From Lodderomyces elongisporus (lineage: Eukaryota; Ascomycota; Pichiomycetes; Serinales; Debaryomycetaceae): a DNA stretch of 64,000 nucleotides. The notes beneath the pieces were generated by a model that had not been told where the DNA came from, did not search any database, and worked only from the letters and a program-made list of their open reading frames with translations. The stretch is from assembly GCF_030384665.1 (NCBI RefSeq), contig NC_083674.1, positions 2,666,001 through 2,730,000 on the forward strand. The letters are read 5' to 3'. Below are positions 1 through 64,000 of this stretch, piece after piece (the stretch's first letter is position 1; each line of letters begins with the position of its first letter). A program made the position numbers and the translations under genes.

Positions 1-1
1 A

Positions 2-1399
2 AAAGATGGCGAAGAAAGGCTAGCTGAGATTCTACAGGAACACACCAAAAAGGGAAGGAAAGTGTACTATGTGCATTACCAAGACTTTAATAAACGTCTT
101 GACGAATGGATCGAGATTGATCGAATCAATTTCCGCAAAGCATTGATCTTACCACAGATTGCAACAGACGACAAGAAAGATACCAAGCAAAAGAAAAAGA
201 CTAAGCTGAAGGCTTCGAAATCCAAAGATGGAAAATCAGCCACATCATCGAATGTACAAACACCCAAGGAAGATAGTGCGCCAGCAATGAATGAAGATGA
301 AATGGATTTGGAGAATTTGAACGTTCAAGGTCTAAAAAGACCGGGCGAAGAAGTTACCAGAGAAGAAGAGATCAAAAAGTTGAGGGCTGGAGGATCAATG
401 ACTCAGAACCACTCGGAAGTCGCTAGAGTGAGAAACTTGTCAACTGTTATTGTTGGCGAACATGTGGTTGAACCCTGGTATTTCTCACCATACCCAATTG
501 AACTCACAGAAGAGGATGTGATTTACATTTGCGACTTTACACTATCATTCTTTGGCTCAAGAAAGCAATTTGAACGATTCAGAAGCAAATGCTCAATGAA
601 ACACCCTCCAGGTAATGAGATTTATCGTGACGACAAGGTCTCTTTTTGGGAGCTTGACGGGAGGAAACAACGTACTTATTGTAGAAATTTGTGTTTGCTT
701 TCAAAGCTATTTTTGGACCACAAAACCTTATACTACGATGTGGACCCATTCTTGTTCTACATCATGACCACAAGGTCCGAGCGTGGACACCATATTGTTG
801 GCTACTTTTCCAAGGAAAAAGAGAGTCAAGACAATTACAACGTTGCATGTATTCTCACTCTCCCACAGTATCAAAAACGAGGATTGGGAAAAATTCTTAT
901 ACAGTTTTCTTACATGTTATCTGCAGTTGAAAAGAAAGTGGGCTCTCCTGAAAAGCCATTGTCGGATCTAGGATTGTTGTCATACCGAGCGTATTGGACC
1001 GACACGTTGGTAAAACTTCTTGTGGAACGAAATAATCCATCTTTGTATCGAAAGAACAATCCACATTTAGAAGCCAATGATGATTTTGACCGCAGCACAC
1101 CACCTACATCAAGGAATGGCCATGGCCATGGTCACAATCACAGCAACGAAATCACAATTGAAGACATCTCAGCAATTACATGCATGACTACAACGGACAT
1201 ATTGCATACGTTGACTACACTTCAAATGCTTCGTTATTACAAAGGACAGCACATTATTGTTTTGACTGATCAGATAATGGTTTTGTATGAAAAGCTCATC
1301 AAGAAAGTAAGGGAAAAGAAGAAGCATGAGCTCAACCCAAAACTCCTCAACTGGACACCACCACAGTTTACAGCAAACCAATTGCGTTTTGGTTGGTGA
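2..1399 (+). CDS. ESA1: Esa1 MYST-family histone acetyltransferase (NuA4 catalytic subunit), 5' end missing
   Basis: The reading frame is open from base 2, so the N-terminus lies outside the window; there is no in-frame ATG near the start, and upstream codons 2-61 continue the chromodomain-like barrel (KVYYVHYQDFNKRLDEW). A basic, low-complexity linker follows. The MYST domain starts near RNLSTVIVGEHVVEPWYFSPYP. The catalytic Cys lies in NVACILTLPQYQKRGLGK, which also carries the acetyl-CoA-binding loop, and the catalytic Glu lies in GSPEKPLSDLG. In yeast Esa1 acetylates H4 and H2A in NuA4 and is essential. A His/Gly/Asn insert (GHGHGHNHSNE) sits in the C-terminal part of the HAT domain. It converges on PRP46 with 68 bp between stop codons. 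Identification is very secure. Confidence 0.96.
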   Translation, partial: KDGEERLAEILQEHTKKGRKVYYVHYQDFNKRLDEWIEIDRINFRKALILPQIATDDKKDTKQKKKTKLKASKSKDGKSATSSNVQTPKEDSAPAMNEDEMDLENLNVQGLKRPGEEVTREEEIKKLRAGGSMTQNHSEVARVRNLSTVIVGEHVVEPWYFSPYPIELTEEDVIYICDFTLSFFGSRKQFERFRSKCSMKHPPGNEIYRDDKVSFWELDGRKQRTYCRNLCLLSKLFLDHKTLYYDVDPFLFYIMTTRSERGHHIVGYFSKEKESQDNYNVACILTLPQYQKRGLGKILIQFSYMLSAVEKKVGSPEKPLSDLGLLSYRAYWTDTLVKLLVERNNPSLYRKNNPHLEANDDFDRSTPPTSRNGHGHGHNHSNEITIEDISAITCMTTTDILHTLTTLQMLRYYKGQHIIVLTDQIMVLYEKLIKKVREKKKHELNPKLLNWTPPQFTANQLRFGW

Positions 1400-1467
1400 A
1401 GGTCTATCATCTATTACCTGACTAAAACAATCTATCCACTTTTTTGTCTAAATACAGTGTTTCATTG

Positions 1468-2775
1468 TCAACCTGCGTCAGCAGCATTTGCATTTGCATT
1501 TGCATTGACACTTGCATTGGCACTGACTTCGACTTCGACATCAACATCGACATCAACATCGGCATTGCCCCATATTTTTATACTCTTGTCGCCTCCACAT
1601 GTGATGAGTCTTAGCCCAGACATGTCGAAAGTTGAAGCGTAAATTGCAGCTCGCTCGGAACCGGGAAGGTTTGGAGCATATCCTGTTTGAAGCAACTTTC
1701 CCAGCGTGTATTCATAAAAATTCATTTTACCATCATCATAACCTGAGAACAATGTATTTGTGACAGGGTTTATGCTCATTGTATTGATGATACGGCTTGC
1801 TTGATCGTCATCGAATTCAAAATTGTTCAATAATTGCGCTTTTGGTAGAAGCCATTGCTTAATAGCCCCGCTTGAATCTCCAGATGCAAACGTATACTCG
1901 TCTGGATGTGCTTTCATTGCTCGAATACTTTTCGAATGATGAGTTATGGTGGTGAGACTTTTCTGGTTCCGCAAATCCCATAGTCGTATAGTGCCGTCCA
2001 TTGAGCTGGTAATGACTTGGGGTTCATTCACATCGGCCACGATTGATGTAATATCATTTGTATGTCCCACAAGTAATGCAACTTCTTTGCTCGTTCGTAT
2101 ATCCCAAACTCTAACCACCGAGTCTCTTCCTCCACTTAGTAAAACATCTAATTCATCGTGTAATGCCAAGGCATATATTCCACCTACATGACCATGATAG
2201 TTTCTTATTTGGCACCCTTCTGGTGCATTCAGTCGTTCCAAATCCCAACATCGCAATGTCTTGTCTTCTGCTCCGGAAAACAAATAGGGGAATCTTTTGG
2301 AGACAATTAGTGTTCGCACACCCATAATGTGACCAGTCAACAAAGCTTTCATTTGCAGGGTTGCAAGGTCCCAGATTTTTATTGTAGAGTCCGAGGAACC
2401 CGTAACAAACCATTTGTTTGTTACTTCATCTAATGCCACGGTTCGAATCCATCCTTGATGAGCTCCAGCTAATGTTTTGAGTAGTTTCCATTGTGGTTGG
2501 TGATAGGTACTAGCTGCTGGTGCAAGTTCTTTGGCAGTTTCGACAACACGAGTAGACACTGATGTAATATGACTAGGTTTCGGAATCTCCGCTGTTGTTG
2601 TTGTTGATGATGTTGATGTATTAGTAGTAGTAGGGAACAAATATGCTAGCTTTGAATTTCTATACATTGCTTCAGAGAGCTCATCCGCTGGTGGTATCAA
2701 AGAATCGTCATCATTACCATTCTCACCATTACCATCAGGATATTTTGATATTCGGTTGAAAGTAGTTGTCGTCAT
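1468..2775 (-). CDS. PRP46: Prp46 (PLRG1-type) WD40 splicing factor of the NTC complex
   Basis: The product has 435 aa. A non-conserved Ser/Thr-rich N-terminus of about 90 residues precedes seven WD repeats, starting at WKLLKTLAGAHQGWIRTV and including the signatures GSSDSTIKIWDLATLQ, SGAEDKTLRCWDLE and SGGRDSVVRVWDIRTSKE. This order and wording are diagnostic of Prp46/PLRG1, a core Prp19-associated spliceosome subunit. The last propeller blade ends at GGDKSIKIWG. It is followed by an odd 30-residue tail of Asp-Val, Glu-Val and Asn-Ala dipeptides encoded by hexanucleotide repeats (about 1480-1565). The start ATG at 2775 is the first in frame. It diverges from the gene at 3057 across 281 bp. 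Confidence 0.95.
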   Translation of the reverse strand: MTTTTFNRISKYPDGNGENGNDDDSLIPPADELSEAMYRNSKLAYLFPTTTNTSTSSTTTTAEIPKPSHITSVSTRVVETAKELAPAASTYHQPQWKLLKTLAGAHQGWIRTVALDEVTNKWFVTGSSDSTIKIWDLATLQMKALLTGHIMGVRTLIVSKRFPYLFSGAEDKTLRCWDLERLNAPEGCQIRNYHGHVGGIYALALHDELDVLLSGGRDSVVRVWDIRTSKEVALLVGHTNDITSIVADVNEPQVITSSMDGTIRLWDLRNQKSLTTITHHSKSIRAMKAHPDEYTFASGDSSGAIKQWLLPKAQLLNNFEFDDDQASRIINTMSINPVTNTLFSGYDDGKMNFYEYTLGKLLQTGYAPNLPGSERAAIYASTFDMSGLRLITCGGDKSIKIWGNADVDVDVDVEVEVSANASVNANANANAADAG

Positions 2776-3056
2776 TATTTTTGTATGTGCAATCTTTTAT
2801 CGTGGTGCTATTGTGTGCTTAGAAGTTGCATATTGCGAAGGAGAAGAAATTAAGTGGAGTAATCAAGATGATGTGTTGGAAGATGTGCAAGATTCTGTAT
2901 TTTGCGTGTCTTGCGTGTTGTGCACTTTTGCAATTTTCGATGTTTTGCGCTTTGTGGAGTGCGGTTTTTATCATCTTCAGGATCATCAGCACCTTCAGCA
3001 CAATCAGCACCAACTGCCTCGTGCGCCTTAACACAACGATTATTGATCGGAGTACG

Positions 3057-4160
3057 ATGCAATTGATCCAAAATTTAACACATATTATCCTCAATTCAAA
3101 TAAAACATACAAAGTTATTGAGGTAATACCAAATGCCACTGACACAAAAAATGATGCTAACTCTCTAAATGGGTTTCAGCTATATGAAGAAAATTGTACT
3201 TTGGGAATTGCCGTTTCCAAATATCAATACTTGTCTATTTTCAAAGCATCACATTCGTACTTTTACCACCACAGAAATGAACTCTTGAGCATTGACAAAT
3301 TGTCAAGAGATAATCTTTGGGAAGCTTATTATATGACATTGGGTTACTTGATAACTACAAATGAACACCATACTATTCTCAAATTGCATGAACGTATAGT
3401 GGACATTTTGCAGAACCACGAGCAAGATTTGGAAATTATATCCACGTTTCTCACGAGTCGTTTGTCAAGAATTAATAAAAGCAGCTCGTTATGGGCCATG
3501 CTTCGGCGGTGGGTTGTAAAGAGTTTGTCCATTACTTATGGAGTGAGGCAGAACCAGGCTCCAATACCTATGGTTGACCGAAAGTATATTTTACGTGCCT
3601 TGAAGAGTTGCGAATTTCATTTTGCCAACTATTATGCCAACAACTTCTTACGATGGTGCATATTGATAGGCTCAGTAGATGGTACATTTTGCAATTACTG
3701 GAGCGAAGATCTTGTTCAAGTGTGTCGCTCGCACCATAGTGATAGTTCACTATGGAGCACTTTAAATTTTCTTTTGAAACACAATAAGACTCAAACTCTG
3801 ACTGAATTGTTAAAGCCGGTGATGAAAGAGTTGGCCAGAGAAAGTGTATGTGCGCATGTTACAGCAGCCGCAGTAGCAGCAGCAGCAGCAGCAGCAGGTC
3901 TGTGTATTGGTTTTGGTCAAAGTCCAAAGGTCCAATCAACCCCGAATGTAATTTCGGAACTAAGTTGGTTAATACAAGTAGATTGTAAAAACCTCACCCC
4001 ATATATACAGTTGATATTGGCTCTTGATTCTCTTGATGATCTATACAAGGTCAAAGAGCTTGACTGGAATAGTATAAATGCATCATTGGAAATAAAGAGT
4101 AAAATTGTTGAAACTGTAGATAAAAGAATCAAGGAGTTCAACTGCACTGACAGAGACTGA
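3057..4160 (+). CDS. Protein prenyltransferase alpha-subunit repeat protein (Ecm9-like)
   Basis: The product has 367 aa from the ATG at 3057. The frame is open further upstream to 2826, but that stretch is Cys/Phe-rich without family character and overlaps the probable PRP46 promoter, so I prefer 3057 (MQLIQNLTHIIL). Several helical hairpins resemble PPTA repeats: LGYLITTNEHHTILKLHERI, INKSSSLWAMLRRWVV and ANYYANNFLRWCILI. This matches fungal Ecm9-type proteins, which carry PPTA repeats but have no established transferase activity. A GCA-coded poly-Ala run lies near 3870-3896. A true RAM2 or BET4 alpha subunit has stronger repeats, so those are less likely. The family call is moderate, and the orthology to ECM9 is inference. 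Confidence 0.65.
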   Translation: MQLIQNLTHIILNSNKTYKVIEVIPNATDTKNDANSLNGFQLYEENCTLGIAVSKYQYLSIFKASHSYFYHHRNELLSIDKLSRDNLWEAYYMTLGYLITTNEHHTILKLHERIVDILQNHEQDLEIISTFLTSRLSRINKSSSLWAMLRRWVVKSLSITYGVRQNQAPIPMVDRKYILRALKSCEFHFANYYANNFLRWCILIGSVDGTFCNYWSEDLVQVCRSHHSDSSLWSTLNFLLKHNKTQTLTELLKPVMKELARESVCAHVTAAAVAAAAAAAGLCIGFGQSPKVQSTPNVISELSWLIQVDCKNLTPYIQLILALDSLDDLYKVKELDWNSINASLEIKSKIVETVDKRIKEFNCTDRD

Positions 4161-4596
4161 GATAAACGAAAGAATTGAGCCGCTTCAAATGTGATTATAG
4201 TATTAGAGTAGGAGGCATGGAGAGGCGGATGGAAAGAGGATGAAGGCTGAAAACAATAACAGAATTAGGTAAAGACTTTAAGTTCAAATTTGAATCAAAA
4301 TTCATTTTTTTAAACTTGCATTAATATTCTCTGTGCTTGTAGACTTGGCTGCGAAAATCGAATTCTTCTCGATCCGCATAGTTATGATGTTTTCCGTTCC
4401 GTTGTCTCGCGACTTTTAGGGAAATCAGTTCAATGTGCTAATACTCTCTTTCTCTCTCTGTTTTTCTCTATGTCTTGCACTTACACATACACACACTCTC
4501 TCTCTCTCTTTCAATTCATACATACATTTCCATAGACTATTCTCATAATTTCACCTACAAGAATCAATTCCACTAAATAGCATATTATAAATTCGA
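4161..4596 (+). other. Intergenic region: UBC12 upstream, CT-rich
   Basis: No gene is visible in these 436 bp. A polypyrimidine and CT-dinucleotide stretch (about 4442-4512) lies 85-155 bp upstream of the UBC12 ATG, a usual position for a yeast core promoter or leader. An inverted AGTTCAAATTTGAATC motif occurs near 4279. Confidence 0.6.
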
Positions 4597-5232
4597 ATGT
4601 TAAAGATTAGAGAGTTGCAGAAAAAGAGGCAAGAAGAAGCTGCTGCTGCTGCTGCTGCAGGAGGAGGAGGAGGAGGAGGAGGAGGAGGAGCAGGAATAGG
4701 TTCCACATCCAATTCGCCATCCCCTGCACCATCTTCCACTAATACTACCTCTAGTACCAAATCATCTGCAGCGCAGCTCCGGATCCAAAAAGATCTAGCC
4801 GAACTCGATTTGCCAAAAACCATCAAACTCCATTTTCCTCGACCCCAAGATGTGTTCTATTCTGAGCTCACAATCACCCCGCAGTCTGGGTACTACAAAT
4901 CGGGGCATTTTCATTTCAAAATTGAAATTTCGGGTAATTTCCCCATTGATCCACCTAAGATCAAGTGTGTAAATAAGATATATCATCCAAATATTGATCT
5001 ACAAGGTAATATATGCCTTAACATTCTAAGGGAGGACTGGTCGCCTGTGCTAAGCTTAAACTCGGTCTTGATTGGATTGAACTTCTTGTTTCTCGAACCA
5101 AACCCAAATGATCCATTGAATAAAGAGGCAGCAAACATGTTGGTCAAGGATAAAAAACAATTTGAGAGGAATGTCAGAAATCTGATGAGGGGAGGTTATG
5201 TTGATGGAGAATATTACGATCCCGTGGTTTGA
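4597..5232 (+). CDS. UBC12: Ubc12 NEDD8/Rub1-conjugating E2 enzyme
   Basis: The product has 211 aa. The N-terminal MLKIRELQKKRQ is the Ubc12 extension that docks on the Uba3 E1 and the Dcn1 E3 pocket. A linker with poly-Ala then poly-Gly, encoded by (GCT)n and (GGA)n at 4638-4689, and a Ser/Thr stretch separates it from the UBC fold (about 60-205). The active-site Cys is residue 140 in GNICLNILREDWSP, preceded by the conserved HPNID. LNFLFLEPNPNDPLNKEAA closes the fold. It transfers Rub1/NEDD8 to cullins. No intron is apparent in the reading frame. The homopolymer linker makes it longer than the usual ~185 aa. Confidence 0.96.
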   Translation: MLKIRELQKKRQEEAAAAAAAGGGGGGGGGGAGIGSTSNSPSPAPSSTNTTSSTKSSAAQLRIQKDLAELDLPKTIKLHFPRPQDVFYSELTITPQSGYYKSGHFHFKIEISGNFPIDPPKIKCVNKIYHPNIDLQGNICLNILREDWSPVLSLNSVLIGLNFLFLEPNPNDPLNKEAANMLVKDKKQFERNVRNLMRGGYVDGEYYDPVV

Positions 5233-5283
5233 TTTGTGAACTCATCGAGCCAGATCGTGACAGCTTACATTATTTTGCGTTGA

Positions 5284-5325
5284 GTTGACAAAAGAGTGTT
5301 GACAAAAGAGTGTTGACACCAGAGT
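5284..5325 (+). repeat. Three tandem 14-bp copies in the UBC12-PAC1 gap
   Basis: The unit GTTGACAAAAGAGT occurs perfectly at 5284-5297 and 5298-5311, and with two changes at 5312-5325. It lies 52 bp after the UBC12 stop, in the shared 3' region of two convergent genes. Confidence 0.95.
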
Positions 5326-5391
5326 TATTCTTCAGCTACTTTGGTTTTACTTTTATATTCTATTTTGTACTTTAGAAATATAATGAACAAA

Positions 5392-7173
5392 CTATTTCCA
5401 CACTTTGACCAAGTTATCTGTTGCACAGCTAACAAACACGCATTTAATCCGAACTTCGATTTCTTTTAGTAAATCTTTTTCGACTTCGTCAATTCCGTGG
5501 AACCCGCCATTTCCATTTGGTTCAGAAATCCTTCCATTTTTTTCAATCTTTCCATTTTTTTCATTTTCTCCGTCTTTCCCACCTTTTTTGTTTCCTTCCT
5601 CTTGTTCTACAGTTTCTTTTATCAAATGACCGCCCTTCTTCCTTCTACTCATTCTTGCCATATCAATATCGGTGACAAATCCTTCGTGTCCCATCAAGCT
5701 TCTCACCACGCCCACAGAACCGGTTACATTCAAGGCTCCCAAATCCCATATTTTGATCGTCTTGTCATCACTTCCACTGAAGATATATTTACCATTCGGG
5801 TGTATTTGTATTGATTTTACCCAGGAAATATGACCTCTCAAAGTCGTAATCTCCCATGCATGAGATGAATTATGCTGTGATGGAAGTAGTGTTTGTGAAG
5901 ATGCAATTATATTTGGTGGAGGTAGAAGCCATATTTTCAATGTTGAATCACGACTTGATGTGATGCAGTACTTATAACCTAGTTGGTTGTATATCGGGTC
6001 CGTGAGTAGTACTTGCGGGATTGTGGGGAAAAGGTCTGGATTGGAAAGAATGAATGTGTCCAAGTATGAATTCGAAAGCCAAGGAAGAAACTTTATGCAT
6101 TGGATGACATGAGTGTGGCCAAGCAAAAGAGCTATTCCTGTGCTTGTTTGGGCGTGTGTGAGTCTTGCTGATTGGTCTGATGAGCATGTAAGAATAAAGT
6201 CACCATAAGATGGGGTTGTAGTTATGGAGTACGCATTTGTACTTGCATCCATACTTGTACTTGCACCTGCATTTGCATTTACGACATTTTTCTTGGTGTT
6301 GTAAGTTAATTGCGGTGTTTGTGATTTGGAAGAAATATCCAAGTCCCTCACCCAATCTGAATGAGCAACAAATGACCTGGTGCAGTTACCTTCAATTACA
6401 TTCCATGATCTGACAGTTGTATCTCGTGATACTGAATACAATATTTCTGGGGAATCAATTGAAAATTTGATTGAGGATATAGTATGCTCGTGCCCTCGTA
6501 GTGTACGCAAGTGTTGATATGTAGAAGCATTGTACAATCGAATGGTCAAATCGGAAGAACACGACGCCAAAATGTAAATGGGATCGGTTATACCATCTCC
6601 GTAGTAGTCTATCAGATCCCACGATATTATCAATTGATGTACATTTTTCAAATGTGCTTTAATCACTTTTTCCGGCAAGTTAGATTCATCGTCAGATGCG
6701 AAATTCCACACATAGATGGACCCGTCATTACACCCGCAAAATACAAGTGGTAATACCGGGTGGATAGTGACACAATTAACAATCGACTGTGTTTGGAAAC
6801 TATGCAAAGACTGCAACGGCAACCAATCAACTCTGTCTTTTCCCATAATAGGCGCAACTTGGCCATTTTTCTGTTGCTCTTGTATATTATCAATATCTAT
6901 TATAGATCTGACATTTGCCAATTCATTCTCCAAATCAATTATTTTCTTTTGTAGTCGTAGCACGGTTGACCATTTCTTTTCAAGGTACTGTTCTATAATA
7001 TCCTTTGAAACATGGGGACTATCATTAGACCCTGGTAGTAGTATTTGTTGTAGTCGAGTGTATAGTTCAGGTTGATTTGCATTATTACATAACGGATGTA
7101 TATATTGTAATATTGCCTTGTTTAGCTCTGTCTGCTGTCGTTCTGTTAAAATTGCTGGTGTATTGAGGTTCAT
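5392..7173 (-). CDS. PAC1: Pac1/LIS1 dynein-regulating WD40 protein
   Basis: The product has 593 aa. The N-terminal LTERQQTELNKAILQYIH is a LisH dimerisation motif. A short coiled coil (about residues 68-92, LRLQKKIIDLENELANV) follows, then a seven-bladed WD40 propeller with LIS1 signatures such as LRGHEHTISSIKFS, LLGHTHVIQCIKFLPW, LRGHISWVKSIQIHPNG and GSDDKTIKIWDL. LIS1 proteins bind the dynein motor for nuclear migration. It is about 100 residues longer than S. cerevisiae Pac1, because of an Asn/Ala/Ser/Thr repeat insert (coding 6236-6300) and a Lys/Glu/Gly-rich insert (5510-5640) before the last blade. The first ATG at 7173 is used. Identification is secure. Confidence 0.93.
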   Translation of the reverse strand: MNLNTPAILTERQQTELNKAILQYIHPLCNNANQPELYTRLQQILLPGSNDSPHVSKDIIEQYLEKKWSTVLRLQKKIIDLENELANVRSIIDIDNIQEQQKNGQVAPIMGKDRVDWLPLQSLHSFQTQSIVNCVTIHPVLPLVFCGCNDGSIYVWNFASDDESNLPEKVIKAHLKNVHQLIISWDLIDYYGDGITDPIYILASCSSDLTIRLYNASTYQHLRTLRGHEHTISSIKFSIDSPEILYSVSRDTTVRSWNVIEGNCTRSFVAHSDWVRDLDISSKSQTPQLTYNTKKNVVNANAGASTSMDASTNAYSITTTPSYGDFILTCSSDQSARLTHAQTSTGIALLLGHTHVIQCIKFLPWLSNSYLDTFILSNPDLFPTIPQVLLTDPIYNQLGYKYCITSSRDSTLKIWLLPPPNIIASSQTLLPSQHNSSHAWEITTLRGHISWVKSIQIHPNGKYIFSGSDDKTIKIWDLGALNVTGSVGVVRSLMGHEGFVTDIDMARMSRRKKGGHLIKETVEQEEGNKKGGKDGENEKNGKIEKNGRISEPNGNGGFHGIDEVEKDLLKEIEVRIKCVFVSCATDNLVKVWK

Positions 7174-7864
7174 GATAATACCTACAGCCGTAATGACATC
7201 CGCTGATGGTGCTTAAAGTCGATAATAGTACAATTAATATAGGTAATGGTAAAGTACATAGGTCTATCTATTAAAGGCAACTGAAATTAGGCTCTATTGG
7301 TAATGTAAACATTTGTTGTTGTTTTTTTTTAAAAAAAATAAAAAAAAAAAATAAATAGAACAGAAAAAAATGTAAATACGCCGCAAAGATTAGACATGGA
7401 AACGGAATTTCTCAACTTCTACGCAGTAGTACATCCGCAATCGAATACCCATTAATCAACAGGTACAATTCTCGCACCTAGTCAACATGATGGAGAGGTA
7501 AAAAGAGGAGAAATGAGCTGGTGGATTAAAGTAAAGAATAAAATACATAGTGTATGAGATCTTGCGAGTTGCTCAATTGTAAGTCTTTGGTGTTTAATAT
7601 CGATATGTTTCCATTTGGAGAAAAGTTAAAGAAGGAAAGCAAAAATCGAAAGATAAAATAAGAAACAAAAGAACATTTACGGAAGAATTTGAAACCCGCT
7701 TTGTTCTAATGTTTATTTATAAATGATTTCGAATAACCAGATGTTAGTTCCATCAATGAACTGGTTCAACCATTAAAATAAAACGAAACGAAACAAAGCA
7801 AAGCAAAGAGAAACAAGAATGTCTGCCACTAGCGCTTGCCACTCAAACATTTGAACAAGTCCAC
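7174..7864 (-). other. Intergenic region upstream of PAC1
   Basis: These 691 bp lie between the PAC1 start and the IST1 stop. I see an A/T homopolymer block (7320-7360) and purine-rich AAAC/AAAG repeats near 7786-7815 just after IST1. No open reading frame, tRNA or clear regulatory motif stands out. Confidence 0.6.
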
Positions 7865-8746
7865 CTACTTTGGAGTTCCTTTCAATGCAGCAAACCTAGC
7901 TCTCAATGCATCAAAATCGTCCTGTGGCTTTTCGTCTTTCTCTTTAATACCACCATTGTTTGCAACTTTCTTTTTCATCTCGTCTACTTTCTCAGCAATA
8001 GGATTCTCCTTGTTTTTTTCTCCAACTCCCCCGCCTCCATTGTTGTTGTTGTTATTGGCATCGTCATTATTATGGTCACCTTGCTCACCTTCATTTTCCA
8101 CCACCTCCTCCACCTCGTCTTCGAGACGAAGACGGAGTCCTGAATATGGCACACCATAAGTCTTTGCAATCTCACAGAGGTACAAATCCACCAACTCTTC
8201 ACTTGGTGGATCGTATCCACATCTTCTAATAATTTTCTCGGAAATATACCCTTTACCATTCTCCATTGCTTCTCTTGTAAATTCAACGCCATATCTGGAA
8301 ACCAAAATGTCTCTTAATGTCACTAATTCTTTAAGGTCGGTGTGTGGCGCACTATATATTATTGATTGTATTGGTTCGAGTAGTGATGGATCGCAGACCG
8401 TTGCATTATTAAATTGTTTGTCATTTTTGCTCTCGTCACTTAAGTTAGATGAAGTGGTTGTTGGTATATTGGTTGCTGTGTTGTTGATGATCATACCGAG
8501 TCGAGCAAGCAATAACTCAACATACAACTCTAGATATTCCATCAACTCGATATATATATCATCCCGTATAATATTCTCAACTTTAATTTTAGCCAGCGAC
8601 TCCTTACCCTGCGATAACAAATGGGAAATGTTTCGCCGTTGTTGTTTAGCCATCGCGGTTTGCTTTTCTTGAGTATATTGAAGTTTAGAGAGACACATCT
8701 TTAGTGATGTTTTCAACCTCGTAGGGTTTATCTGATTCTTCGACAT
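7865..8746 (-). CDS. IST1: Ist1 ESCRT-III-associated protein
   Basis: The product has 293 aa. The conserved Ist1 domain fills residues 1-180: NPTRLKTSLKMCLSKLQYTQEK, with the basic helix AKQQRRNISHLLSQGKE and then IRDDIYIELMEYLELYVELLLARLG. Ist1 regulates Vps4 at endosomes for multivesicular-body sorting. The C-terminal part is acidic and Asn/Gly-rich (NNDDANNNNNNGGGG), then Lys-rich, ending DDFDALRARFAALKGTPK; this end resembles a MIT-interacting helix. The start is the ATG at 8746 (MSKNQINP); the codon two upstream in frame is TTG. The N-terminal assignment is secure. Confidence 0.93.
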   Translation of the reverse strand: MSKNQINPTRLKTSLKMCLSKLQYTQEKQTAMAKQQRRNISHLLSQGKESLAKIKVENIIRDDIYIELMEYLELYVELLLARLGMIINNTATNIPTTTSSNLSDESKNDKQFNNATVCDPSLLEPIQSIIYSAPHTDLKELVTLRDILVSRYGVEFTREAMENGKGYISEKIIRRCGYDPPSEELVDLYLCEIAKTYGVPYSGLRLRLEDEVEEVVENEGEQGDHNNDDANNNNNNGGGGVGEKNKENPIAEKVDEMKKKVANNGGIKEKDEKPQDDFDALRARFAALKGTPK

Positions 8747-9299
8747 TGTCAATTGGTGAATTCAATAAATGTTGAGATAAGAAAGGGATTTGTGAGCAAA
8801 ATATGCAGCAAAGGTATAGATGAATTATTTGTTTATCAATTGTGTTGTTTTAATTTTCCTTTTTATTTTTTTCGAATTGATTGTATTTTTTGGCTATTTG
8901 GTTATTTGGTTTTATATCAATTCGACGCTTTTGCTAACATTCTCAACAAATTCGGCTTTACAGACAAAAAAAAAATAAGGGATTGATAAATCTACGCCAC
9001 TTAAGTTTATGTTAGAGCTCATTAAAGAAAATCAACCAACATAAGACGAAGCAAACTCAAACCCAAACCCAAACCCAAACCCAAAACCAAAATTAAATTT
9101 ATTAATATTTAAAATTAAAAATTAAATTAAAAATGAAAATAAGATCTAGAACTAAAGCTCGAAATGGTGTTTAACTATTCCTTTTCTTAATTTCTATCTA
9201 TCTTTAGACTACGTGTTACGTGTCAAGTACAACAACGAACGTAATCAATCTCAAAACAATCTCATTGCTTCAATTCAACTGTTGTTTGTTCTGTTTATG
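8747..9299 (-). other. Intergenic region between IST1 and the HRK1-type kinase
   Basis: This holds the IST1 promoter side and the kinase 3' region. It contains a perfect (CCCAAA)4 run at 9062-9085, embedded in a longer degenerate CAAACC tract, followed by an AT-only stretch to about 9145. No gene is visible. Confidence 0.6.
9062..9085 (+). repeat. CCCAAA hexanucleotide repeat
   Basis: Four perfect CCCAAA units occur in the 3' region of the kinase gene. They look telomere-like, but telomere units in this clade are long (about 20 bp or more), so this is a plain microsatellite. Confidence 0.9.
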
Positions 9300-11645
9300 T
9301 TACGACTCCAACACAACTGTATGCAGATGTTGTGGGTTTCCCTTTACCAACACCTCCTCGTCATCCTCGTCAAATCCCAGTCCGATATTATCCCTCGACC
9401 GCGCAAACCTCTTCAACGTACAGCACTCAATCTCCTTTATCCATTCGTCATTTAATATCTCCTCAATACTTGCCCTCTCCTGTGGGTTCACCATCAACAT
9501 CCTGGAAATAATCGATCTTGATGCATGCGGAAGCAAACGCATTAATCTATATGGCCCGTGTATTTGCTTGGGGCTGGGTCTTTTGCCTTCTTTTCTAGCT
9601 TGCTCTTTCCGCTCATCATGCTGTTGTTGTAATTGTTCTTGTTGCTGCTGCTGCTGAAGATGTAATTGCTTGTTTTTTGGATCTGCCAATTCTCGTTGAC
9701 GCCGTTCATTGAATTGATGTTTAAGCTCGTTTTTTCGCTGTTCGTGCGCATCGAGTTGAACATCAATCTCTTTCAATTGCGCAAGTATATCTTGCTCTTG
9801 TTCTTCGGTGAGAACCTCCTCAGCAATCTTGGATTCGGTTTCTTCCATTGCTACATCCTTAACCTGTTCCTTAGATTGATTTCCCGGTTGCTGGTTCGCA
9901 TTGTTTTGTTCGTGTTCGCGTTCCAGTTCCGATTCCTTGTCTTTTTCTTGTTCTCGATCTTGTTCTACTTCTTCATCCACTGTTATTTCTACTTCGTGTC
10001 TTTCTTCTTTCCCCACTTGTTCCAACATTTTTTTCCGCTTGTTCAGTCTAACAATTATGTTTTTCAACTTCCTTTGCTGAAGTAATAGTTTATGATATTC
10101 ATTGCTAAGATAATAATCATGGAAATTATCGTCGGGCATACAATAAAGCTTAAAACTATTGTCTTTATCCACATTAGGGATCTTCCAAGGAAACCTCTTC
10201 AATGTCATACAACAATATATGATTGCAATTGACCACAAGTCAACTGGTTGTGGATTGTACGAATTCGGAGACTTTAACACCTCGGGAGCCAAGTAAGGGT
10301 CACTGCCAACAATACCATGAGAAGGATGTATCACTTCCTTGTTACTGCCAAATTGATCATACGGATACTTGAAAATCACCGCACTTCCAAAATCAATGAT
10401 TTTTAAAATTCCATCCATTGTTATGACACAGTTATCCAACTTTAAATCTCGATGCGCAAGTCCCAAATTATGGAGATAATTAACCCCTTCCAAAATCTGC
10501 TTTAAGCAACAATTGATCTCATTTCGTGACATGTCTCCACTCATAACAACGGCGAAAAAGTCAATGGGTGCATATTCCATTACTTCAAAGTACTTGTGGT
10601 TTTGATGGATAATGTCAATGGTTTTGATAATGTTTGGATGCTTCAATGTCGAGCCGATGCAATACTCAGCGGTACATTTTCGAGTATAATCTTTTAATGT
10701 TTCTGTTGACCTTCTTGCTCGAAATTCCTTCACGGCAAATGTCTTTGAGTCTGAAGGTCGAGTGATTAGTTTGACAGAGCCACCTGCACCACTTCCTAAT
10801 TCCTTACCGATTTTCCCATATTTCTTTACCAATGGAGAATTGTCGTCTGTGAATGGATCTCGGTTACCATTTGCATTGTTTGATGAGTGCGATGCATTAT
10901 GAAGTAATTGCGATGATGTTTGATTGATCATATTCGCTAGTGACGTGCTTGAATGTTCTCGTGTAGACAACCCACTATTGTGACCACTGCCAAAACCACC
11001 AGCAACACCACCTGGTTGTGGAGGTGATAGATGACTCGAATTCGTCGAATGACCTTCTCTCTTGTTATTGGAGGTGTGTCTGGTTGGCTTAAAGAACCGT
11101 TTGAGTTCAGCCATTGATCCCTTTTTCGTAGTTTGATCCTCGTGTTGCAATGACAGAGGATGGTGCGGGGAGTTCACTCGTGGCGATGAAATGTTTGTAC
11201 TTGCGTTTGTATTTGCATTTGCACTTGTACTTGTACCTGCATGTGCATGTGGTTGTGGTTGTGAATGAGGGTGTGAATGCGAATACGAATGCATTTGTGT
11301 TTGTGAGGGAGACCGTGATGCTGATGGAGATGGTGTACCACTTCCTCTGCTTTTGCTGCCGCTTGGATGAAGATTCGATGGTTGGTGAACTGAATGAGCA
11401 GATGACCCTGCTGGCGGTGTATGTGACGCACTTGATGGGTGGTGCGGTTCAGGTGAGTTTCTTCCAGTATTGTTAGGGGAACTCATTGATACAGAGTCAT
11501 CCAGATCATGCTTACCAATTGTGAAACCTAGAAACTTTCGGCCACCAGAGTGGTTCGAAGTTGATGGAGACAATTCATCATGATTGTTATCTTTACCGTG
11601 TTTGCTATGCTTGGAAAACAAATTCAACTTGTGTTTATCAGGCAT
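9300..11645 (-). CDS. HRK1: Hrk1/Sat4-family (Npr1-like) Ser/Thr protein kinase
   Basis: The product has 781 aa. Residues 1-270 are Ser/His/Asn/Pro-rich and disordered. The kinase domain begins at [19 protein letters not shown] (Gly loop near 284-290). The other catalytic elements are Lys306 in [14 protein letters not shown] (398-405), DFG (418-420) and APEVL (454-458). The wording [16 protein letters not shown] is typical of the fungal Hrk1/Sat4/Hal5 family, which controls plasma-membrane transporters and Pma1. A charged, Gln/Glu-rich insert of about 160 residues (around 525-690) splits the C-lobe before the final helices ([24 protein letters not shown]). The family is secure; HRK1 rather than SAT4 is my best guess. 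Confidence 0.8.
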
Positions 11646-12272
11646 CTTTTCCTACTTGTTAGTGAGTACGTATAAGGCAGAAGGGATGTGGTAACTTTAA
11701 GAAAGAATGGAAACGGGGTTGAGGTTGGGTTTGAAGCTGAGGTTGAAATTCGTTCTTTTATTTGTAATTTTATATTAAATGTACAATTATGGGGACAGTG
11801 TGTGGTGGTATTGATAGAAATTGAGCACAACTATGATGATGGGTATATTTCTAGAAATGTATATCCCTCTGTATTGTAAGGCTGGACCGATACGGCTATT
11901 TAAACGGTGAACGGCAATTGGAAAACCTTGGTTGCGTACTTAGTCCTCCTGCTTCAAAGGTGGGTTACTAGCTTCAAACAAAAAGCGAACTTCTATCTAG
12001 CACTTGATGGCGATAGTGGAGGTGCTACGAATTCTATTGTAATTGTAGTTGTGGGTGCTACTAGTATATGTGGTATAAGTAGTCGCAGTAGTATTAGTAT
12101 GAGTAGTAGTAAATGACAAAGCTTCCACTTCACAAGCTATGAAATATTGCGCGAGGTTAGTTGCTAGTTTGAAAACTGAAGTGGAGGAAGGAGAGGGGGA
12201 AGCGTTAGAAGGAGAACAGCTCGTAGGACCGCAGTCGATGTTGAACAGCAAGTTGAATGATACAAATTATTG

Positions 12273-12300
12273 TGGTGGTGGTGGTGGTGGTGGTGGTGGT
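12273..12300 (+). repeat. (GGT)n trinucleotide repeat
   Basis: Nine consecutive GGT units upstream of the kinase gene. In one frame they would give poly-Gly, but the surrounding frame looks non-coding. Confidence 0.9.
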
Positions 12301-12797
12301 TGTGATAATGGTGATATTTTGTGGATGTAGTACTTTCTAAGCAGTGAATCCCAGACTTTCCAATTTCTAGCGTGACGTTGATTTCACGTTCTTTTTTTTG
12401 GGGGGAAAATGTGTTCCCAAACTTTTTCCTCTCTAAAAATAAAAATAAATCTTAAAAATAAAAAAAACAATGTAAGAATAAATCTTTTTCCTCCATATAA
12501 AATATACATAAAAAGAAAAAAATAAAACAGAAAAGCCTGTCCTCACTTGTTCTATCTTGAAGCAGCTGTATTGTTTTTTTAAGGTTATTCAAGAACAATT
12601 AAAGAAGTACTCTAATGAGGTTTGTTGTGGATGATAGTGTCGTTGTTGCGGCTGTTTAAATTCTATAATTTGGCCACTCTATAAGTTGATTTTAATAAGT
12701 CTTGGGGTATAAGTGGTAGCAGTTGCTATCAGTTAGCATGTATGTAGTGGTGGTGGTAGTGGTGGTGGTGGTAGTAGTAGCAGTGGTGCTGAATGCG

Positions 12798-12816
12798 AAA
12801 AAAAAAAAAAAAAAAA
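12798..12816 (+). repeat. A19 homopolymer
   Basis: Nineteen consecutive A residues in the kinase upstream region; a potential nucleosome-depleting poly(dA:dT) tract. Confidence 0.9.
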
Positions 12817-13253
12817 TTTTGAAACTCAAAAACATTATTTCGCGCATTCATTGATTGGACGCGAGACTTTCTCGTGCCGAGAGCAACAAGGAAAACTTCT
12901 TGCAACAGGTGATTTCTACATGAAAATAAAAATTTCTTCTAAACGCATCAAAAGTATACAATCCAGTACAACCATAATGTGTACAAATATTTAGGGTCTC
13001 AGGTACACTATGCAAAGTCGGTTATGAGAGTTTACTGAGATGTTTTTATTTGCAAGAAACTTTTTGACAGCTCACTGGAAAAAAAAGAAGAAGAAGGTTT
13101 ACAAAGAGAAACAAGTAGAAATTGCAATATGACAAATAAAAAAATACAAAAAAAAAGCCATTGGTATATGTGTTTTAATTCGTTTCTGTAAATTTAAAGC
13201 CTGGTATGTTCATTTCCCTCTTTTTTTGTGTTCACCATCCGTCACTCTGAAAC

Positions 13254-14678
13254 CTAATTAACAGTTCCCCTGACATGTCTTTCTCTTTCCAGCCTCTTGT
13301 CCTTTGCCGATTTTGAAAACTTAACCTCATTCTCCCTCCTACGCTTAATACTATCCAACTCGATCTTTTTAATCTCTTGTGCCTTTTTCACCACCTTCGG
13401 TACATGACGATGTCTGCTGATTCTCCTAATCTCGGGCATGTCCTTGAACCTCTGCTTCAATTTCTCGTCATATTCTAATTTGTTTCTTTGTTTCATTGAT
13501 TTGATGTCAGCCCTTTCTGAGGCAACGCTACGCCATACACGTAAATTGGTATCGTCTGATCCACTGATTATATATTTGGCATCCATAGTGAACTTTGTAC
13601 AGAATACATGCTGCATTCTCTTGGTATGGTATATATCGCGCGAATGGCCATCGCGTGCATTGTAAATACGAATGGTTTTATCGTATGAACCAGTAACAAT
13701 TTGCTCACCAGTAGGTGAGAAATCGACATCTGTCACCGCAGCAACATGGTCTTTGTATATATTCAAGGAGTGCGACATTTTACGCATATCCCACAAGTAG
13801 GCGTTATGGTCCTCGTTACCTGTAACAAAGTTGAATGCCTCCATTGGGTTCCAACTAATACAATTGTTGCGGAATGTAGTAATTGTTCGTTGCACAGCGG
13901 TATTTGTTCTGATATCATAGAGCACAATAGCATTATCCAGACCACCACAGGATGCCACAAGATTAGTCTCTGTGTGGTTAAATTTCACAGTGTTGACATT
14001 ATCGATGCCCCATGAGAGATTGGAAAGATAGTTGGACCTGTTTGTATCCCAAAGCTGGATTTGAGCACCACCAGTGACAAAAAGAGGGTCATTTCTATGG
14101 TGGTCCACACCTTTGAACCCGTGTTCACCAACAAAGGTCTTGATCAATCCAGTATCTCTGCTTCTACGTGCGCCCCGTCTATCTTCCTTCACTTCTTCTG
14201 CATCTCCTTCGGCATCATCTTCGCCCGTATGGCCAAATCCAGAACTTCCCATGGCCCATAGCTTAACAGTCTTGTCATCTCCACAACTCAACAATTTTCC
14301 ATCGTTTGCATTAGTAGTGGGCACAACCGATACTCCAGAACACATCCCGTAGTGTGCTTTAACACTACCTATCTCTTCCCTAGTTCCCAAATCCCAAATC
14401 TTGACAACACCATCACCAGCACCACTCACCATTTGTCCAATTTGATGTGGGTTCTTTGCCAAGTGGTATACTCCATCTTCGTGTCCGTCCCCTAGTTGGC
14501 CCAAAAAGGGTTTAGCAAACATTCGCTCCAATTTTGTAGCTGTGAGTGCTCTAGTATATTCTCTCGCACGCTCAAAAGGGTGAAGGGCAGGGTTTAAATT
14601 ACGTGGCAATGCTGAAGCTTGCGTATTGCGTGCTGGTATATATGTATCCGATGACCGCGAGATTGTCTTTACCTTCAT
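13254..14678 (-). CDS. SOF1: Sof1 (DCAF13) WD40 protein of the U3 snoRNP/SSU processome
   Basis: The product has 474 aa. The N-terminus MKVKTISRSSDTYIPARN and the FARPFLG-like stretch (MFAKPFLGQLGDGHEDGVYH) precede a seven-bladed propeller. Conserved features are the blade SWNPMEAFNFVTGNEDHNAY and the Sof1 C-terminal domain RHRHVPKVVKKAQEIKKIE, a basic helix ending with ERHVRGTVN. Sof1 is essential for 18S rRNA processing in the nucleolus. An acidic insert (GEDDAEGDAEEVKEDRRG) lies in the second blade. The first ATG at 14678 matches the family start. Very secure. Confidence 0.96.
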   Translation of the reverse strand: MKVKTISRSSDTYIPARNTQASALPRNLNPALHPFERAREYTRALTATKLERMFAKPFLGQLGDGHEDGVYHLAKNPHQIGQMVSGAGDGVVKIWDLGTREEIGSVKAHYGMCSGVSVVPTTNANDGKLLSCGDDKTVKLWAMGSSGFGHTGEDDAEGDAEEVKEDRRGARRSRDTGLIKTFVGEHGFKGVDHHRNDPLFVTGGAQIQLWDTNRSNYLSNLSWGIDNVNTVKFNHTETNLVASCGGLDNAIVLYDIRTNTAVQRTITTFRNNCISWNPMEAFNFVTGNEDHNAYLWDMRKMSHSLNIYKDHVAAVTDVDFSPTGEQIVTGSYDKTIRIYNARDGHSRDIYHTKRMQHVFCTKFTMDAKYIISGSDDTNLRVWRSVASERADIKSMKQRNKLEYDEKLKQRFKDMPEIRRISRHRHVPKVVKKAQEIKKIELDSIKRRRENEVKFSKSAKDKRLERERHVRGTVN

Positions 14679-15874
14679 TGTAACTGCTTTTGACCGGATT
14701 AGTTACGCGATTATAAGTGTGATGTAATCTGGTTTATTGAAACTGGTTTGATTGTAAAAAAAAAAAAAAAAAAAGAAGAAAGCGTTGTATTCGTGTTGTT
14801 GTTCTTAAAAGCTTTGTTAATATCTGTTGTTTAAAATGTTTTATACTCAATCTTAAGGCATCGCTAATCCGCTTCTCCATCCCTCAACATTTTTTTTTTT
14901 TTATTTATTTACTATTATCGTTATTATTTTTATTTTAATTTTTATTTTTATAATTTTTTTCTTTTCAAAATATTTTATATTGGAAAAACTTGTTAGGTCC
15001 CTAAAAATAATGCACAAGAAGTTGCGACGAGGAGTGTGTTAAACAAAAATAGCTTTTTCTTTTTAACAACGACTAGTTTAGAGAAATGGTTCAGAGAAAC
15101 AGCTTATGCATCGTTATTTGGCAAACTTTGATATTAAGCAAAATATTTGTTTGTTAAATAAATATAAAGAAAAAAGAAAGAAAAAATGGGAAAAAAATGG
15201 GAAAATTAGTATAGATTATAGATTAAAATTATAAATAATGCAATAATACAGAAACTACATTAGGTGATTAGTAAACGATAAAGGTTGTCGAGACCAGCTA
15301 AGCTCCAACTGCAATGGAGTCTCTTGGAGCTTTAAGAATCATAACCAACAATGTGACCCCTTCTAGTTTGGTTAATTATTAATGTAGCAAATTAAAATCG
15401 ACTGAAGAATAATAGCGGTAATAGTAGTTGCAGTTTGTTAATGAGGAGAAAAATCTATAAATTTGTAGTAGTAGTAGTAGTAATAGTAATAATAGTAGTG
15501 ATGGTGATGACGGTGGTGGCGGTGGTGGCGGCGGTTGAGTTGGTTGAGTTAGTGGGAAATAGTGTTGAATTAAACTGGTGTCACATTACATGGTTTTATT
15601 AATGTAAATCATTGGTCGAGGGATATCTATATGATTTGGGGATGATCGATTTTTGGTTTCGGGATGTTTAGTATTTGGTGTTTGACACACATAGAGTATG
15701 AGACCTGCTTCATACTCCATTTACCAAATTAAGTAAACTGTTGAATGGAAAGAAAAGTAATTTGCCCATGAATATTTGCAGTTTCGCAGCTCTTGTCAAA
15801 AATAATAAAAATATAAAAATGTGCAAAAGAAAGAATAATAAAACATTATCAGGCAATGACAGGCAATATCAACA
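14679..15874. other. 1.2 kb intergenic region between SOF1 and PSR1
   Basis: This is the SOF1 promoter side and the PSR1 3' region. It contains A17 near 14756, long T/A tracts (14890-14960), a cluster of inverted repeats at 15255-15387 listed separately, and a GTA/GTG trinucleotide tract (15466-15530). No protein gene is visible. Confidence 0.6.
15255..15387. other. Nested inverted repeats; possible structured RNA
   Basis: Three perfect helices fit inside 133 nt. The closing pair is CTACATTA (15255-15262) with TAATGTAG (15380-15387). The first inner hairpin is AAGCTCCAA (15300-15308) with TTGGAGCTT (15324-15332), loop 15 nt. The second is TAACCAA (15342-15348) with TTGGTTA (15368-15374). The arrangement would form a three-way junction. 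I found no convincing H/ACA or C/D box, so identity and strand are unknown. Confidence 0.35.
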
Positions 15875-17398
15875 TTACAATGAGATATCCAACACCAATG
15901 CAACATCATCGACATTGGGCTTGGCCAAGTCTTCCAAAAAGGGCAACAAATCCAACAACTCGTTGTCATGTGAGTCACTGAACCACGAACTGATTGGAAT
16001 TGAATGATCAGGGTGGAAGATATACGACGCTGGAGAGTTATCTATAATGATAATATCCTCCAATGGTCTGCCAACTTGACTCAAATTTTTGATAAAGTTT
16101 CCTTGATAATTGTAACACGAGTCACGGAACAAGCGATGATGGATAGCCAGATTTCCCAGATCCAACTTGTTTAGCAACGGGTCACCATATTTTGAAACCG
16201 ATGCAGTGAATATCACAACTTCATACCATTGACCTACTTTTCTCAAAAACTCATCAACTCCGGGCCTTTTGATAACGTAAACATGATGGACCTGGTTATC
16301 TATCTCAACAGGAATGACAAAGTCCGCAGTACGAAGGTACTTGAATGATGAATGGACTAAAGTCTCGTCCAAGTCGAGAATAAGACACTTGCGGTGTTGC
16401 AACTTGGGTGGCTTGGGACCCAACAAATAACCTGTTTCCTGGTTATATGCTTGTCCTGTTTGCAATCGCGTGAGATCCAATGTTGATGTTTCGGACTTAT
16501 AAGAAACATCATCCCTGGCACCATTGCCGTCTTCTTCTTCATCATCATCATCATCATCGGAATACTCATCTACATCTGTATCTATTTGGTTTCCATTGTT
16601 GTTGTTGCTGTTGTTGTTGCTGTTGCTGTTGCTACCGGCGGTTAAATTGGTTGGCTTTGGCGGTGGTTGTTCATTGGGGCTGACTTGGGCAATTACGTCG
16701 CCGGCACTTACAGCATCGGGGTTCTGCTTGGCTTGTTTTAGTTTTTGTTCTTTTGCAAGCACGTCCAGTGTCAAATCAGCATTGTTTGTGGATGATTTTG
16801 GTGTATTGTTGGTCGAGTCGCCATTTGTGTTTGTAATTGTATCAGTCTCATGTATTGATGGATCGTCGTCGTCGACGTCTTCATCTAAAAGATTCTTCTT
16901 CTTTAGCGGTACTGTTTCGTTCACATTTGCATAATTGTTTGCTGCTGAATTTGTTTTCGATACACCATTCAGGTGCACTTTATCTCGAGAGACATTTGCA
17001 GAACCATTGGAAGTAGCGTTGTTTAGAGTAGGGGTAGTAGGAGTAGTCGTAGGAATATGCGCGCTCTGTGATGTTGATGTTGATGTTGGATGTGGTGCTG
17101 GTGCTGGTGCTGGTGCCGGTGCCGGTGCCGTCAATGGTGCTTTGTGTGATGTAGGTTGCTTATTATTCTGATTCGTTGCTGGTGAGTTATTGTTGTTAGC
17201 CGCCAATTGGGTTTTTTGCAGCGACAGCAGCAAGGATCGTTGTGGACTCTGCTTCAATTGTTGCAGGTTCTTTGACTGTTCAGGTTGTTTTGTTTGAGTT
17301 GCAGATTGGTTCTGAGTCTCATTCTGGTTGCGTGTCAGGTACTTATCTTCTCCGTCATCCGAAGATGCTGAGCAACAAAGTAAAGATAAAACGCCCAT
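15875..17398 (-). CDS. PSR1: Psr1-type plasma-membrane HAD/FCP1-like phosphatase
   Basis: The product has 507 aa. The N-terminus [12 protein letters not shown] carries Gly2 and a Cys pair, the pattern that gives lipid anchoring to the plasma membrane in Psr1/Psr2. Residues 20-330 are low complexity (Gln, Asn, Pro-Ala, Asp runs). The FCP1-like (NIF) catalytic domain begins with [10 protein letters not shown] (342-351). It includes [13 protein letters not shown] and the second Asp motif [11 protein letters not shown], then [19 protein letters not shown]. In yeast Psr1 acts with Whi2 in the general stress and sodium response. PSR1 and PSR2 are not separable from sequence alone. The first ATG is required for the lipidation motif, so the start is firm. 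Confidence 0.93.
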
Positions 17399-17530
17399 TG
17401 ATGTTGATGAAAAGAAAAAGGGGGAGACGGTAGAATGAAGATAGAAGAAAGAGGGGGAAAATAAAAAATAATAAAAGTGTGTAAGGGAGGTTAAGGTGTA
17501 AATAAGTTTGCTGATATCTGCAATTAACGA

Positions 17531-17540
17531 TAACGCGTTA
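17531..17540. promoter_or_regulatory. ACGCGT (MCB-type) palindrome upstream of PSR1
   Basis: TAACGCGTTA is a perfect 10-bp palindrome with an ACGCGT core, 135 bp upstream of the PSR1 ATG. ACGCGT is the MBF (Swi6-Mbp1) site in yeasts. It is a single copy, so its function is uncertain. Confidence 0.35.
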
Positions 17541-18283
17541 AACGTCGTTTAAAAACTGTATTGGAGTAAGATTAAGGGAAAGTATGAAAGCAAGCTTTGT
17601 TACTAGTGCCTGGTAATGATTCGGTTCCGATACTACTGGTGGTAAATGAGAAAATGAAGGTGCTTTATTACCGCGTCGTCTTGAATAGTAGTAATGGCGG
17701 TAGTGGTAATGGTGGTGGTGGTAGAAGTAGTAGTAGTAGTAGTAATTGTTGTTGTAATTGTTGAAACGTGCAAGGTTTTTTTGGAGTCAACTACTTTGAA
17801 TGATGAATCTTGTTGTAAAGTTTGTTTTTTATTTTCCCTATAAAAAAAAAGGGGGAATATAAGTAGAAATGGAAACAGAAAAAGAAGAAAAAGAAGAAGA
17901 AGAAAGGGTTGGGTGTGTTGCCGCTCTTTCTATCTGCTTGTTTCTTTGTTTCTGGTTTCTTGTTGTTGTTGTTTTTGTATTGTATTTCTTTTTCTTTAGT
18001 TTATTTCGTTAGTGGAGTTTTCCGGTGCACATGAAAAAGATATTGCAATTGGGAGAAGGGGAGGTGGTGGAGTAGAATAAAAATTTATATATATATGTAT
18101 ATATGTATATATAAAATGTTGTAGACGAAATAGTATAATTCCGACAGGTATTGGAATCGGTGTGAAGTGTAGAAAATAAGATGATTTCAATAAATGGTGG
18201 TATCTACAGTTAAATTCTGTGAATATACTTTTTCTTCTTCTTCGTCTTCTTCTTCCTCTTGCTGATGGTTAGTTAGTCAATTA

Positions 18284-18307
18284 GTTGTTGTTGTTGTTGT
18301 TGTTGTT
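18284..18307 (+). repeat. (TTG)n trinucleotide repeat
   Basis: Eight consecutive TTG units in the PSR1-SOL1 gap, followed directly by a long A-rich block. Confidence 0.9.
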
Positions 18308-18748
18308 GGGGAGTTGAAAAAAAAAATAAAAAAAATAAAAAAAAAAAAAAAAGAAAGAAAGAAAGAAAGGGAAAAGAAAAAGTGTGAATTGCTGTTGGTG
18401 CTAATTTTAATTTTCTTTCGTTTTTCTCGTTCTTCTCGTTCTTCTCCTTCCTTCAATTTTCTTCAACAGAGAGAGCCAAATGCGACCAGCTACCTACTGC
18501 CCATTAACCTTTTGTTAGCACAATCAACGTCTAATCAGTATGCCAGATATACGGTAAGACTTAAAAGAGAACTTAAGAGGATATACATGCTACTATCAAT
18601 GGTTGTGGTTGTGGTTGAGGTTGTGGTTGTAATATCAGTGATAGCTGCAGCTAAAACACCTCACACCAACCACATATCCTGTACTATATATAGTGCATTG
18701 TTCACCTAATCTAAACAAACAATTGACTTTTAAATAATGGTTGTTGTA

Positions 18749-18783
18749 CAACAACAACAACATGAACAACAACAACAACAACA
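18749..18783 (+). repeat. (CAA)n repeat, interrupted
   Basis: Two runs of CAA units interrupted by one ATGAAC; non-coding. Confidence 0.85.
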
Positions 18784-19824
18784 AAAGCTAAAGTAGTAGT
18801 ACTAACAAGCTTGCCTACCAAGGTTTATTGGCATTGCCAGTATTATTTACATATCCATTACGATACCCACTGCCATTACATTTTCTGTCACATTATATCT
18901 CTTATAATAATCGTTTATTTTCTTTACTCTTATTTGCACCACCATATTTAGTTACATTGATGGATCTGAACTGGTCAAATAGTATGGCTGGCACATGTCA
19001 AAGTGTTTTCTTATATATAATTACATATAACATATACATACATATATATATATATATATCCATTCTTCAAGTTATAATATTTTATTTTGATTATTGCTTT
19101 GATGAAGAAGAATATATATACTTGAAAATGAGTATGAGAAAAAACAAAAAAAAAAAAAAAAAACAATAATACTCATTGACTCATCGTGATAATTCCGCAT
19201 TGTTATTTATTTGATTAAACTCTTTGGATACTTGCTAAATGCTCTCTACTGCTCCTAGCATAGGATTGGTTGGGTCGGGACCTCTTGTTTTGTTTCTTTT
19301 CTTTAAAAAAGATTATTTCACCTTAAAGTATTTGGCTTCTGATTCATTTTCCATTTCGTAATTAAACGTTTGATTGGCGGATATCTACCAAAAAGATAAA
19401 AAACAATAAATAGGAGAAATACAAGAAAGGATCTGGATACTACAAGAAGTAAATCTCATTCGTTGAAATATCAACATCTTTACCTTTTTCGACTGATACC
19501 TTTTTAAATTAATTTTTTTTTTTTGCATGCTCTTCACTTCATCGTATATCACATAACTTGTCCTTTGGTTATTGTGTATGATATAAGCTTGCTATGTACA
19601 GATGAACTGGAAATCCAAATTACAGCAAGTGCAAGATACTTCCTTTTATTTTTTTTGGACCTTTTTATATTTCTTCCCACTACTGTACTACTTCATACGG
19701 GTTTATCCGTTATGAGAAAGGGAAGAGAGAGGAATTTTCCCTGGTATTTGCTTTGTGAAATGTTTTAAAAAACATGAGGTTGGAATCCTCTATCCACTTT
19801 AAAGAGCTAATTATCAAACCAACG

Positions 19825-19848
19825 ACATACACATACACATACACATAC
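19825..19848 (+). repeat. (ACATAC)4 hexanucleotide repeat
   Basis: Four perfect ACATAC units, with degenerate copies continuing to about 19874. Confidence 0.9.
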
Positions 19849-19915
19849 ACATATGCATAAACACATACACACACCCTTCTAAACTGAGTTTTCCACTAAC
19901 AACCCTCTTCTTTAC

Positions 19916-19937
19916 TTTTCAATTTTAAAATTGAAAA
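19916..19937. repeat. 22-bp perfect palindrome
   Basis: The arm TTTTCAATTTT is followed directly by its reverse complement, with no loop. It lies 26 bp before the paired CACGTG boxes. It is AT-rich, so chance is possible. Confidence 0.9.
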
Positions 19938-19962
19938 TTGAAAATAAAATAGAAAAGCACAT

Positions 19963-19985
19963 TCACGTGCTAATAATCACGTGCT
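19963..19985. promoter_or_regulatory. Paired TCACGTGCT E-boxes upstream of SOL1
   Basis: TCACGTGCT occurs twice, at 19963-19971 and 19977-19985, a 14-bp direct-repeat spacing. CACGTG is the core of yeast bHLH factors such as Cbf1, Pho4 and Tye7. The pair lies about 1.07 kb upstream of the SOL1 ATG and 2.6 kb from PSR1. Confidence 0.45.
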
Positions 19986-20757
19986 TTATTTTCTATGTAA
20001 ACAAGATTAGTTATGATAATTGATCTCTAGCCACAAACTTTTACTACTTAGTCTTGCAAAAAGCTACAAATGGTATGAATGTTTGAATCATGAATTGTTT
20101 TTTTTGTTCGCTTCAATTCATTTATTTGAATTAAAAATAAAAAAAAGAAGAAACTACTTGAGTCGATTCCAGAGGTGGGGAAAGGGGTAAGTATAAAATT
20201 CTTGAAAAATTTGCTTCAAAAAATGAATAAATTTTTGATTGTTAAAAATTAAAAAAAACCTATAAAACATGCACAATTATACACTAACTAAAAGCAAGAT
20301 ACAAGAAGTGCAAGCCATCGAATTTCACATTTTCTTCAATTCTTCACCGTCTAGCACATCCAGCCTTCTCGCGGTATAGCCAACTCTTTCCAATACTCTG
20401 CACTTCATGAGCTCTACCAACCAGCCTCCTTTTTTTCCCTTCTCTCTCTCTCTCTCTCTCTTTTTCTCCCTTTGTTTTTCTCTTTTATTCTCTGTGCATT
20501 TTCGCAACTGCTTGCTTGCGTGCTACCTTGCAGTGTGCTTATACAACACGCGACAATTTGGAACAGACACGCCTCTCTCTCTATTCACAAATGCTCGCTG
20601 GTACTCACTCCACCAGGAAACGAGAAAAAATTACAAAAGTAGGAAGCAAGACGTGTCCCTGTAATTTTATTGCTCCTGCTCAAAACTTATATATCAACCA
20701 GCACAGATCCATCATATCATCAACATCATCACTTACGTCTACACTAACATTGACGCC

Positions 20758-20790
20758 AACACCAACACCAACACCAACACCAACACCAAC
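20758..20790 (+). repeat. (ACCAAC)n hexanucleotide repeat
   Basis: Five to six ACCAAC units about 265 bp upstream of SOL1. In one frame they give Thr-Pro dipeptides, but that frame has no family match. Confidence 0.9.
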
Positions 20791-20902
20791 ATTAACATAA
20801 ACATCATCCTTATTACCATCGCCACGGTCACAAATCACAAACCACTTGCTATCATTACCTAATTTGTACCATTTGCTTACTGCTGTTATCTGCTAAAATC
20901 TT

Positions 20903-20931
20903 CCTCTTCTTCTTCTTCTTCTTCTTCTTCT
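20903..20931 (+). repeat. (TTC)n repeat in the SOL1 leader region
   Basis: TTC units on the + strand about 125-150 bp upstream of the SOL1 ATG, an upstream polypyrimidine element like those before CLP1 and SYS1. Confidence 0.85.
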
Positions 20932-21053
20932 GCACATTTCACATATACTTGGTCTAAGTATAGTAACATTGCACAATTAGATCATTGCACAACTACCTCG
21001 CTATCTGCATTGATCAAAATATAACAGAACTAGCTAGTTAACAAATCAATACA

Positions 21054-22172
21054 ATGTCCGATCCATTCAACGTACCGCTGACACCACCAGCAAGACAAAG
21101 GAGTTCTAGAAACAGTTTGCATGTCAACCTCCAACCTCCTACAATAAACGAAACAAATACATCTTCACCATTCAGCTTGAACCTGAACCTGAACCTGAAC
21201 CTGAACCTGAATTTGGACTTGGACTTGAAAACACCACTTAGATCAAATGCTGGATTATTGACACCTACGACAACAACAAAAAGGAAACAACTGGTTACTC
21301 GCACCTCCTTACATCCTCCTACATCTGCTGCTGCTGCTGCTTCTACTTCATCATCTTCTTACTCGTCGTCATTGCCATTTTCGCTGAATGCTTCAGAAAA
21401 AAATGCACCAGCTATTGCTGTAAGCAAGTTTTCGTTGTCACCCACAACACCACAGGAATTATCATCGATACAACACAATGAAAAGCTGCATGCAACTACA
21501 AGGAAGAGAAACCTAAATGATATATTCATGGATAACCGAGTGCAGATGCATCCACTGGAGAAACTTTCCTTTGGTTTATTCTTACCATCACCATCCACCA
21601 TAGGCTCGGGAAGAACCAACCATCATAGTCACAGCCATAAATCCCAGAGTGGGAAAAGTCTTAGTGTGCCACTTTTCGATCGCAAAAAGTTGGAGAGCTT
21701 GAGAGTTCAAGAAGAGGAAGATGTTGCAATGGAGGAAGACTTGGCCAAAGAGCCACTGACACCAGGAAAACAAATTATTGATGATGTGAAAATTAAGCAA
21801 TGGCATGGAAAACTGTTTAATAAATATGATTTGGACAGCTCCGATGGTGAGGAAGAAGAAAAAGAAAAAGGAGAAGAAAACGAAGAGAAAGCTAGGGAAA
21901 AAGAACAAGATTTTGCAGATGGACGGATCATGACTTTGGAACAGACTAAACGTATACCTCGTGCCCGTTTACCTAACCCCTTCTTGGAAGATACCAAGGA
22001 GAAGCAAATGAACAAGAAATTGGATAGAGAAATACGGGATGAGAAAACGACGGTTAATTACAATACACATATGGAGCTATACAATAACAAAACCGGGGAA
22101 AGAAAAGTCTTGAAGTTGACAAAAAGTCAGATGAAGTATAAGCCCAAGAAATTGACATTTGAAGGACTTTAA
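21054..22172 (+). CDS. SOL1: Sol1/Sic1-like CDK inhibitor
   Basis: The product has 372 aa. Sequence similarity to Sic1 is confined to the C-terminal half: PLTPGKQIIDDVKIKQWHGKL corresponds to the Sic1 inhibitory segment, NPFLED to its NPF motif, and the end (NNKTGERKVLKLTKSQMKYKPK) to the Sic1 terminus. The N-terminal half is disordered with about eight minimal S/T-P sites (PLTPP, SSPF, KTPL, LLTPT, LSPTTP, PSPS), the layout of a multisite phosphodegron. In C. albicans the orthologue Sol1 restrains G1 CDK. Residues about 43-57 are an Asn-X repeat from AACCTG units; the CTG codons there should be Ser. Start at 21054 is the first ATG. Confidence 0.85.
   Translation: MSDPFNVPLTPPARQRSSRNSLHVNLQPPTINETNTSSPFSLNLNLNLNLNLNLDLDLKTPLRSNAGLLTPTTTTKRKQLVTRTSLHPPTSAAAAASTSSSSYSSSLPFSLNASEKNAPAIAVSKFSLSPTTPQELSSIQHNEKLHATTRKRNLNDIFMDNRVQMHPLEKLSFGLFLPSPSTIGSGRTNHHSHSHKSQSGKSLSVPLFDRKKLESLRVQEEEDVAMEEDLAKEPLTPGKQIIDDVKIKQWHGKLFNKYDLDSSDGEEEEKEKGEENEEKAREKEQDFADGRIMTLEQTKRIPRARLPNPFLEDTKEKQMNKKLDREIRDEKTTVNYNTHMELYNNKTGERKVLKLTKSQMKYKPKKLTFEGL
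21181..21211 (+). repeat. AACCTG hexanucleotide repeat inside SOL1
   Basis: Five AACCTG units. In the CTG clade they encode Asn-Ser, whereas the flanking TTG codons encode Leu, so a single C/T change in the repeat switches Leu and Ser. Confidence 0.9.
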
Positions 22173-22840
22173 TGCGAGAAATCCGTCTGAAAAAATTTTG
22201 ATTTTCCGATTTTACTTTGCTTTTCCTTTCTTTTCTTTCCTTTTTCGATTTTTGGCTCTTGACTTTTGACTGTGATTTACATTGATCTGGACTTTCATTT
22301 TTATTATTAATTTTTCGGTATTCTGTCTTGACTGGTCAAGACATACAATAGTACACTGACACTAGTTCAAGTTTTATCTTTCAGCTTTAGCACTAATTCT
22401 GGAATTTGACCTTTTTTTGTTTGTCGTATTCGCTATTGGGCTTATTTTTTTTTTTTTTTATTTTGCTTTTTCGTTTCTTTGCTTTCATCAAATCAAAATT
22501 TAGCATTAAAAACACTTGATACAAGAGAAAACAGTCATCGTGTATAGTTTAATTTTGAGTATATAGAAGGAATTAAAAGAATGGCAGGTGTCGCAATAAA
22601 GTATGCTCTTTTGGTCCGCAACACTACGCGACTTTATTCCCGTAAGAAAAAAAGAAAATGAAACAACAAAATGCACTTTTGCATACTTGACTCTTAGCAT
22701 TGCTTTAATATCTTTCAATGCATCTTTAAATTATCATTTTTTTTTTGTGTTTGTTTTTGGCAAAAGCTACATTTCTTTTATTCTACATCACTCTACACAC
22801 CATTCTTCTTCTTCTTCTTCTTCTTCTTCTTCTTCTTCTT

Positions 22841-22871
<31 letters not shown>

Positions 22872-22900
22872 ATATTATAATTATTATTGTACAGCATCAA
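22173..22900 (+). other. Intergenic region between SOL1 and CLP1
   Basis: These 728 bp are pyrimidine-rich. They include a hairpin AATAAAGT/ACTTTATT (22595-22602 with 22631-22638) that lies in a 26-codon ATG frame (22581-22661), and the long (TTC)n immediately before CLP1. I see no established gene. Confidence 0.55.
22803..22870 (+). repeat. (TTC)22 repeat just before CLP1
   Basis: Twenty-two perfect TTC units end 30 bp upstream of the CLP1 ATG. The CLP1 frame stays open through it as poly-Leu, but that extension has no ATG. Confidence 0.95.
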
Positions 22901-24568
22901 ATGTCAATTCCTGGATTTGGAGGCACAAATGGCTCGCTAGCCAGTGACTCTAGCGAATTTACACAGATCTCGATCCCACCTGCAAACGAATGGCGTATCG
23001 AAGTTCCATTCAAAAAACTATTGAAACTAAAAGTAACACTGGGAACTTTGGAAATCAATGGCTCTGAATTACCAAATAATGTCGAGTTACAGCTTTCGGG
23101 CGTGAAACTCCCCATCTATGCACCACCATCAATAAATAAAGAGCATGCCAAAGTCGAGTATAAACTAGTTACAAACCCTGATCAATCGGTGCTGCTATCA
23201 TCTGAAGATGAGGAGTTCACCCAATACCTAAGTGACGAAACGAATATGGACCTGGTGGTGAATCTTGCAATGTACATTGAATCAAAAAGACAAATTGCCA
23301 AGGACTTGAAGACCAATGAAGGTGATCACGCATTGGGACCCCGTGTCCTTATTTTGGGTGGCAAGTATCTGGGAAAGACGTCCCTTGCAAAGACACTAGT
23401 CTCATACGCAGTAAAAATGGGCAGCTCGCCTGTCTTGGTGAATCTTGATCCCAAACATGGTGTATTTGCATTACCGGGCTCATTGAGTGCAACTGTGATC
23501 AATGACTCCTTGGATATTGAGTGTGCAAACGGATATGGCTTTACAATGACAACAACGGGTAGTCTTTCCAAATCAATGAAACAGCCAGTGGTTAAAAACT
23601 TTGGGTTTAGTGATGTCGACGAAAATGTCAAGTTATATACACGACAAATTGATCAATTGGGCATAGCCGTATTGTCCAAATTGGAAGGCATAGAAGATGG
23701 AAGTGGAAGCGAGGTTGATGGTAACCATAATAAAGTACGAAGTTCTGGTGTAATTGTTGATACCCCGCCCTTCACTATGAAATCGTTTGACATCATTAGC
23801 TCCATTGTGTCTGATTTGAAAATTGATTTGATTGTGGTATTGGGAAACGAAAAAATGAAAATCGACTTGACTAAAAAACTCAAACATAAAATTGAGCAAG
23901 GTAGTTTAAATATCATCAAACTAAGTAAATCACCTGGCGTGGTAGACGATGTCAATGATAGATTTATCCGAATGACACAAGAGCAAACTATCAGAGAGTA
24001 TTTTAATGGCAATCATCGAATCCGATTGTCACCATTTAAAACTGAAATCGACCTACCTTCTTCATCATCATCCGCATCCGCATCTGCATCCGTATCCTCG
24101 TCCTCTTCCACGTCCTCGTCTGGATTAGTGATATATAAAAGTGTATTGACAAAAGAATATGAGTCGTCAATGGCATTTTTACCTTCAGGTGATGACTTTG
24201 AACACATTACCAACGAGGATGAAAATGGAGGCGACGGCAACGATGGTGATGGGCGCGGCATTGTGGAAGATATCAAAGAATACTATCAAATACTTGAGGA
24301 CCCAAATTCTTCCAATTTGGATAACTCAATTGTGGCAATAACTCACCTCCCACTAGAAAGCGGAAGCTCCAGTGTTACAAATGGCGCTAGTGGAAGTCTG
24401 AATATGAGTTCTAAAAGAAAGAGAGAATTGTTAAATACCTCTGTCATGGGATACATTCATGTCTCCAAAGTTGACGATGAGAAAAAGAAAATGAAGATTC
24501 TCTTGCCATTCCCAGGAGTATTTCCTAGAAACGTCTTGATTGCTACAAGTATAGGATACAATGAATAA
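22901..24568 (+). CDS. CLP1: Clp1, cleavage factor IA subunit / polynucleotide-kinase-fold protein
   Basis: The product has 555 aa from the ATG at 22901 (MSIPGFGGTNG). An N-terminal beta domain (NEWRIEVPFKKLLKLKVT) precedes the P-loop domain: GGKY-CTG-GKTSLAKTL at codons 153-162, VLVNLDPKHG, and VIVDTPP as a Walker-B-like strand. It ends with the C-terminal domain (GYIHVSKVDDEKKKMKILLPFPG). Clp1 bridges Pcf11 in pre-mRNA 3'-end cleavage. The CTG at 23369-23371 inside the P-loop fits Ser, not Leu. A Ser/Ala repeat (about residues 388-406) and an acidic Gly/Asp segment lengthen it relative to the usual ~450 aa. Confidence 0.93.
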   Translation: MSIPGFGGTNGSLASDSSEFTQISIPPANEWRIEVPFKKLLKLKVTLGTLEINGSELPNNVELQLSGVKLPIYAPPSINKEHAKVEYKLVTNPDQSVLLSSEDEEFTQYLSDETNMDLVVNLAMYIESKRQIAKDLKTNEGDHALGPRVLILGGKYLGKTSLAKTLVSYAVKMGSSPVLVNLDPKHGVFALPGSLSATVINDSLDIECANGYGFTMTTTGSLSKSMKQPVVKNFGFSDVDENVKLYTRQIDQLGIAVLSKLEGIEDGSGSEVDGNHNKVRSSGVIVDTPPFTMKSFDIISSIVSDLKIDLIVVLGNEKMKIDLTKKLKHKIEQGSLNIIKLSKSPGVVDDVNDRFIRMTQEQTIREYFNGNHRIRLSPFKTEIDLPSSSSSASASASVSSSSSTSSSGLVIYKSVLTKEYESSMAFLPSGDDFEHITNEDENGGDGNDGDGRGIVEDIKEYYQILEDPNSSNLDNSIVAITHLPLESGSSSVTNGASGSLNMSSKRKRELLNTSVMGYIHVSKVDDEKKKMKILLPFPGVFPRNVLIATSIGYNE

Positions 24569-24807
24569 AATGCAAAATTATGTTGAACTTTATAAACATC
24601 CGCCTTTTTCCTACTTTTCTGGTTAGTTTTTTTTTAAAAAAAATTTTTACTTCTATATCCTATTCTTATTCTTATTCTTACTCTTTTTCCTATTACTTTT
24701 CATTTTTACTTCTTCTATTTATTTCCACAACTCGATCCTCTTTTGTTTGTCTCAACTCTATTTTTAACTTCCTTCTTCATCTTCTTCTTTTTTTCCTTCA
24801 AACAAAA

Positions 24808-26868
24808 CTACTTTCTTTTCTTACTTGATGATTTTGCCTTTGTTTTCAGCTTGGTTCTATCTGCCTTTGTCTTTTTATACGATCTCTCTTTACCTTCTTC
24901 TTTTCTTTCCTCATTTGCCTTTCTTTTCTTGGCATTTACTTTCTTACCATGCTTGGTCAAATGTTCCATTACTTCACTCTTGAACCATGTCCTCTTAGGT
25001 CTTGACTTGATCTCCTTTTCGTACTTCATCAAATTCTCTGCCTTGTTCAATTGCATCTCGGCTCTCATGATTTCCCTAGCTTGTTTCTCTTCTTCAATCA
25101 CTTCTTCGATTGCTCCCTCATTCAGTTTAATCTTGGTTTGGATTTTCTCCACCTCGTCCCAATCGATTTTCCTTGCCACAGACCGCGAGTTGAATTGGAT
25201 GGCATTCTTTACGATATTACGATCTTGCATACTTTCACCAACAAACGAAATCGAGGTACCTTTTCTTCCTGCTCTTGCAGTACGACCCACTCTATGGGTA
25301 TATATTTCATAGGTTTTTGGCATATCGTAGTTTATCACATATTCGATTCGGATATCTAAACCTCTAGCGGCAAGATCAGTACATATTAACACATTAACGT
25401 TGTTTTTAAAAGCCTTGACGTTGGCAAGACGTTGCTCTTGGGTTAATGCACCATGAAGCTCTGCCACTGTTAACCCTAGAAGACCCAATATAATACGGAG
25501 TTTGTGCGCCTCAACTTTGGTTCTTGTAAATACAACGGTACGACCTTCAAGCTTCTTGAGGAGCAAGTACAATACTGCTGGCTTGAGCTCTTCCCTTTTC
25601 CTAATTCTTACAAATTGTTGTTCCAATTTTGACGCAACTGTTCTTGGAGGATCAATTGAAACTTTGATGGGTTTATTCAATGATAATTGTACAAGATCCT
25701 GAATCTTGGTGTTGTTCATAGTGGCCGAAAACAACAAAGTTTGACGTTTTTGTTTGGGGATGAGTGAAAGGATTTCCGTTAATTCCTCTTGGAAACCTTC
25801 CTCAAGCATTCTATCGGCTTCATCAATAATCAATACTTGCACATCTTCAACAGAAAAACTCGGACTGTTACGTATATGATCAATTAATCTACCAGGCGTA
25901 GCAATAACAATATCGGGCCGTGTTTTCAATTGTTGTTCTTGTTGCTTAAGACTTAAACCACCAACAGCCATTCCAAAGTTCAAGTTAGAAACAAACTGTC
26001 CTAACTTACGACCAACATCATGAACTTGGATCGCCAATTCTCTTGTTGGTGTTAATATGATTGCCTTTGTCGAGGTGGAGTTTTTTACATAAAGAAGTCT
26101 TTCAATAATGGGAATTAGATATGCAGCAGTCTTACCACTACCAGTTTGTGCACTAGCCACGATATCTTTACCTAATAATGCTATGGGGATAGTAGATGCT
26201 TGTACTGGGGTTGGAACGGTAAATCCCAATTGTTGGAGAGATTTCAAGATGGGTCGCGAAAGCTGAAGTTCTTGGAATGTCTTGCTCTTGAGTGCTGATG
26301 CACTGGTGTTTGTTTCTTGTGATTCGTAAAAATTATCAAGATCTTCTTTAGTATCAACTTCCTCTTCTTCGTCTTCGTCTTCGTTTTCGTCTTCGTCGTC
26401 ATCTCCTGCTTGACCATTTTTTCCTGCTGCTTTCAATTCCTCTTTTTCGTCATCTTCTTCTGACTCTGAGGCATCTTCATCTTCATCTCCATCATCTTCC
26501 TCATCGTCGCCATTTCCATCTTTCTTACTTTCTCTTTTCTTTTTGATAATTTCATTCAAGTCGATATCTTTTGCAGGCTCTTCAACTTCCCAATCTTTGA
26601 TCTCATTAAGGTCGTCGCCAAGAGAAAATTGAAAATCAAGATTCATTTCTCCCCTTGCCTCATCATCGTCTTCTTCTGCTTCTGCTTCTTCTAAATTGGC
26701 TTTACCATGTTTACCGGCTTTGCTTTTCTTGTTGTTGTTGTTGTTGTTATTCTTCTTTTTGGACTTTACAGAAACTGCTTCCTCTGCTTCCTCTTCAGAT
26801 GATTCTGATATATTGTCGTATTCAGCATCACTGTCTATTGTGAGTATGAGATCTTCGTTTTTGGCCAT
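24808..26868 (-). CDS. DRS1: Drs1 DEAD-box RNA helicase (60S ribosome assembly)
   Basis: The product has 686 aa from the ATG at 26868 ([14 protein letters not shown]); the frame continues 16 codons upstream to another ATG that lacks family character. Residues 1-190 are acidic with Lys and Asn runs and contain [17 protein letters not shown], typical of Drs1. Helicase motifs are the Q motif (198-223), QTGSGKT (241-247), [12 protein letters not shown] (349-352), SAT (381-383) and [11 protein letters not shown]. The C-terminal region is Lys-rich ([20 protein letters not shown]) for the nucleolus. Drs1 is required for 27S rRNA processing. It converges on CLP1 with 239 bp between. Confidence 0.95.
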
Positions 26869-27484
26869 TGTTGTAGTGAAAGTGATATTGATGCTCAAAC
26901 GGAGGTTGATTATCAAGGAAGTTTAAGATGGTGATGAGAAGGATGATGGATCAGAAGATGCAAAATTATGTTGTGATGAGGCTATCTTTTGTGTTGTCGC
27001 GACAAAGGTGTGCGACAGTGCTTACCTAATTGGATCCTTTACTATTTTCTTCTTTTCTGTTTTCATTTTTTATTCTTTTTTTTTAGCTTGTTTTGTCTTT
27101 CTTTTTTTTTATTTTTTTGAAAGATCTTTTTTAATGGAGACTTGTAGCGGGGGTGTGATGGAAGGCGCACTCGGTTCTCGGTTTCAGAAATGTGTGATAG
27201 CCGAAATATAGTTGAAGGGGAACTAAGACTTCTTCTTCGTCGTCTTCTTCTTCTTCTTCTTCTTCTTCTTCTTCTTCCTGTTCCTCTCCTTCATTGTTAT
27301 CAAAGGCAAATCGAGGAAAACATTGATTACCTCGTTACTTACTTTATATACATATATTCTGCTCCTGGTTATCAATCATATCATCTACATCATAGATCTA
27401 CCACTCATAAGAGGAGAGCTTTATCTTGGATTATATAAACAGAAAAAAAAACATCACCAAAACAAACAGGCACAGTCTTTCACG
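26869..27484. other. Divergent promoter region between DRS1 and SYS1
   Basis: These 616 bp contain T-rich tracts (27040-27120), a (TTC)n tract (27229-27277) and AT-rich DNA before the SYS1 ATG. The SYS1 frame is open back to 27323, but residues there have no family character. Confidence 0.6.
27229..27277 (+). repeat. (TTC)n repeat upstream of SYS1
   Basis: An interrupted then perfect TTC run about 205-255 bp upstream of the SYS1 ATG. Confidence 0.9.
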
Positions 27485-28003
27485 ATGGATTACATCAGAC
27501 TATATCAAGATAAGGAATATACAAACCCCAAGAAGCTACTAGTGCAGATTATTCTACTACAGCTTTTTTATTATTTATCGGCGCTAATAATATTTTATGG
27601 TGTATCGTTGCTCAATGGATATGAATTTTCAATTGACTGGGTTTTCAAATGGCAATTGGTTTCGTTTGAAAACGCCATGGGGCTCACGCTATTTGCCTTG
27701 TGGTTATTTGATTCACTAACGTGTGTATTATTTGTCACAATAATTGTGGGGCGGTCAAAGTTGGCATGGGACTTTGCCATCACGGTGCACATTATAAATT
27801 TGATCATTACGTGGTGTTATGTTGGCGATTTCCCTACTAGTCTATTATGGTGGTTTTTGCAGGTGCTTAGTGCTTTCCTTTTGGTTACCTTGAGCACGTA
27901 CCTGACGAGATGGAAAGAGTTGAGGACGACTTTCTTTAGTGACATGTTGGAACCACGACAGGAGGTGCTGCAACTGATAGAAATGACTGATTTGAATAAA
28001 TGA
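27485..28003 (+). CDS. SYS1: Sys1 Golgi integral membrane protein
   Basis: The product has 172 aa from the ATG at 27485 (MDYIRLYQDKEYTNPKKLLVQIILLQ). Four membrane segments are visible: IILLQLFYYLSALIIFYGVS, LTLFALWLFDSLTCVLFVTI, FAITVHIINLIITWCYVG and LLWWFLQVLSAFLLVTLSTY. The sequence DFAITVHIINLIITW and the short cytosolic tail after TRWKELR fit Sys1, the receptor that recruits the Arl3/ARFRP1 GTPase to the trans-Golgi. Length is close to the family. An upstream in-frame start at 27323 would add an unlikely 54-residue extension. Confidence 0.9.
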   Translation: MDYIRLYQDKEYTNPKKLLVQIILLQLFYYLSALIIFYGVSLLNGYEFSIDWVFKWQLVSFENAMGLTLFALWLFDSLTCVLFVTIIVGRSKLAWDFAITVHIINLIITWCYVGDFPTSLLWWFLQVLSAFLLVTLSTYLTRWKELRTTFFSDMLEPRQEVLQLIEMTDLNK

Positions 28004-28676
28004 GCAAGCAGATAAGTTATCCACCACATATTTTTTTTCTTTTGGTTGTTTTCTTTTAATGATAGATATTAAAGAGAAATATTAAAATTAAAAATTAATT
28101 GTAAAAAAAGAAAAACTCTACATGGTTATGGAACAACTAGTACTGTTGAAAAGTTAAACATAGAAAAGTATAGAGCATCGATAAAACCATATACTTTTAT
28201 TACACTTCTAGTCGCTGGGTATGATTATTCGAGATTTTAGTTGTTGTTTTCTTTTTCCGTTCATATTTCGTCTTTGCTTAAAAATTCTAATTGATATTAC
28301 GAACATGGCTATGGCAAATGTTGTTAATTGTTTACTAAAGCTCTTTAACGACAATAGTTTAGGATGGAGATTAGCGTATTGACAAACACATGTTTAATAG
28401 AAATGTATGTATATATATATATTTACATATACTTAAAACAAACAACAGAAGAACAACAAAGAGAGCTAGAGTGAATTATCTCGTGATGGAAAGTATAATA
28501 AGACGCGCAATGGCTCGAAAGTGGAAATATGCCGAAGACGAAAAAGTGAGAACCACAACCGAAGTCAAAATAAGATTCAAAGTCGCGTCGCGCTTAATCG
28601 TTAAATCCATTAACCCATTTACTGTTATTGATCTCAAACGTCTTCTTTAAAGACATGGCGAGAAGAACGTTAGTAT
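28004..28676 (+). other. Intergenic region upstream of STN1
   Basis: These 673 bp hold an 86-codon frame (28390-28650) with no family resemblance and a short uORF overlapping the STN1 start (listed separately). The rest is AT-rich and featureless. Confidence 0.55.
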
Positions 28677-28684
28677 ATGAGTAG
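28655..28684 (+). other. Nine-codon uORF overlapping the STN1 start
   Basis: ATGGCGAGAAGAACG begins a MARRTLVYE frame that ends in TAG at 28682-28684, eight bases past the first base of the STN1 ATG (28677). Its ATG has purine at -3 and G at +4. The STN1 ATG has T at -3. Ribosomes taking the uORF would have passed the STN1 start when they terminate. Confidence 0.5.
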
Positions 28685-30503
28685 CCGACTATATGACCAA
28701 ATTAACAGGATTGATTGGGAGATAGGTGAAGTACATATTGTGAAAAAGTCAGATCGCATTCAATTTTATCGACCAGAGCTTTTTCATCAAGCATGCACAT
28801 TTCAAATCCCAGTTCCAATTTTTATTACTGATTTGCATCATGCAACAGACTTGTTCCGGATATACGACCATCTATCCGAGTTTATGGATGATATTATCAT
28901 GATTCAGAACTGGCCAATAGGGCAATTTATGCTTGGTGGAAGAGTTGTTGGTGTGCAGTATAATGCAAAACGTGAACTTGTGAAATTAAATATTGATGAC
29001 AATTCCGGTGCCCAGTCGATAGTTGTAGTCGAAATGGATATTGCAAAATTTAACCAAAGTGGTATGAAATTGGAAAAGAAGAACTATGGCTTATTTGTGG
29101 AGATAAAATGCCGAATTAGAAAAGGTAAGGTTTTAGTAGTGGAGGAGCTAACAGTATGCGGATGGAGTGAGTTTGAGATGGCAGCAGAATTAAGATGGTG
29201 GACAAGAGTTATTGAATATAGGGAAAAGGTATTGAAAAACCCTTGGGTATTTAAGCCGGAGCATAGGTTAAACATTTCCTCATCAAGTCTACAACAGCAA
29301 CGAGAACAAAATCAGCATCTTTTTACAAAGGAGCCTTTAGTATACGTTTTCAGCCAACGAGAAATGACTCGAAGGGAAATGAAAAAGAATTTGCATATTG
29401 GAGTGGACAATAGTGATAGTCAAACGGAACAATCTCAAGAAGTAATTGTGGTTGAGGATAGCATTGAAGTGAATAAGAGTAGATTTGAGAAGGAGGAAAA
29501 TGGAAAAGTTGGAAAAGTTGGAGACAAAAAAGGCAACTACACTGACAATGAGGCAAACAATGGCAGTGGTTTAGATGTTGGTAATAGAGATTCTAATATT
29601 AGTGAAGGTGAATCTTTACATGATCTATATTCCAAAGAAAGTGGTTTCTTCAAATCAAAGCCTAGCTTTCATGTTCCAAATGCAATCTTGAAGAAGCAAA
29701 AAAAAGAACCCGTAGTGATTGATCTCACGAAACCGCCTACAGCGGATAAGTACCAAGAGCCACTAGTGCAAGTTACTGATTCCAGAAGAACAACAACAAC
29801 AACAACAACAACAAACGCAGTAACATCTCATAAAGTACAACTGCAAATGCAAGTACCTTCGTCACAAAAAGTGGAGGAACAGGAGATAGAGTCACTTCGG
29901 AAGTTTCAAGAACAAACTTGTTACAACAAAGAAAGGTTTGTTCAACTAGTCAAGGAGTGCTTGGTGGTAATGATTAAGCTGAACTTTCAATCGATCCTGC
30001 TTAAGCAATTATGTCAAAACAAATACGTCTCTTTGCAAATTAAAGACTTTGCCGAGGAGCTTAAAGAGTCGGGTACAACTCCTCAAAACACAACCACAAG
30101 TGAACTTTCTCAGCTGGTGGTTCATCGTCTACGTCTCTACTTCCGTCAATCAACATTTATTGACATCAAAACTGCCAATTATAGCAGTAATAACAGTTAT
30201 AACAACAGCAAAAACAATAATAATATTAATAACAACAGCGACTTAGATGGCGATGATGACATTCTTGAAATGTCAGCTTTTAAATTGATCTACAATAGTT
30301 TGCTACGAGCATTCAAATATTTCAACGAATTTAATGTCATCAAATATATCGAATACGTTAAAGCGAAAGAGTATGTTACAGACATTGATCAAAAAACAAT
30401 CAACTTCTTGATCAAATATCACTTATTGATTACTAAAGACAGGAGCTGGAAGTATCAAAAGGACAACTGTATATGGGTGAAAGTGAAGCATGTACCACCA
30501 TAA
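28677..30503 (+). CDS. STN1: Stn1 telomere-capping protein (CST complex)
   Basis: The product has 608 aa. The N-terminal OB fold starts at IQFYRPELFHQACTFQIPVPIFITDLHH and includes the strand GGRVVGVQYNAKRELVKLNIDDNSG (about 85-110), as in yeast Stn1. A Glu/Ser/Asn-rich disordered middle (200-410) holds an SIM-like VVIDLT. The C-terminal half (about 415-605) resembles the Stn1 winged-helix region and ends with RSWKYQKDNCIWVKVKHV. Stn1 works with Ten1 and Cdc13 to cap telomeres and promote lagging-strand fill-in. An Asn repeat (about 510-530) lies inside the C-terminal half. The start is the first ATG of the frame, in weak context. Confidence 0.88.
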   Translation: MSSRLYDQINRIDWEIGEVHIVKKSDRIQFYRPELFHQACTFQIPVPIFITDLHHATDLFRIYDHLSEFMDDIIMIQNWPIGQFMLGGRVVGVQYNAKRELVKLNIDDNSGAQSIVVVEMDIAKFNQSGMKLEKKNYGLFVEIKCRIRKGKVLVVEELTVCGWSEFEMAAELRWWTRVIEYREKVLKNPWVFKPEHRLNISSSSLQQQREQNQHLFTKEPLVYVFSQREMTRREMKKNLHIGVDNSDSQTEQSQEVIVVEDSIEVNKSRFEKEENGKVGKVGDKKGNYTDNEANNGSGLDVGNRDSNISEGESLHDLYSKESGFFKSKPSFHVPNAILKKQKKEPVVIDLTKPPTADKYQEPLVQVTDSRRTTTTTTTTNAVTSHKVQLQMQVPSSQKVEEQEIESLRKFQEQTCYNKERFVQLVKECLVVMIKLNFQSILLKQLCQNKYVSLQIKDFAEELKESGTTPQNTTTSELSQLVVHRLRLYFRQSTFIDIKTANYSSNNSYNNSKNNNNINNNSDLDGDDDILEMSAFKLIYNSLLRAFKYFNEFNVIKYIEYVKAKEYVTDIDQKTINFLIKYHLLITKDRSWKYQKDNCIWVKVKHVPP

Positions 30504-30641
30504 TAGTATAAAAAAGCTCTGGTAGCGTTCAATTCATCTATGCATGTATGTTAATGGCTTAAACTGTACATTGTGTATTAAATCCATAGTTTATTTATAT
30601 CCCTCAATTATTAATTTTTTAATATTGTAAAATTTCTAATG

Positions 30642-30674
30642 CAGGTCACAACAGGTCACATTTAGTCACATGAC
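30642..30674 (+). promoter_or_regulatory. Three helically phased GTCACA boxes upstream of RPS24
   Basis: GTCACA recurs at 30645, 30655 and 30665, exactly 10 bp apart; the first two share CAGGTCACA and the third reads TAGTCACATGAC. The last copy contains TCACATG, one base from a Cbf1-type TCACGTG. It lies about 320 bp upstream of the RPS24 ATG, where ribosomal-protein activators bind in this clade. The factor is unknown. Confidence 0.4.
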
Positions 30675-30814
30675 CAGAATCTGTTTTTTGCCCTTTCAAT
30701 TTTTTTTTTTTTGCACTCACATACAATCCGCGCAATAGTGTCTCGTGCAAACACACACACACTCTCTCTCTCTTACATACTTACTTTCTCATATTTTTTT
30801 TCAAGAACACAAAA

Positions 30815-30821
<7 letters not shown>

Positions 30822-30848
<27 letters not shown>
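30822..30848 (+). repeat. (AC)n dinucleotide repeat
   Basis: An uninterrupted AC run about 140 bp upstream of the RPS24 ATG. Confidence 0.9.
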
Positions 30849-30854
<6 letters not shown>

Positions 30855-30989
30855 AGAGATACTCGCACGCTCTCTCACCGAATAATTTTTTCAGCTCGTT
30901 ACGAAGTTAGAGATAGTCCAAAAGTAAGGGATTTCTGATATTTACTTTCACCTTGTTCAAGACCATCGCCATATAACTACACAGCAACA

Positions 30990-32028
30990 ATGGTATGTGC
31001 AACCATAAAGATGACCATGTCCATGTCTTGGAGAGATGATATTGAGATTAATAAGCAGATAAAGAACTTGATGGAATGTGTAAAGACAATTATATGAAGA
31101 AGAACGGCCATACATCATCCTACCACACCATACTATACTATACTATACTACACCACACCACACCACACCAGGTCATATCTTATCACAAGGGAAATAACTA
31201 ATGTAGCATGACACTAGGCTATTACTGGAGTGTTGAACAAGACATTTAGACATTTATGTGTCAAGAGCAGTATAGATAAACAGAGTTTGTGTGGTTTGAC
31301 TTATTTTTGTCTGTGAACCGGAGACTTTGAAGTTGACCTTTTTTGAACCAACAAAAGATCACACCAATTATCAGTGTATTTTGTTTCCATTATAGAGTAT
31401 CATTTTCAAATGGAAAGATCTTTGTTGGAAATTAGGTTATACTGTTTATCGAATAGAAAATCTTTACTACCATAATTTTTTTAATTGTCTTAATCCAGGC
31501 CAGTTTCCAGTCTTTTTCATACCATCATATTCTTTATTATTAGTATCATTGTCATCATCTTCACAAGTCTTTAGGAATATTTGTTCTTTTTTTTACTAAC
31601 ATGTTTTTTTTTGTTTTTTTTAGAGTGACGCAGTTACCATCAGAACTAGAAAAGTTATCACCAACCCATTGTTGGCTAGAAGACAATTTGTCATTGATGT
31701 TCTCCACCCAGGTAGAGCCAATGTGTCCAAGGACGAATTGCGTGAAAAATTGTCCCAAATCTACAAGGCTGAAAAGGATGCTGTTTCAGTGTTTGGTTTC
31801 AGAACCCAATACGGTGGTGGTAAATCCACTGGTTTCGGTTTGATTTACCAATCAGTTGCCGACCTCAAGAAATTCGAGCCAGCTTACAGATTAGTCAGAT
31901 ACGGTCTTGCTGAGAAGGTTGAGAAGGCTTCTAGACAACAAAGAAAACAAAAGAAGAACAGAGAAAAGAAGATCTTTGGTACCCAAAGAAAAGCACAAAA
32001 GAAGGCTGCTAAGAGAAACGCTGATTAA
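30990..32028 (+). CDS. RPS24: Ribosomal protein eS24 (Rps24), one intron directly after the ATG
   Basis: Exon 1 is just ATG (30990-30992). It is followed by GTATGT at 30993. The intron ends at 31623, and exon 2 is 31624-32028. The spliced protein has 135 aa, starting [21 protein letters not shown] and including [14 protein letters not shown] and [19 protein letters not shown], then a basic C-terminus. This is the small-subunit protein eS24, and the intron after the start codon is the same arrangement as in S. cerevisiae RPS24A/B. Codon use is strongly biased with no CTG, as for highly expressed genes. A prediction from exon 2 alone would wrongly start at an internal codon. Confidence 0.97.
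30993..31623 (+). other. RPS24 intron (631 nt)
   Basis: The 5' splice site is GTATGT and the branch point is TACTAAC (31594-31600), followed by a T-rich tract and TAG at 31621-31623. Inside are pentanucleotide repeats at 31130-31170: ACTAT units that turn into CACCA units. I found no C/D or H/ACA snoRNA in it. Confidence 0.95.
31130..31170 (+). repeat. Pentanucleotide repeats in the RPS24 intron
   Basis: About four ACTAT units are followed without a gap by four CACCA units, two different 5-bp motifs in series. Confidence 0.85.
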
Positions 32029-32582
32029 ACGTGTTGATCTTATAGTGACTTTGGAGAGATTGAGTTGTTCGTCGAGGGTTTCTTGTTTCGCATTCATAGT
32101 TAAAGATTGTATGTGTACATGTATAATAAAATTTGAGGAAAAACAGTAAAAAACAAAAAAACAAGAAGATTCATCATTATCGGCAGATATATGTAAATAG
32201 ATGGCCGTGTGAATTGTAGATATAACTGTAATTTCAACTTTTTTGTCATTTCTTTTCTGGGTAGCAACGATGATATATGCTAGTTTCAAACATGCTTATT
32301 GCGGTTAGATGGGATTTCGATTTCAAGTGACTAGCTTAGGGGGGGAGAAGGGTGATGAGGATGAATCGAATTGAATTAATTCGAAAGTTTTAGTCGCGCC
32401 GCTCACAACAGCTTCATCATTTATTGTTTATTTACATCACAATTTAAAGCACGTCTACTTTGAGGCATATCAATTCTCTTTAACCACTTTCCGCAGCCAG
32501 AGTTAGTTCCACCTCTTTTCTTTCCTCTACATCTTCTACATCTTCTACATCTTCGACTTCTTCTTTTTTCCCCTATTTACAA
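32029..32582 (+). other. Intergenic region between RPS24 and YJU2
   Basis: These 554 bp contain the RPS24 3' region and a pyrimidine-rich leader before YJU2 with four imperfect CATCTTCTA units near 32529-32556. No gene is visible. Confidence 0.6.
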
Positions 32583-33653
32583 ATGTCCGAACGGAAAGCT
32601 ATAAACAAATACTACCCGCCTGATTATGACCCATCCAAGATTCCTCGCAAAAAGAAAAAGAAACCACTTGACCCAAATGTCGCACCCACGATCAAGATCC
32701 GTATGATGGCTCCGTATTCGATGCGATGCACCCGATGTAATGAATATATAGCTCAACGACGATCATTTAATGCACGAAAACAAGTCACTGATGAAAGGTA
32801 TCTTAATATCAAAATCATCAGATTTTATATAACCTGCCCTGGATGTAATAATACTATCACGTTCAAAACTAACCCTGCCGAGGCTGGGTACACTCCTGAA
32901 GAAGGTGCAGTAAGAAATTATGAACGAAAGCCAAAAAAGAAACACGATGCCGAGGAAGAAGATCCTTACCGTGACCAAGATAAAAATGATGGACTCAATA
33001 ATAGAGAAGTCAAGAGAAAACAAGAAGGTGAGACTGATGAGGAAATATTGAAACGATTAGAAGCGGAGGAGAAAGCAGATCGAGACTATCAAAATTTACT
33101 CAAACGGAGAAAGAATAATCCATTTTGGACTGAAAACAGTGGTGGTGCTGATGGCGATGTAATGGAAAAGTTTGAGAAAAGATTAGTCGAACAGCATAAG
33201 GAACAACAATTGAATGAGGAATTAGAAGCTATTCAGAGGCAGGTTGATGCTCGTAAAGAAAGAGGCGGTGACGACGCATTGGTGGACTTGGTAACAAAGA
33301 AGTTCGAAAGCAGGCAAGTGAGCGAAGTGGGTAACATAAAAAAAAGTGGAATGGAAACAGAAATACAAAAGGAGGAAAATAGGGAGGACAAGAGTGATTT
33401 GGCAGTTCCAATACAAACAAAAACTAAAGATGAAAAAGGACCAGGATTGAGCAAATTGTTAAGTAAAACTGAAGACTTAGGCCCAAAAACTGGCCCATTA
33501 ATGAATATACCTACAAAGATTCTAATCAAAAAGAGACCGCAGCAAGTATCCCTGCAAATACCATCATCAACGACAACAACTGCAAATGCAACTACGACAA
33601 CAATACCACCCCTCTCGAAGAGCTTAGTTGAATATTCAAGTGATAGTGATTAA
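32583..33653 (+). CDS. YJU2: Yju2 (Cwc16/CCDC94) splicing factor
   Basis: The product has 356 aa. The N-terminus MSERKAINKYYPPDYDPSKIP is diagnostic. A zinc-binding fold uses Cys49 and Cys52 in MRCTRCNEYI and Cys85 and Cys88 in ITCPGCNNTI, with the family motif FKTNPAEAGYTPEEGAVRNYE. A charged helical region follows, then a Ser/Thr tail. Yju2 stabilises the branching conformation of the spliceosome before the first transesterification. It converges on SEC6, 78 bp apart. The N-terminal start is firm because the conserved sequence begins at residue 2. Confidence 0.95.
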   Translation: MSERKAINKYYPPDYDPSKIPRKKKKKPLDPNVAPTIKIRMMAPYSMRCTRCNEYIAQRRSFNARKQVTDERYLNIKIIRFYITCPGCNNTITFKTNPAEAGYTPEEGAVRNYERKPKKKHDAEEEDPYRDQDKNDGLNNREVKRKQEGETDEEILKRLEAEEKADRDYQNLLKRRKNNPFWTENSGGADGDVMEKFEKRLVEQHKEQQLNEELEAIQRQVDARKERGGDDALVDLVTKKFESRQVSEVGNIKKSGMETEIQKEENREDKSDLAVPIQTKTKDEKGPGLSKLLSKTEDLGPKTGPLMNIPTKILIKKRPQQVSLQIPSSTTTTANATTTTIPPLSKSLVEYSSDSD

Positions 33654-33731
33654 ACATATTTTATTTATTTTTTTGAGAGTAAATAAAGAAAAAAAAAAAT
33701 AGCATCTCAAAACTTCTATTTTGCATCTATA

Positions 33732-36209
33732 TTAATCTGAAGCAAACTCAAAATTATCCAACGTCAATACTGGCACCATTGGAGGTTCAACTTTTTCATG
33801 ATACTCTTTTTTGATCTCAATTAAAATTGGTTCCAATGTTTTCCACTGCGCTTTGGTCATATCCTTTCGGCAAAGTACTACACCTTTAACGTAATCAATG
33901 GAACAGTTGTAAAAAACAGGTAGCACAAACTCCCTCCATTGCTCGGGAATGGTCTCCATTGGATTTTCGCAAGTTGCCAAATCAGCAAGTAGTTCGATCG
34001 CCGTAAGACTCGAGAGTAAGTAGTGTCTATCTTTTTCAATAAACAAATCGGATAACCCACCAAACAAGAGCTCAGCATCACTTTGAACCCTTGACTTGAA
34101 TGCCTTGTAACCCTGTGTTTGTGGATCGATTTTCTTACCTTCGCCATGCAAGATATTCTCAAATCCAATGCTTAGATATGTACATACAAATTTATCGAGA
34201 AAAATCTCGAATAGAACTTGGTATACGGTGTAAATGCAGTACATTCTGGCTTCCTCCATATACTCAGCAATGGTCTCAGCTATCTTGGTCATCATCATCA
34301 CATCTTCTGTTTGTTTCATTCCATCTTCAAGCCATTTCTTGGTGAACAACTTACATAGCTCAGGATACAAGTCATTAATGATCAAGTTTGAGATCGAGAT
34401 GCATATTTCCGAGACCAATGAGTTTGATCTCTCAACAGTAGTTGAAAAGGCCAAGGTAATTTGTTCGTGGAAACTAGCGTGAACTTTCTCCTTGTACAAT
34501 GCAGGGAACTTGTTATTCATTATGTCATTACTGATTTCCAACGAGTTGGCCAATGCATACAAATATTCCACTAAACCTTCTCTTGATAACTCAGCTTGTT
34601 GCTCTGGTGTAAGCAGATCGATATCTGTAATTTTTGGCTTCTTTTTAAACAATCGCTTGGCTTTACTCATCTTGACAAGGAATTGAAAATTGTTGTAAAA
34701 CTGAAAATACTTGTCCATTTCGTCATCTAACAAGGTTTGGAAATTAAGAACTCGCTCGACGTAACAAGCGCAAAAATTTTCAATAACCGAAATAAGAATT
34801 TTGGCTGTCTTGGATAACGCTGCCGCGTCAGCTTGCTCCCTCATCATCATTAATGGACTCTTGAAATCAGGAAGCACATATGCTTCAACCTCGACATTGA
34901 TAATAATGGGTTCATTTGAAGCATCGACATCTTCGACTTCTTGATGGTATGGGTAAATGTCGGGTGCTCTAGTTCTCTCTATGAATACCTTACTTTCCTG
35001 TTTCATCAAGTTTGTGTTCCATTCTTGCATCTTGTTGGTAATTGTTCTCATGTAGTCGTCCAATATAGTACTTCTTAAATCATCACCAATAACTGAGGGA
35101 AAATCCTTTGCTTTGCTGTCGCCATTGACAGTGGCTAAGAAATCAGAATATTGTTCATCAAATGTCAATATCCGCAAGATGTCTTCTGCTGCAGGTTCAC
35201 TATGGATCAAATTGAGAGTATACTCGTGCAATTTGTCGTAGAATATCTTTTGTACATACTTATCGATATCCCATTCCTTTGGAAATAATGGTGCCAATGC
35301 TTGGTGAACAAGCATGATTTCTTCGTACAACCAATCAAGGTTATCATAAAGAGCCATCCTGTCATTTGAGAAGTGCTCCTCGCACCGTGCAAATGTTCCT
35401 TGAAAATAAACTTTGAATTTCTCCATAAAGAATTTCTTGTAATGTCGTTCATTGCTGCGAAAATTTTTGTAGTCCTGGATGATGTTGTGGGTCAGTATAC
35501 CTAAATTGCGGGTCACTTGCAATTTCATATCTTCTTTTTCTTCAAACAAAACAATTGCAATAAGTTTGAATAATATCTCCAAGTTGTTATCCTTTGCGCT
35601 CTCGGTTAAACTATTAATTACTTCAACTAATAGCGCATCGAAATTTGCAATCAATTTGGCAGTCGGTATTGTAAGTTTGTACATAATAGATTTCAAGTCA
35701 TCCGAGGAGCCTCTTATATAAGTTTCTATGTAGTCCAGGAAATTGCGAATCTGAGTTACTTGATAATGGATGTTCAAGAACTGAGGTATAGTATATTCTA
35801 AACTTTCCAGCATCCTCAACTTCTCATCCTCGATTATCCTGTTTAAACGATCAACAACTTGTCCATAGTGACTTATATCATCGTACAAATTTCCCACTTG
35901 GTTCATAAACTGATGCACAGTTATCATCTTGGTGATTATCTCGTAGTCCTTTGGTTTTGCAACACTCTCAGCATGGATCTGGTGAACACGTGCAATGCTG
36001 GCTTTGATGTCTGTCATTTTTTGCATGGTGTCTTTCATTCTAGCCAAGTTGTCCATCATTGAGTCAAAATGGATTTGGGTCGTTGTCGAAAGTTTAAAGT
36101 CAATTGACGATTTCTCCTTGATCAATTGCGACCTAATAGCCTCAAGATTGGAAATATCATCTTGGGTCTTGATAAGACTGCCTATTCGCGATAAAGCAAC
36201 GTCACTCAT
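33732..36209 (-). CDS. SEC6: Sec6 exocyst subunit
   Basis: The product has 825 aa from the ATG at 36209 (MSDVALSRIGSLIKTQDDISNLEAIR), close to the ~800 aa usual for Sec6. It is helical throughout, with heptad-like sequence at the N-terminus and the Sec6 C-terminal domain (from about residue 400) including NNKFPALYKEKVHASFHEQI and YCIYTVYQVLFEIFLDKFV. Sec6 is part of the exocyst that tethers secretory vesicles at the plasma membrane. The frame stays open 113 codons further to an ATG at 36548, but this consists of AAAAAG, GA and GT microsatellites read as Phe-Ser and Leu-Ser, and is most likely leader. Confidence 0.94.
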   Translation of the reverse strand: MSDVALSRIGSLIKTQDDISNLEAIRSQLIKEKSSIDFKLSTTTQIHFDSMMDNLARMKDTMQKMTDIKASIARVHQIHAESVAKPKDYEIITKMITVHQFMNQVGNLYDDISHYGQVVDRLNRIIEDEKLRMLESLEYTIPQFLNIHYQVTQIRNFLDYIETYIRGSSDDLKSIMYKLTIPTAKLIANFDALLVEVINSLTESAKDNNLEILFKLIAIVLFEEKEDMKLQVTRNLGILTHNIIQDYKNFRSNERHYKKFFMEKFKVYFQGTFARCEEHFSNDRMALYDNLDWLYEEIMLVHQALAPLFPKEWDIDKYVQKIFYDKLHEYTLNLIHSEPAAEDILRILTFDEQYSDFLATVNGDSKAKDFPSVIGDDLRSTILDDYMRTITNKMQEWNTNLMKQESKVFIERTRAPDIYPYHQEVEDVDASNEPIIINVEVEAYVLPDFKSPLMMMREQADAAALSKTAKILISVIENFCACYVERVLNFQTLLDDEMDKYFQFYNNFQFLVKMSKAKRLFKKKPKITDIDLLTPEQQAELSREGLVEYLYALANSLEISNDIMNNKFPALYKEKVHASFHEQITLAFSTTVERSNSLVSEICISISNLIINDLYPELCKLFTKKWLEDGMKQTEDVMMMTKIAETIAEYMEEARMYCIYTVYQVLFEIFLDKFVCTYLSIGFENILHGEGKKIDPQTQGYKAFKSRVQSDAELLFGGLSDLFIEKDRHYLLSSLTAIELLADLATCENPMETIPEQWREFVLPVFYNCSIDYVKGVVLCRKDMTKAQWKTLEPILIEIKKEYHEKVEPPMVPVLTLDNFEFASD

Positions 36210-36248
36210 TATATAACGAAATATACAATTGGAAAAGCTCAAATAATG

Positions 36249-36289
36249 AAAAAAAAAAGAAAAAGAAAAAGAAAAAGAAAAAGAAAAAT
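36249..36289 (+). repeat. AAAAAG hexanucleotide repeat
   Basis: About six units 40-80 bp upstream of the SEC6 ATG. The same unit recurs at 43785-43866 and in a degenerate form at 52015-52058. Confidence 0.9.
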
Positions 36290-36435
36290 CAAAAGAAACA
36301 GATATTATGTAGCCGATGCCTTTGTTTTTGTATGTTGATTTCGTAGTTGAATTTTGGGATAATGGATCTAATGAAGATTCTCGATTATGTGTTCTATAAC
36401 AACAAGTACAATCTAGAATGGAATCTACCGGGGAG

Positions 36436-36485
36436 AAAGAGAGAGAGAGAGAGAGAGAGAGTGTGTGTGTGTGTGTGTATGTATG
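36436..36485 (+). repeat. (GA)n followed by (GT)n
   Basis: Roughly ten GA units pass directly into eight GT units upstream of SEC6, giving a purine tract joined to an alternating purine-pyrimidine tract. Confidence 0.85.
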
Positions 36486-36751
36486 TGAGAGTATCGAAAG
36501 CGAGAGATAGAACATTCGGTTATTATGGAAAAACGCTACCACTCCCATGGTTTAAGGGCTGGGATGATTAAGAGCTTGATAAACGAATTTCTATAGCATA
36601 CAGTCAATATCTACTATCGAACTTGATACTTAAAACATGGCACTGGCACATGGTACATTGCACTGAGCTTTGTTACTGGAAAACTAAGTATACGTATACA
36701 GAAAAAAAAAAAATATATAGTTCTTTCTTAATTTCTCTCTCTCACTGTGTT

Positions 36752-39700
36752 CTACTTGTACCTCCGTGTTTGCTGGCCATGACCATGACCATGACCATGA
36801 CCATGATTGTGACCGCCTGGAGCAGCATTCTGGTACGGGTTATTCATCATACCAAACCCTTGAGGCGGAGGTATAAACCACATTGGTGCTGCTGCCACTT
36901 GTGGGAAATGAGGTTGTTGATATTGTTGTTGATGCTGTTGATGTTGTTGCTGCTGATAATGTTGTTGATATTGCTGTTGTTGGTACTGCTGTGGAAGCTG
37001 TTGTTGCAGGTATTGTTGGTATTGATGTGGTTGGAATTGATGGAATTGTGGAGGAATCAGGAACCCATAAGGTAATGGTGCCCCTCCTCCTGGAGCTCCT
37101 ACTCCACTAGCAATTGGCACACCTTGCATAATTGGTAGTTGTGGAGATACTCCAGGTGGTGTGGTTGCCATCAAAGGACTTGGCAAGTAAGAGGCAGATA
37201 ATTGCAGTGGGGTCGTACTACCAATTCCAGGGGTACTACCCCCAACACTGCCAACACCATAAACGTTGTATGTGGATCTAGGGAATAAAGTCGTATATGT
37301 CTCTTCAATTGTTGAATTCCAAGTAGGTGGAGTTTGATAAAGCTTTTCGAAAACGACAGGAGTTCCGGACTCTTTTGCCTTCTTTTTAGCATGATTAAAC
37401 AAATTAAACCCAGTTTGGAAAGACTTGACTTTTGAAGCTTGGCCATCTTTGGTAGGTACTTTATTAGCACCAAAAAAGTCTTGAGCAGTAATTTGATGGT
37501 GTCTCTTTGGTGTATGCGACACATTGCCATTTGAAGCCCGACTCGTAGCTGTTCTTGGTGATTGGTATGCTGAAGATGATCCATGAACTTGTGGTACTTG
37601 TGGTACTTGTGACACTGGTGGAACTGGTGCCTGTGGAATTTGTGGGATCTGTGGAATTTGAGGAATTTGCGGAATTTGCTGGATCTGTGGAACCTGTGTA
37701 ACCAGTGGAATTTGCGGAATCGGAGGTACTGGTGCCAGATTTGTGTTCTTTGGTGAAGTCAATTGACTGGGTTTGAATGTAGGAGTAAAAGCAGCGGCAT
37801 TCGGATTGAGTTTGAATTTGCTAGCAGGTTTTTTCTCGGTGTTGCTTGGTTGTGCTTGAGACTTTTGGGGTGAAGCAGGTGTGTGTACTTTTGGTTTTGA
37901 TGCAGCAGGCTCCTGTTTTTGCTCCTGTTTTTGCTCTTTGACCTCTGTATGTATCTCCTTTTGTTCTTGTTCTTGTTCTTGTTTTTGTTTCTGCTTTTGT
38001 TCTTGTAATTTTGCTTGTTCTTGTTGCTTCTTCAAAATCTCATCTTGTTTCATCTTGTCCTTTGCTAATATTGGCAAAAGATCTTGAGGCATCTTGTGTG
38101 GAATCTTGAAATTGGCACTAAATGCACGTAACGAGTTTATTTCGCTTTGTGCATTGAGTCTAAATGACTCATTAGACACAGCTGCAGATGCTGGTGGTTT
38201 TTTTGAATCTGTTCTCTGTTGCGCTATAGCTTTTCCTTGTCCTGGTGCTTGACCTGGTGTTTGTCCTTGTCCTGGTGCTTGTCCTGGGGTTTGTCCTTGT
38301 CCCGGTGTTGGTGCTGGTGTTGGTGCTGGTGACTTTTTCTTCACTGCCGAGCTTGCCACAATCGCCGGGTCATTATGATATTGAGCAGCTCTTTGGCGTG
38401 GCGTGACATATTTACCAGTCTCTTGTGGCTGTTTGAACTGATGAGTATTCACTGATGCTTGGGAAACATTGTTCTTATTATTGTTACTGATTCCCAAAAC
38501 TGCCATCAATTCGTCTCCTCGACGGTCCACACCTGAATATTTGTCCTCCTCGTCCATACCGTTATCGTCATCATCAACTGAAATACCTCTATCTTCTAAT
38601 ATATGGCGATCAGTGGTAGAGCTTCCCTCGATTTCTCTGGCCAATTTTTCGGCCTTGGATAAACGCTCCTTGTAATCTGCTGCAGATTTATCTATTCTTG
38701 TGGTGTACAAGTGTTCATCATAGGTGCTTTCAACGCCAAATTTCTCTTCATTGACCTTGAATTGATCCCATTTGCCTTTCCCATTGGTGGCATATTGCTC
38801 TTCTTCCAACGTGAGACTGGGTAAAGAGCTGCTATTGTAGTTGTCATTACCGGCATCCCATCTAACAAATTCCCTTTCCTGAATAGGTTTTCCTCGAGCA
38901 GAAATATCAGAATCAGTCTTGAACCCTTGCTTCGTAGAAAAAGTAGGCTTTGTGTTCTCAGGTTGCTGTGCCATGGCTGACTCAATAGCTGATGAGTATG
39001 TCTCTTTCTTATTAACTTTGTTCTCTCCTAATTCTATTGGTTTTGGTGCAGCTGTCTTTTCCAAATGTTTTTCAGAGGCAATATTAATTTGAGATGCATC
39101 CGAAATTGTTTTTTCCTTAGCTTGCTCGACTGGTTCGGGGGTAATACTATTTTCTTTTGTTGGTGCATCTTTTCCAGTTGCAGTATCGACCTCGCCTTTG
39201 TTCACTGCAACAACAGAAGCTTCTCCTGGAGAAATGGTTTTTGCGATATTAGAAGCAGTTGACACAGCAGCATTGCTAGCTGTGTATTGCTTCACTGGCT
39301 CGTTAATGTTCAACTCGATTTCAAAATCAATCAAATCCTTTGCTGGAACAATCAACGTCTGAGGCAATTTCTTCCCGTCCAAATTATTTTTCTCATCAAT
39401 CAATCCTTTATTGACCAATTGCGGGTGTTGAATCACCACAGACAAAGGTGCTGGATTTTTTGACAAGTCGGTAGCAACTAATAAACCTCTGTATCTAGAG
39501 CCATCAGTAGTGGTAATAATGACGGAATTGCCAATAGATTTAGAGATCAAGTAGATGAGCCTGTTGTTGCCTAATTCCTCGGAAGAAGAAAAAGAATGAG
39601 AAGCAGAAGAATGAGAAGCAGCACCAGCACCAGCAGCGATGCCAGTATTGAATGGTCCCCCTCCATTACCATTGTTGCCTGCATTGTTACTTCCATTACC

Positions 39701-40009
39701 ACTCGAGCCATTGTTGTCAAGCTGACCCAGTGGATTGCCAGATTTACCACTTATAGGTGGGCCTCCGCCACCAGCTCCAACAACACCGCTACTGTTTCCA
39801 TTTCCATTTCCATTTCCGTTTCCGTTTCCATTTCCATTGCCATTGCCATTTCCACCTTCACCTTTGCTTCCACTGCGACTGCCACTGGCATCAACGTTGG
39901 CATCACTCACTTGACGTGAATGATCACGGTAATAACTACCGCTACCTTTCTTGGATGTAGTTCCTGGTGCCATACGAGGTACTTGATGATGTTGCTGTTG
40001 AGCTTTCAT
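36752..40009 (-). CDS. PBP1: Pbp1, ataxin-2 family poly(A)-binding-protein partner
   Basis: The product has 1085 aa. After an N-terminal Gly-Asn repeat (54-72) comes an LSm domain (about 149-233: RLIYLISKSIGNSVIITTTDGSRYRGLL). The LsmAD (about 415-480) reads WDQFKVNEEKFGVESTYDEHLYTTRID. The rest is disordered and prion-like: Pro/Gln repeats (PGQGQTPGQAPGQ; Gln-Ile-Pro units at about 787-810), a Gln/Tyr-rich segment, and a His-Gly run before a basic end. Ataxin-2 proteins bind Pab1 and act in stress granules, poly(A) control and TORC1 restraint. It is longer than S. cerevisiae Pbp1 (722 aa) because of the repeats. Confidence 0.95.
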   Translation of the reverse strand: MKAQQQHHQVPRMAPGTTSKKGSGSYYRDHSRQVSDANVDASGSRSGSKGEGGNGNGNGNGNGNGNGNGNGNSSGVVGAGGGGPPISGKSGNPLGQLDNNGSSGNGSNNAGNNGNGGGPFNTGIAAGAGAASHSSASHSFSSSEELGNNRLIYLISKSIGNSVIITTTDGSRYRGLLVATDLSKNPAPLSVVIQHPQLVNKGLIDEKNNLDGKKLPQTLIVPAKDLIDFEIELNINEPVKQYTASNAAVSTASNIAKTISPGEASVVAVNKGEVDTATGKDAPTKENSITPEPVEQAKEKTISDASQINIASEKHLEKTAAPKPIELGENKVNKKETYSSAIESAMAQQPENTKPTFSTKQGFKTDSDISARGKPIQEREFVRWDAGNDNYNSSSLPSLTLEEEQYATNGKGKWDQFKVNEEKFGVESTYDEHLYTTRIDKSAADYKERLSKAEKLAREIEGSSTTDRHILEDRGISVDDDDNGMDEEDKYSGVDRRGDELMAVLGISNNNKNNVSQASVNTHQFKQPQETGKYVTPRQRAAQYHNDPAIVASSAVKKKSPAPTPAPTPGQGQTPGQAPGQGQTPGQAPGQGKAIAQQRTDSKKPPASAAVSNESFRLNAQSEINSLRAFSANFKIPHKMPQDLLPILAKDKMKQDEILKKQQEQAKLQEQKQKQKQEQEQEQKEIHTEVKEQKQEQKQEPAASKPKVHTPASPQKSQAQPSNTEKKPASKFKLNPNAAAFTPTFKPSQLTSPKNTNLAPVPPIPQIPLVTQVPQIQQIPQIPQIPQIPQIPQAPVPPVSQVPQVPQVHGSSSAYQSPRTATSRASNGNVSHTPKRHHQITAQDFFGANKVPTKDGQASKVKSFQTGFNLFNHAKKKAKESGTPVVFEKLYQTPPTWNSTIEETYTTLFPRSTYNVYGVGSVGGSTPGIGSTTPLQLSASYLPSPLMATTPPGVSPQLPIMQGVPIASGVGAPGGGAPLPYGFLIPPQFHQFQPHQYQQYLQQQLPQQYQQQQYQQHYQQQQHQQHQQQYQQPHFPQVAAAPMWFIPPPQGFGMMNNPYQNAAPGGHNHGHGHGHGHGQQTRRYK

Positions 40010-41358
40010 TTCAGAAAGAACCCAAATGTTGTATTTTAGGCTACGGTTGGGGGGGCTGGGTTGGATAAGATTTATGGTTCTCCGTTATTTCTCTCTCTCT
40101 CTCTCTCGAAAATAAAGAAAACGATTAAACAAGAAAAAAAAAATAAAAAAAAAAGAGAGAGAAAAAATAATTTAAAATTAAAGAAATAAAAATTAAAATT
40201 AAAAAAATAGAAATTAAAATAAAAAATAAATAAAAATAAAAAAAATAAAAGAAAGAAAGAAAAGAAAAGTTTAGAAAATCTCACAGGCAAAAACGATCTG
40301 GACAAGAGGGAGAGAAGGCCAGGATAAGTCGGTGAGTTGGCTCTGTAGTTTACATAGTTAAGAAGTACATGTAATGGGTGACTGTGGTACAGAAGTTGAT
40401 CTTCTGCATTATAATAATGGAGATTCCTATTATCATACACGTGATATATTACTTCTAAAGTACTGGTAATTGGGAAGGGTGGAGCAGGAAAGATTGTGGA
40501 TGGTATGGGTCTAGTACGTGTATCCCACACAATCTCAGCTGTTTATTGAATTGTGTCAAGTTTCAATGTTTCTTTATAGTTCTCTCTCTCTCTCTCTCTC
40601 TCTTTTAGCTCTCTCTCTTTCTCTATAATTCTGCTTTTCTTATAAATATTTCTCGCTCTCCCTTTATCTCCGTTTAGGCTTAAATTCCTCTAGAGGCTTC
40701 TGTGTTGGTACAGAAAAGTAATCAGACACCTAAACAGCTAAATAGGTGCTCAACAGAATATATATTTTCTTGCAAGCTTAAGAATATGTAGACAAATTGT
40801 TGTTGTCCTTACTAGACTATGAAGTTGTAGAGATTGTTTGCAATAAGTCTTCAAGAATGGAAAAGATATTTTCAACAGTGACTTTAGATATGCATCCAAA
40901 GCAATTGTCTTTTCACTAATAAAAAAAAAACCCTTGTAGAAATCTTTGGCGCCTAAAAAAGAAAAGTGTCTTGTGAGGCTTAACTTCATATTTGAAATAT
41001 ATCCAATTTGTTTATTTCCAAATTGCCACAAGAAACAATTTTAAACAATCAGATAGATAGATAGAAGGTTTGTTGGCCACATATAGCATATCAACAGAAA
41101 AGTACTTCTACACTATAAGTGAGAAAATGTTCAACTTAATAAATGCAACAACATCCTATGTAAAAAAAAACGCTATAAACCAGCAACAAAACCAAGGATT
41201 CTGTTCATACAATTCTCTTTGGAAATAATATAATAGAATTATAAAAATAAAAATTTCTTTTTTGGATTTGACACCTTTTTTCACCAATAAATCTTTGCTA
41301 GAAAAGTTTTGAAAAAATGTTGTGTGCTATTACTACGATTTCTCTAACCAAAAATTGA
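40010..41358. other. 1.35 kb gene-free region upstream of PBP1
   Basis: It contains (CT)n at 40090-40107, a 130-bp A-rich block with AAAT/AAAG units (40130-40268), a CT-rich block (40583-40625), GATA repeats near 41052-41063, and AT-rich DNA. A 93-codon minus-strand frame (40750-41031) shows no family character. Confidence 0.55.
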
Positions 41359-43371
41359 TCAACAGCAAACATTACTAAAATTATATCCCACATTAACACG
41401 ATCAACTTTCTCCCTATAGTATAATGCAACAAACTCCTTGAGAAATGCAATGTCCAGTACACTATACGGATCCAATTCCATCTCAATCATATCCTGGTAC
41501 GAAATTTGCAAAACCTCAACAACCTCTGTTTCGACTAGAGCTTGGTCCTCTTCGCTTCCAAATCTAGCTTGCTCCTCTTGGTGTACTTCGTGTATGAGCT
41601 CATCGATATAATTAAACCATTTATGCGTAAGTTTATGGAACACCCCTATAGTCTGAATTATATCTTCCAATGAGCTATCCATCCCATCTTTATTTCCAAA
41701 CTCATTTTCATTTGACAAAAGATGGATCTGCGAAGAAGAGTCGCACGTGTTTTGAGGTAATTGGTCAAGGCTATCTTCATTTTCGAGCTGTTGTCCTGCA
41801 GATGCAAACCACGAAAATGCTGACCATACGGATTCACTCCATGATACAGACTCAACTGTTGCTGACCTCCACCACGATGGCTCGTTGGAAAGCTTTGGAG
41901 ACGAGGGCGATAAATCAGTGTATGTTTTGCGAAGCGGTTGAAGTGTAGGAGGAACCACCGTTGATGAAGTTGTAATGGTAGCGGTAGTTGGATCTTGTTC
42001 TTGGTCCTCGTCTTGGTCTTGGTCTTGGTCTTGATCTGGACCTGGACCTGGACCTGAATCTGTTGAGGAACTTGTTGCAGAAAACCTAACAGGAGTAGTA
42101 GAATTATTCAACGGTGAATATACTGAACGATGATCCTTTGTTGATGTGTTCAAGACTCCTTTGTTCAGTAAATGTTTTGATACTAATTGAGAGAAAATTT
42201 TCTGAAACTTGTGATAGTCACGGATAGTGGCTTTGATAGGTAAGTTTCGACTTTGCTCTCGCTGCTGCTTCTGCTGCTTCTGCTGCTTCTGCTGCTTTGT
42301 TGATGGCTGCTTAAGAAACGCTTTGATTTCAGGGTGCCCTATTTCGACACCCACATCATATATAGGGTGATTCTTCAATATTTCATCGCTTGTAACACCA
42401 ATAAATCCATTTGAATCAATCAGTTTGAATGTGTTTGAACTAAGTTCATGTAAACCAACATTGAACAATGGTTGCTGCGATCGAAGCTCAGGATGTTCCA
42501 ATTCAATGTCCTTAGGGATTACTGATAATACTGTAAATAGGTAACTGAAGGAAGTCAATAACGCATAAGTATCTTTTTCCGCTCTACGAGTGCTCTTGTT
42601 ACGATAAAATTCCGTCCCCTCCTCCTCTTCCTCATCTTCCTCCTCCTCCGCATCATCATTATCATCATCATGAGAACCATCAGAACTAGCAGCAATAATA
42701 TTTGGTGTTTGCAGATGAAGTTCATTGAATATCATTATATTTTTGCGTAATAAACTTTGCTTAAAAATAGCAAAAACTAAAGGTCCCAAAGTCTCAAACA
42801 ACTGTGGTAGGCTGAATAATAAATGATTGGAGTTATTTTTAGCTTTCATATAATCTGCTTGTTCAAACACTTTTTTAAAAGTTCCAGATTGATTAAAGAA
42901 TTCATCCAAATTAATAGGGCCATCACATTTTCGCGTGGTATCTTTCAAGTCATCAAGAATCTTTTTCAAGCCATCAATATATTCCCATCCATTTCTAATA
43001 AATTCATTTGGCTTCCATTCGCTTTCCTTGGACGATGGTTTGCATAATACTCCTAATGAATACATTTTCAAGTTATCTCTATCGGTGATGTTTTTCGTGT
43101 CTGTAATCGCAAATTGCTTAAAACAAATGACACCATAATATGTGATATCTTCCTTATGGTGACCATTCTTGTTCTCTGGTTTATGACTAATGAAAACAGT
43201 GGCCTCTTCTAGTTCGTGGATCCCGCTTGGAAGTGATTTATATTCGATGCCATCAAGCAAAAGCAGCAGACTATTGGTGTCTATGTAAGATTTCGACCAC
43301 TGTAGTTTGTAACCTGATTTCATATCAAATTCCGTAAGAAAGACGGATGCAATTTCTGAATGAGCTGTCAT
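41359..43371 (-). CDS. LCHN/DENND11-type (Anr2-like) DENN-related protein
   Basis: The product has 670 aa. The N-terminus is typical of the fungal Anr2/LCHN family: ASVFLTEFDMKSGYKLQWS, then GIEYKSLPSGIHELEEATVFI and YYGVICFKQ. These match the longin-like start of a divergent DENN module. The C-terminus MELDPYSVLDIAFLKEFVALYY also fits. Inserts of Glu/Asp (about 250-265), a Gln-Lys run (about 375-390) and Asp-Gln repeats (about 470-485) interrupt conserved parts. Relatives are suspected Rab regulators at membranes, but no direct function is established. The family call is moderate; orthology to ANR2 (YKL047W) is inference. Confidence 0.72.
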   Translation of the reverse strand: MTAHSEIASVFLTEFDMKSGYKLQWSKSYIDTNSLLLLLDGIEYKSLPSGIHELEEATVFISHKPENKNGHHKEDITYYGVICFKQFAITDTKNITDRDNLKMYSLGVLCKPSSKESEWKPNEFIRNGWEYIDGLKKILDDLKDTTRKCDGPINLDEFFNQSGTFKKVFEQADYMKAKNNSNHLLFSLPQLFETLGPLVFAIFKQSLLRKNIMIFNELHLQTPNIIAASSDGSHDDDNDDAEEEEDEEEEEGTEFYRNKSTRRAEKDTYALLTSFSYLFTVLSVIPKDIELEHPELRSQQPLFNVGLHELSSNTFKLIDSNGFIGVTSDEILKNHPIYDVGVEIGHPEIKAFLKQPSTKQQKQQKQQKQQREQSRNLPIKATIRDYHKFQKIFSQLVSKHLLNKGVLNTSTKDHRSVYSPLNNSTTPVRFSATSSSTDSGPGPGPDQDQDQDQDEDQEQDPTTATITTSSTVVPPTLQPLRKTYTDLSPSSPKLSNEPSWWRSATVESVSWSESVWSAFSWFASAGQQLENEDSLDQLPQNTCDSSSQIHLLSNENEFGNKDGMDSSLEDIIQTIGVFHKLTHKWFNYIDELIHEVHQEEQARFGSEEDQALVETEVVEVLQISYQDMIEMELDPYSVLDIAFLKEFVALYYREKVDRVNVGYNFSNVCC

Positions 43372-44080
43372 TTGTCAAATAGATGTGAATGACAAAACTC
43401 GGGATTTATCTGTAGAGGGAGGTACAAATTAGTAATGAAAAATAATAGAAGACAAAAGAATCGGGGTAATACACAATACAGTTATGTTTTTGGTAATGGT
43501 GTTGGTGTTGATGTTGGTGTTGGCTATAATTCAATTGGTTGTCAATAGTAACATGGAATCCCTTTAGTTTAATTTCATATCTGGGGTTCGCGGCAGCCAA
43601 AAATAAAATGAATAACTAAAAACAAAAATTAAAAAATTAAAAAAACAAAAAAAAACAGAGAAAACAAATTTCCAACTATCTGTCCTATGTTCAAAGTACA
43701 ACTTTCCATAAAACCTTGTTTCAAGAACTAAATTAAATGATGTGAATTAAACATTTCTGAAAAGATAAAATAAAAAACAAACTAAGAAAAAGAAAAAGAA
43801 AAAGAAAAAGAAAAAGAAAAAGAAAAAGAAAAAGAAAAAGAAATAGAAAAAGAAATAGAAAAAGAGAGAGATGGTCAATTATTGAACAAACACGTTACAG
43901 CTTGGTTTGATTGGCATTGGAATTCCATCATAATATATACTATACATCAATTGCATATCTCGTGCCCACTTTCTTAGTGAGTACCATAACGTAGAAAGAC
44001 CCAGTCTTTTTCTAAAAAAGTTATTCAAGTCACTCACCTACTCATTGTCTCTTTATCGTATTTTCAACATTGGTTGATAA
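43372..44080. other. Intergenic region with long AAAAAG repeat
   Basis: These 709 bp hold the upstream region of the LCHN-type gene and the VTC1 3' region. The main feature is the AAAAAG repeat at 43785-43866. A GTTGGT-type repeat lies near 43497-43520. No gene is visible. Confidence 0.6.
43785..43866 (+). repeat. AAAAAG hexanucleotide array
   Basis: About thirteen units, two with AAATAG variants, ending in a GA run. It is the longest copy of this motif in the window. Confidence 0.95.
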
Positions 44081-44428
44081 TCATCCTCTTATCCTCAAAA
44101 TGAAATTGATAATCACAGCAGCTAACAAGAAAAAACATAACATTGTTGGACCAAACCTATCATCGTATGGGCCTGAACCTCTTAATCTAATAGCCTTGGC
44201 TCTCCAGTGATAAGTCACCAAGGCATAAACCATAGTAAGCATAGCAATAAATGTGAACAAGCCAGCTGAGATCCTACCTATCGAATCACCAAAGTTCAAA
44301 AGACCCACACCCAATGAACCCAAAATCACGGTGAAATTCAACCATGACAAAAATGTTCTTTCGTTTGCAAAAAAAACCTTGGGCTCAACTCTTGCTGGTA
44401 ACGCTATTCTTTTGTTTGCTGAAGACAT
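44081..44428 (-). CDS. VTC1: Vtc1 vacuolar transporter chaperone (polyphosphate polymerase subunit)
   Basis: The product has 115 aa. The sequence [22 protein letters not shown] is the signature of the VTC1/DUF202 membrane module. Three membrane segments follow: [35 protein letters not shown] and [19 protein letters not shown]. Conserved basic residues in the first helix region ([13 protein letters not shown]) belong to the polyphosphate channel of the VTC complex. VTC makes and translocates polyphosphate into the vacuole. An upstream CACGTGGG palindrome (45069-45078) suits PHO-pathway control. It is slightly shorter than S. cerevisiae Vtc1 (129 aa). Confidence 0.96.
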
Positions 44429-44915
44429 ATTCGAGGTAAACTAAGAAGGAAAAGTTGTTAAATTGAAGGACGAAGGAAAATAAAAGAAAATAAGATAACA
44501 GATTCAAATGGGTAGAATTAGGATGAAGTAGAATGTGGAATATGATTGCTGAAGTAGTTTTAGTATTGCGAACTCTTCTAGGAATATCTTGATGACTTTG
44601 GAGTTAGCGATCAATTAACTTTTTTTTTCTGCCTTTATTATATATTAGTTATGTATGTCGTTTTGAAGAAGAAAAGAAAACGTTGAAAACTTGTAATACA
44701 CCAATTTACGTTTATTGTTGAAGTGGTTACATTCAAATTGACTCCAAAAAAATAAAATCGTTTCGTGAATATCACCTTCCATGTTATCTATTGGAAAATT
44801 ATTATTGTGATTGTTTCAGCATCAGCCTTCACACATGTATAGAAAAATAAATAGATTATAGATTACTAGTAGCTGTCCTAATTTGGTAGTAGTAATTACT
44901 AGATCTGGTATAAAC

Positions 44916-44991
44916 GCCACTTTCTAAGTGGCTTTTACGCGATTTATTATATAATATACGCCAATATAATTACATAACAGTTTATGTAATT
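44916..44991. other. Two perfect hairpins in tandem upstream of VTC1
   Basis: GCCACTT (44916-44922) pairs with AAGTGGC (44926-44932) over a 3-nt loop. AATTACATAA (44968-44977) pairs with TTATGTAATT (44982-44991) over a 4-nt loop. Between them lies the 12-bp palindrome TATTATATAATA (44945-44956). This spacing suggests RNA or cruciform structure; function unknown. Confidence 0.45.
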
Positions 44992-45068
44992 TAACACATT
45001 TGATAAAGGACCTAACCTAACCAATTTGTACTTTGTAGTGAGAAGAAGAAAGAGAGAGAGAGAGATTG

Positions 45069-45078
45069 CCCACGTGGG
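45069..45078. promoter_or_regulatory. CCCACGTGGG palindrome, probable Pho4-type site for VTC1
   Basis: CACGTGGG is the high-affinity Pho4 core with its preferred flank, and here it reads the same on both strands. It lies about 640 bp upstream of the VTC1 ATG. VTC genes are PHO-regulon members in S. cerevisiae. A single site at this distance is suggestive, not proof. Confidence 0.5.
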
Positions 45079-45388
45079 ATGAATTAGTTTCTTGATCCAA
45101 GCAATGATTTTTTAATGCCTTTGTCCGTTCTTCCAAATATTCCTTCCTCTACCAAACTCCCTTCCAACAGTATTGTACAATTTACTGATTTAACCCTTGA
45201 GAATGATTAAAGAATAACTTTACATCATATCATGAGAGCTTGTTGTTATGGGCAATACCGATGAAAAGCACAGAACCGGAGAATCCGCATATTCATTTTT
45301 ATATATAAATAATTTTTTAGGACGGCTTTCTTCTTGGCTACGAAATGATATCCAATATCACTAAAGTATAATTAAACAATGGACCAAG

Positions 45389-45417
45389 AAGAAGAAGAAG
45401 AAGAAGAAGAAGAAGAA
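45389..45417 (+). repeat. (GAA)n trinucleotide repeat
   Basis: Nine to ten GAA units in the ORF-free VTC1-DAL1 gap. Confidence 0.85.
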
Positions 45418-45963
45418 AAAAAGATAAGAAAAGAAATTTCAATAATTCATTTACATACATTACAAGTATTCCGTTGGGGGGGTGGGTTCATCAGCACCTT
45501 GTTAATGTAACATTTTTCATTTTGACTTAATTTGACATAGTTGGTATATCGCAATCGTTACGCTTAATGTTTAATTCAGAACTCAAAAACCAATAAATAT
45601 GTAATAATAATAAAAAATGAAATAAATGATTATATAAATATATTGAAACAAAAAGAGCAGAAACAGAACCAGAAATGTTAAAGGGTCTTTCACATAGAAA
45701 TTGAATTTAAGTTTGGTTTAGGAAATTTGTAACAATTTCAGTAGTGTGATGGACCGAAAGAGCATAAAGACGTTTATTTTATATAAATAGATTCCAATAA
45801 ACCCTTCTTTTGAATGGTATTGTCTCGGCATCAATAAGTACTGATTTGATTCGTATATGTGCATCATATGACGCCTAAAAGCCCTGGAAGAATTGACAAA
45901 GAAAAATTTTATATTCTAAAATTACTAATGTTCAAGAGTAGATTGAGAATATCAAGGATTTTG

Positions 45964-45995
45964 TACTAACCTTTTTTTGTTTGTTTGTTTTTCAG
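45964..45995 (+). other. Orphan intron 3' end: TACTAAC, T-rich tract, CAG
   Basis: A perfect branch point TACTAAC (45964-45970) is followed by a T/G-T tract and CAG at 45993-45995, the same layout as the three real introns in this window. No coding exon is evident downstream: frames close within 15 codons. A clear GTATGT donor nearby is missing; the nearest consensus one is at 44653. Confidence 0.3.
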
Positions 45996-46002
45996 AAGAT
46001 AC

Positions 46003-46020
46003 TATATTATCGATAATATA
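46003..46020. repeat. 18-bp perfect palindrome
   Basis: TATATTATCGATAATATA is its own reverse complement. It starts 7 bp after the orphan acceptor. Confidence 0.9.
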
Positions 46021-46167
46021 ACTGTCCAAAGATTGCTTTAATCAAGAGACAAAGAAAATTATAAGGACAGCTGAATTTACTATTACCAAGACTATACAAT
46101 CCTTTTAACCAAACTTTTCCTACCTAAATCTTTCGTTCTCTTGTATGTCGTTTATTTATTTTTTTTT

Positions 46168-46178
46168 GGGGGGGGGGG
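46168..46178 (+). repeat. G11 homopolymer
   Basis: Eleven consecutive G residues following a T-run, about 70 bp from the DAL1 stop codon. Confidence 0.9.
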
Positions 46179-46249
46179 AGAGGGGGAACGGAATGGAGGG
46201 TAGAGAAGAATGAGTTAAAAAAAGAGGCTTTCAATCGATTCTTATCACT

Positions 46250-48103
46250 TTACCTCCTGGGATCCAAAATCAATTCACCCAATGGGTTTGGTGAATGGCC
46301 CTTTCCTAAGGCAAACACTGTACTTCCTCTCACAATTGTCTCTAAAACACGTCCCCGTAATTCCATTCCATCGTATGCAGTCAACTTGTTTTTGAAAAAA
46401 GTTTCATTATTTTCAACTTTAAAAGTAGCCTCAGTGTCAAATACACAGATATCTGCATCGTATCCAATTTCCAATTTTCCTTTGAAATGATCTACTCCCA
46501 CTTGTTTTGCTGTGTTTATAGAGCACCACTTATTTATTTCAGCAAGAGTAATTGGTGGCTGCAATTTCATTCCTTCGGTATACAAAATAGGTAATCCAAA
46601 TCCAACACTGGATATACCACCCCAAGCTTCAAAGAAATCACCCTTTTCCATTCCCTTCAAATCGGGTGTGCATGGTGAATGGTCACTCACCACGGTGGTA
46701 ATAATATCGTTTCGAAGTGCCTTCCATAGTAACTTTCTATTGTCATCTGTACGAATTGGTGGGAAGCACTTGAAATGGGTGCTGCAGTTGCTGATCTTTT
46801 CTGCACAAAGTGACAAGTAGTGAAAACAAGTCTCTGCAGTAATTGGTAGTCCCTTGGCCTTAGCTGCTCGGAGAAGGGGCACTGCTTCGTGTGTAGCCAA
46901 GTGAACAATGTGAAGTGGTACACTGGGGATAAGCGTTGAGCAATTTATGATTTCAGCAATAGCAGTAGTTTCAAAATTGTCTGGTCTGGACGCAAGGAAT
47001 GAAGCATACGAAGTAGCATCAATATTAACCAAATCAGGTTCTTCCTCAGCTGCCAAAAGCAACGGAGTCGACTTGTTTGTGGTTTGCTCGGGATGGAGAC
47101 GATATGGTGGTGACTTGATGAGTTCGTGACTTGCTTGACTCACTTTTAAGGCATGTTTACCAAATGTGGGCTCAGAACTGGCAAGAATAGGGGTACGTGC
47201 CAATGCCTTGGCCTGTTCGTCAGAAAGGACATGATGATCTATTGAGCCTGCATGTCTATGAGGAAACTTGCAATTTTCATGTTCGTGTTTATGGTCACCG
47301 TGGTCTTTTCGTAAGAGGTTGATAACTTGAACAGGTGCCCTATTAATAAATGATGCAGACATTCCCAAGTTGAAACTCGTGTCTACCTCCAAATCGCCAT
47401 CGTTCTCCAAGGGTGTTGGTACTTCGTCAATATCTTCTAAACTATTATTGTTTTTGGAATACTCGTCATCGGTATCGGAAAATTCAAACTCGATACGTTT
47501 CTCTACTGGTTGCATCTCAGCGTGAAACATCAATAATGTCTTTTCGTGCTTAACAATCTTCATTGCTTCAAGAATAATCTTTGGTGTTATTGCTGGAAAC
47601 TCTTCAACACCACTTTCAATCATAAACGCCTTGAACCCTCTCACGCCCATTCTAATTAATGGGATCAAATCAGCAAGATTTGTTGGGATAAGTCCACCCC
47701 AAAATCCAACATCGACCCAGCACTGGTTTCTTGCAGCGTTAATCTTGAGGTTGAAATTGGCAACTGTGGTGGTGGGTGGAATCGCATTCAACGGCATATC
47801 AATCACTGTAGTAACACCTCCCGATGCAGCTGCCCTAGTTCCCGTGGCAAAACCCTCCCATTCTGTTCTTCCTGGTTCGTTCAAATGTACATGAGCATCA
47901 ATTAATCCGGGCATTACCACTGCAGGAGTGACATTACGATAGTCAATGAGTAAAACGTCATATTTGCGAAGTATGGGATCACCCGGAGGAAGTATACTTT
48001 TTTCCACGTGTAGAATCTTGCCTGTCTTTGTAGAATAAATGATTGTTGCAGGAATCACCTCCGAGTCGATCAACACTCTGGTGGACGATATTGCTCTAGA
48101 CAT
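46250..48103 (-). CDS. DAL1: Allantoinase (Dal1) with a large internal insert
   Basis: The product has 617 aa. It opens allantoin to allantoate in purine degradation for nitrogen supply. Amidohydrolase metal ligands are visible: His71 and His73 in GLIDAHVHLNEPG, the probable carboxylated Lys158 in GFKAFMIESG, His194 in MFHAEM, His401 in HIVHLA, and Asp474 in VVSDHSPC. Between about residues 200 and 361 sits a 160-residue segment absent from the ~460-aa yeast enzyme. It is acidic at first, then His-rich (HGDHKHEHENCKFPHRH), and the conserved sequence resumes at DATSYASFLASRPD. Inverted GATAAG sites lie 236 bp upstream. No neighbouring DAL genes are in the window. Confidence 0.93.
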   Translation of the reverse strand: MSRAISSTRVLIDSEVIPATIIYSTKTGKILHVEKSILPPGDPILRKYDVLLIDYRNVTPAVVMPGLIDAHVHLNEPGRTEWEGFATGTRAAASGGVTTVIDMPLNAIPPTTTVANFNLKINAARNQCWVDVGFWGGLIPTNLADLIPLIRMGVRGFKAFMIESGVEEFPAITPKIILEAMKIVKHEKTLLMFHAEMQPVEKRIEFEFSDTDDEYSKNNNSLEDIDEVPTPLENDGDLEVDTSFNLGMSASFINRAPVQVINLLRKDHGDHKHEHENCKFPHRHAGSIDHHVLSDEQAKALARTPILASSEPTFGKHALKVSQASHELIKSPPYRLHPEQTTNKSTPLLLAAEEEPDLVNIDATSYASFLASRPDNFETTAIAEIINCSTLIPSVPLHIVHLATHEAVPLLRAAKAKGLPITAETCFHYLSLCAEKISNCSTHFKCFPPIRTDDNRKLLWKALRNDIITTVVSDHSPCTPDLKGMEKGDFFEAWGGISSVGFGLPILYTEGMKLQPPITLAEINKWCSINTAKQVGVDHFKGKLEIGYDADICVFDTEATFKVENNETFFKNKLTAYDGMELRGRVLETIVRGSTVFALGKGHSPNPLGELILDPRR

Positions 48104-48338
48104 GCTGCAAAACTATTGATTGGTTTTGTTTTGTTTTGTTTTTGTTTAGATTTGTTTTTGTTTTCTTTTACTCCTATGGGTGCTGCTAAATCAGGTACTT
48201 GTTTGAAATCACTAGTAACTCTTTATTTTTTTTAATTTTTGTTGGACTTTTTTTGATTGATACTAGGCTTTGAGCTTTGCAAATATCTGTTATCAATTAT
48301 GATTTATTTAAATTTTTTTTTGGCTAATGATCTATACT

Positions 48339-48354
48339 GATAAGCTTTCTTATC
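48339..48354. promoter_or_regulatory. Inverted GATAAG pair upstream of DAL1
   Basis: GATAAG (48339-48344) and CTTATC (48349-48354) face each other across 4 bp, 236 bp upstream of the DAL1 ATG. Another TTATC (48290-48294) lies nearer the gene. Two close GATAA sites form the UAS-NTR that GATA factors (Gln3, Gat1) use on nitrogen catabolic genes, including DAL genes. Confidence 0.6.
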
Positions 48355-49181
48355 TAGAAGAAAGAGAATAGAACTTATACTTTTTCCCACAAAAAAAAAA
48401 TAAAATTTTATAATGATAGTAAAAAATTGTAGAAAGAAAGAATGAAAAATTTTTTTTTTTGATTCTTTCTATATGCTCAAATTTTCAAACCCCAGATTGT
48501 TGAAAGCCTTCAAACTTCCACTTTGTTCAACTTTCAAATGCAAGATATACCTGTCACATTACTCAATCTGTCTGTGAATTTTATTTAATTTTGGCATTTG
48601 AAGCACGGAATATCATGGAAAGTAGGCGATTTAGTTTGTAATTTTTTTAAAAAAAAAAAATTAAAAATTAAAAATTAAATTTGGTCGGACATCACCGAGA
48701 ATTGAAGATGATCAGTGACACAAAAGCGGAGCGGGCTAACCTATACACTATAGAAAAGTAGGAAAGGAAAAAAAAAAAGAGGAAATTCGAGACCGGCGCC
48801 ATCGGGGCAGTAGACAAAGACTTAAAAAGAATACCATTTCTTATTGATCAACTTTTAAGATTGAATGGTTAATATCGGAAAGTCATAACGAATTCAAAAG
48901 GGAATAATAAAAATTTACGTCACTCCCCTCTATTCTTCCAATTTATTTGCTATTTGCAGGGGTGTACCTGTCAGAGAAATACTCCACTCACCAGCTCACA
49001 TCATACACGTCATACACATACCCTCTTTTTTCCTCATAACATGCTTAGTAGATGGATCCAAATATACTCAACGTGTCTAAATTGAAAAATTTGGAGAAAA
49101 AAAATTTTGAAAAATTTGAAAAAGTGAAAACAAAAACCTTAAAAATGTCTATTGCACTAATAGATGTTTATAATATATAAG

Positions 49182-49189
49182 TCACGTGA
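49182..49189. promoter_or_regulatory. TCACGTGA palindrome (Cbf1-type)
   Basis: This is the full Cbf1 consensus octamer. It lies about 1.08 kb upstream of DAL1 and 230 bp past the ETR1 stop, so its target is unclear. Confidence 0.35.
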
Positions 49190-49416
49190 TAGTTTTTCCT
49201 TAAAAAAAAGAAAAGCTGTATTTGCCCAATTCCCGTCCCTTATTTTTAATTTTTTGTTCTATTGCAATATATATAAGGATGTAAGAATTACACAACTATA
49301 AGGAAAAGAGATAAACATATTGGAAATGTAAAATACTATGTTATATCTCTAGCATCATGTCCAAGTCCAAATCCAAATCCAAGTTTAATTTCCAATCTGT
49401 ACTTGCTACTAAACTT

Positions 49417-50520
49417 TTATTTGTATTCGACCAAATATTTACCGCCACTTCCTTCAGTACCTTCGAGGTATGTCTTGTGCAAGTCTTCCAATTTATCTTG
49501 TCCAACATTCAAAACCTTGCTTGGGTAATCTTTCAATTTACCATCAACGTACCAATCCTGAATTTGGTCCAATACTTTCACTTTCAATTCAGGGTCGTTT
49601 TTCAACAACTCAGTGACCCAGAAACCTGCGGTAGTGATGTTTTTGAAGATAAAGAGGGATGTTGGGATGGTCACTGGTTTCATTGACATTCCACCATAAG
49701 TCAACATCAATCCGTCTCTATCAAGTTTTCTAGCAATGCCTTGAGACGATGCACCACCAACACAATTGAGTGCAAGCTTGACTTGACCTTGAGTATCCTT
49801 CACTTGTTGTTTAAGTTGTGCACTTACTTCTCTGTCCAGGTTTTGCTTCTCTGTAATAACTTTTGTAGCACCCAACTCTTCCAACTCGCCAATTGTGCTT
49901 GTTGACTCGTGTTGGTCTCTAACAACAGAGATTGAGTTGAATCCCAAAAGCTTACCAATCTGTGAAGCATATCTACCCACTGCTGAGGTACCTCCATTCT
50001 GAACGTACCAATCTTTAGCGGGAGTGAGCTTGACATAGTGGGTCAACATGAGGTATGCAGTTGGTGGGTTAACTGAAATTGTTGCACCTTGGTTAACGGT
50101 TAATCCCTTTTTCAACTTGATGAAATCGTCTTCAGTAGCTAAGGCGTGGGTTCTCCATGTACCGAAGTTGACCTGGGCTGGAATGACCCAGTCACCAGGT
50201 TGGAAATTCTTGACATTGGAGCCTACTTTTAAAACTTCAAATAAACCTTCGTTACCACATGGAGCAGCTGGTTCTTTTGTGCCGAATTGCAAAGTTTTTT
50301 CTGGTTTTGATGGATAAACACCTTGGATTTGGTTGATATCAGAAGGGTTTACTGGTGAGGCAATGGTTTTCACAACAATTTGGTCTGCCGATAAATTGTC
50401 ATCGTCAATGGTAAACTTTTGAGTGAACAAGACGTCCTTTGGTGGACCGTGGTTTTGGTAAACAACAGCTTGTGCAGTAATCATTGATCTCTTGAATGTC
50501 AATGGCGCCAATCTCAACAT
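49417..50520 (-). CDS. ETR1: Etr1 mitochondrial 2-enoyl thioester reductase
   Basis: The product has 367 aa from the ATG at 50520; the frame is open upstream but that part is leader-like. MLRLAPLTFKRSMITAQ is a basic, amphipathic presequence. Catalytic Tyr69 lies in NQIQGVYPSKP. The NADPH-binding Rossmann turn is NGGTSAVGRYASQIGKLLG. NCVGGASSQGIARKL and YGGMSMKPVTIPTSLFIFK are family signatures. This MDR-type reductase makes the last step of mitochondrial fatty-acid synthesis, needed for lipoic acid and respiration. It closely resembles the structurally known Candida tropicalis Etr1. Identification is secure. Confidence 0.95.
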   Translation of the reverse strand: MLRLAPLTFKRSMITAQAVVYQNHGPPKDVLFTQKFTIDDDNLSADQIVVKTIASPVNPSDINQIQGVYPSKPEKTLQFGTKEPAAPCGNEGLFEVLKVGSNVKNFQPGDWVIPAQVNFGTWRTHALATEDDFIKLKKGLTVNQGATISVNPPTAYLMLTHYVKLTPAKDWYVQNGGTSAVGRYASQIGKLLGFNSISVVRDQHESTSTIGELEELGATKVITEKQNLDREVSAQLKQQVKDTQGQVKLALNCVGGASSQGIARKLDRDGLMLTYGGMSMKPVTIPTSLFIFKNITTAGFWVTELLKNDPELKVKVLDQIQDWYVDGKLKDYPSKVLNVGQDKLEDLHKTYLEGTEGSGGKYLVEYK

Positions 50521-51340
50521 TCTTGTGTGAGAAAGGTTGAAATAAAGGGAATTGGTGGAAATGATGAGAAAAAGTGGTGAAATAGTGTGTGTGTGTGGGG
50601 GGGAGGGGAGCAATTGTAAAAAAAAAAGATACTTATATATAAATAAAATGAAATCGGATAGCACTAGTAGTAGAGTTTTAGAGCTAAAAAAAAAAAAAAG
50701 ACTTACTAATTATTATTTTGTATTTGAATTTTTTGCTGTAGTCTTTGAATGTGTAATCTCGCGCGGAGTTTGTTGGGAGTTGTGCCTCAATTTAGTTCCG
50801 AAAGTGGAGGTGTGGGGCTATTGCTAGAGGAAGGGAGTAGTGCGAAGGGAAAGAGAGAGAGATCAATTATATTAGATGTAGGTTTGAAAACAAAAAAAAA
50901 AGGCAGTGCCATTATAAGTTACAAAAGAAAGATAGAAAATTCAGTATAGCCTCAAAACTTGAGTATACACTCATACAGAGCTTGACTATAATTATTGGTC
51001 TGTTGTTTGAAACTTGGTGTGCTCAATCTTTGTATCACACAGATGGAGTATCCACGAATAGCTCAGTGGCTTTGTATATTTATTTCAATAAGATTTTTAT
51101 TGAGTGGGGAAAACCATTGATGATTACTAATCCAACTCTTTTCAAGATAAGTTTAATAAACAAAGAGTCTTTTGAGTAAAGGAGAGAAACAGAATTGTCC
51201 TTTTCTTTTTTGATGCTCTCACACACATTGGTAACTTGATGTTGTAAAATATGTAAACTTGTCACATCCATTCTTTTTTTTTTTTTTTTTTTTTTTTGTT
51301 CCACGTCTCTTGTTTCTAATTCAAAAAAAAAAAAATTGCT
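50521..51340. other. Intergenic region upstream of ETR1
   Basis: These 820 bp contain a GT-to-G run (50586-50608), A13 near 50687, T-rich DNA (51273-51297) just past the Mpv17-type stop, and otherwise featureless AT-rich DNA. Confidence 0.6.
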
Positions 51341-51964
51341 TTACAAATTCTTCTTTTGTTGCATTTTCAATTTTGTATTTTGGTATGTTCCTAAAACAAA
51401 GTAGACGAGGTTGAAGAAAACCACCCACAATTCTGGCTTGACGAACTTCTGTGCCACGATAAGTGCAAAGAATGACGTGACGAGTGATGATTTGAGTACT
51501 GGAAGATAACCTTTTCTTAATCCTGCTTTAACAATTGTGTATATACGATACAATTCGTTTTTCAAGTTAAATTCTTTGCCTGGTCGGTAGTTGTTGATCA
51601 ATGAAATCCACGAGACAAAGCATGCAGCAAGTGTTGGTGTTACTGTGAGTAAGGATGTGAGGATCTGTAAAATTTTTTGTTTTGGGGTCAATGGTGCTTT
51701 AAAAATCTTGTTGATTACTGCGTACATGTTGTGACTTATTGGTGTTGCAATCAATGAGCCATAAATGATCATTTTGAGTAGTTTTGAACTAAGGACGTGT
51801 TTGACATTGATGCCGCATATTTTGGTTTCCTTATAGTCTCCAGTGACAACTGAGGCTGTAGTTTCATTGAGTCCACAAAATACACCAGCAGTTATAGATT
51901 TGGTGAGCAATGGGTACTTGACAAGGTAGGCAAGATACTGCACATTCAATGCTTGGAGTGACAT
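51341..51964 (-). CDS. Mpv17/PMP22-family membrane protein
   Basis: The product has 207 aa from the ATG at 51964 (MSLQALNVQYLAYLVKYPLL). The frame extends 35 codons upstream only as Phe/Ser repeats. Family features are YLVKYPLLTKSITAGVFCGLNE, a following GD, then KMIIYGSLIATPISHNMYAVINKIF (the P-x2-H/Y pattern of Mpv17 proteins), and about four membrane segments ending with WVVFFNLVYFVLGTYQNTK. Members are peroxisomal or inner-mitochondrial membrane proteins with proposed channel roles. The basic C-terminus (KLKMQQKKNL) is compatible with either. Which paralogue (Sym1, PXMP2-like, other) is not clear. Confidence 0.65.
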   Translation of the reverse strand: MSLQALNVQYLAYLVKYPLLTKSITAGVFCGLNETTASVVTGDYKETKICGINVKHVLSSKLLKMIIYGSLIATPISHNMYAVINKIFKAPLTPKQKILQILTSLLTVTPTLAACFVSWISLINNYRPGKEFNLKNELYRIYTIVKAGLRKGYLPVLKSSLVTSFFALIVAQKFVKPELWVVFFNLVYFVLGTYQNTKLKMQQKKNL

Positions 51965-52014
51965 TTGATGAAAGAATGGAAAGTGTGTGGAGAAAGGAAA
52001 ATGGATGAAATAGA

Positions 52015-52058
52015 AAAAGAAAAAGAAAAAAGAAAAAGAAAAAAGAAAAAGAAAAAAA
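52015..52058 (+). repeat. Degenerate AAAAAG repeat
   Basis: AAAAAG and AAAAAAG units in the leader region of the Mpv17-type gene, read as Phe-Ser on the minus strand. Confidence 0.85.
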
Positions 52059-52412
52059 AGGAATTCCAATTTAAAAGGGAAAATAGATAATGGTTAATGT
52101 CAAAGTAGTGTAGTTTTAAATAAGAATAACCTTTTTCTGAAGATGTTGTTGTTGTTGTTGTTAAATGTTGTTGGTGATTAGGCAAATAAGATTAGGTTTA
52201 GCGGTATTATGTAAGCATGTATATATATGAAAGAAGTAAAGTAAAGTAAAGAGCACAAAGAGAGAGAGAGAGAGATATGTGTGTGGATATATGGATATCT
52301 CCGAAGATATTGAAATCTAGAGACGCGCAAATTCAGCAGTTGTTGTTGTGTTGTTGTGTTGTTGTGTCGTTTTTCTTTTTCTTTTTTTATGGTTCGGACA
52401 TATGATTGTGCT

Positions 52413-52418
<6 letters not shown>

Positions 52419-52451
<33 letters not shown>

Positions 52452-52490
52452 TAGTGTTGTTGAAGTTGAGGGGTGTGTGTGTGTGTGTAA
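52419..52490 (+). repeat. (TC)n followed by (TG)n tracts
   Basis: A CT run of about eleven units passes into TG units, with a second TG run near 52472-52488. Confidence 0.8.
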
Positions 52491-54088
52491 AAAAAAAGAA
52501 AGGGTGAGGGGAATCCAACGGAACTTTGGAGAGAATGAAAACAGTGCAAGTTATTTCCTTAAAGGGGAAAAATATCACACAATCTCTCTTCTTCTTCTTC
52601 TTCTTCTTTTTCCGTTTCAACCAATAGATAAATTGTTGTAACTGGAAAAAGTATTACATAGAAAAGAAAGAGAGGAAAAAATACATATAGAGAGAACATT
52701 TATCATTCTCTGAGTATGCTTAGATTGAAAGACATCTCTTTTTATGTATGACTAGTTTTAAAAGGTAGTGCAAGGTGTATAATATATTTTGAAGAACATT
52801 GTCTATAACAAGTCTAATTTTTTTTTTTTAATTCTTTCTTTCTTTCTGGCTCTATATCGTATACAAAGTCAGTTGTTTTTCTTTGGTGAGCTGAGAAGAT
52901 TGTGTAAATTTTACAAAATGTTTCTGGTGATTCAATTTCTACTCAAATTGACGCTAAAAAAAGGGGACCAAAAACTAAGGGCTACCTTTTCCTTTTCTTT
53001 TTTTTTCCCTTTCTTTAGATAAGTTATAAGATTGTTTGGTGAATGAGTAGATTAACCAAAGCACTATAAAAATGTTACGTTATCTTTTTTTTTTGTATAA
53101 ACAAACTTGGAAATCTAGGATGTTGAGTTCTATACTTTTCCTCTTGATGTATTATCTCTACTTGGGAAAGCTTTTTCTTCTAGTACTGAGCACCTGCCCC
53201 CCTCCCACCCTTAAAAAAAAAAAAAAAAACATTAGGAAGAATTTTGAACAAATGGTAGCAATTCCCCACCCTCACCACCACCTTCTTTCCCTCACTACAC
53301 GTTCTATAATTATACTTCTCTTCACATAAGTAAAGGAAGAAAGTGGAAAGAAAAAGAAAAGAGAACGAAAACAAAAAAAGAAAAAAGAAAGAAAATAAGA
53401 AAGTAAATTAAATCTACAAACAAAACTGAAAATAGAGGAGTAAAATTTGGTATCTGAATAACACACTAATCTGTCCTAGACGTTTTGGAAAAATCTTGTG
53501 TTGAAGTTATATTCTTCCGAACTTCTTGTATATGTTAAATTGTGAAGCCATATCTGTCTGTATAAATTTAACAGAAAGAGAGAAACAGAGAATGAGACAC
53601 ACACACATTTAATAAGTTTTAATTTTAATTTTTTACTTATTTCTTGGAAGTTCAGACGTGGAGTTTATTCCTTTACAGCTCAGATTAATATTTTACAACA
53701 GCAAGCCCAAACAAAACAAAACAAAATTAAAGGGGGAGGTGTCTTCTGTTGAGACGTGTAAGTTGAACACAACACCACCACCACCATCATTATCAGTATA
53801 AGTATATGGAGACAAAACTTACCAAAAGTGAAGCTAAATTAAATTTCACACACAGGGTATTGGAATACAACTCTAGTATAAACATTATATATTAAGGACA
53901 CTTTCTTCATCTTTTTTGTTTTCCTTTGTTTTGTTTTATAATGGCCAGTATCATGTGCTTGGCAGAGCAAGCAATTTATGACGTCAGACAGGAAAATGAA
54001 TCCCTCTTTTTTCTTCTTCTTCTTAATTCTTTCTGTTGTTGTTGTTGTTGTTGTTGTTGTTGAAACATTACATTTCAATTGACAAGTA

Positions 54089-54100
54089 GGGGGGGGGGGG
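54089..54100 (+). repeat. G12 homopolymer
   Basis: Twelve G residues 27 bp after a (TTG)n run, 1.2 kb upstream of the first transporter. Confidence 0.9.
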
Positions 54101-55300
54101 AAATAGACAGAAAATAAATTTGTATTGGTGTTTTTTTTTCTTGGTCTCCATGCGGCGTTAATTTTTACCAACCAACCCCATTCAAACAAAGAAACAAACA
54201 AACAAACAAATTCAAATTTAATAAAAAAGAGCAAACAATTGACAAATTTGAACAGATTTTAACCTTTTGAAGAAACAATTAAAATCATATTCAAGCTTTC
54301 GATAAAAAGTCAAAATGTGAGGGGAAAACATTAATTACAAAAAAATTGGTATCGAATATCAATCTACTCCAGTATGGAAAAACATTTGCACATTTGTTCT
54401 TTTCCTTTCCACAATTTATACTATCGAGGGGAACTCCTTAAACTCAATCGAAATTTGGTTAATTACTGAAATTCATATATCTGGTGATCCACCTTCTTCC
54501 TACTCCCTTCCCCCCAAAAAAATATTCCGGAATGTCTTGGCTATATGTCAATACATAACTCCAGTGTTTAGGACAAAATAAGTCTTGTTTTTTCTTTTCC
54601 TTTTTCTTTTGTGGAGGTACAGGTACAGTTTTAATGCTCGTGTATACGTGTGGGTGACAGAGTAAAGAAGGCATTGCCTTTGATTTATATGAAACAGGAT
54701 GTTGAATTTGTCCATCGTGTACACAATCCTCCCAAAAAAAAATATCGTCTCCATGGTCAAGAAATTTTTTTACTCTTTTTTTTTTTCTTGATTGTTTTTT
54801 TTTGCAGCAATTTAAACAACGGAGGAATAGAACAGGGGATAAGCAAAGAAAAAATTGAAAAATTGAAAAAAAAAGTAAAGAGATTAAAGTTAAACAATCA
54901 AGTACTATTATCGAAGGTTACTATTATGTTTGCCTTATTGTTCAAGAGCAATTAAGCTAATAAGCTAATTTAACAAAAAAAAACAACAACAACAACTTAT
55001 TGACAATGCATGATTGTATATCTTCCCCACTCCATTTTCCCCATTCAATCCATTAATTTAGAGCCAAACGGCTGTGCTTGTTCTGGGGGAGGAAGAAGAA
55101 GAAGGTGGACTTACTTTTCGAAGAATCAAAATCTATATAAGAATCCAAGTTTACCCCCAATTTAGTTTCACCTTTCTTTCCTCGTCCTTTTTGTTCCTAC
55201 ACAACTTTATTTCAAGAAATTTCTTCTTTTGTTTTTTTGTTTCTTTGCTCAAAGATTAAGAAATAGAAAAGGAAAAAAAAACATATTTCCCAAAAAAAAG

Positions 55301-57276
55301 ATGTCTTTACAAGAGAACGGTATTAGCCGTGAAGATAAAGACGGCCTCTTTGCCAATTCAAGCAGTGCTTCCAGTATCAACAAGAAAACGGCAGACCCTT
55401 CCTTCAATTCAGAAAATGTTGAATCACAAAGAGAAGAAGGCGAGCACGGCAATATCCTCTCGCAATATACTGAAAAGCAGGTTATGCAAATGGGAAGAAA
55501 CTATGCACTTAAACATGACTTGGATCCAGTCTTGTTTGCCAATGCTGCAGCACTAGCACGTGCACCCAGTGCCTTCAACTCTATGCCATTTCTTTCAGAT
55601 GAGGAAAAGCAAGGCTTGTACCTTGAAGCCACCAAGAAATGGCATATACCACGTAAGCTTTTTGCGTGTATCGCATTGGGTAGTATGGCTGCAGTCATTC
55701 AAGGTATGGACGAGACTGTTGTTAATGGTGCCACATTGTTCTATCCCAGAGCAATGGGGATTGACCAAATGGCAAACCCAGATTTACTTGAAGGATTAAT
55801 CAATTCAGCACCCTATCTTTGTGCCTCATGTATTGCATGTTGGCAAACAGATTTGTGGAATCGTTACTTGGGCAGAAAATGGACTATTTTTTGGACGTGT
55901 GTTATCTCAGCAGTCACGTGTATCTGGCAAGGTTTTGTTTCTGTTCATTGGTGGCACTTGTTCTTGGCTCGTTTCTTTTTAGGATTTGGCATTGGTATCA
56001 AGTCAGCAACTGTACCTGTTTACTGTGCAGAATGTTCACCAAAACATATTAGAGGTGCCTTGGTCATGACTTGGCAGTTTTTCACAGCTTTTGGAGTATG
56101 TTTTCTAAGCTCTATTTTTTTTATTATTATTATTGGTTTATGAATACTAACAATTACCCTCCCCATTAGATTATGCTTGGTTATGTTGCATGCTTGGCGT
56201 TTTACCATGTTCCAGATAAGAGTTTTGGCTCTGGATTGAACTGGAGACTTATGCTTGGACTGGCTTGTCTTCCAGCAATCTTTATTCTTTTCCAAGTCCC
56301 CTTTGTTCCTGAATCTCCACGTTGGTTGATGGGTAAAGGTCGTCATAGAGAAGCATTTGAGAGTTTAGAGCAGATGAGATACGAGAGAATAGCAGCAGCT
56401 AGAGACTGTTTCTACCAATACGTCTTACTTCAAGAAGAAGAAGGTTACGATGTGCCAACTTGGAAGAGAGTTATTGAGATGTTCACCATTAGAAGAAATA
56501 GGAATGCAGTGATTGGATCATGGATTGTGATGTTTATGCAACAATTTTGTGGTATCAATGTTATTGCATACTATTCCTCGTCGATTTTCCTTAATGCTGG
56601 TTTCAGTGAAATCTCAGCACTCTTGTCTTCATGGGGTTTCGGTATGATTAATTTTACATTTGCCATTCCAGCTTTTTTCACAATTGATAGGTTTGGACGT
56701 CGTAACTTGTTGTTATTCGCTTTCCCATGTATGTGTGCCATGTTATTGGTTGCTGGTTTTGGTTTTTTGATCAATGATACTCAGGGTAAATTGGGAATGG
56801 TTACCACAGGTGTTTATTTGTTTACTTGTTTCTACAGTTCTTCAGAAGGACCAGTGCCATTTGCCTACTCTGCCGAAGCATTCCCATTGTATATTCGTGA
56901 CTTGGGTATGGCATGGGCTACTGCAACGTGTTGGTTCTTTAATTTTATGTTAGCTTTTACGTGGCCAAGAATGATGAGGGCAATGTCACCAACTGGTGCT
57001 TTTGGTTTTTATGCAGCATGGAATGCTATTGGATTCTTTTTGGTGTTGTGGTTCTTGCCAGAAACCAAGAATTTGACCTTGGAGGAGTTGGACGATGTGT
57101 TTGCTGTGCCCATGTACAAGCATGCAATCTATCGTACGAGGACTTTTTTGAATGGTGTTTCAAAGCGTGTGTTGCACAAGGATGTGAAGGACCCACCACC
57201 TATTTATTCACACCAGAGAATGGCAGTTACCAACCCAGAATGGAATGAAAAAGTTGAAGTTGACCATGAGGAGTGA
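55301..57276 (+). CDS. MFS sugar/polyol transporter A (Hgt19-like), one 74-nt intron
   Basis: Spliced from 55301-56095 and 56170-57276, the product has 633 aa. A soluble N-terminus of about 115 residues (MGRNYALKHDLDP, NSMPFLSDEEK) precedes twelve membrane segments of the sugar porter family. Motifs are LGRKW, PESPRWLMGKGRH, QQFCGINVIAYY, DRFGRRN, PFAYSAEAFP and PETKNLTLEELD. The N-terminal extension and GMDETVVNGATLFYP resemble fungal myo-inositol/glucose carriers such as C. albicans Hgt19. The substrate is not known from sequence. Codon 296 is CTG where the family has Ser (NWRLMLG-x-AC). It is about 80-90 percent or more identical to gene B across most of its length. Confidence 0.88.
56096..56169 (+). 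other. Intron of transporter A (74 nt)
   Basis: Donor GTATGT (56096), branch point TACTAAC (56145-56151) and acceptor TAG at 56167-56169. Phase 0, between TAFG and IMLGY. Gene B is continuous at this position, which confirms both boundaries. Confidence 0.95.
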
Positions 57277-57302
57277 GCAGAGTGAATTTTTTTTGAGAAA
57301 AA

Positions 57303-57314
57303 GGGGGGGGGGGG
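57303..57314 (+). repeat. G12 homopolymer
   Basis: Twelve G residues 26 bp after the transporter A stop codon. Confidence 0.9.
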
Positions 57315-57917
57315 AAAAAGAAAAGGAGATGCTGGCCATAGTTGTGTGGTTTTCCTTTTCTTTTCTATAACGAATATATATATATATCAATTTCTATAGT
57401 CTGTGTAGTAATATAAGCTAAGGAAGTTTTGACAGTAATACAAGAATAAAGAATTGTATAAAATTCGTGTAGAAGCTATACGAGATCCTTGAGCAAAGTA
57501 GTTTGTTATAGTTATAGTTGCATCCATTGTTATTGTTAATTTTTTTGCTTTTAGTTCCTACTTTTCTTTTCTTAGCTGTACTTTTTTTGTTCTATTTAAT
57601 TATTGTCCAATATTTTAAAATTTGAGGTTTTTTTTTTGTTTTTTTGTTTTTTTTTTGTTTTTTTCTTTATAAACAATTTGATTTAAAACACAAATTAAAG
57701 AATAGCTGAAAGAGGAGTCAATTACGATTTAGTTTTCTGTTGGTCTGTTTCTATTCTATTTTTCGGAGTAGGTGGGGAAACAAATAAAAAAAATAAAAAA
57801 TAAATAAATTAACCAAAAGTAGAATTGTGCAGTTGAATAAGCGCCAAAAAAATAAAGAGGAAAAGTTGTAAAACCATTGAAGTAAGTGATTATTCAGAGA
57901 CAATAAAAAAGTAGAGT

Positions 57918-57930
57918 GGGGGGGGGGGGG
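57918..57930 (+). repeat. G13 homopolymer
   Basis: Thirteen G residues in the inter-transporter gap. Confidence 0.9.
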
Positions 57931-60900
57931 AAAGAAGGCTATCAATCTTTTATTTTAAGCTTACTTCTTTATTCTAATCAATTGTTCTTCCAAAGAAACA
58001 AAACAAAAAAAAAAAGAAAAAGAGAGCAGTGTGGTATTTCTTCTACTTGTTTCTATTTCTCTAAAACGTATTCTTTAAAGTATATAATTGGTTGTTGGGT
58101 TAGAAGTTCTTTATTACTTAAGAATGGGTTAATTTGTAAAAAGTGGTTTGGGTTTATATGTTGAAGTTGTGTTCTTCCGAGAGTAGTCTTGCAAAATACT
58201 GGTTTGTGTCTTTTTTCTTAAAACTCCACACCAATAAGACACTGAGCATACTACTCGAGTAAGTGTGTTTGGAATCCCTATTGTGTTTTGTTAGTCCTTA
58301 TATATGTTATCTTCTGTTGGTTATTTCAATGTTGACTCAAAGTATTGTAATGGGAAATTTTAAGAGTGTTTCGGAGGAACATAGTGGTAATACACGATAT
58401 GAAGATGTACCTGTGTCTTGATGATGAGCTTTGCAACCAAACGTTTTTTTCTTTATTTTAAATTTTCTATTACTTTGTATTCAGGTACATTTTGTTGTTG
58501 TTAAGGTATGAAAACAAAAGACATAGTGATTAGAAAGTTTCTCTTGTGCTGTTGTCGTTATATCCTTTCTATTGTTTTATCTCCGTGTATTTGTATTTGT
58601 ATTTGTATGTGTGTGTGTGTGTGTGGGTAAGGCGGAGTGTGAGGCGGAGTGTATATGGTATTGCATTAATAAAGTTTTACAATGTATATATATGTATATT
58701 ACCAGCACTAGTAGTAGAAGCATAGTATATACTATTAATTGTATTTAACTAGTAAATGTGATACAAAAAATAAAAGAGAGAGAGACAAAGAGAGAGAAAG
58801 AGAGAAGTATGAAAACAATAAGGACAATGTAGATGACTCTCAACCGTAAAACTGATAAATAATCACAACGCGTCTTGACTCAATTGTTTTTTACGTGTAT
58901 TGGGGATGTGGAGAGAAGGGAGGGTGAAGAGTGAAGGGTGAACGGGATAAGGGGATAAGAGGGAGATGGTCACGTATATTCTTTCTTATTGTCTCTTCCC
59001 CTCCTTCTTCTTTATTCTTTATTCCTTTTTTTTTTTGTTTAATTGTTTAATAGAGAGAATAAAAAGAGTTAAGAGATATCTATGACGTCACGTATATATA
59101 TATCTATACACTATAGGAGATAGAGAGTAAGAAAGAAAGAGAGAAAAAGGGTAAAAAGAAAATTATACAAAAATTAAGGATTAATTCTGTCACCAACTTC
59201 ACTTTGTCACAAAACCATTTTTCACTATAATAGAATAATAGAATATTTCCCCTTCTTCTACTATAATATATACAATATGTAATAACATTTATATTATACG
59301 GAAAAAAAGGAAAAGCGGGGTTCCTTTTGTGGAACTTATACTGTTGTATTTTTTTTCTGACTCTCACACGACGATTGTTTTACATACACTATACTGGAGA
59401 TTGGAAGTAAAGAAATTGTTAGAGGCAGAGCATAAAAGAAATACAAGGTTGAGAAGTGTACAATATTGAAATGAAACAAAACAACAAGAATTTGGGAGAG
59501 CCAAAAAATGGTGAAGGAAGAAGAGTGGGGGGAGGGGATAAAGAGAAAAAAGTGAAGTCAATAGAGACATTCATTTTAAATATATAAAAAGAAAAGGGCT
59601 AGGCTTTTATCCATTATATGACAGGTTGTTTAAGGTTATGAGATTGGGTCAAGTAGGAACTGGGCTTTAAATAAATAAATATTTTGTCCTATTAAAAAAA
59701 ATTAATTAATGACGTATAGCACAAGTCAACAAATTGTGGACAAAAAAAAAAAAGAGAAGCCCTTTATTACCTTACTCATTCTATTATTGTATTATACATG
59801 TATTATGTATTTGACAAAGCAAGAAACTAAAATACTAATACTCCAAGAACAACAAAGAGTATAGTCCCTATATAACCAAGATCCATTTGATTCGTATTTG
59901 CCCATACAAGATTAAAATTAGTAGTAGTATATATAAAAGGTATTCAAGTTGTTTAAGTGGGAAGAACAAACAAATGATGCCAAAAAAAGACCTTTTTTTT
60001 CTTCTACATTTTACTACTTGGCAGGAACAATTTTAAGTTGAAATGTAAATCACCAATAGAATTCCTTTCTTTAATTCATAGACACTCTCTTTTCTTTTCT
60101 TTTCTTTTTTCGCTTTCATTAATCATCTATCTCTCTGTCTACACATATTGTAGCTCTGTTTCCCTCTATATCTTTTTTTTTTTTTTTTTTTTTCATTTTT
60201 TCAATTTTGAGCTGGTGGGGTTGGTGAAAACCGCGCAAGCCTTCTTTTTCGGAGAAGCCTGGTATTCAAAATGCAAACAAGGTTTAAAATAGTACACTGT
60301 ACATAGCAATCTTGATAAAAACCTGCTCATTGTTCCAAATAGCTTTTTCCTCCTCCTCCACCCAAAAAAGACTCAAGATTGAGGTATATTGTACAAATTA
60401 ACAATATCGAAAAGGATAAAAAGGCAAGAAAGAACTAAAGGTTGTTTAAAAGGATAGTATTTGGTTTACAATAATTATACCACTTTATTAATACATAGAT
60501 AGGAGAAAGGAAACAGAAGAAGCCCTATACTTCCCTTATAAAGCAAAGATTACTATCTTTGTTACCATTCACCTACTTCCGTCTTTTCTCTTCCCTTCCC
60601 CCCCACCCCACTTCCCTCCACAAAACGAATGTTTCTGGTATGCAAAAGTGTTATACATACATATATACATACATATACACCCATACATACATAGATTGTA
60701 GTATATTGATTCACGGATCTATTATTTTTTTCTTTGTTTTCTGTTTCCACCAAAATTTTTCCAGTTTATTGTTTTTGTAACTCTTTTTTTCTAAAAATAA
60801 AAAAATAAAATTATTATATGCAGTACATAAGAGAGGTATACTTTCTTAATTTGTTGCAAGTTATGTTTCGGAAACCCCAAAAAATTTAGAAAACAAACAA

Positions 60901-61470
60901 ACAAATAACCCCCCCACCCCCCATCGAAAGTTCATTGAGAATTGCAAACCAAAGACTATACACAGCACTAACACTAACATTAACATTAACATTACCAACA
61001 CTAACAACAACATGCACTGTACATTTGAAACTTGTTATCGCCTGTTTTACTCTCTTTATTTTTGTGTACTCTATTTGTACTTTTTTTTTCCTTTTTTTTT
61101 TATTTATAAATTATACGGCACAATATATCTACAACCTGATCAATAGCAAACAACCAAAGCAAAACATCTTCTATCATTCATTTATTCATACAGAAAGAAA
61201 GAAAGGAAAAACAAATTAATGCATATCCTTCTTCCCTCCCCCCACCCAACCCCCAGCCCATCAATCGAGTTTAGCTCTCGTGCTTTCCAATAAATAAATA
61301 AAAAACTCTGACAGGTGTCACTCTTCCCTCTCTTACCTTCTCCCCTCCCCCCCTCTATATATATAGTCTAATAACTTTCCCACTTCTACCACTTTACTTC
61401 TACTTCTTTACACACCCCCCTCATTGAAAGAATCAACTACAACTTACAAGACAACAATCGAAACTAAATC

Positions 61471-63516
61471 ATGTCTGAGGAAGAAAAGGTTGTTAGCAAC
61501 GACGATGGCCTTTTTGCCAACTCAAGCTCTGCATCAAGCACAAACAAAAAGACAGAGGGCTCTCTCAACTCTGGAAATGACGAGGCTATAAGAGAAGAAG
61601 GAGAACACGGCAATATCCTCTCACAGTATTCAGAAAAACAAACAATGCAAATGGGAAGAAACTATGCCCTCAAATTCGATTTAGACCCCGAACTATTTGC
61701 AAAAGCTGCCGCACTTGCACGTGCACCAACAACATTCAACTCAATGCCATTCCTTTCAGAAGAGGAAAAACAAGGCTTGTACTTTGAAGCAACCAAGAAA
61801 TGGCACATCCCACGTAAGCTTTTTGCATGTATCGCATTGGGCAGTATGGCTGCTATCATCCAAGGTATGGATGAAGCAGTCGTTAATGGAGCTACCTTGT
61901 TCTACCCAAAAGCAATGGGTATCGACCAGATGAAAAACGCAGACTTGATTGAAGGAGTATGTATTTCAAAACAAAACCACCACCACCACCATAACCATAA
62001 CCATATAGGGAAGGGGGTTCTTTTTCCCCTTCCCCCCTTCCCCTCCTCTACTTTTTTTTTTTTTATAAATTACTTATACTAACAAACAACAATTTTTCCC
62101 CTTTTATAGCTTGTTAACTCAGCACCTTATCTCTGTGCCTCATGTATTGCATGTTGGCAATCTGACTTGTGGAATCGTTACTTGGGCAGAAAATGGACTA
62201 TTTTTTGGACATGTGCCATCTCGGCAGCAACATGTATCTGGCAAGGTTTTGTCTCAGTTGACTGGTGGCACTTGTTCTTGGCACGATTCTTTTTAGGATT
62301 TGGTATTGGTATCAAGTCAGCAACCGTACCTGTTTACTGTGCAGAATGTTCACCAAAACATATTAGAGGTGCCTTGACCATGACTTGGCAATTTTTTACC
62401 GCAGTTGGTATTATGCTTGGTTACGTTGCATGTTTAGCCTTTTATTATGTCCCCGACAAGAGTTTTGGCTCTGGATTGAACTGGAGACTTATGCTTGGAC
62501 TGGCTTGTCTTCCAGCAATCTTTATCCTTTTCCAAATTCCATTTGTTCCTGAATCACCACGTTGGTTGATGGGTAAAGGTCGTCATAGAGAAGCATTTGA
62601 GAGTTTAGAGCAGATGAGATACGAGAGAATAGCAGCAGCTAGAGATTGTTTCTACCAATACGTCTTACTTCAAGAAGAAGAAGGTTACGATGTGCCAACT
62701 TGGAAGAGAGTTATTGAGATGTTTACCATTAGAAGAAATAGGAATGCAGTGATTGGATCATGGATTGTGATGTTTATGCAACAATTCTGTGGTATTAATG
62801 TTATTGCATACTATTCCTCGTCGATTTTCCTTAATGCTGGTTTCAGTGAAATCTCAGCACTCTTGTCTTCATGGGGTTTCGGTATGATTAATTTTACATT
62901 TGCCATTCCAGCTTTTTTCACAATTGATAGGTTTGGACGTCGTAACTTGTTGTTATTTGCCTTCCCATGTATGTGTGCCATGTTGTTGGTTGCTGGTTTT
63001 GGATTTTTGATTCACGATACCAATGGTAAATTGGGAATGGTTACCACAGGTGTCTACCTTTTCTCGTGCTTCTACAGTTCCTCAGAAGGACCAGTGCCAT
63101 TTGCCTACTCTGCCGAAGCATTCCCATTGTATATCCGTGACTTGGGTATGGCATGGGCTACTGCAACGTGTTGGTTCTTCAATTTCATTTTGGCATTCAC
63201 TTGGCCAAGAATGATGAAGGCAATGACCTCAACTGGTGCCTTTGGTTTCTATGCAGCATGGAATGCTATTGGATTCTTTTTGGTGTTGTGGTTCTTGCCA
63301 GAAACCAAGAATTTGACCTTGGAGGAGTTGGACGATGTGTTTGCTGTGCCCATGTACAAGCATGCAATCTACCGTACCAGAACATTCTTGAATGGTGTTT
63401 CAAGACACGTATTCCACAAGGATGTGAAGGATCCACCACCTATTTATTCACACCAGAGAATGGCTGTTACCAACCCAGAATGGCACGAAAAGGTTGAAGT
63501 TGAACACGAGGAGTAA
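61471..63516 (+). CDS. MFS sugar/polyol transporter B (paralogue of A), one 153-nt intron
   Basis: Spliced from 61471-61956 and 62110-63516, the product has 630 aa. The domain layout and sugar-porter motifs are those of transporter A, including LGRKW, PESPRWLM, DRFGRRN and PETKNLTLEELD. Differences concentrate in the N-terminal tail and the last periplasmic/TM regions. Codon 293 is CTG at the same Ser position as in A. Its intron is at a different place: after DLIEG, before LVNSAP. Gene A reads straight through that position as LEGLINSAP. Coding starts are 6.17 kb apart and the distal coding parts align at a constant 6240 bp. The substrate is undetermined. Confidence 0.88.
61957..62109 (+). 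other. Intron of transporter B (153 nt)
   Basis: Donor GTATGT (61957), branch point TACTAAC (62077-62083), acceptor TAG at 62107-62109. Phase 0. It contains CCA/CCATAA repeats and a C-rich tract before the branch point. No similarity to the intron of A apart from the splice signals. Confidence 0.95.
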
Positions 63517-64000
63517 ACACCTTGGTTCATATAATACATGCTTGCGCTTGAGAAATATATATTACTTTTTTTCTTCCTAGCGTATAAAAAGGGGACTTTT
63601 ACTATCCTTTTTTCCCCCCCCCCCCCCCCCCCCCCCCCCAATTTACTGATGTCTATTTAGTTTGTTTGTCGTTCGCATGCTCATGTTGGGACTATAAACA
63701 TACTTTGTCATCCTACAACTATATTTATAGTGGTATATTTTTAATTCTTGTTTTTTTTTTATAACTAGATGTTCCATTCTTACTGTTATTTTTTCTGCTA
63801 GTCTTTTTTTTTGTTTGCCATATTTAAATTTATAAAATTTTATTTTGTTAGTTTGGAAAGAAGAAATTTTCTGATATCGTTGTAGGACTAAACATTCTAT
63901 GACAGATGTCTAAGGTCACTTAAATTTGTGAAGCAAAAGAAGAGAGATTAAAATTTTAGATATTTAAAATTGTTATTGATGTAAGTACTACTACTATGTT
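63517..64000 (+). other. Region after transporter B
   Basis: The last 484 bp hold a C26 homopolymer (63614-63639) and AT-rich sequence; no start of another gene is visible. Confidence 0.6.
63614..63639 (+). repeat. C26 homopolymer
   Basis: Twenty-six consecutive C residues, 97 bp after the transporter B stop. Such a run is extreme for AT-rich DNA and its exact length is likely variable or uncertain. Confidence 0.9.

What the first reader, a model, noticed from the sequence alone, without database searches (positions are those of the whole stretch)
55301..63516. Two near-identical tandem transporters have single introns at different positions
Transporter A has a phase-0 intron (74 nt) at 56096-56169, and B has a phase-0 intron (153 nt) at 61957-62109. 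Each gene is uninterrupted where the other has its intron, and both have perfect GTATGT/TACTAAC/TAG signals. In an intron-poor yeast this requires either independent loss from a two-intron ancestor or gain after duplication. A single cDNA-type conversion removing one intron from each copy could also explain it. Recent intron gain is rarely documented in this group, so polarity matters.
Basis: partly seen in the sequence, partly recalled or inferred. Interest (0 to 1): 0.75.

Follow-up and report, generated by a model that had tools for sequence, protein, structure and literature searches.

The report
Tandem polyol transporters, different single introns
Two neighbouring sugar-alcohol transporter genes in a yeast each carry one intron at a different place, most likely because each copy gained its own intron after the gene was duplicated, and later copying between the two genes seems to have stopped short of the introns.

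Summary
The genes are HGT19/DhSyl1-type polyol/H+ symporters. "Near-identical" misleads: the pair is a mosaic. The 5' quarter is saturated (dS 1.57), the middle nearly identical (dS 0.11), and a 90-bp island around intron A keeps dS 1.51. So the duplicates are old and both introns predate the last exon conversion. None of 119 relatives that span both sites has an indel at either junction, but the nearest species' DNA could not be read. L. beijingensis reads through both sites but breaks after R288 into V-C, the reading of GTATGT: a probable third intron position. Best reading: independent gains, two of them after a duplication, with conversion stopping near the introns. cDNA-type conversion between copies is not supported. 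Intron gain in Candida, even in a tandem HGT pair, is already in print (PMC2880306, PMC3287387). No RNA evidence was available.

The parts
55301..56095 (+). Transporter A, exon 1
   Evidence: a protein from an unnamed source (P0234, 98% identical) breaks at the same place
56096..56169 (+). Intron A, 74 nt, phase 0, after Gly265 of A (Gly262 in B numbering)
   Evidence: GTATGT, TACTAAC at 56145-56151, TAG; only genome match reported is itself
56170..57276 (+). Transporter A, exon 2
56057..56220 (+). Unconverted island around intron A in copy A (codons 253-282 plus the intron)
   Evidence: dS 1.51 against 0.33 and 0.11 on the two sides; silent differences 13 of 25 codons in columns 252-282; coordinates
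56221..56754 (+). Homogenised (converted) tract in A, codons 283-460
   Evidence: dS 0.11; 10 of 163 silent codons differ
55795..55796 (+). Empty site in A at the position of intron B
   Evidence: GAAGGA|TTAATC uninterrupted
61471..61956 (+). Transporter B, exon 1
   Evidence: P0244
61957..62109 (+). Intron B, 153 nt, phase 0, after Gly162
   Evidence: GTATGT, TACTAAC at 62077-62083, TAG; only genome match reported is itself (152 of 153 letters)
62110..63516 (+). Transporter B, exon 2
   Evidence: Sugar_tr PF00083
62371..62460 (+). Counterpart in B of the island around A's intron, with the empty A site at 62409|62410
62461..62994 (+). Converted tract in B
57277..61470 (.). 4.2 kb intergenic region; no ATG-started ORF of 70 aa or more found, no Rfam family, no tRNA

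Best explanation
One intronless HGT19-type polyol/H+ symporter gene was duplicated in tandem on the L. elongisporus lineage after its split from L. beijingensis. Each copy then gained one spliceosomal intron at its own site (after G262 and after G162, B numbering), and the L. beijingensis orthologue gained another after R288. Later gene conversion homogenised the exons but stopped short of the introns, leaving about 80-90 bp of old divergence around intron A and ending (by eye) about 19 codons downstream of intron B. Shown: the two gene structures, the mosaic, the island, A+B as sisters, and uninterrupted relatives in the sources read. Inferred: splicing, the L. beijingensis intron, the order of events, and that the intron heterology itself stopped conversion. 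The source of the inserted DNA is unknown; no copy was found in the genome.
For: Gene models. At site A 119 of 119 relatives (513-660 aa) have no indel within about 10 residues; at site B 119 of 119 run through the junction, 33 of them differing in loop length upstream of it. D. hansenii DhSyl1 was cloned from genomic DNA as an ORF (PMC3913770 passages). L. beijingensis P0235 is collinear with both sites and then reads ...GLNWR|VCIT-stop; no 1- or 2-base insertion or deletion right after R288 of the conserved RLMLG can give V-C. A+B are sisters at 100/99, also on residues 1-184; AU rejects B+L. beijingensis (p 0.0009) and A+L. beijingensis (p 0.0007). dS 1.57 / 0.33 / 1.51 (island) / 0.11 / 0.38 along the gene. 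Crude odds from published gain and loss counts favour post-duplication gains about 44:1 over gain-then-reciprocal-loss and about 460:1 over a two-intron ancestor.
Against: No DNA of any relative could be read. The nearest species (C. orthopsilosis, C. metapsilosis, C. oxycetoniae, C. theae) are known only as annotated proteins, from which introns may have been removed. The set of 119 is biased to intronless genes where the caller ignores introns. L. beijingensis as next relative of A+B has only 80/83 support, none on residues 1-184, and over residues 40-184 C. orthopsilosis is as near to A and B (118 and 116 of 145) as L. beijingensis is (111 and 114 of 145). The downstream L. beijingensis model starts at residue 316, although a Met at 290 is expected if exon 2 begins at 289. 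In more distant, mostly unnamed relatives the frame often breaks near site A: 23 of 57 printed N-side ends lie at 253-264 (among them P0234, which is A itself, and P0237 and P0239 of Hyphopichia), and P0261 and P0311 break exactly at 262, though not into V. Losses dominate in print: 70 against 30, and of four intron differences between C. orthopsilosis and C. parapsilosis three are losses, one of them also in L. elongisporus, and none a definite gain (PMC3338533 passages). The island is exceptional if sites are independent (p < 1e-5) but less so under circular shifts (14 of 825), and another diverged patch (13 per 90 nt) lies nearby. Old conversion in the 5' part could make the duplication look younger than it is. 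The odds assume uniform rates.
Confidence: 0.6

Rival explanations
1. Both introns were gained on the L. elongisporus stem before the duplication, and each copy then lost a different one.
For: Would also leave the outgroups intronless; losses outnumber gains in the published Candida count, 70 to 30.
Against: Two extra events; about 44 times less likely on the crude rates. No trace of cDNA-type exchange next to either site.
Confidence: 0.17
2. The introns are ancestral in the wider clade and were lost many times (reciprocal loss from a two- or three-intron ancestor).
For: More distant relatives have frame breaks near site A; near sister species were seen only as annotated proteins; losses are the commoner event in print.
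Against: At least six losses even within A, B and L. beijingensis for three introns. All 119 relatives examined run through both junctions, and 88 of these clusters include a source (lgn, ena, jgi) taken to be intron-unaware. Among the 57 N-side fragments printed, only the L. elongisporus pieces P0244 and P0234 break into V at 162 or 262.
Confidence: 0.14
3. A cDNA of one copy recombined with the other, removing one intron from each.
For: Gene conversion between the copies clearly occurred (run of 51 silent-identical codons, reached in 0 of 10000 shuffles).
Against: Such conversion would homogenise the sequence across each empty site. Instead dS is 1.51 around site A, and 16 of 90 nt differ around site B.
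Confidence: 0.04
4. One or both are not spliced efficiently, so a copy makes a truncated protein or is regulated by intron retention.
For: No RNA data seen; introns that can stay unspliced are known in Candida TFB3 (PMC3338533 passages).
Against: Canonical signals; the spliced frames look constrained (dN 0.046 against dS 0.48 between A and B over the gene).
Confidence: 0.05

Closest known systems
C. albicans HGT13 intron gain in the HGT12/HGT13 tandem pair (PMC2880306; passages read)
   Same: Sugar-transporter family, tandem duplicates, one copy with an intron absent from homologues, same clade
   Different: There one copy gained one intron; here each copy has its own at a different site, and L. 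beijingensis probably has a third
Intron gains and losses in C. parapsilosis and relatives (PMC3287387; section 6 read whole, passages elsewhere)
   Same: Lineage-specific introns without a detectable donor
   Different: Events in orthologues of four other species; 'elongisporus' has 0 occurrences in the main text
DhSyl1/DhSyl2 of D. hansenii (PMC3913770; passages read)
   Same: Related polyol/H+ symporters (P0031 = DEHA2C05896p, 67% identical to B); two characterised genes with neighbouring locus numbers (DEHA2C05896g, DEHA2C05918g)
   Different: The paper treats them as plain ORFs cloned from genomic DNA (0 occurrences of 'intron')
Parallel intron gains in Daphnia pulex (PMC4202315; passages read)
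   Same: Repeated gain in the same gene
   Different: There at nearly the same site, population-level and very young; here different sites and old
Structurally heterogeneous duplicates escaping gene conversion (PMC3449122; passages and the start of one figure legend seen)
   Same: A structural difference limits homogenisation between copies
   Different: There a partial duplicate in C. elegans; here an intron in otherwise collinear copies

Membership tests
Spliceosomal (GT-AG, U2-type yeast) intron | 5' splice site, branch site and 3' splice site in order | tested here: met
   GTATGT, TACTAAC, TAG in both
Spliceosomal (GT-AG, U2-type yeast) intron | Removal restores a conserved reading frame | tested here: met
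   633 and 630 aa proteins collinear with relatives at both sites
Spliceosomal (GT-AG, U2-type yeast) intron | Spliced RNA observed | not testable with these tools
   No reads available; SRA runs named in PMC10586162
HGT19/DhSyl polyol symporters | Close relationship at sequence level | tested here: met
   78% to C. orthopsilosis Hgt19, 67% to DEHA2C05896p; TIGR00879 299 bits against cut-off 237.8
HGT19/DhSyl polyol symporters | Transport of polyols with protons | not testable with these tools
   Measured for the D. hansenii relative (PMC3913770 passages)
Gained (not retained) intron | Absent from outgroups at the same position | tested here: inconclusive
   None of 119 relatives has an indel at either junction, but sister-species DNA was not read
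Introner or transposed intron | Near-identical copies elsewhere in the genome | tested here: not met
   Only self-matches; the tool skips simple repeats and very common words
cDNA-mediated intron loss by the sister copy | Homogenised sequence across the empty site | tested here: not met
   Empty sites lie in diverged sequence; an event older than saturation is not excluded
Gene conversion between paralogues | Runs of identity beyond chance in otherwise diverged copies | tested here: met
   Run of 51 silent-identical codons, reached in 0 of 10000 shuffles; run of 37, p 0.0066; the next runs (26, 23, 20) p 0.13, 0.27, 0.52

The most novel reading that the evidence does not exclude
The HGT19 gene of the Lodderomyces lineage is an intron-gain hotspot: three introns at three different sites within 127 codons, one in each of three closely related genes, none inherited from the outgroups. 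Each new intron then shields its flanks from gene conversion, so intron gain is a way for tandem duplicates to start escaping homogenisation.
Probability: 0.3. Interest if true: 0.72.

Novelty: new member of a known kind. Interest (0 to 1): 0.5.

Why it matters
Intron gain in intron-poor yeasts is usually inferred one gene at a time. A duplicate pair in which each copy has its own intron, with a probable third position in L. beijingensis, gives an internally controlled case with a relative date (before the last conversions). The mosaic makes a specific question testable: does a newly gained intron stop gene conversion and so help duplicates diverge? It also warns that an annotation can split such genes, as seems to have happened in L. 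beijingensis.

Tried and rejected
Intron donors: each intron was searched against the whole genome and found only itself. Introns A and B share only words of 7-13 nt, T-rich or at the branch box; in the window the longest outside match was a 14-nt ACC repeat of intron B. Frameshift as the cause of the L. beijingensis break: rejected for 1- or 2-base insertions or deletions right after R288. Relatives' DNA: genome contigs gave one distant 27% match in a bacterial record, viral contigs and plasmids gave none. Counting introns genome-wide: the pattern (TACTAAC..TAG) gave 276+347 against 914+732 for the reversed control, so it does not count introns. Shared flanks: no similarity between the upstream flanks, or between the downstream flanks, of A and B; three short cross matches of 29-41 nt between other flank pairs. 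RNA genes in the window: no Rfam match at the gathering threshold and no tRNA. The conversion island was tested both with independent sites and by circular shift; the second is weaker.

Literature: ten searches; one search found no paper. In the listings I saw no paper on introns in HGT19 of Lodderomyces. The L. beijingensis genome paper, known only from a reference list, is not held.
Full report
WHERE IT IS. The window is C2:2666001-2730000 of a genome of 16,086,460 bases in 8 contigs. That total equals the published L. elongisporus NRRL YB-4239 PacBio assembly, GCA_030384665.1 (PMC10586162, part 1 of 2 of the text read). I read the genes with CTG as serine (table 12).

THE OBSERVATION. Intron A is 74 nt (not a multiple of three) and intron B is 153 nt with an in-frame stop, so neither unspliced transcript encodes the full protein. 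Each copy is open at the other's site. The proteins (633 and 630 aa) are collinear with their relatives there. A protein from an unnamed source, presumably another L. elongisporus strain (P0234, 98% identical to A over 92% of the query), also breaks right after the same glycine, into V-C-F-L-S-S-T-F-F where this intron reads V-C-F-L-S-S-I-F-F. So intron A is unlikely to be an assembly error of this strain. Splicing has not been observed here.

WHAT THE GENES ARE. Named relatives include Hgt19 of C. orthopsilosis (78%) and DEHA2C05896p of D. hansenii (67%). B exon 2 matches Sugar_tr and whole B matches TIGR00879. The nearest solved sequences are GlcP, XylE and STP10. The label 'glucose/myo-inositol transporter' is putative. 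The D. hansenii relative was measured to be a sorbitol/mannitol/ribitol/arabitol/galactitol-proton symporter, DhSyl1 (PMC3913770, passages), so a polyol/H+ symporter is the better working name. In the genome, 22 protein matches were scored: four are the two exons of A and of B. The other 18 are distant (24-31% identity) with no stop inside the matched part; introns outside those parts were not looked for.

THE PAIR IS A MOSAIC. By NG86 along the codon alignment: columns 1-165 dS 1.57; 185-252 dS 0.33; 253-282 dS 1.51 (only 20 synonymous sites); 283-460 dS 0.11; 461-633 dS 0.38. Intron B follows column 165 and intron A follows column 265. Silent differences are 55 of 123 codons in columns 1-165 and 13 of 25 in columns 252-282, against 19 of 221 in the rest of 185-460. 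The longest silent-identical run (51 codons, columns 395-447) was not reached in 10,000 shuffles; the second (37) has p 0.0066 and the next three are not significant. If sites are treated as independent, the island around intron A has p < 1e-5. If the whole pattern is shifted round the region, 14 of 825 positions do as well, and the highest 90-nt window elsewhere has 13 differences against 16. The island is therefore real divergence, but its placement on the intron would be a roughly 2% coincidence, not an impossible one. It fits conversion tracts that end on both sides of the intron, which means the difference at site A predates those conversions. By eye a tract also ends about 19 codons downstream of intron B. 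I infer that no recent exchange, cDNA or DNA, crossed either site.

RELATIVES. One search listed 120 of 2968 proteins; I used 119 (P0009 is a piece of B itself), 513-660 aa long. At site A, 119 of 119 have no insertion or deletion within about 10 residues; 88 of these clusters include a source taken to be intron-unaware (lgn, ena, jgi) and 31 are annotation only. At site B, 86 of 119 are clean and 33 of 119 differ in loop length upstream of the junction, none at it. That a caller ignores introns is seen directly only for ena: P0234 reads into intron A, and P0075 starts with M where C. albicans P0003 has L. For lgn and jgi I assume it. P0003 and P0075 match the named C. albicans protein P0133 by eye. 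Because the set is biased towards intronless genes, I searched with pieces short enough to exclude most full-length relatives (120 rows listed of 5856 and of 150) and printed where homology ends: 57 N-side and 73 C-side fragments among 346 proteins. Among the N-side ones, only P0244 and P0234 (the L. elongisporus genes) and P0235 (L. beijingensis) break into V at 162, 262 or 288. Against this reading: 23 of the 57 end at 253-264, mostly unnamed and distant, and P0261 and P0311 end exactly at 262, not into V.

L. BEIJINGENSIS. P0235 runs without a gap through both sites and ends GTGLNWR-VCIT. V-C is what GTNTGY encodes, and no one- or two-base insertion or deletion right after R288 can turn the conserved RLMLG into it. 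I take this as an intron after R288. A doubt remains: the second model begins at residue 316, though a Met at 290 would be expected in exon 2. No second L. beijingensis copy appears among the listed rows. That it is the sister species is recalled, not tested beyond the trees below.

HISTORY. Trees of residues 1-250 (29 rows; the bootstrap had not quite settled) and 1-184 (20 rows) both join A and B at 100/99. L. beijingensis is next in the first (80/83) and unresolved in the second. AU tests on 1-184 reject B+L. beijingensis (p 0.0009) and A+L. beijingensis (p 0.0007). Identity over residues 40-184 is 127 of 145 between A and B; L. beijingensis has 111 of 145 with A and 114 with B, and C. orthopsilosis 118 and 116, so identity alone does not make L. 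beijingensis the nearest. The duplication is thus younger than these splits but old in synonymous terms, unless old conversion in the 5' part has hidden its age. Using 30 gains and 70 losses among 4,869 orthologue sets (PMC3287387, section 6), post-duplication gains come out about 44 times likelier than gain plus reciprocal loss and about 460 times likelier than a two-intron ancestor. These odds are crude: rates are assumed uniform and branch lengths are ignored. In the closer comparison of C. orthopsilosis with C. parapsilosis the four intron differences were three losses and one doubtful gain (PMC3338533 passages), and fungi as a whole lean to loss (PMC8476143 passages).

SOURCE OF THE INTRONS. 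Each intron's only reported match in the genome is itself, so they are not introners or recent intron copies. PMC3287387 reports the same lack of a source for C. parapsilosis gains. At this age the donor is probably beyond recovery. Insertion during break repair is one published mechanism (PMC3443670 passages), but I have no positive evidence for it here.

NOVELTY. [quoted passage not shown] albicans is in print (PMC2880306 passages), and many gains in the clade are too. New here, as far as my ten searches of this library show, are the two-sided case, the probable third position in L. beijingensis, and the conversion island at the intron. The kind of event is known.

Noticed in passing
P0122 (C. 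viswanathii): An annotated 496-aa HGT19 relative starts MHCRLHRQKQEINYDYNLVQTS just before MKNGDLIEG; the head looks like translated intron, hinting at another intron near residue 152.
   Followed up: no
   Followed up: no
   Followed up: no
P0082 (C. metapsilosis) and P0126 (C. verbasci): Annotated proteins missing blocks (between 419 and 498, and between 137 and 227) that relatives have; possibly false introns in automatic annotation.
   Followed up: no
P0033/P0076 (C. jaroonii); DEHA2C05896g/DEHA2C05918g: HGT19-type genes with neighbouring locus numbers occur in other CTG-clade yeasts too, so tandem duplication of this gene may recur.
   Followed up: partly
P0105: A record named Kocuria palustris (a bacterium) holds a 68% identical yeast-type transporter on a 601 kb contig: probably a contaminated assembly.
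   Followed up: no
window 57277-61470: The 4.2 kb between A and B seems long for a yeast; no ATG-started ORF of 70 aa or more, no Rfam match and no tRNA were found in it.
   Followed up: partly
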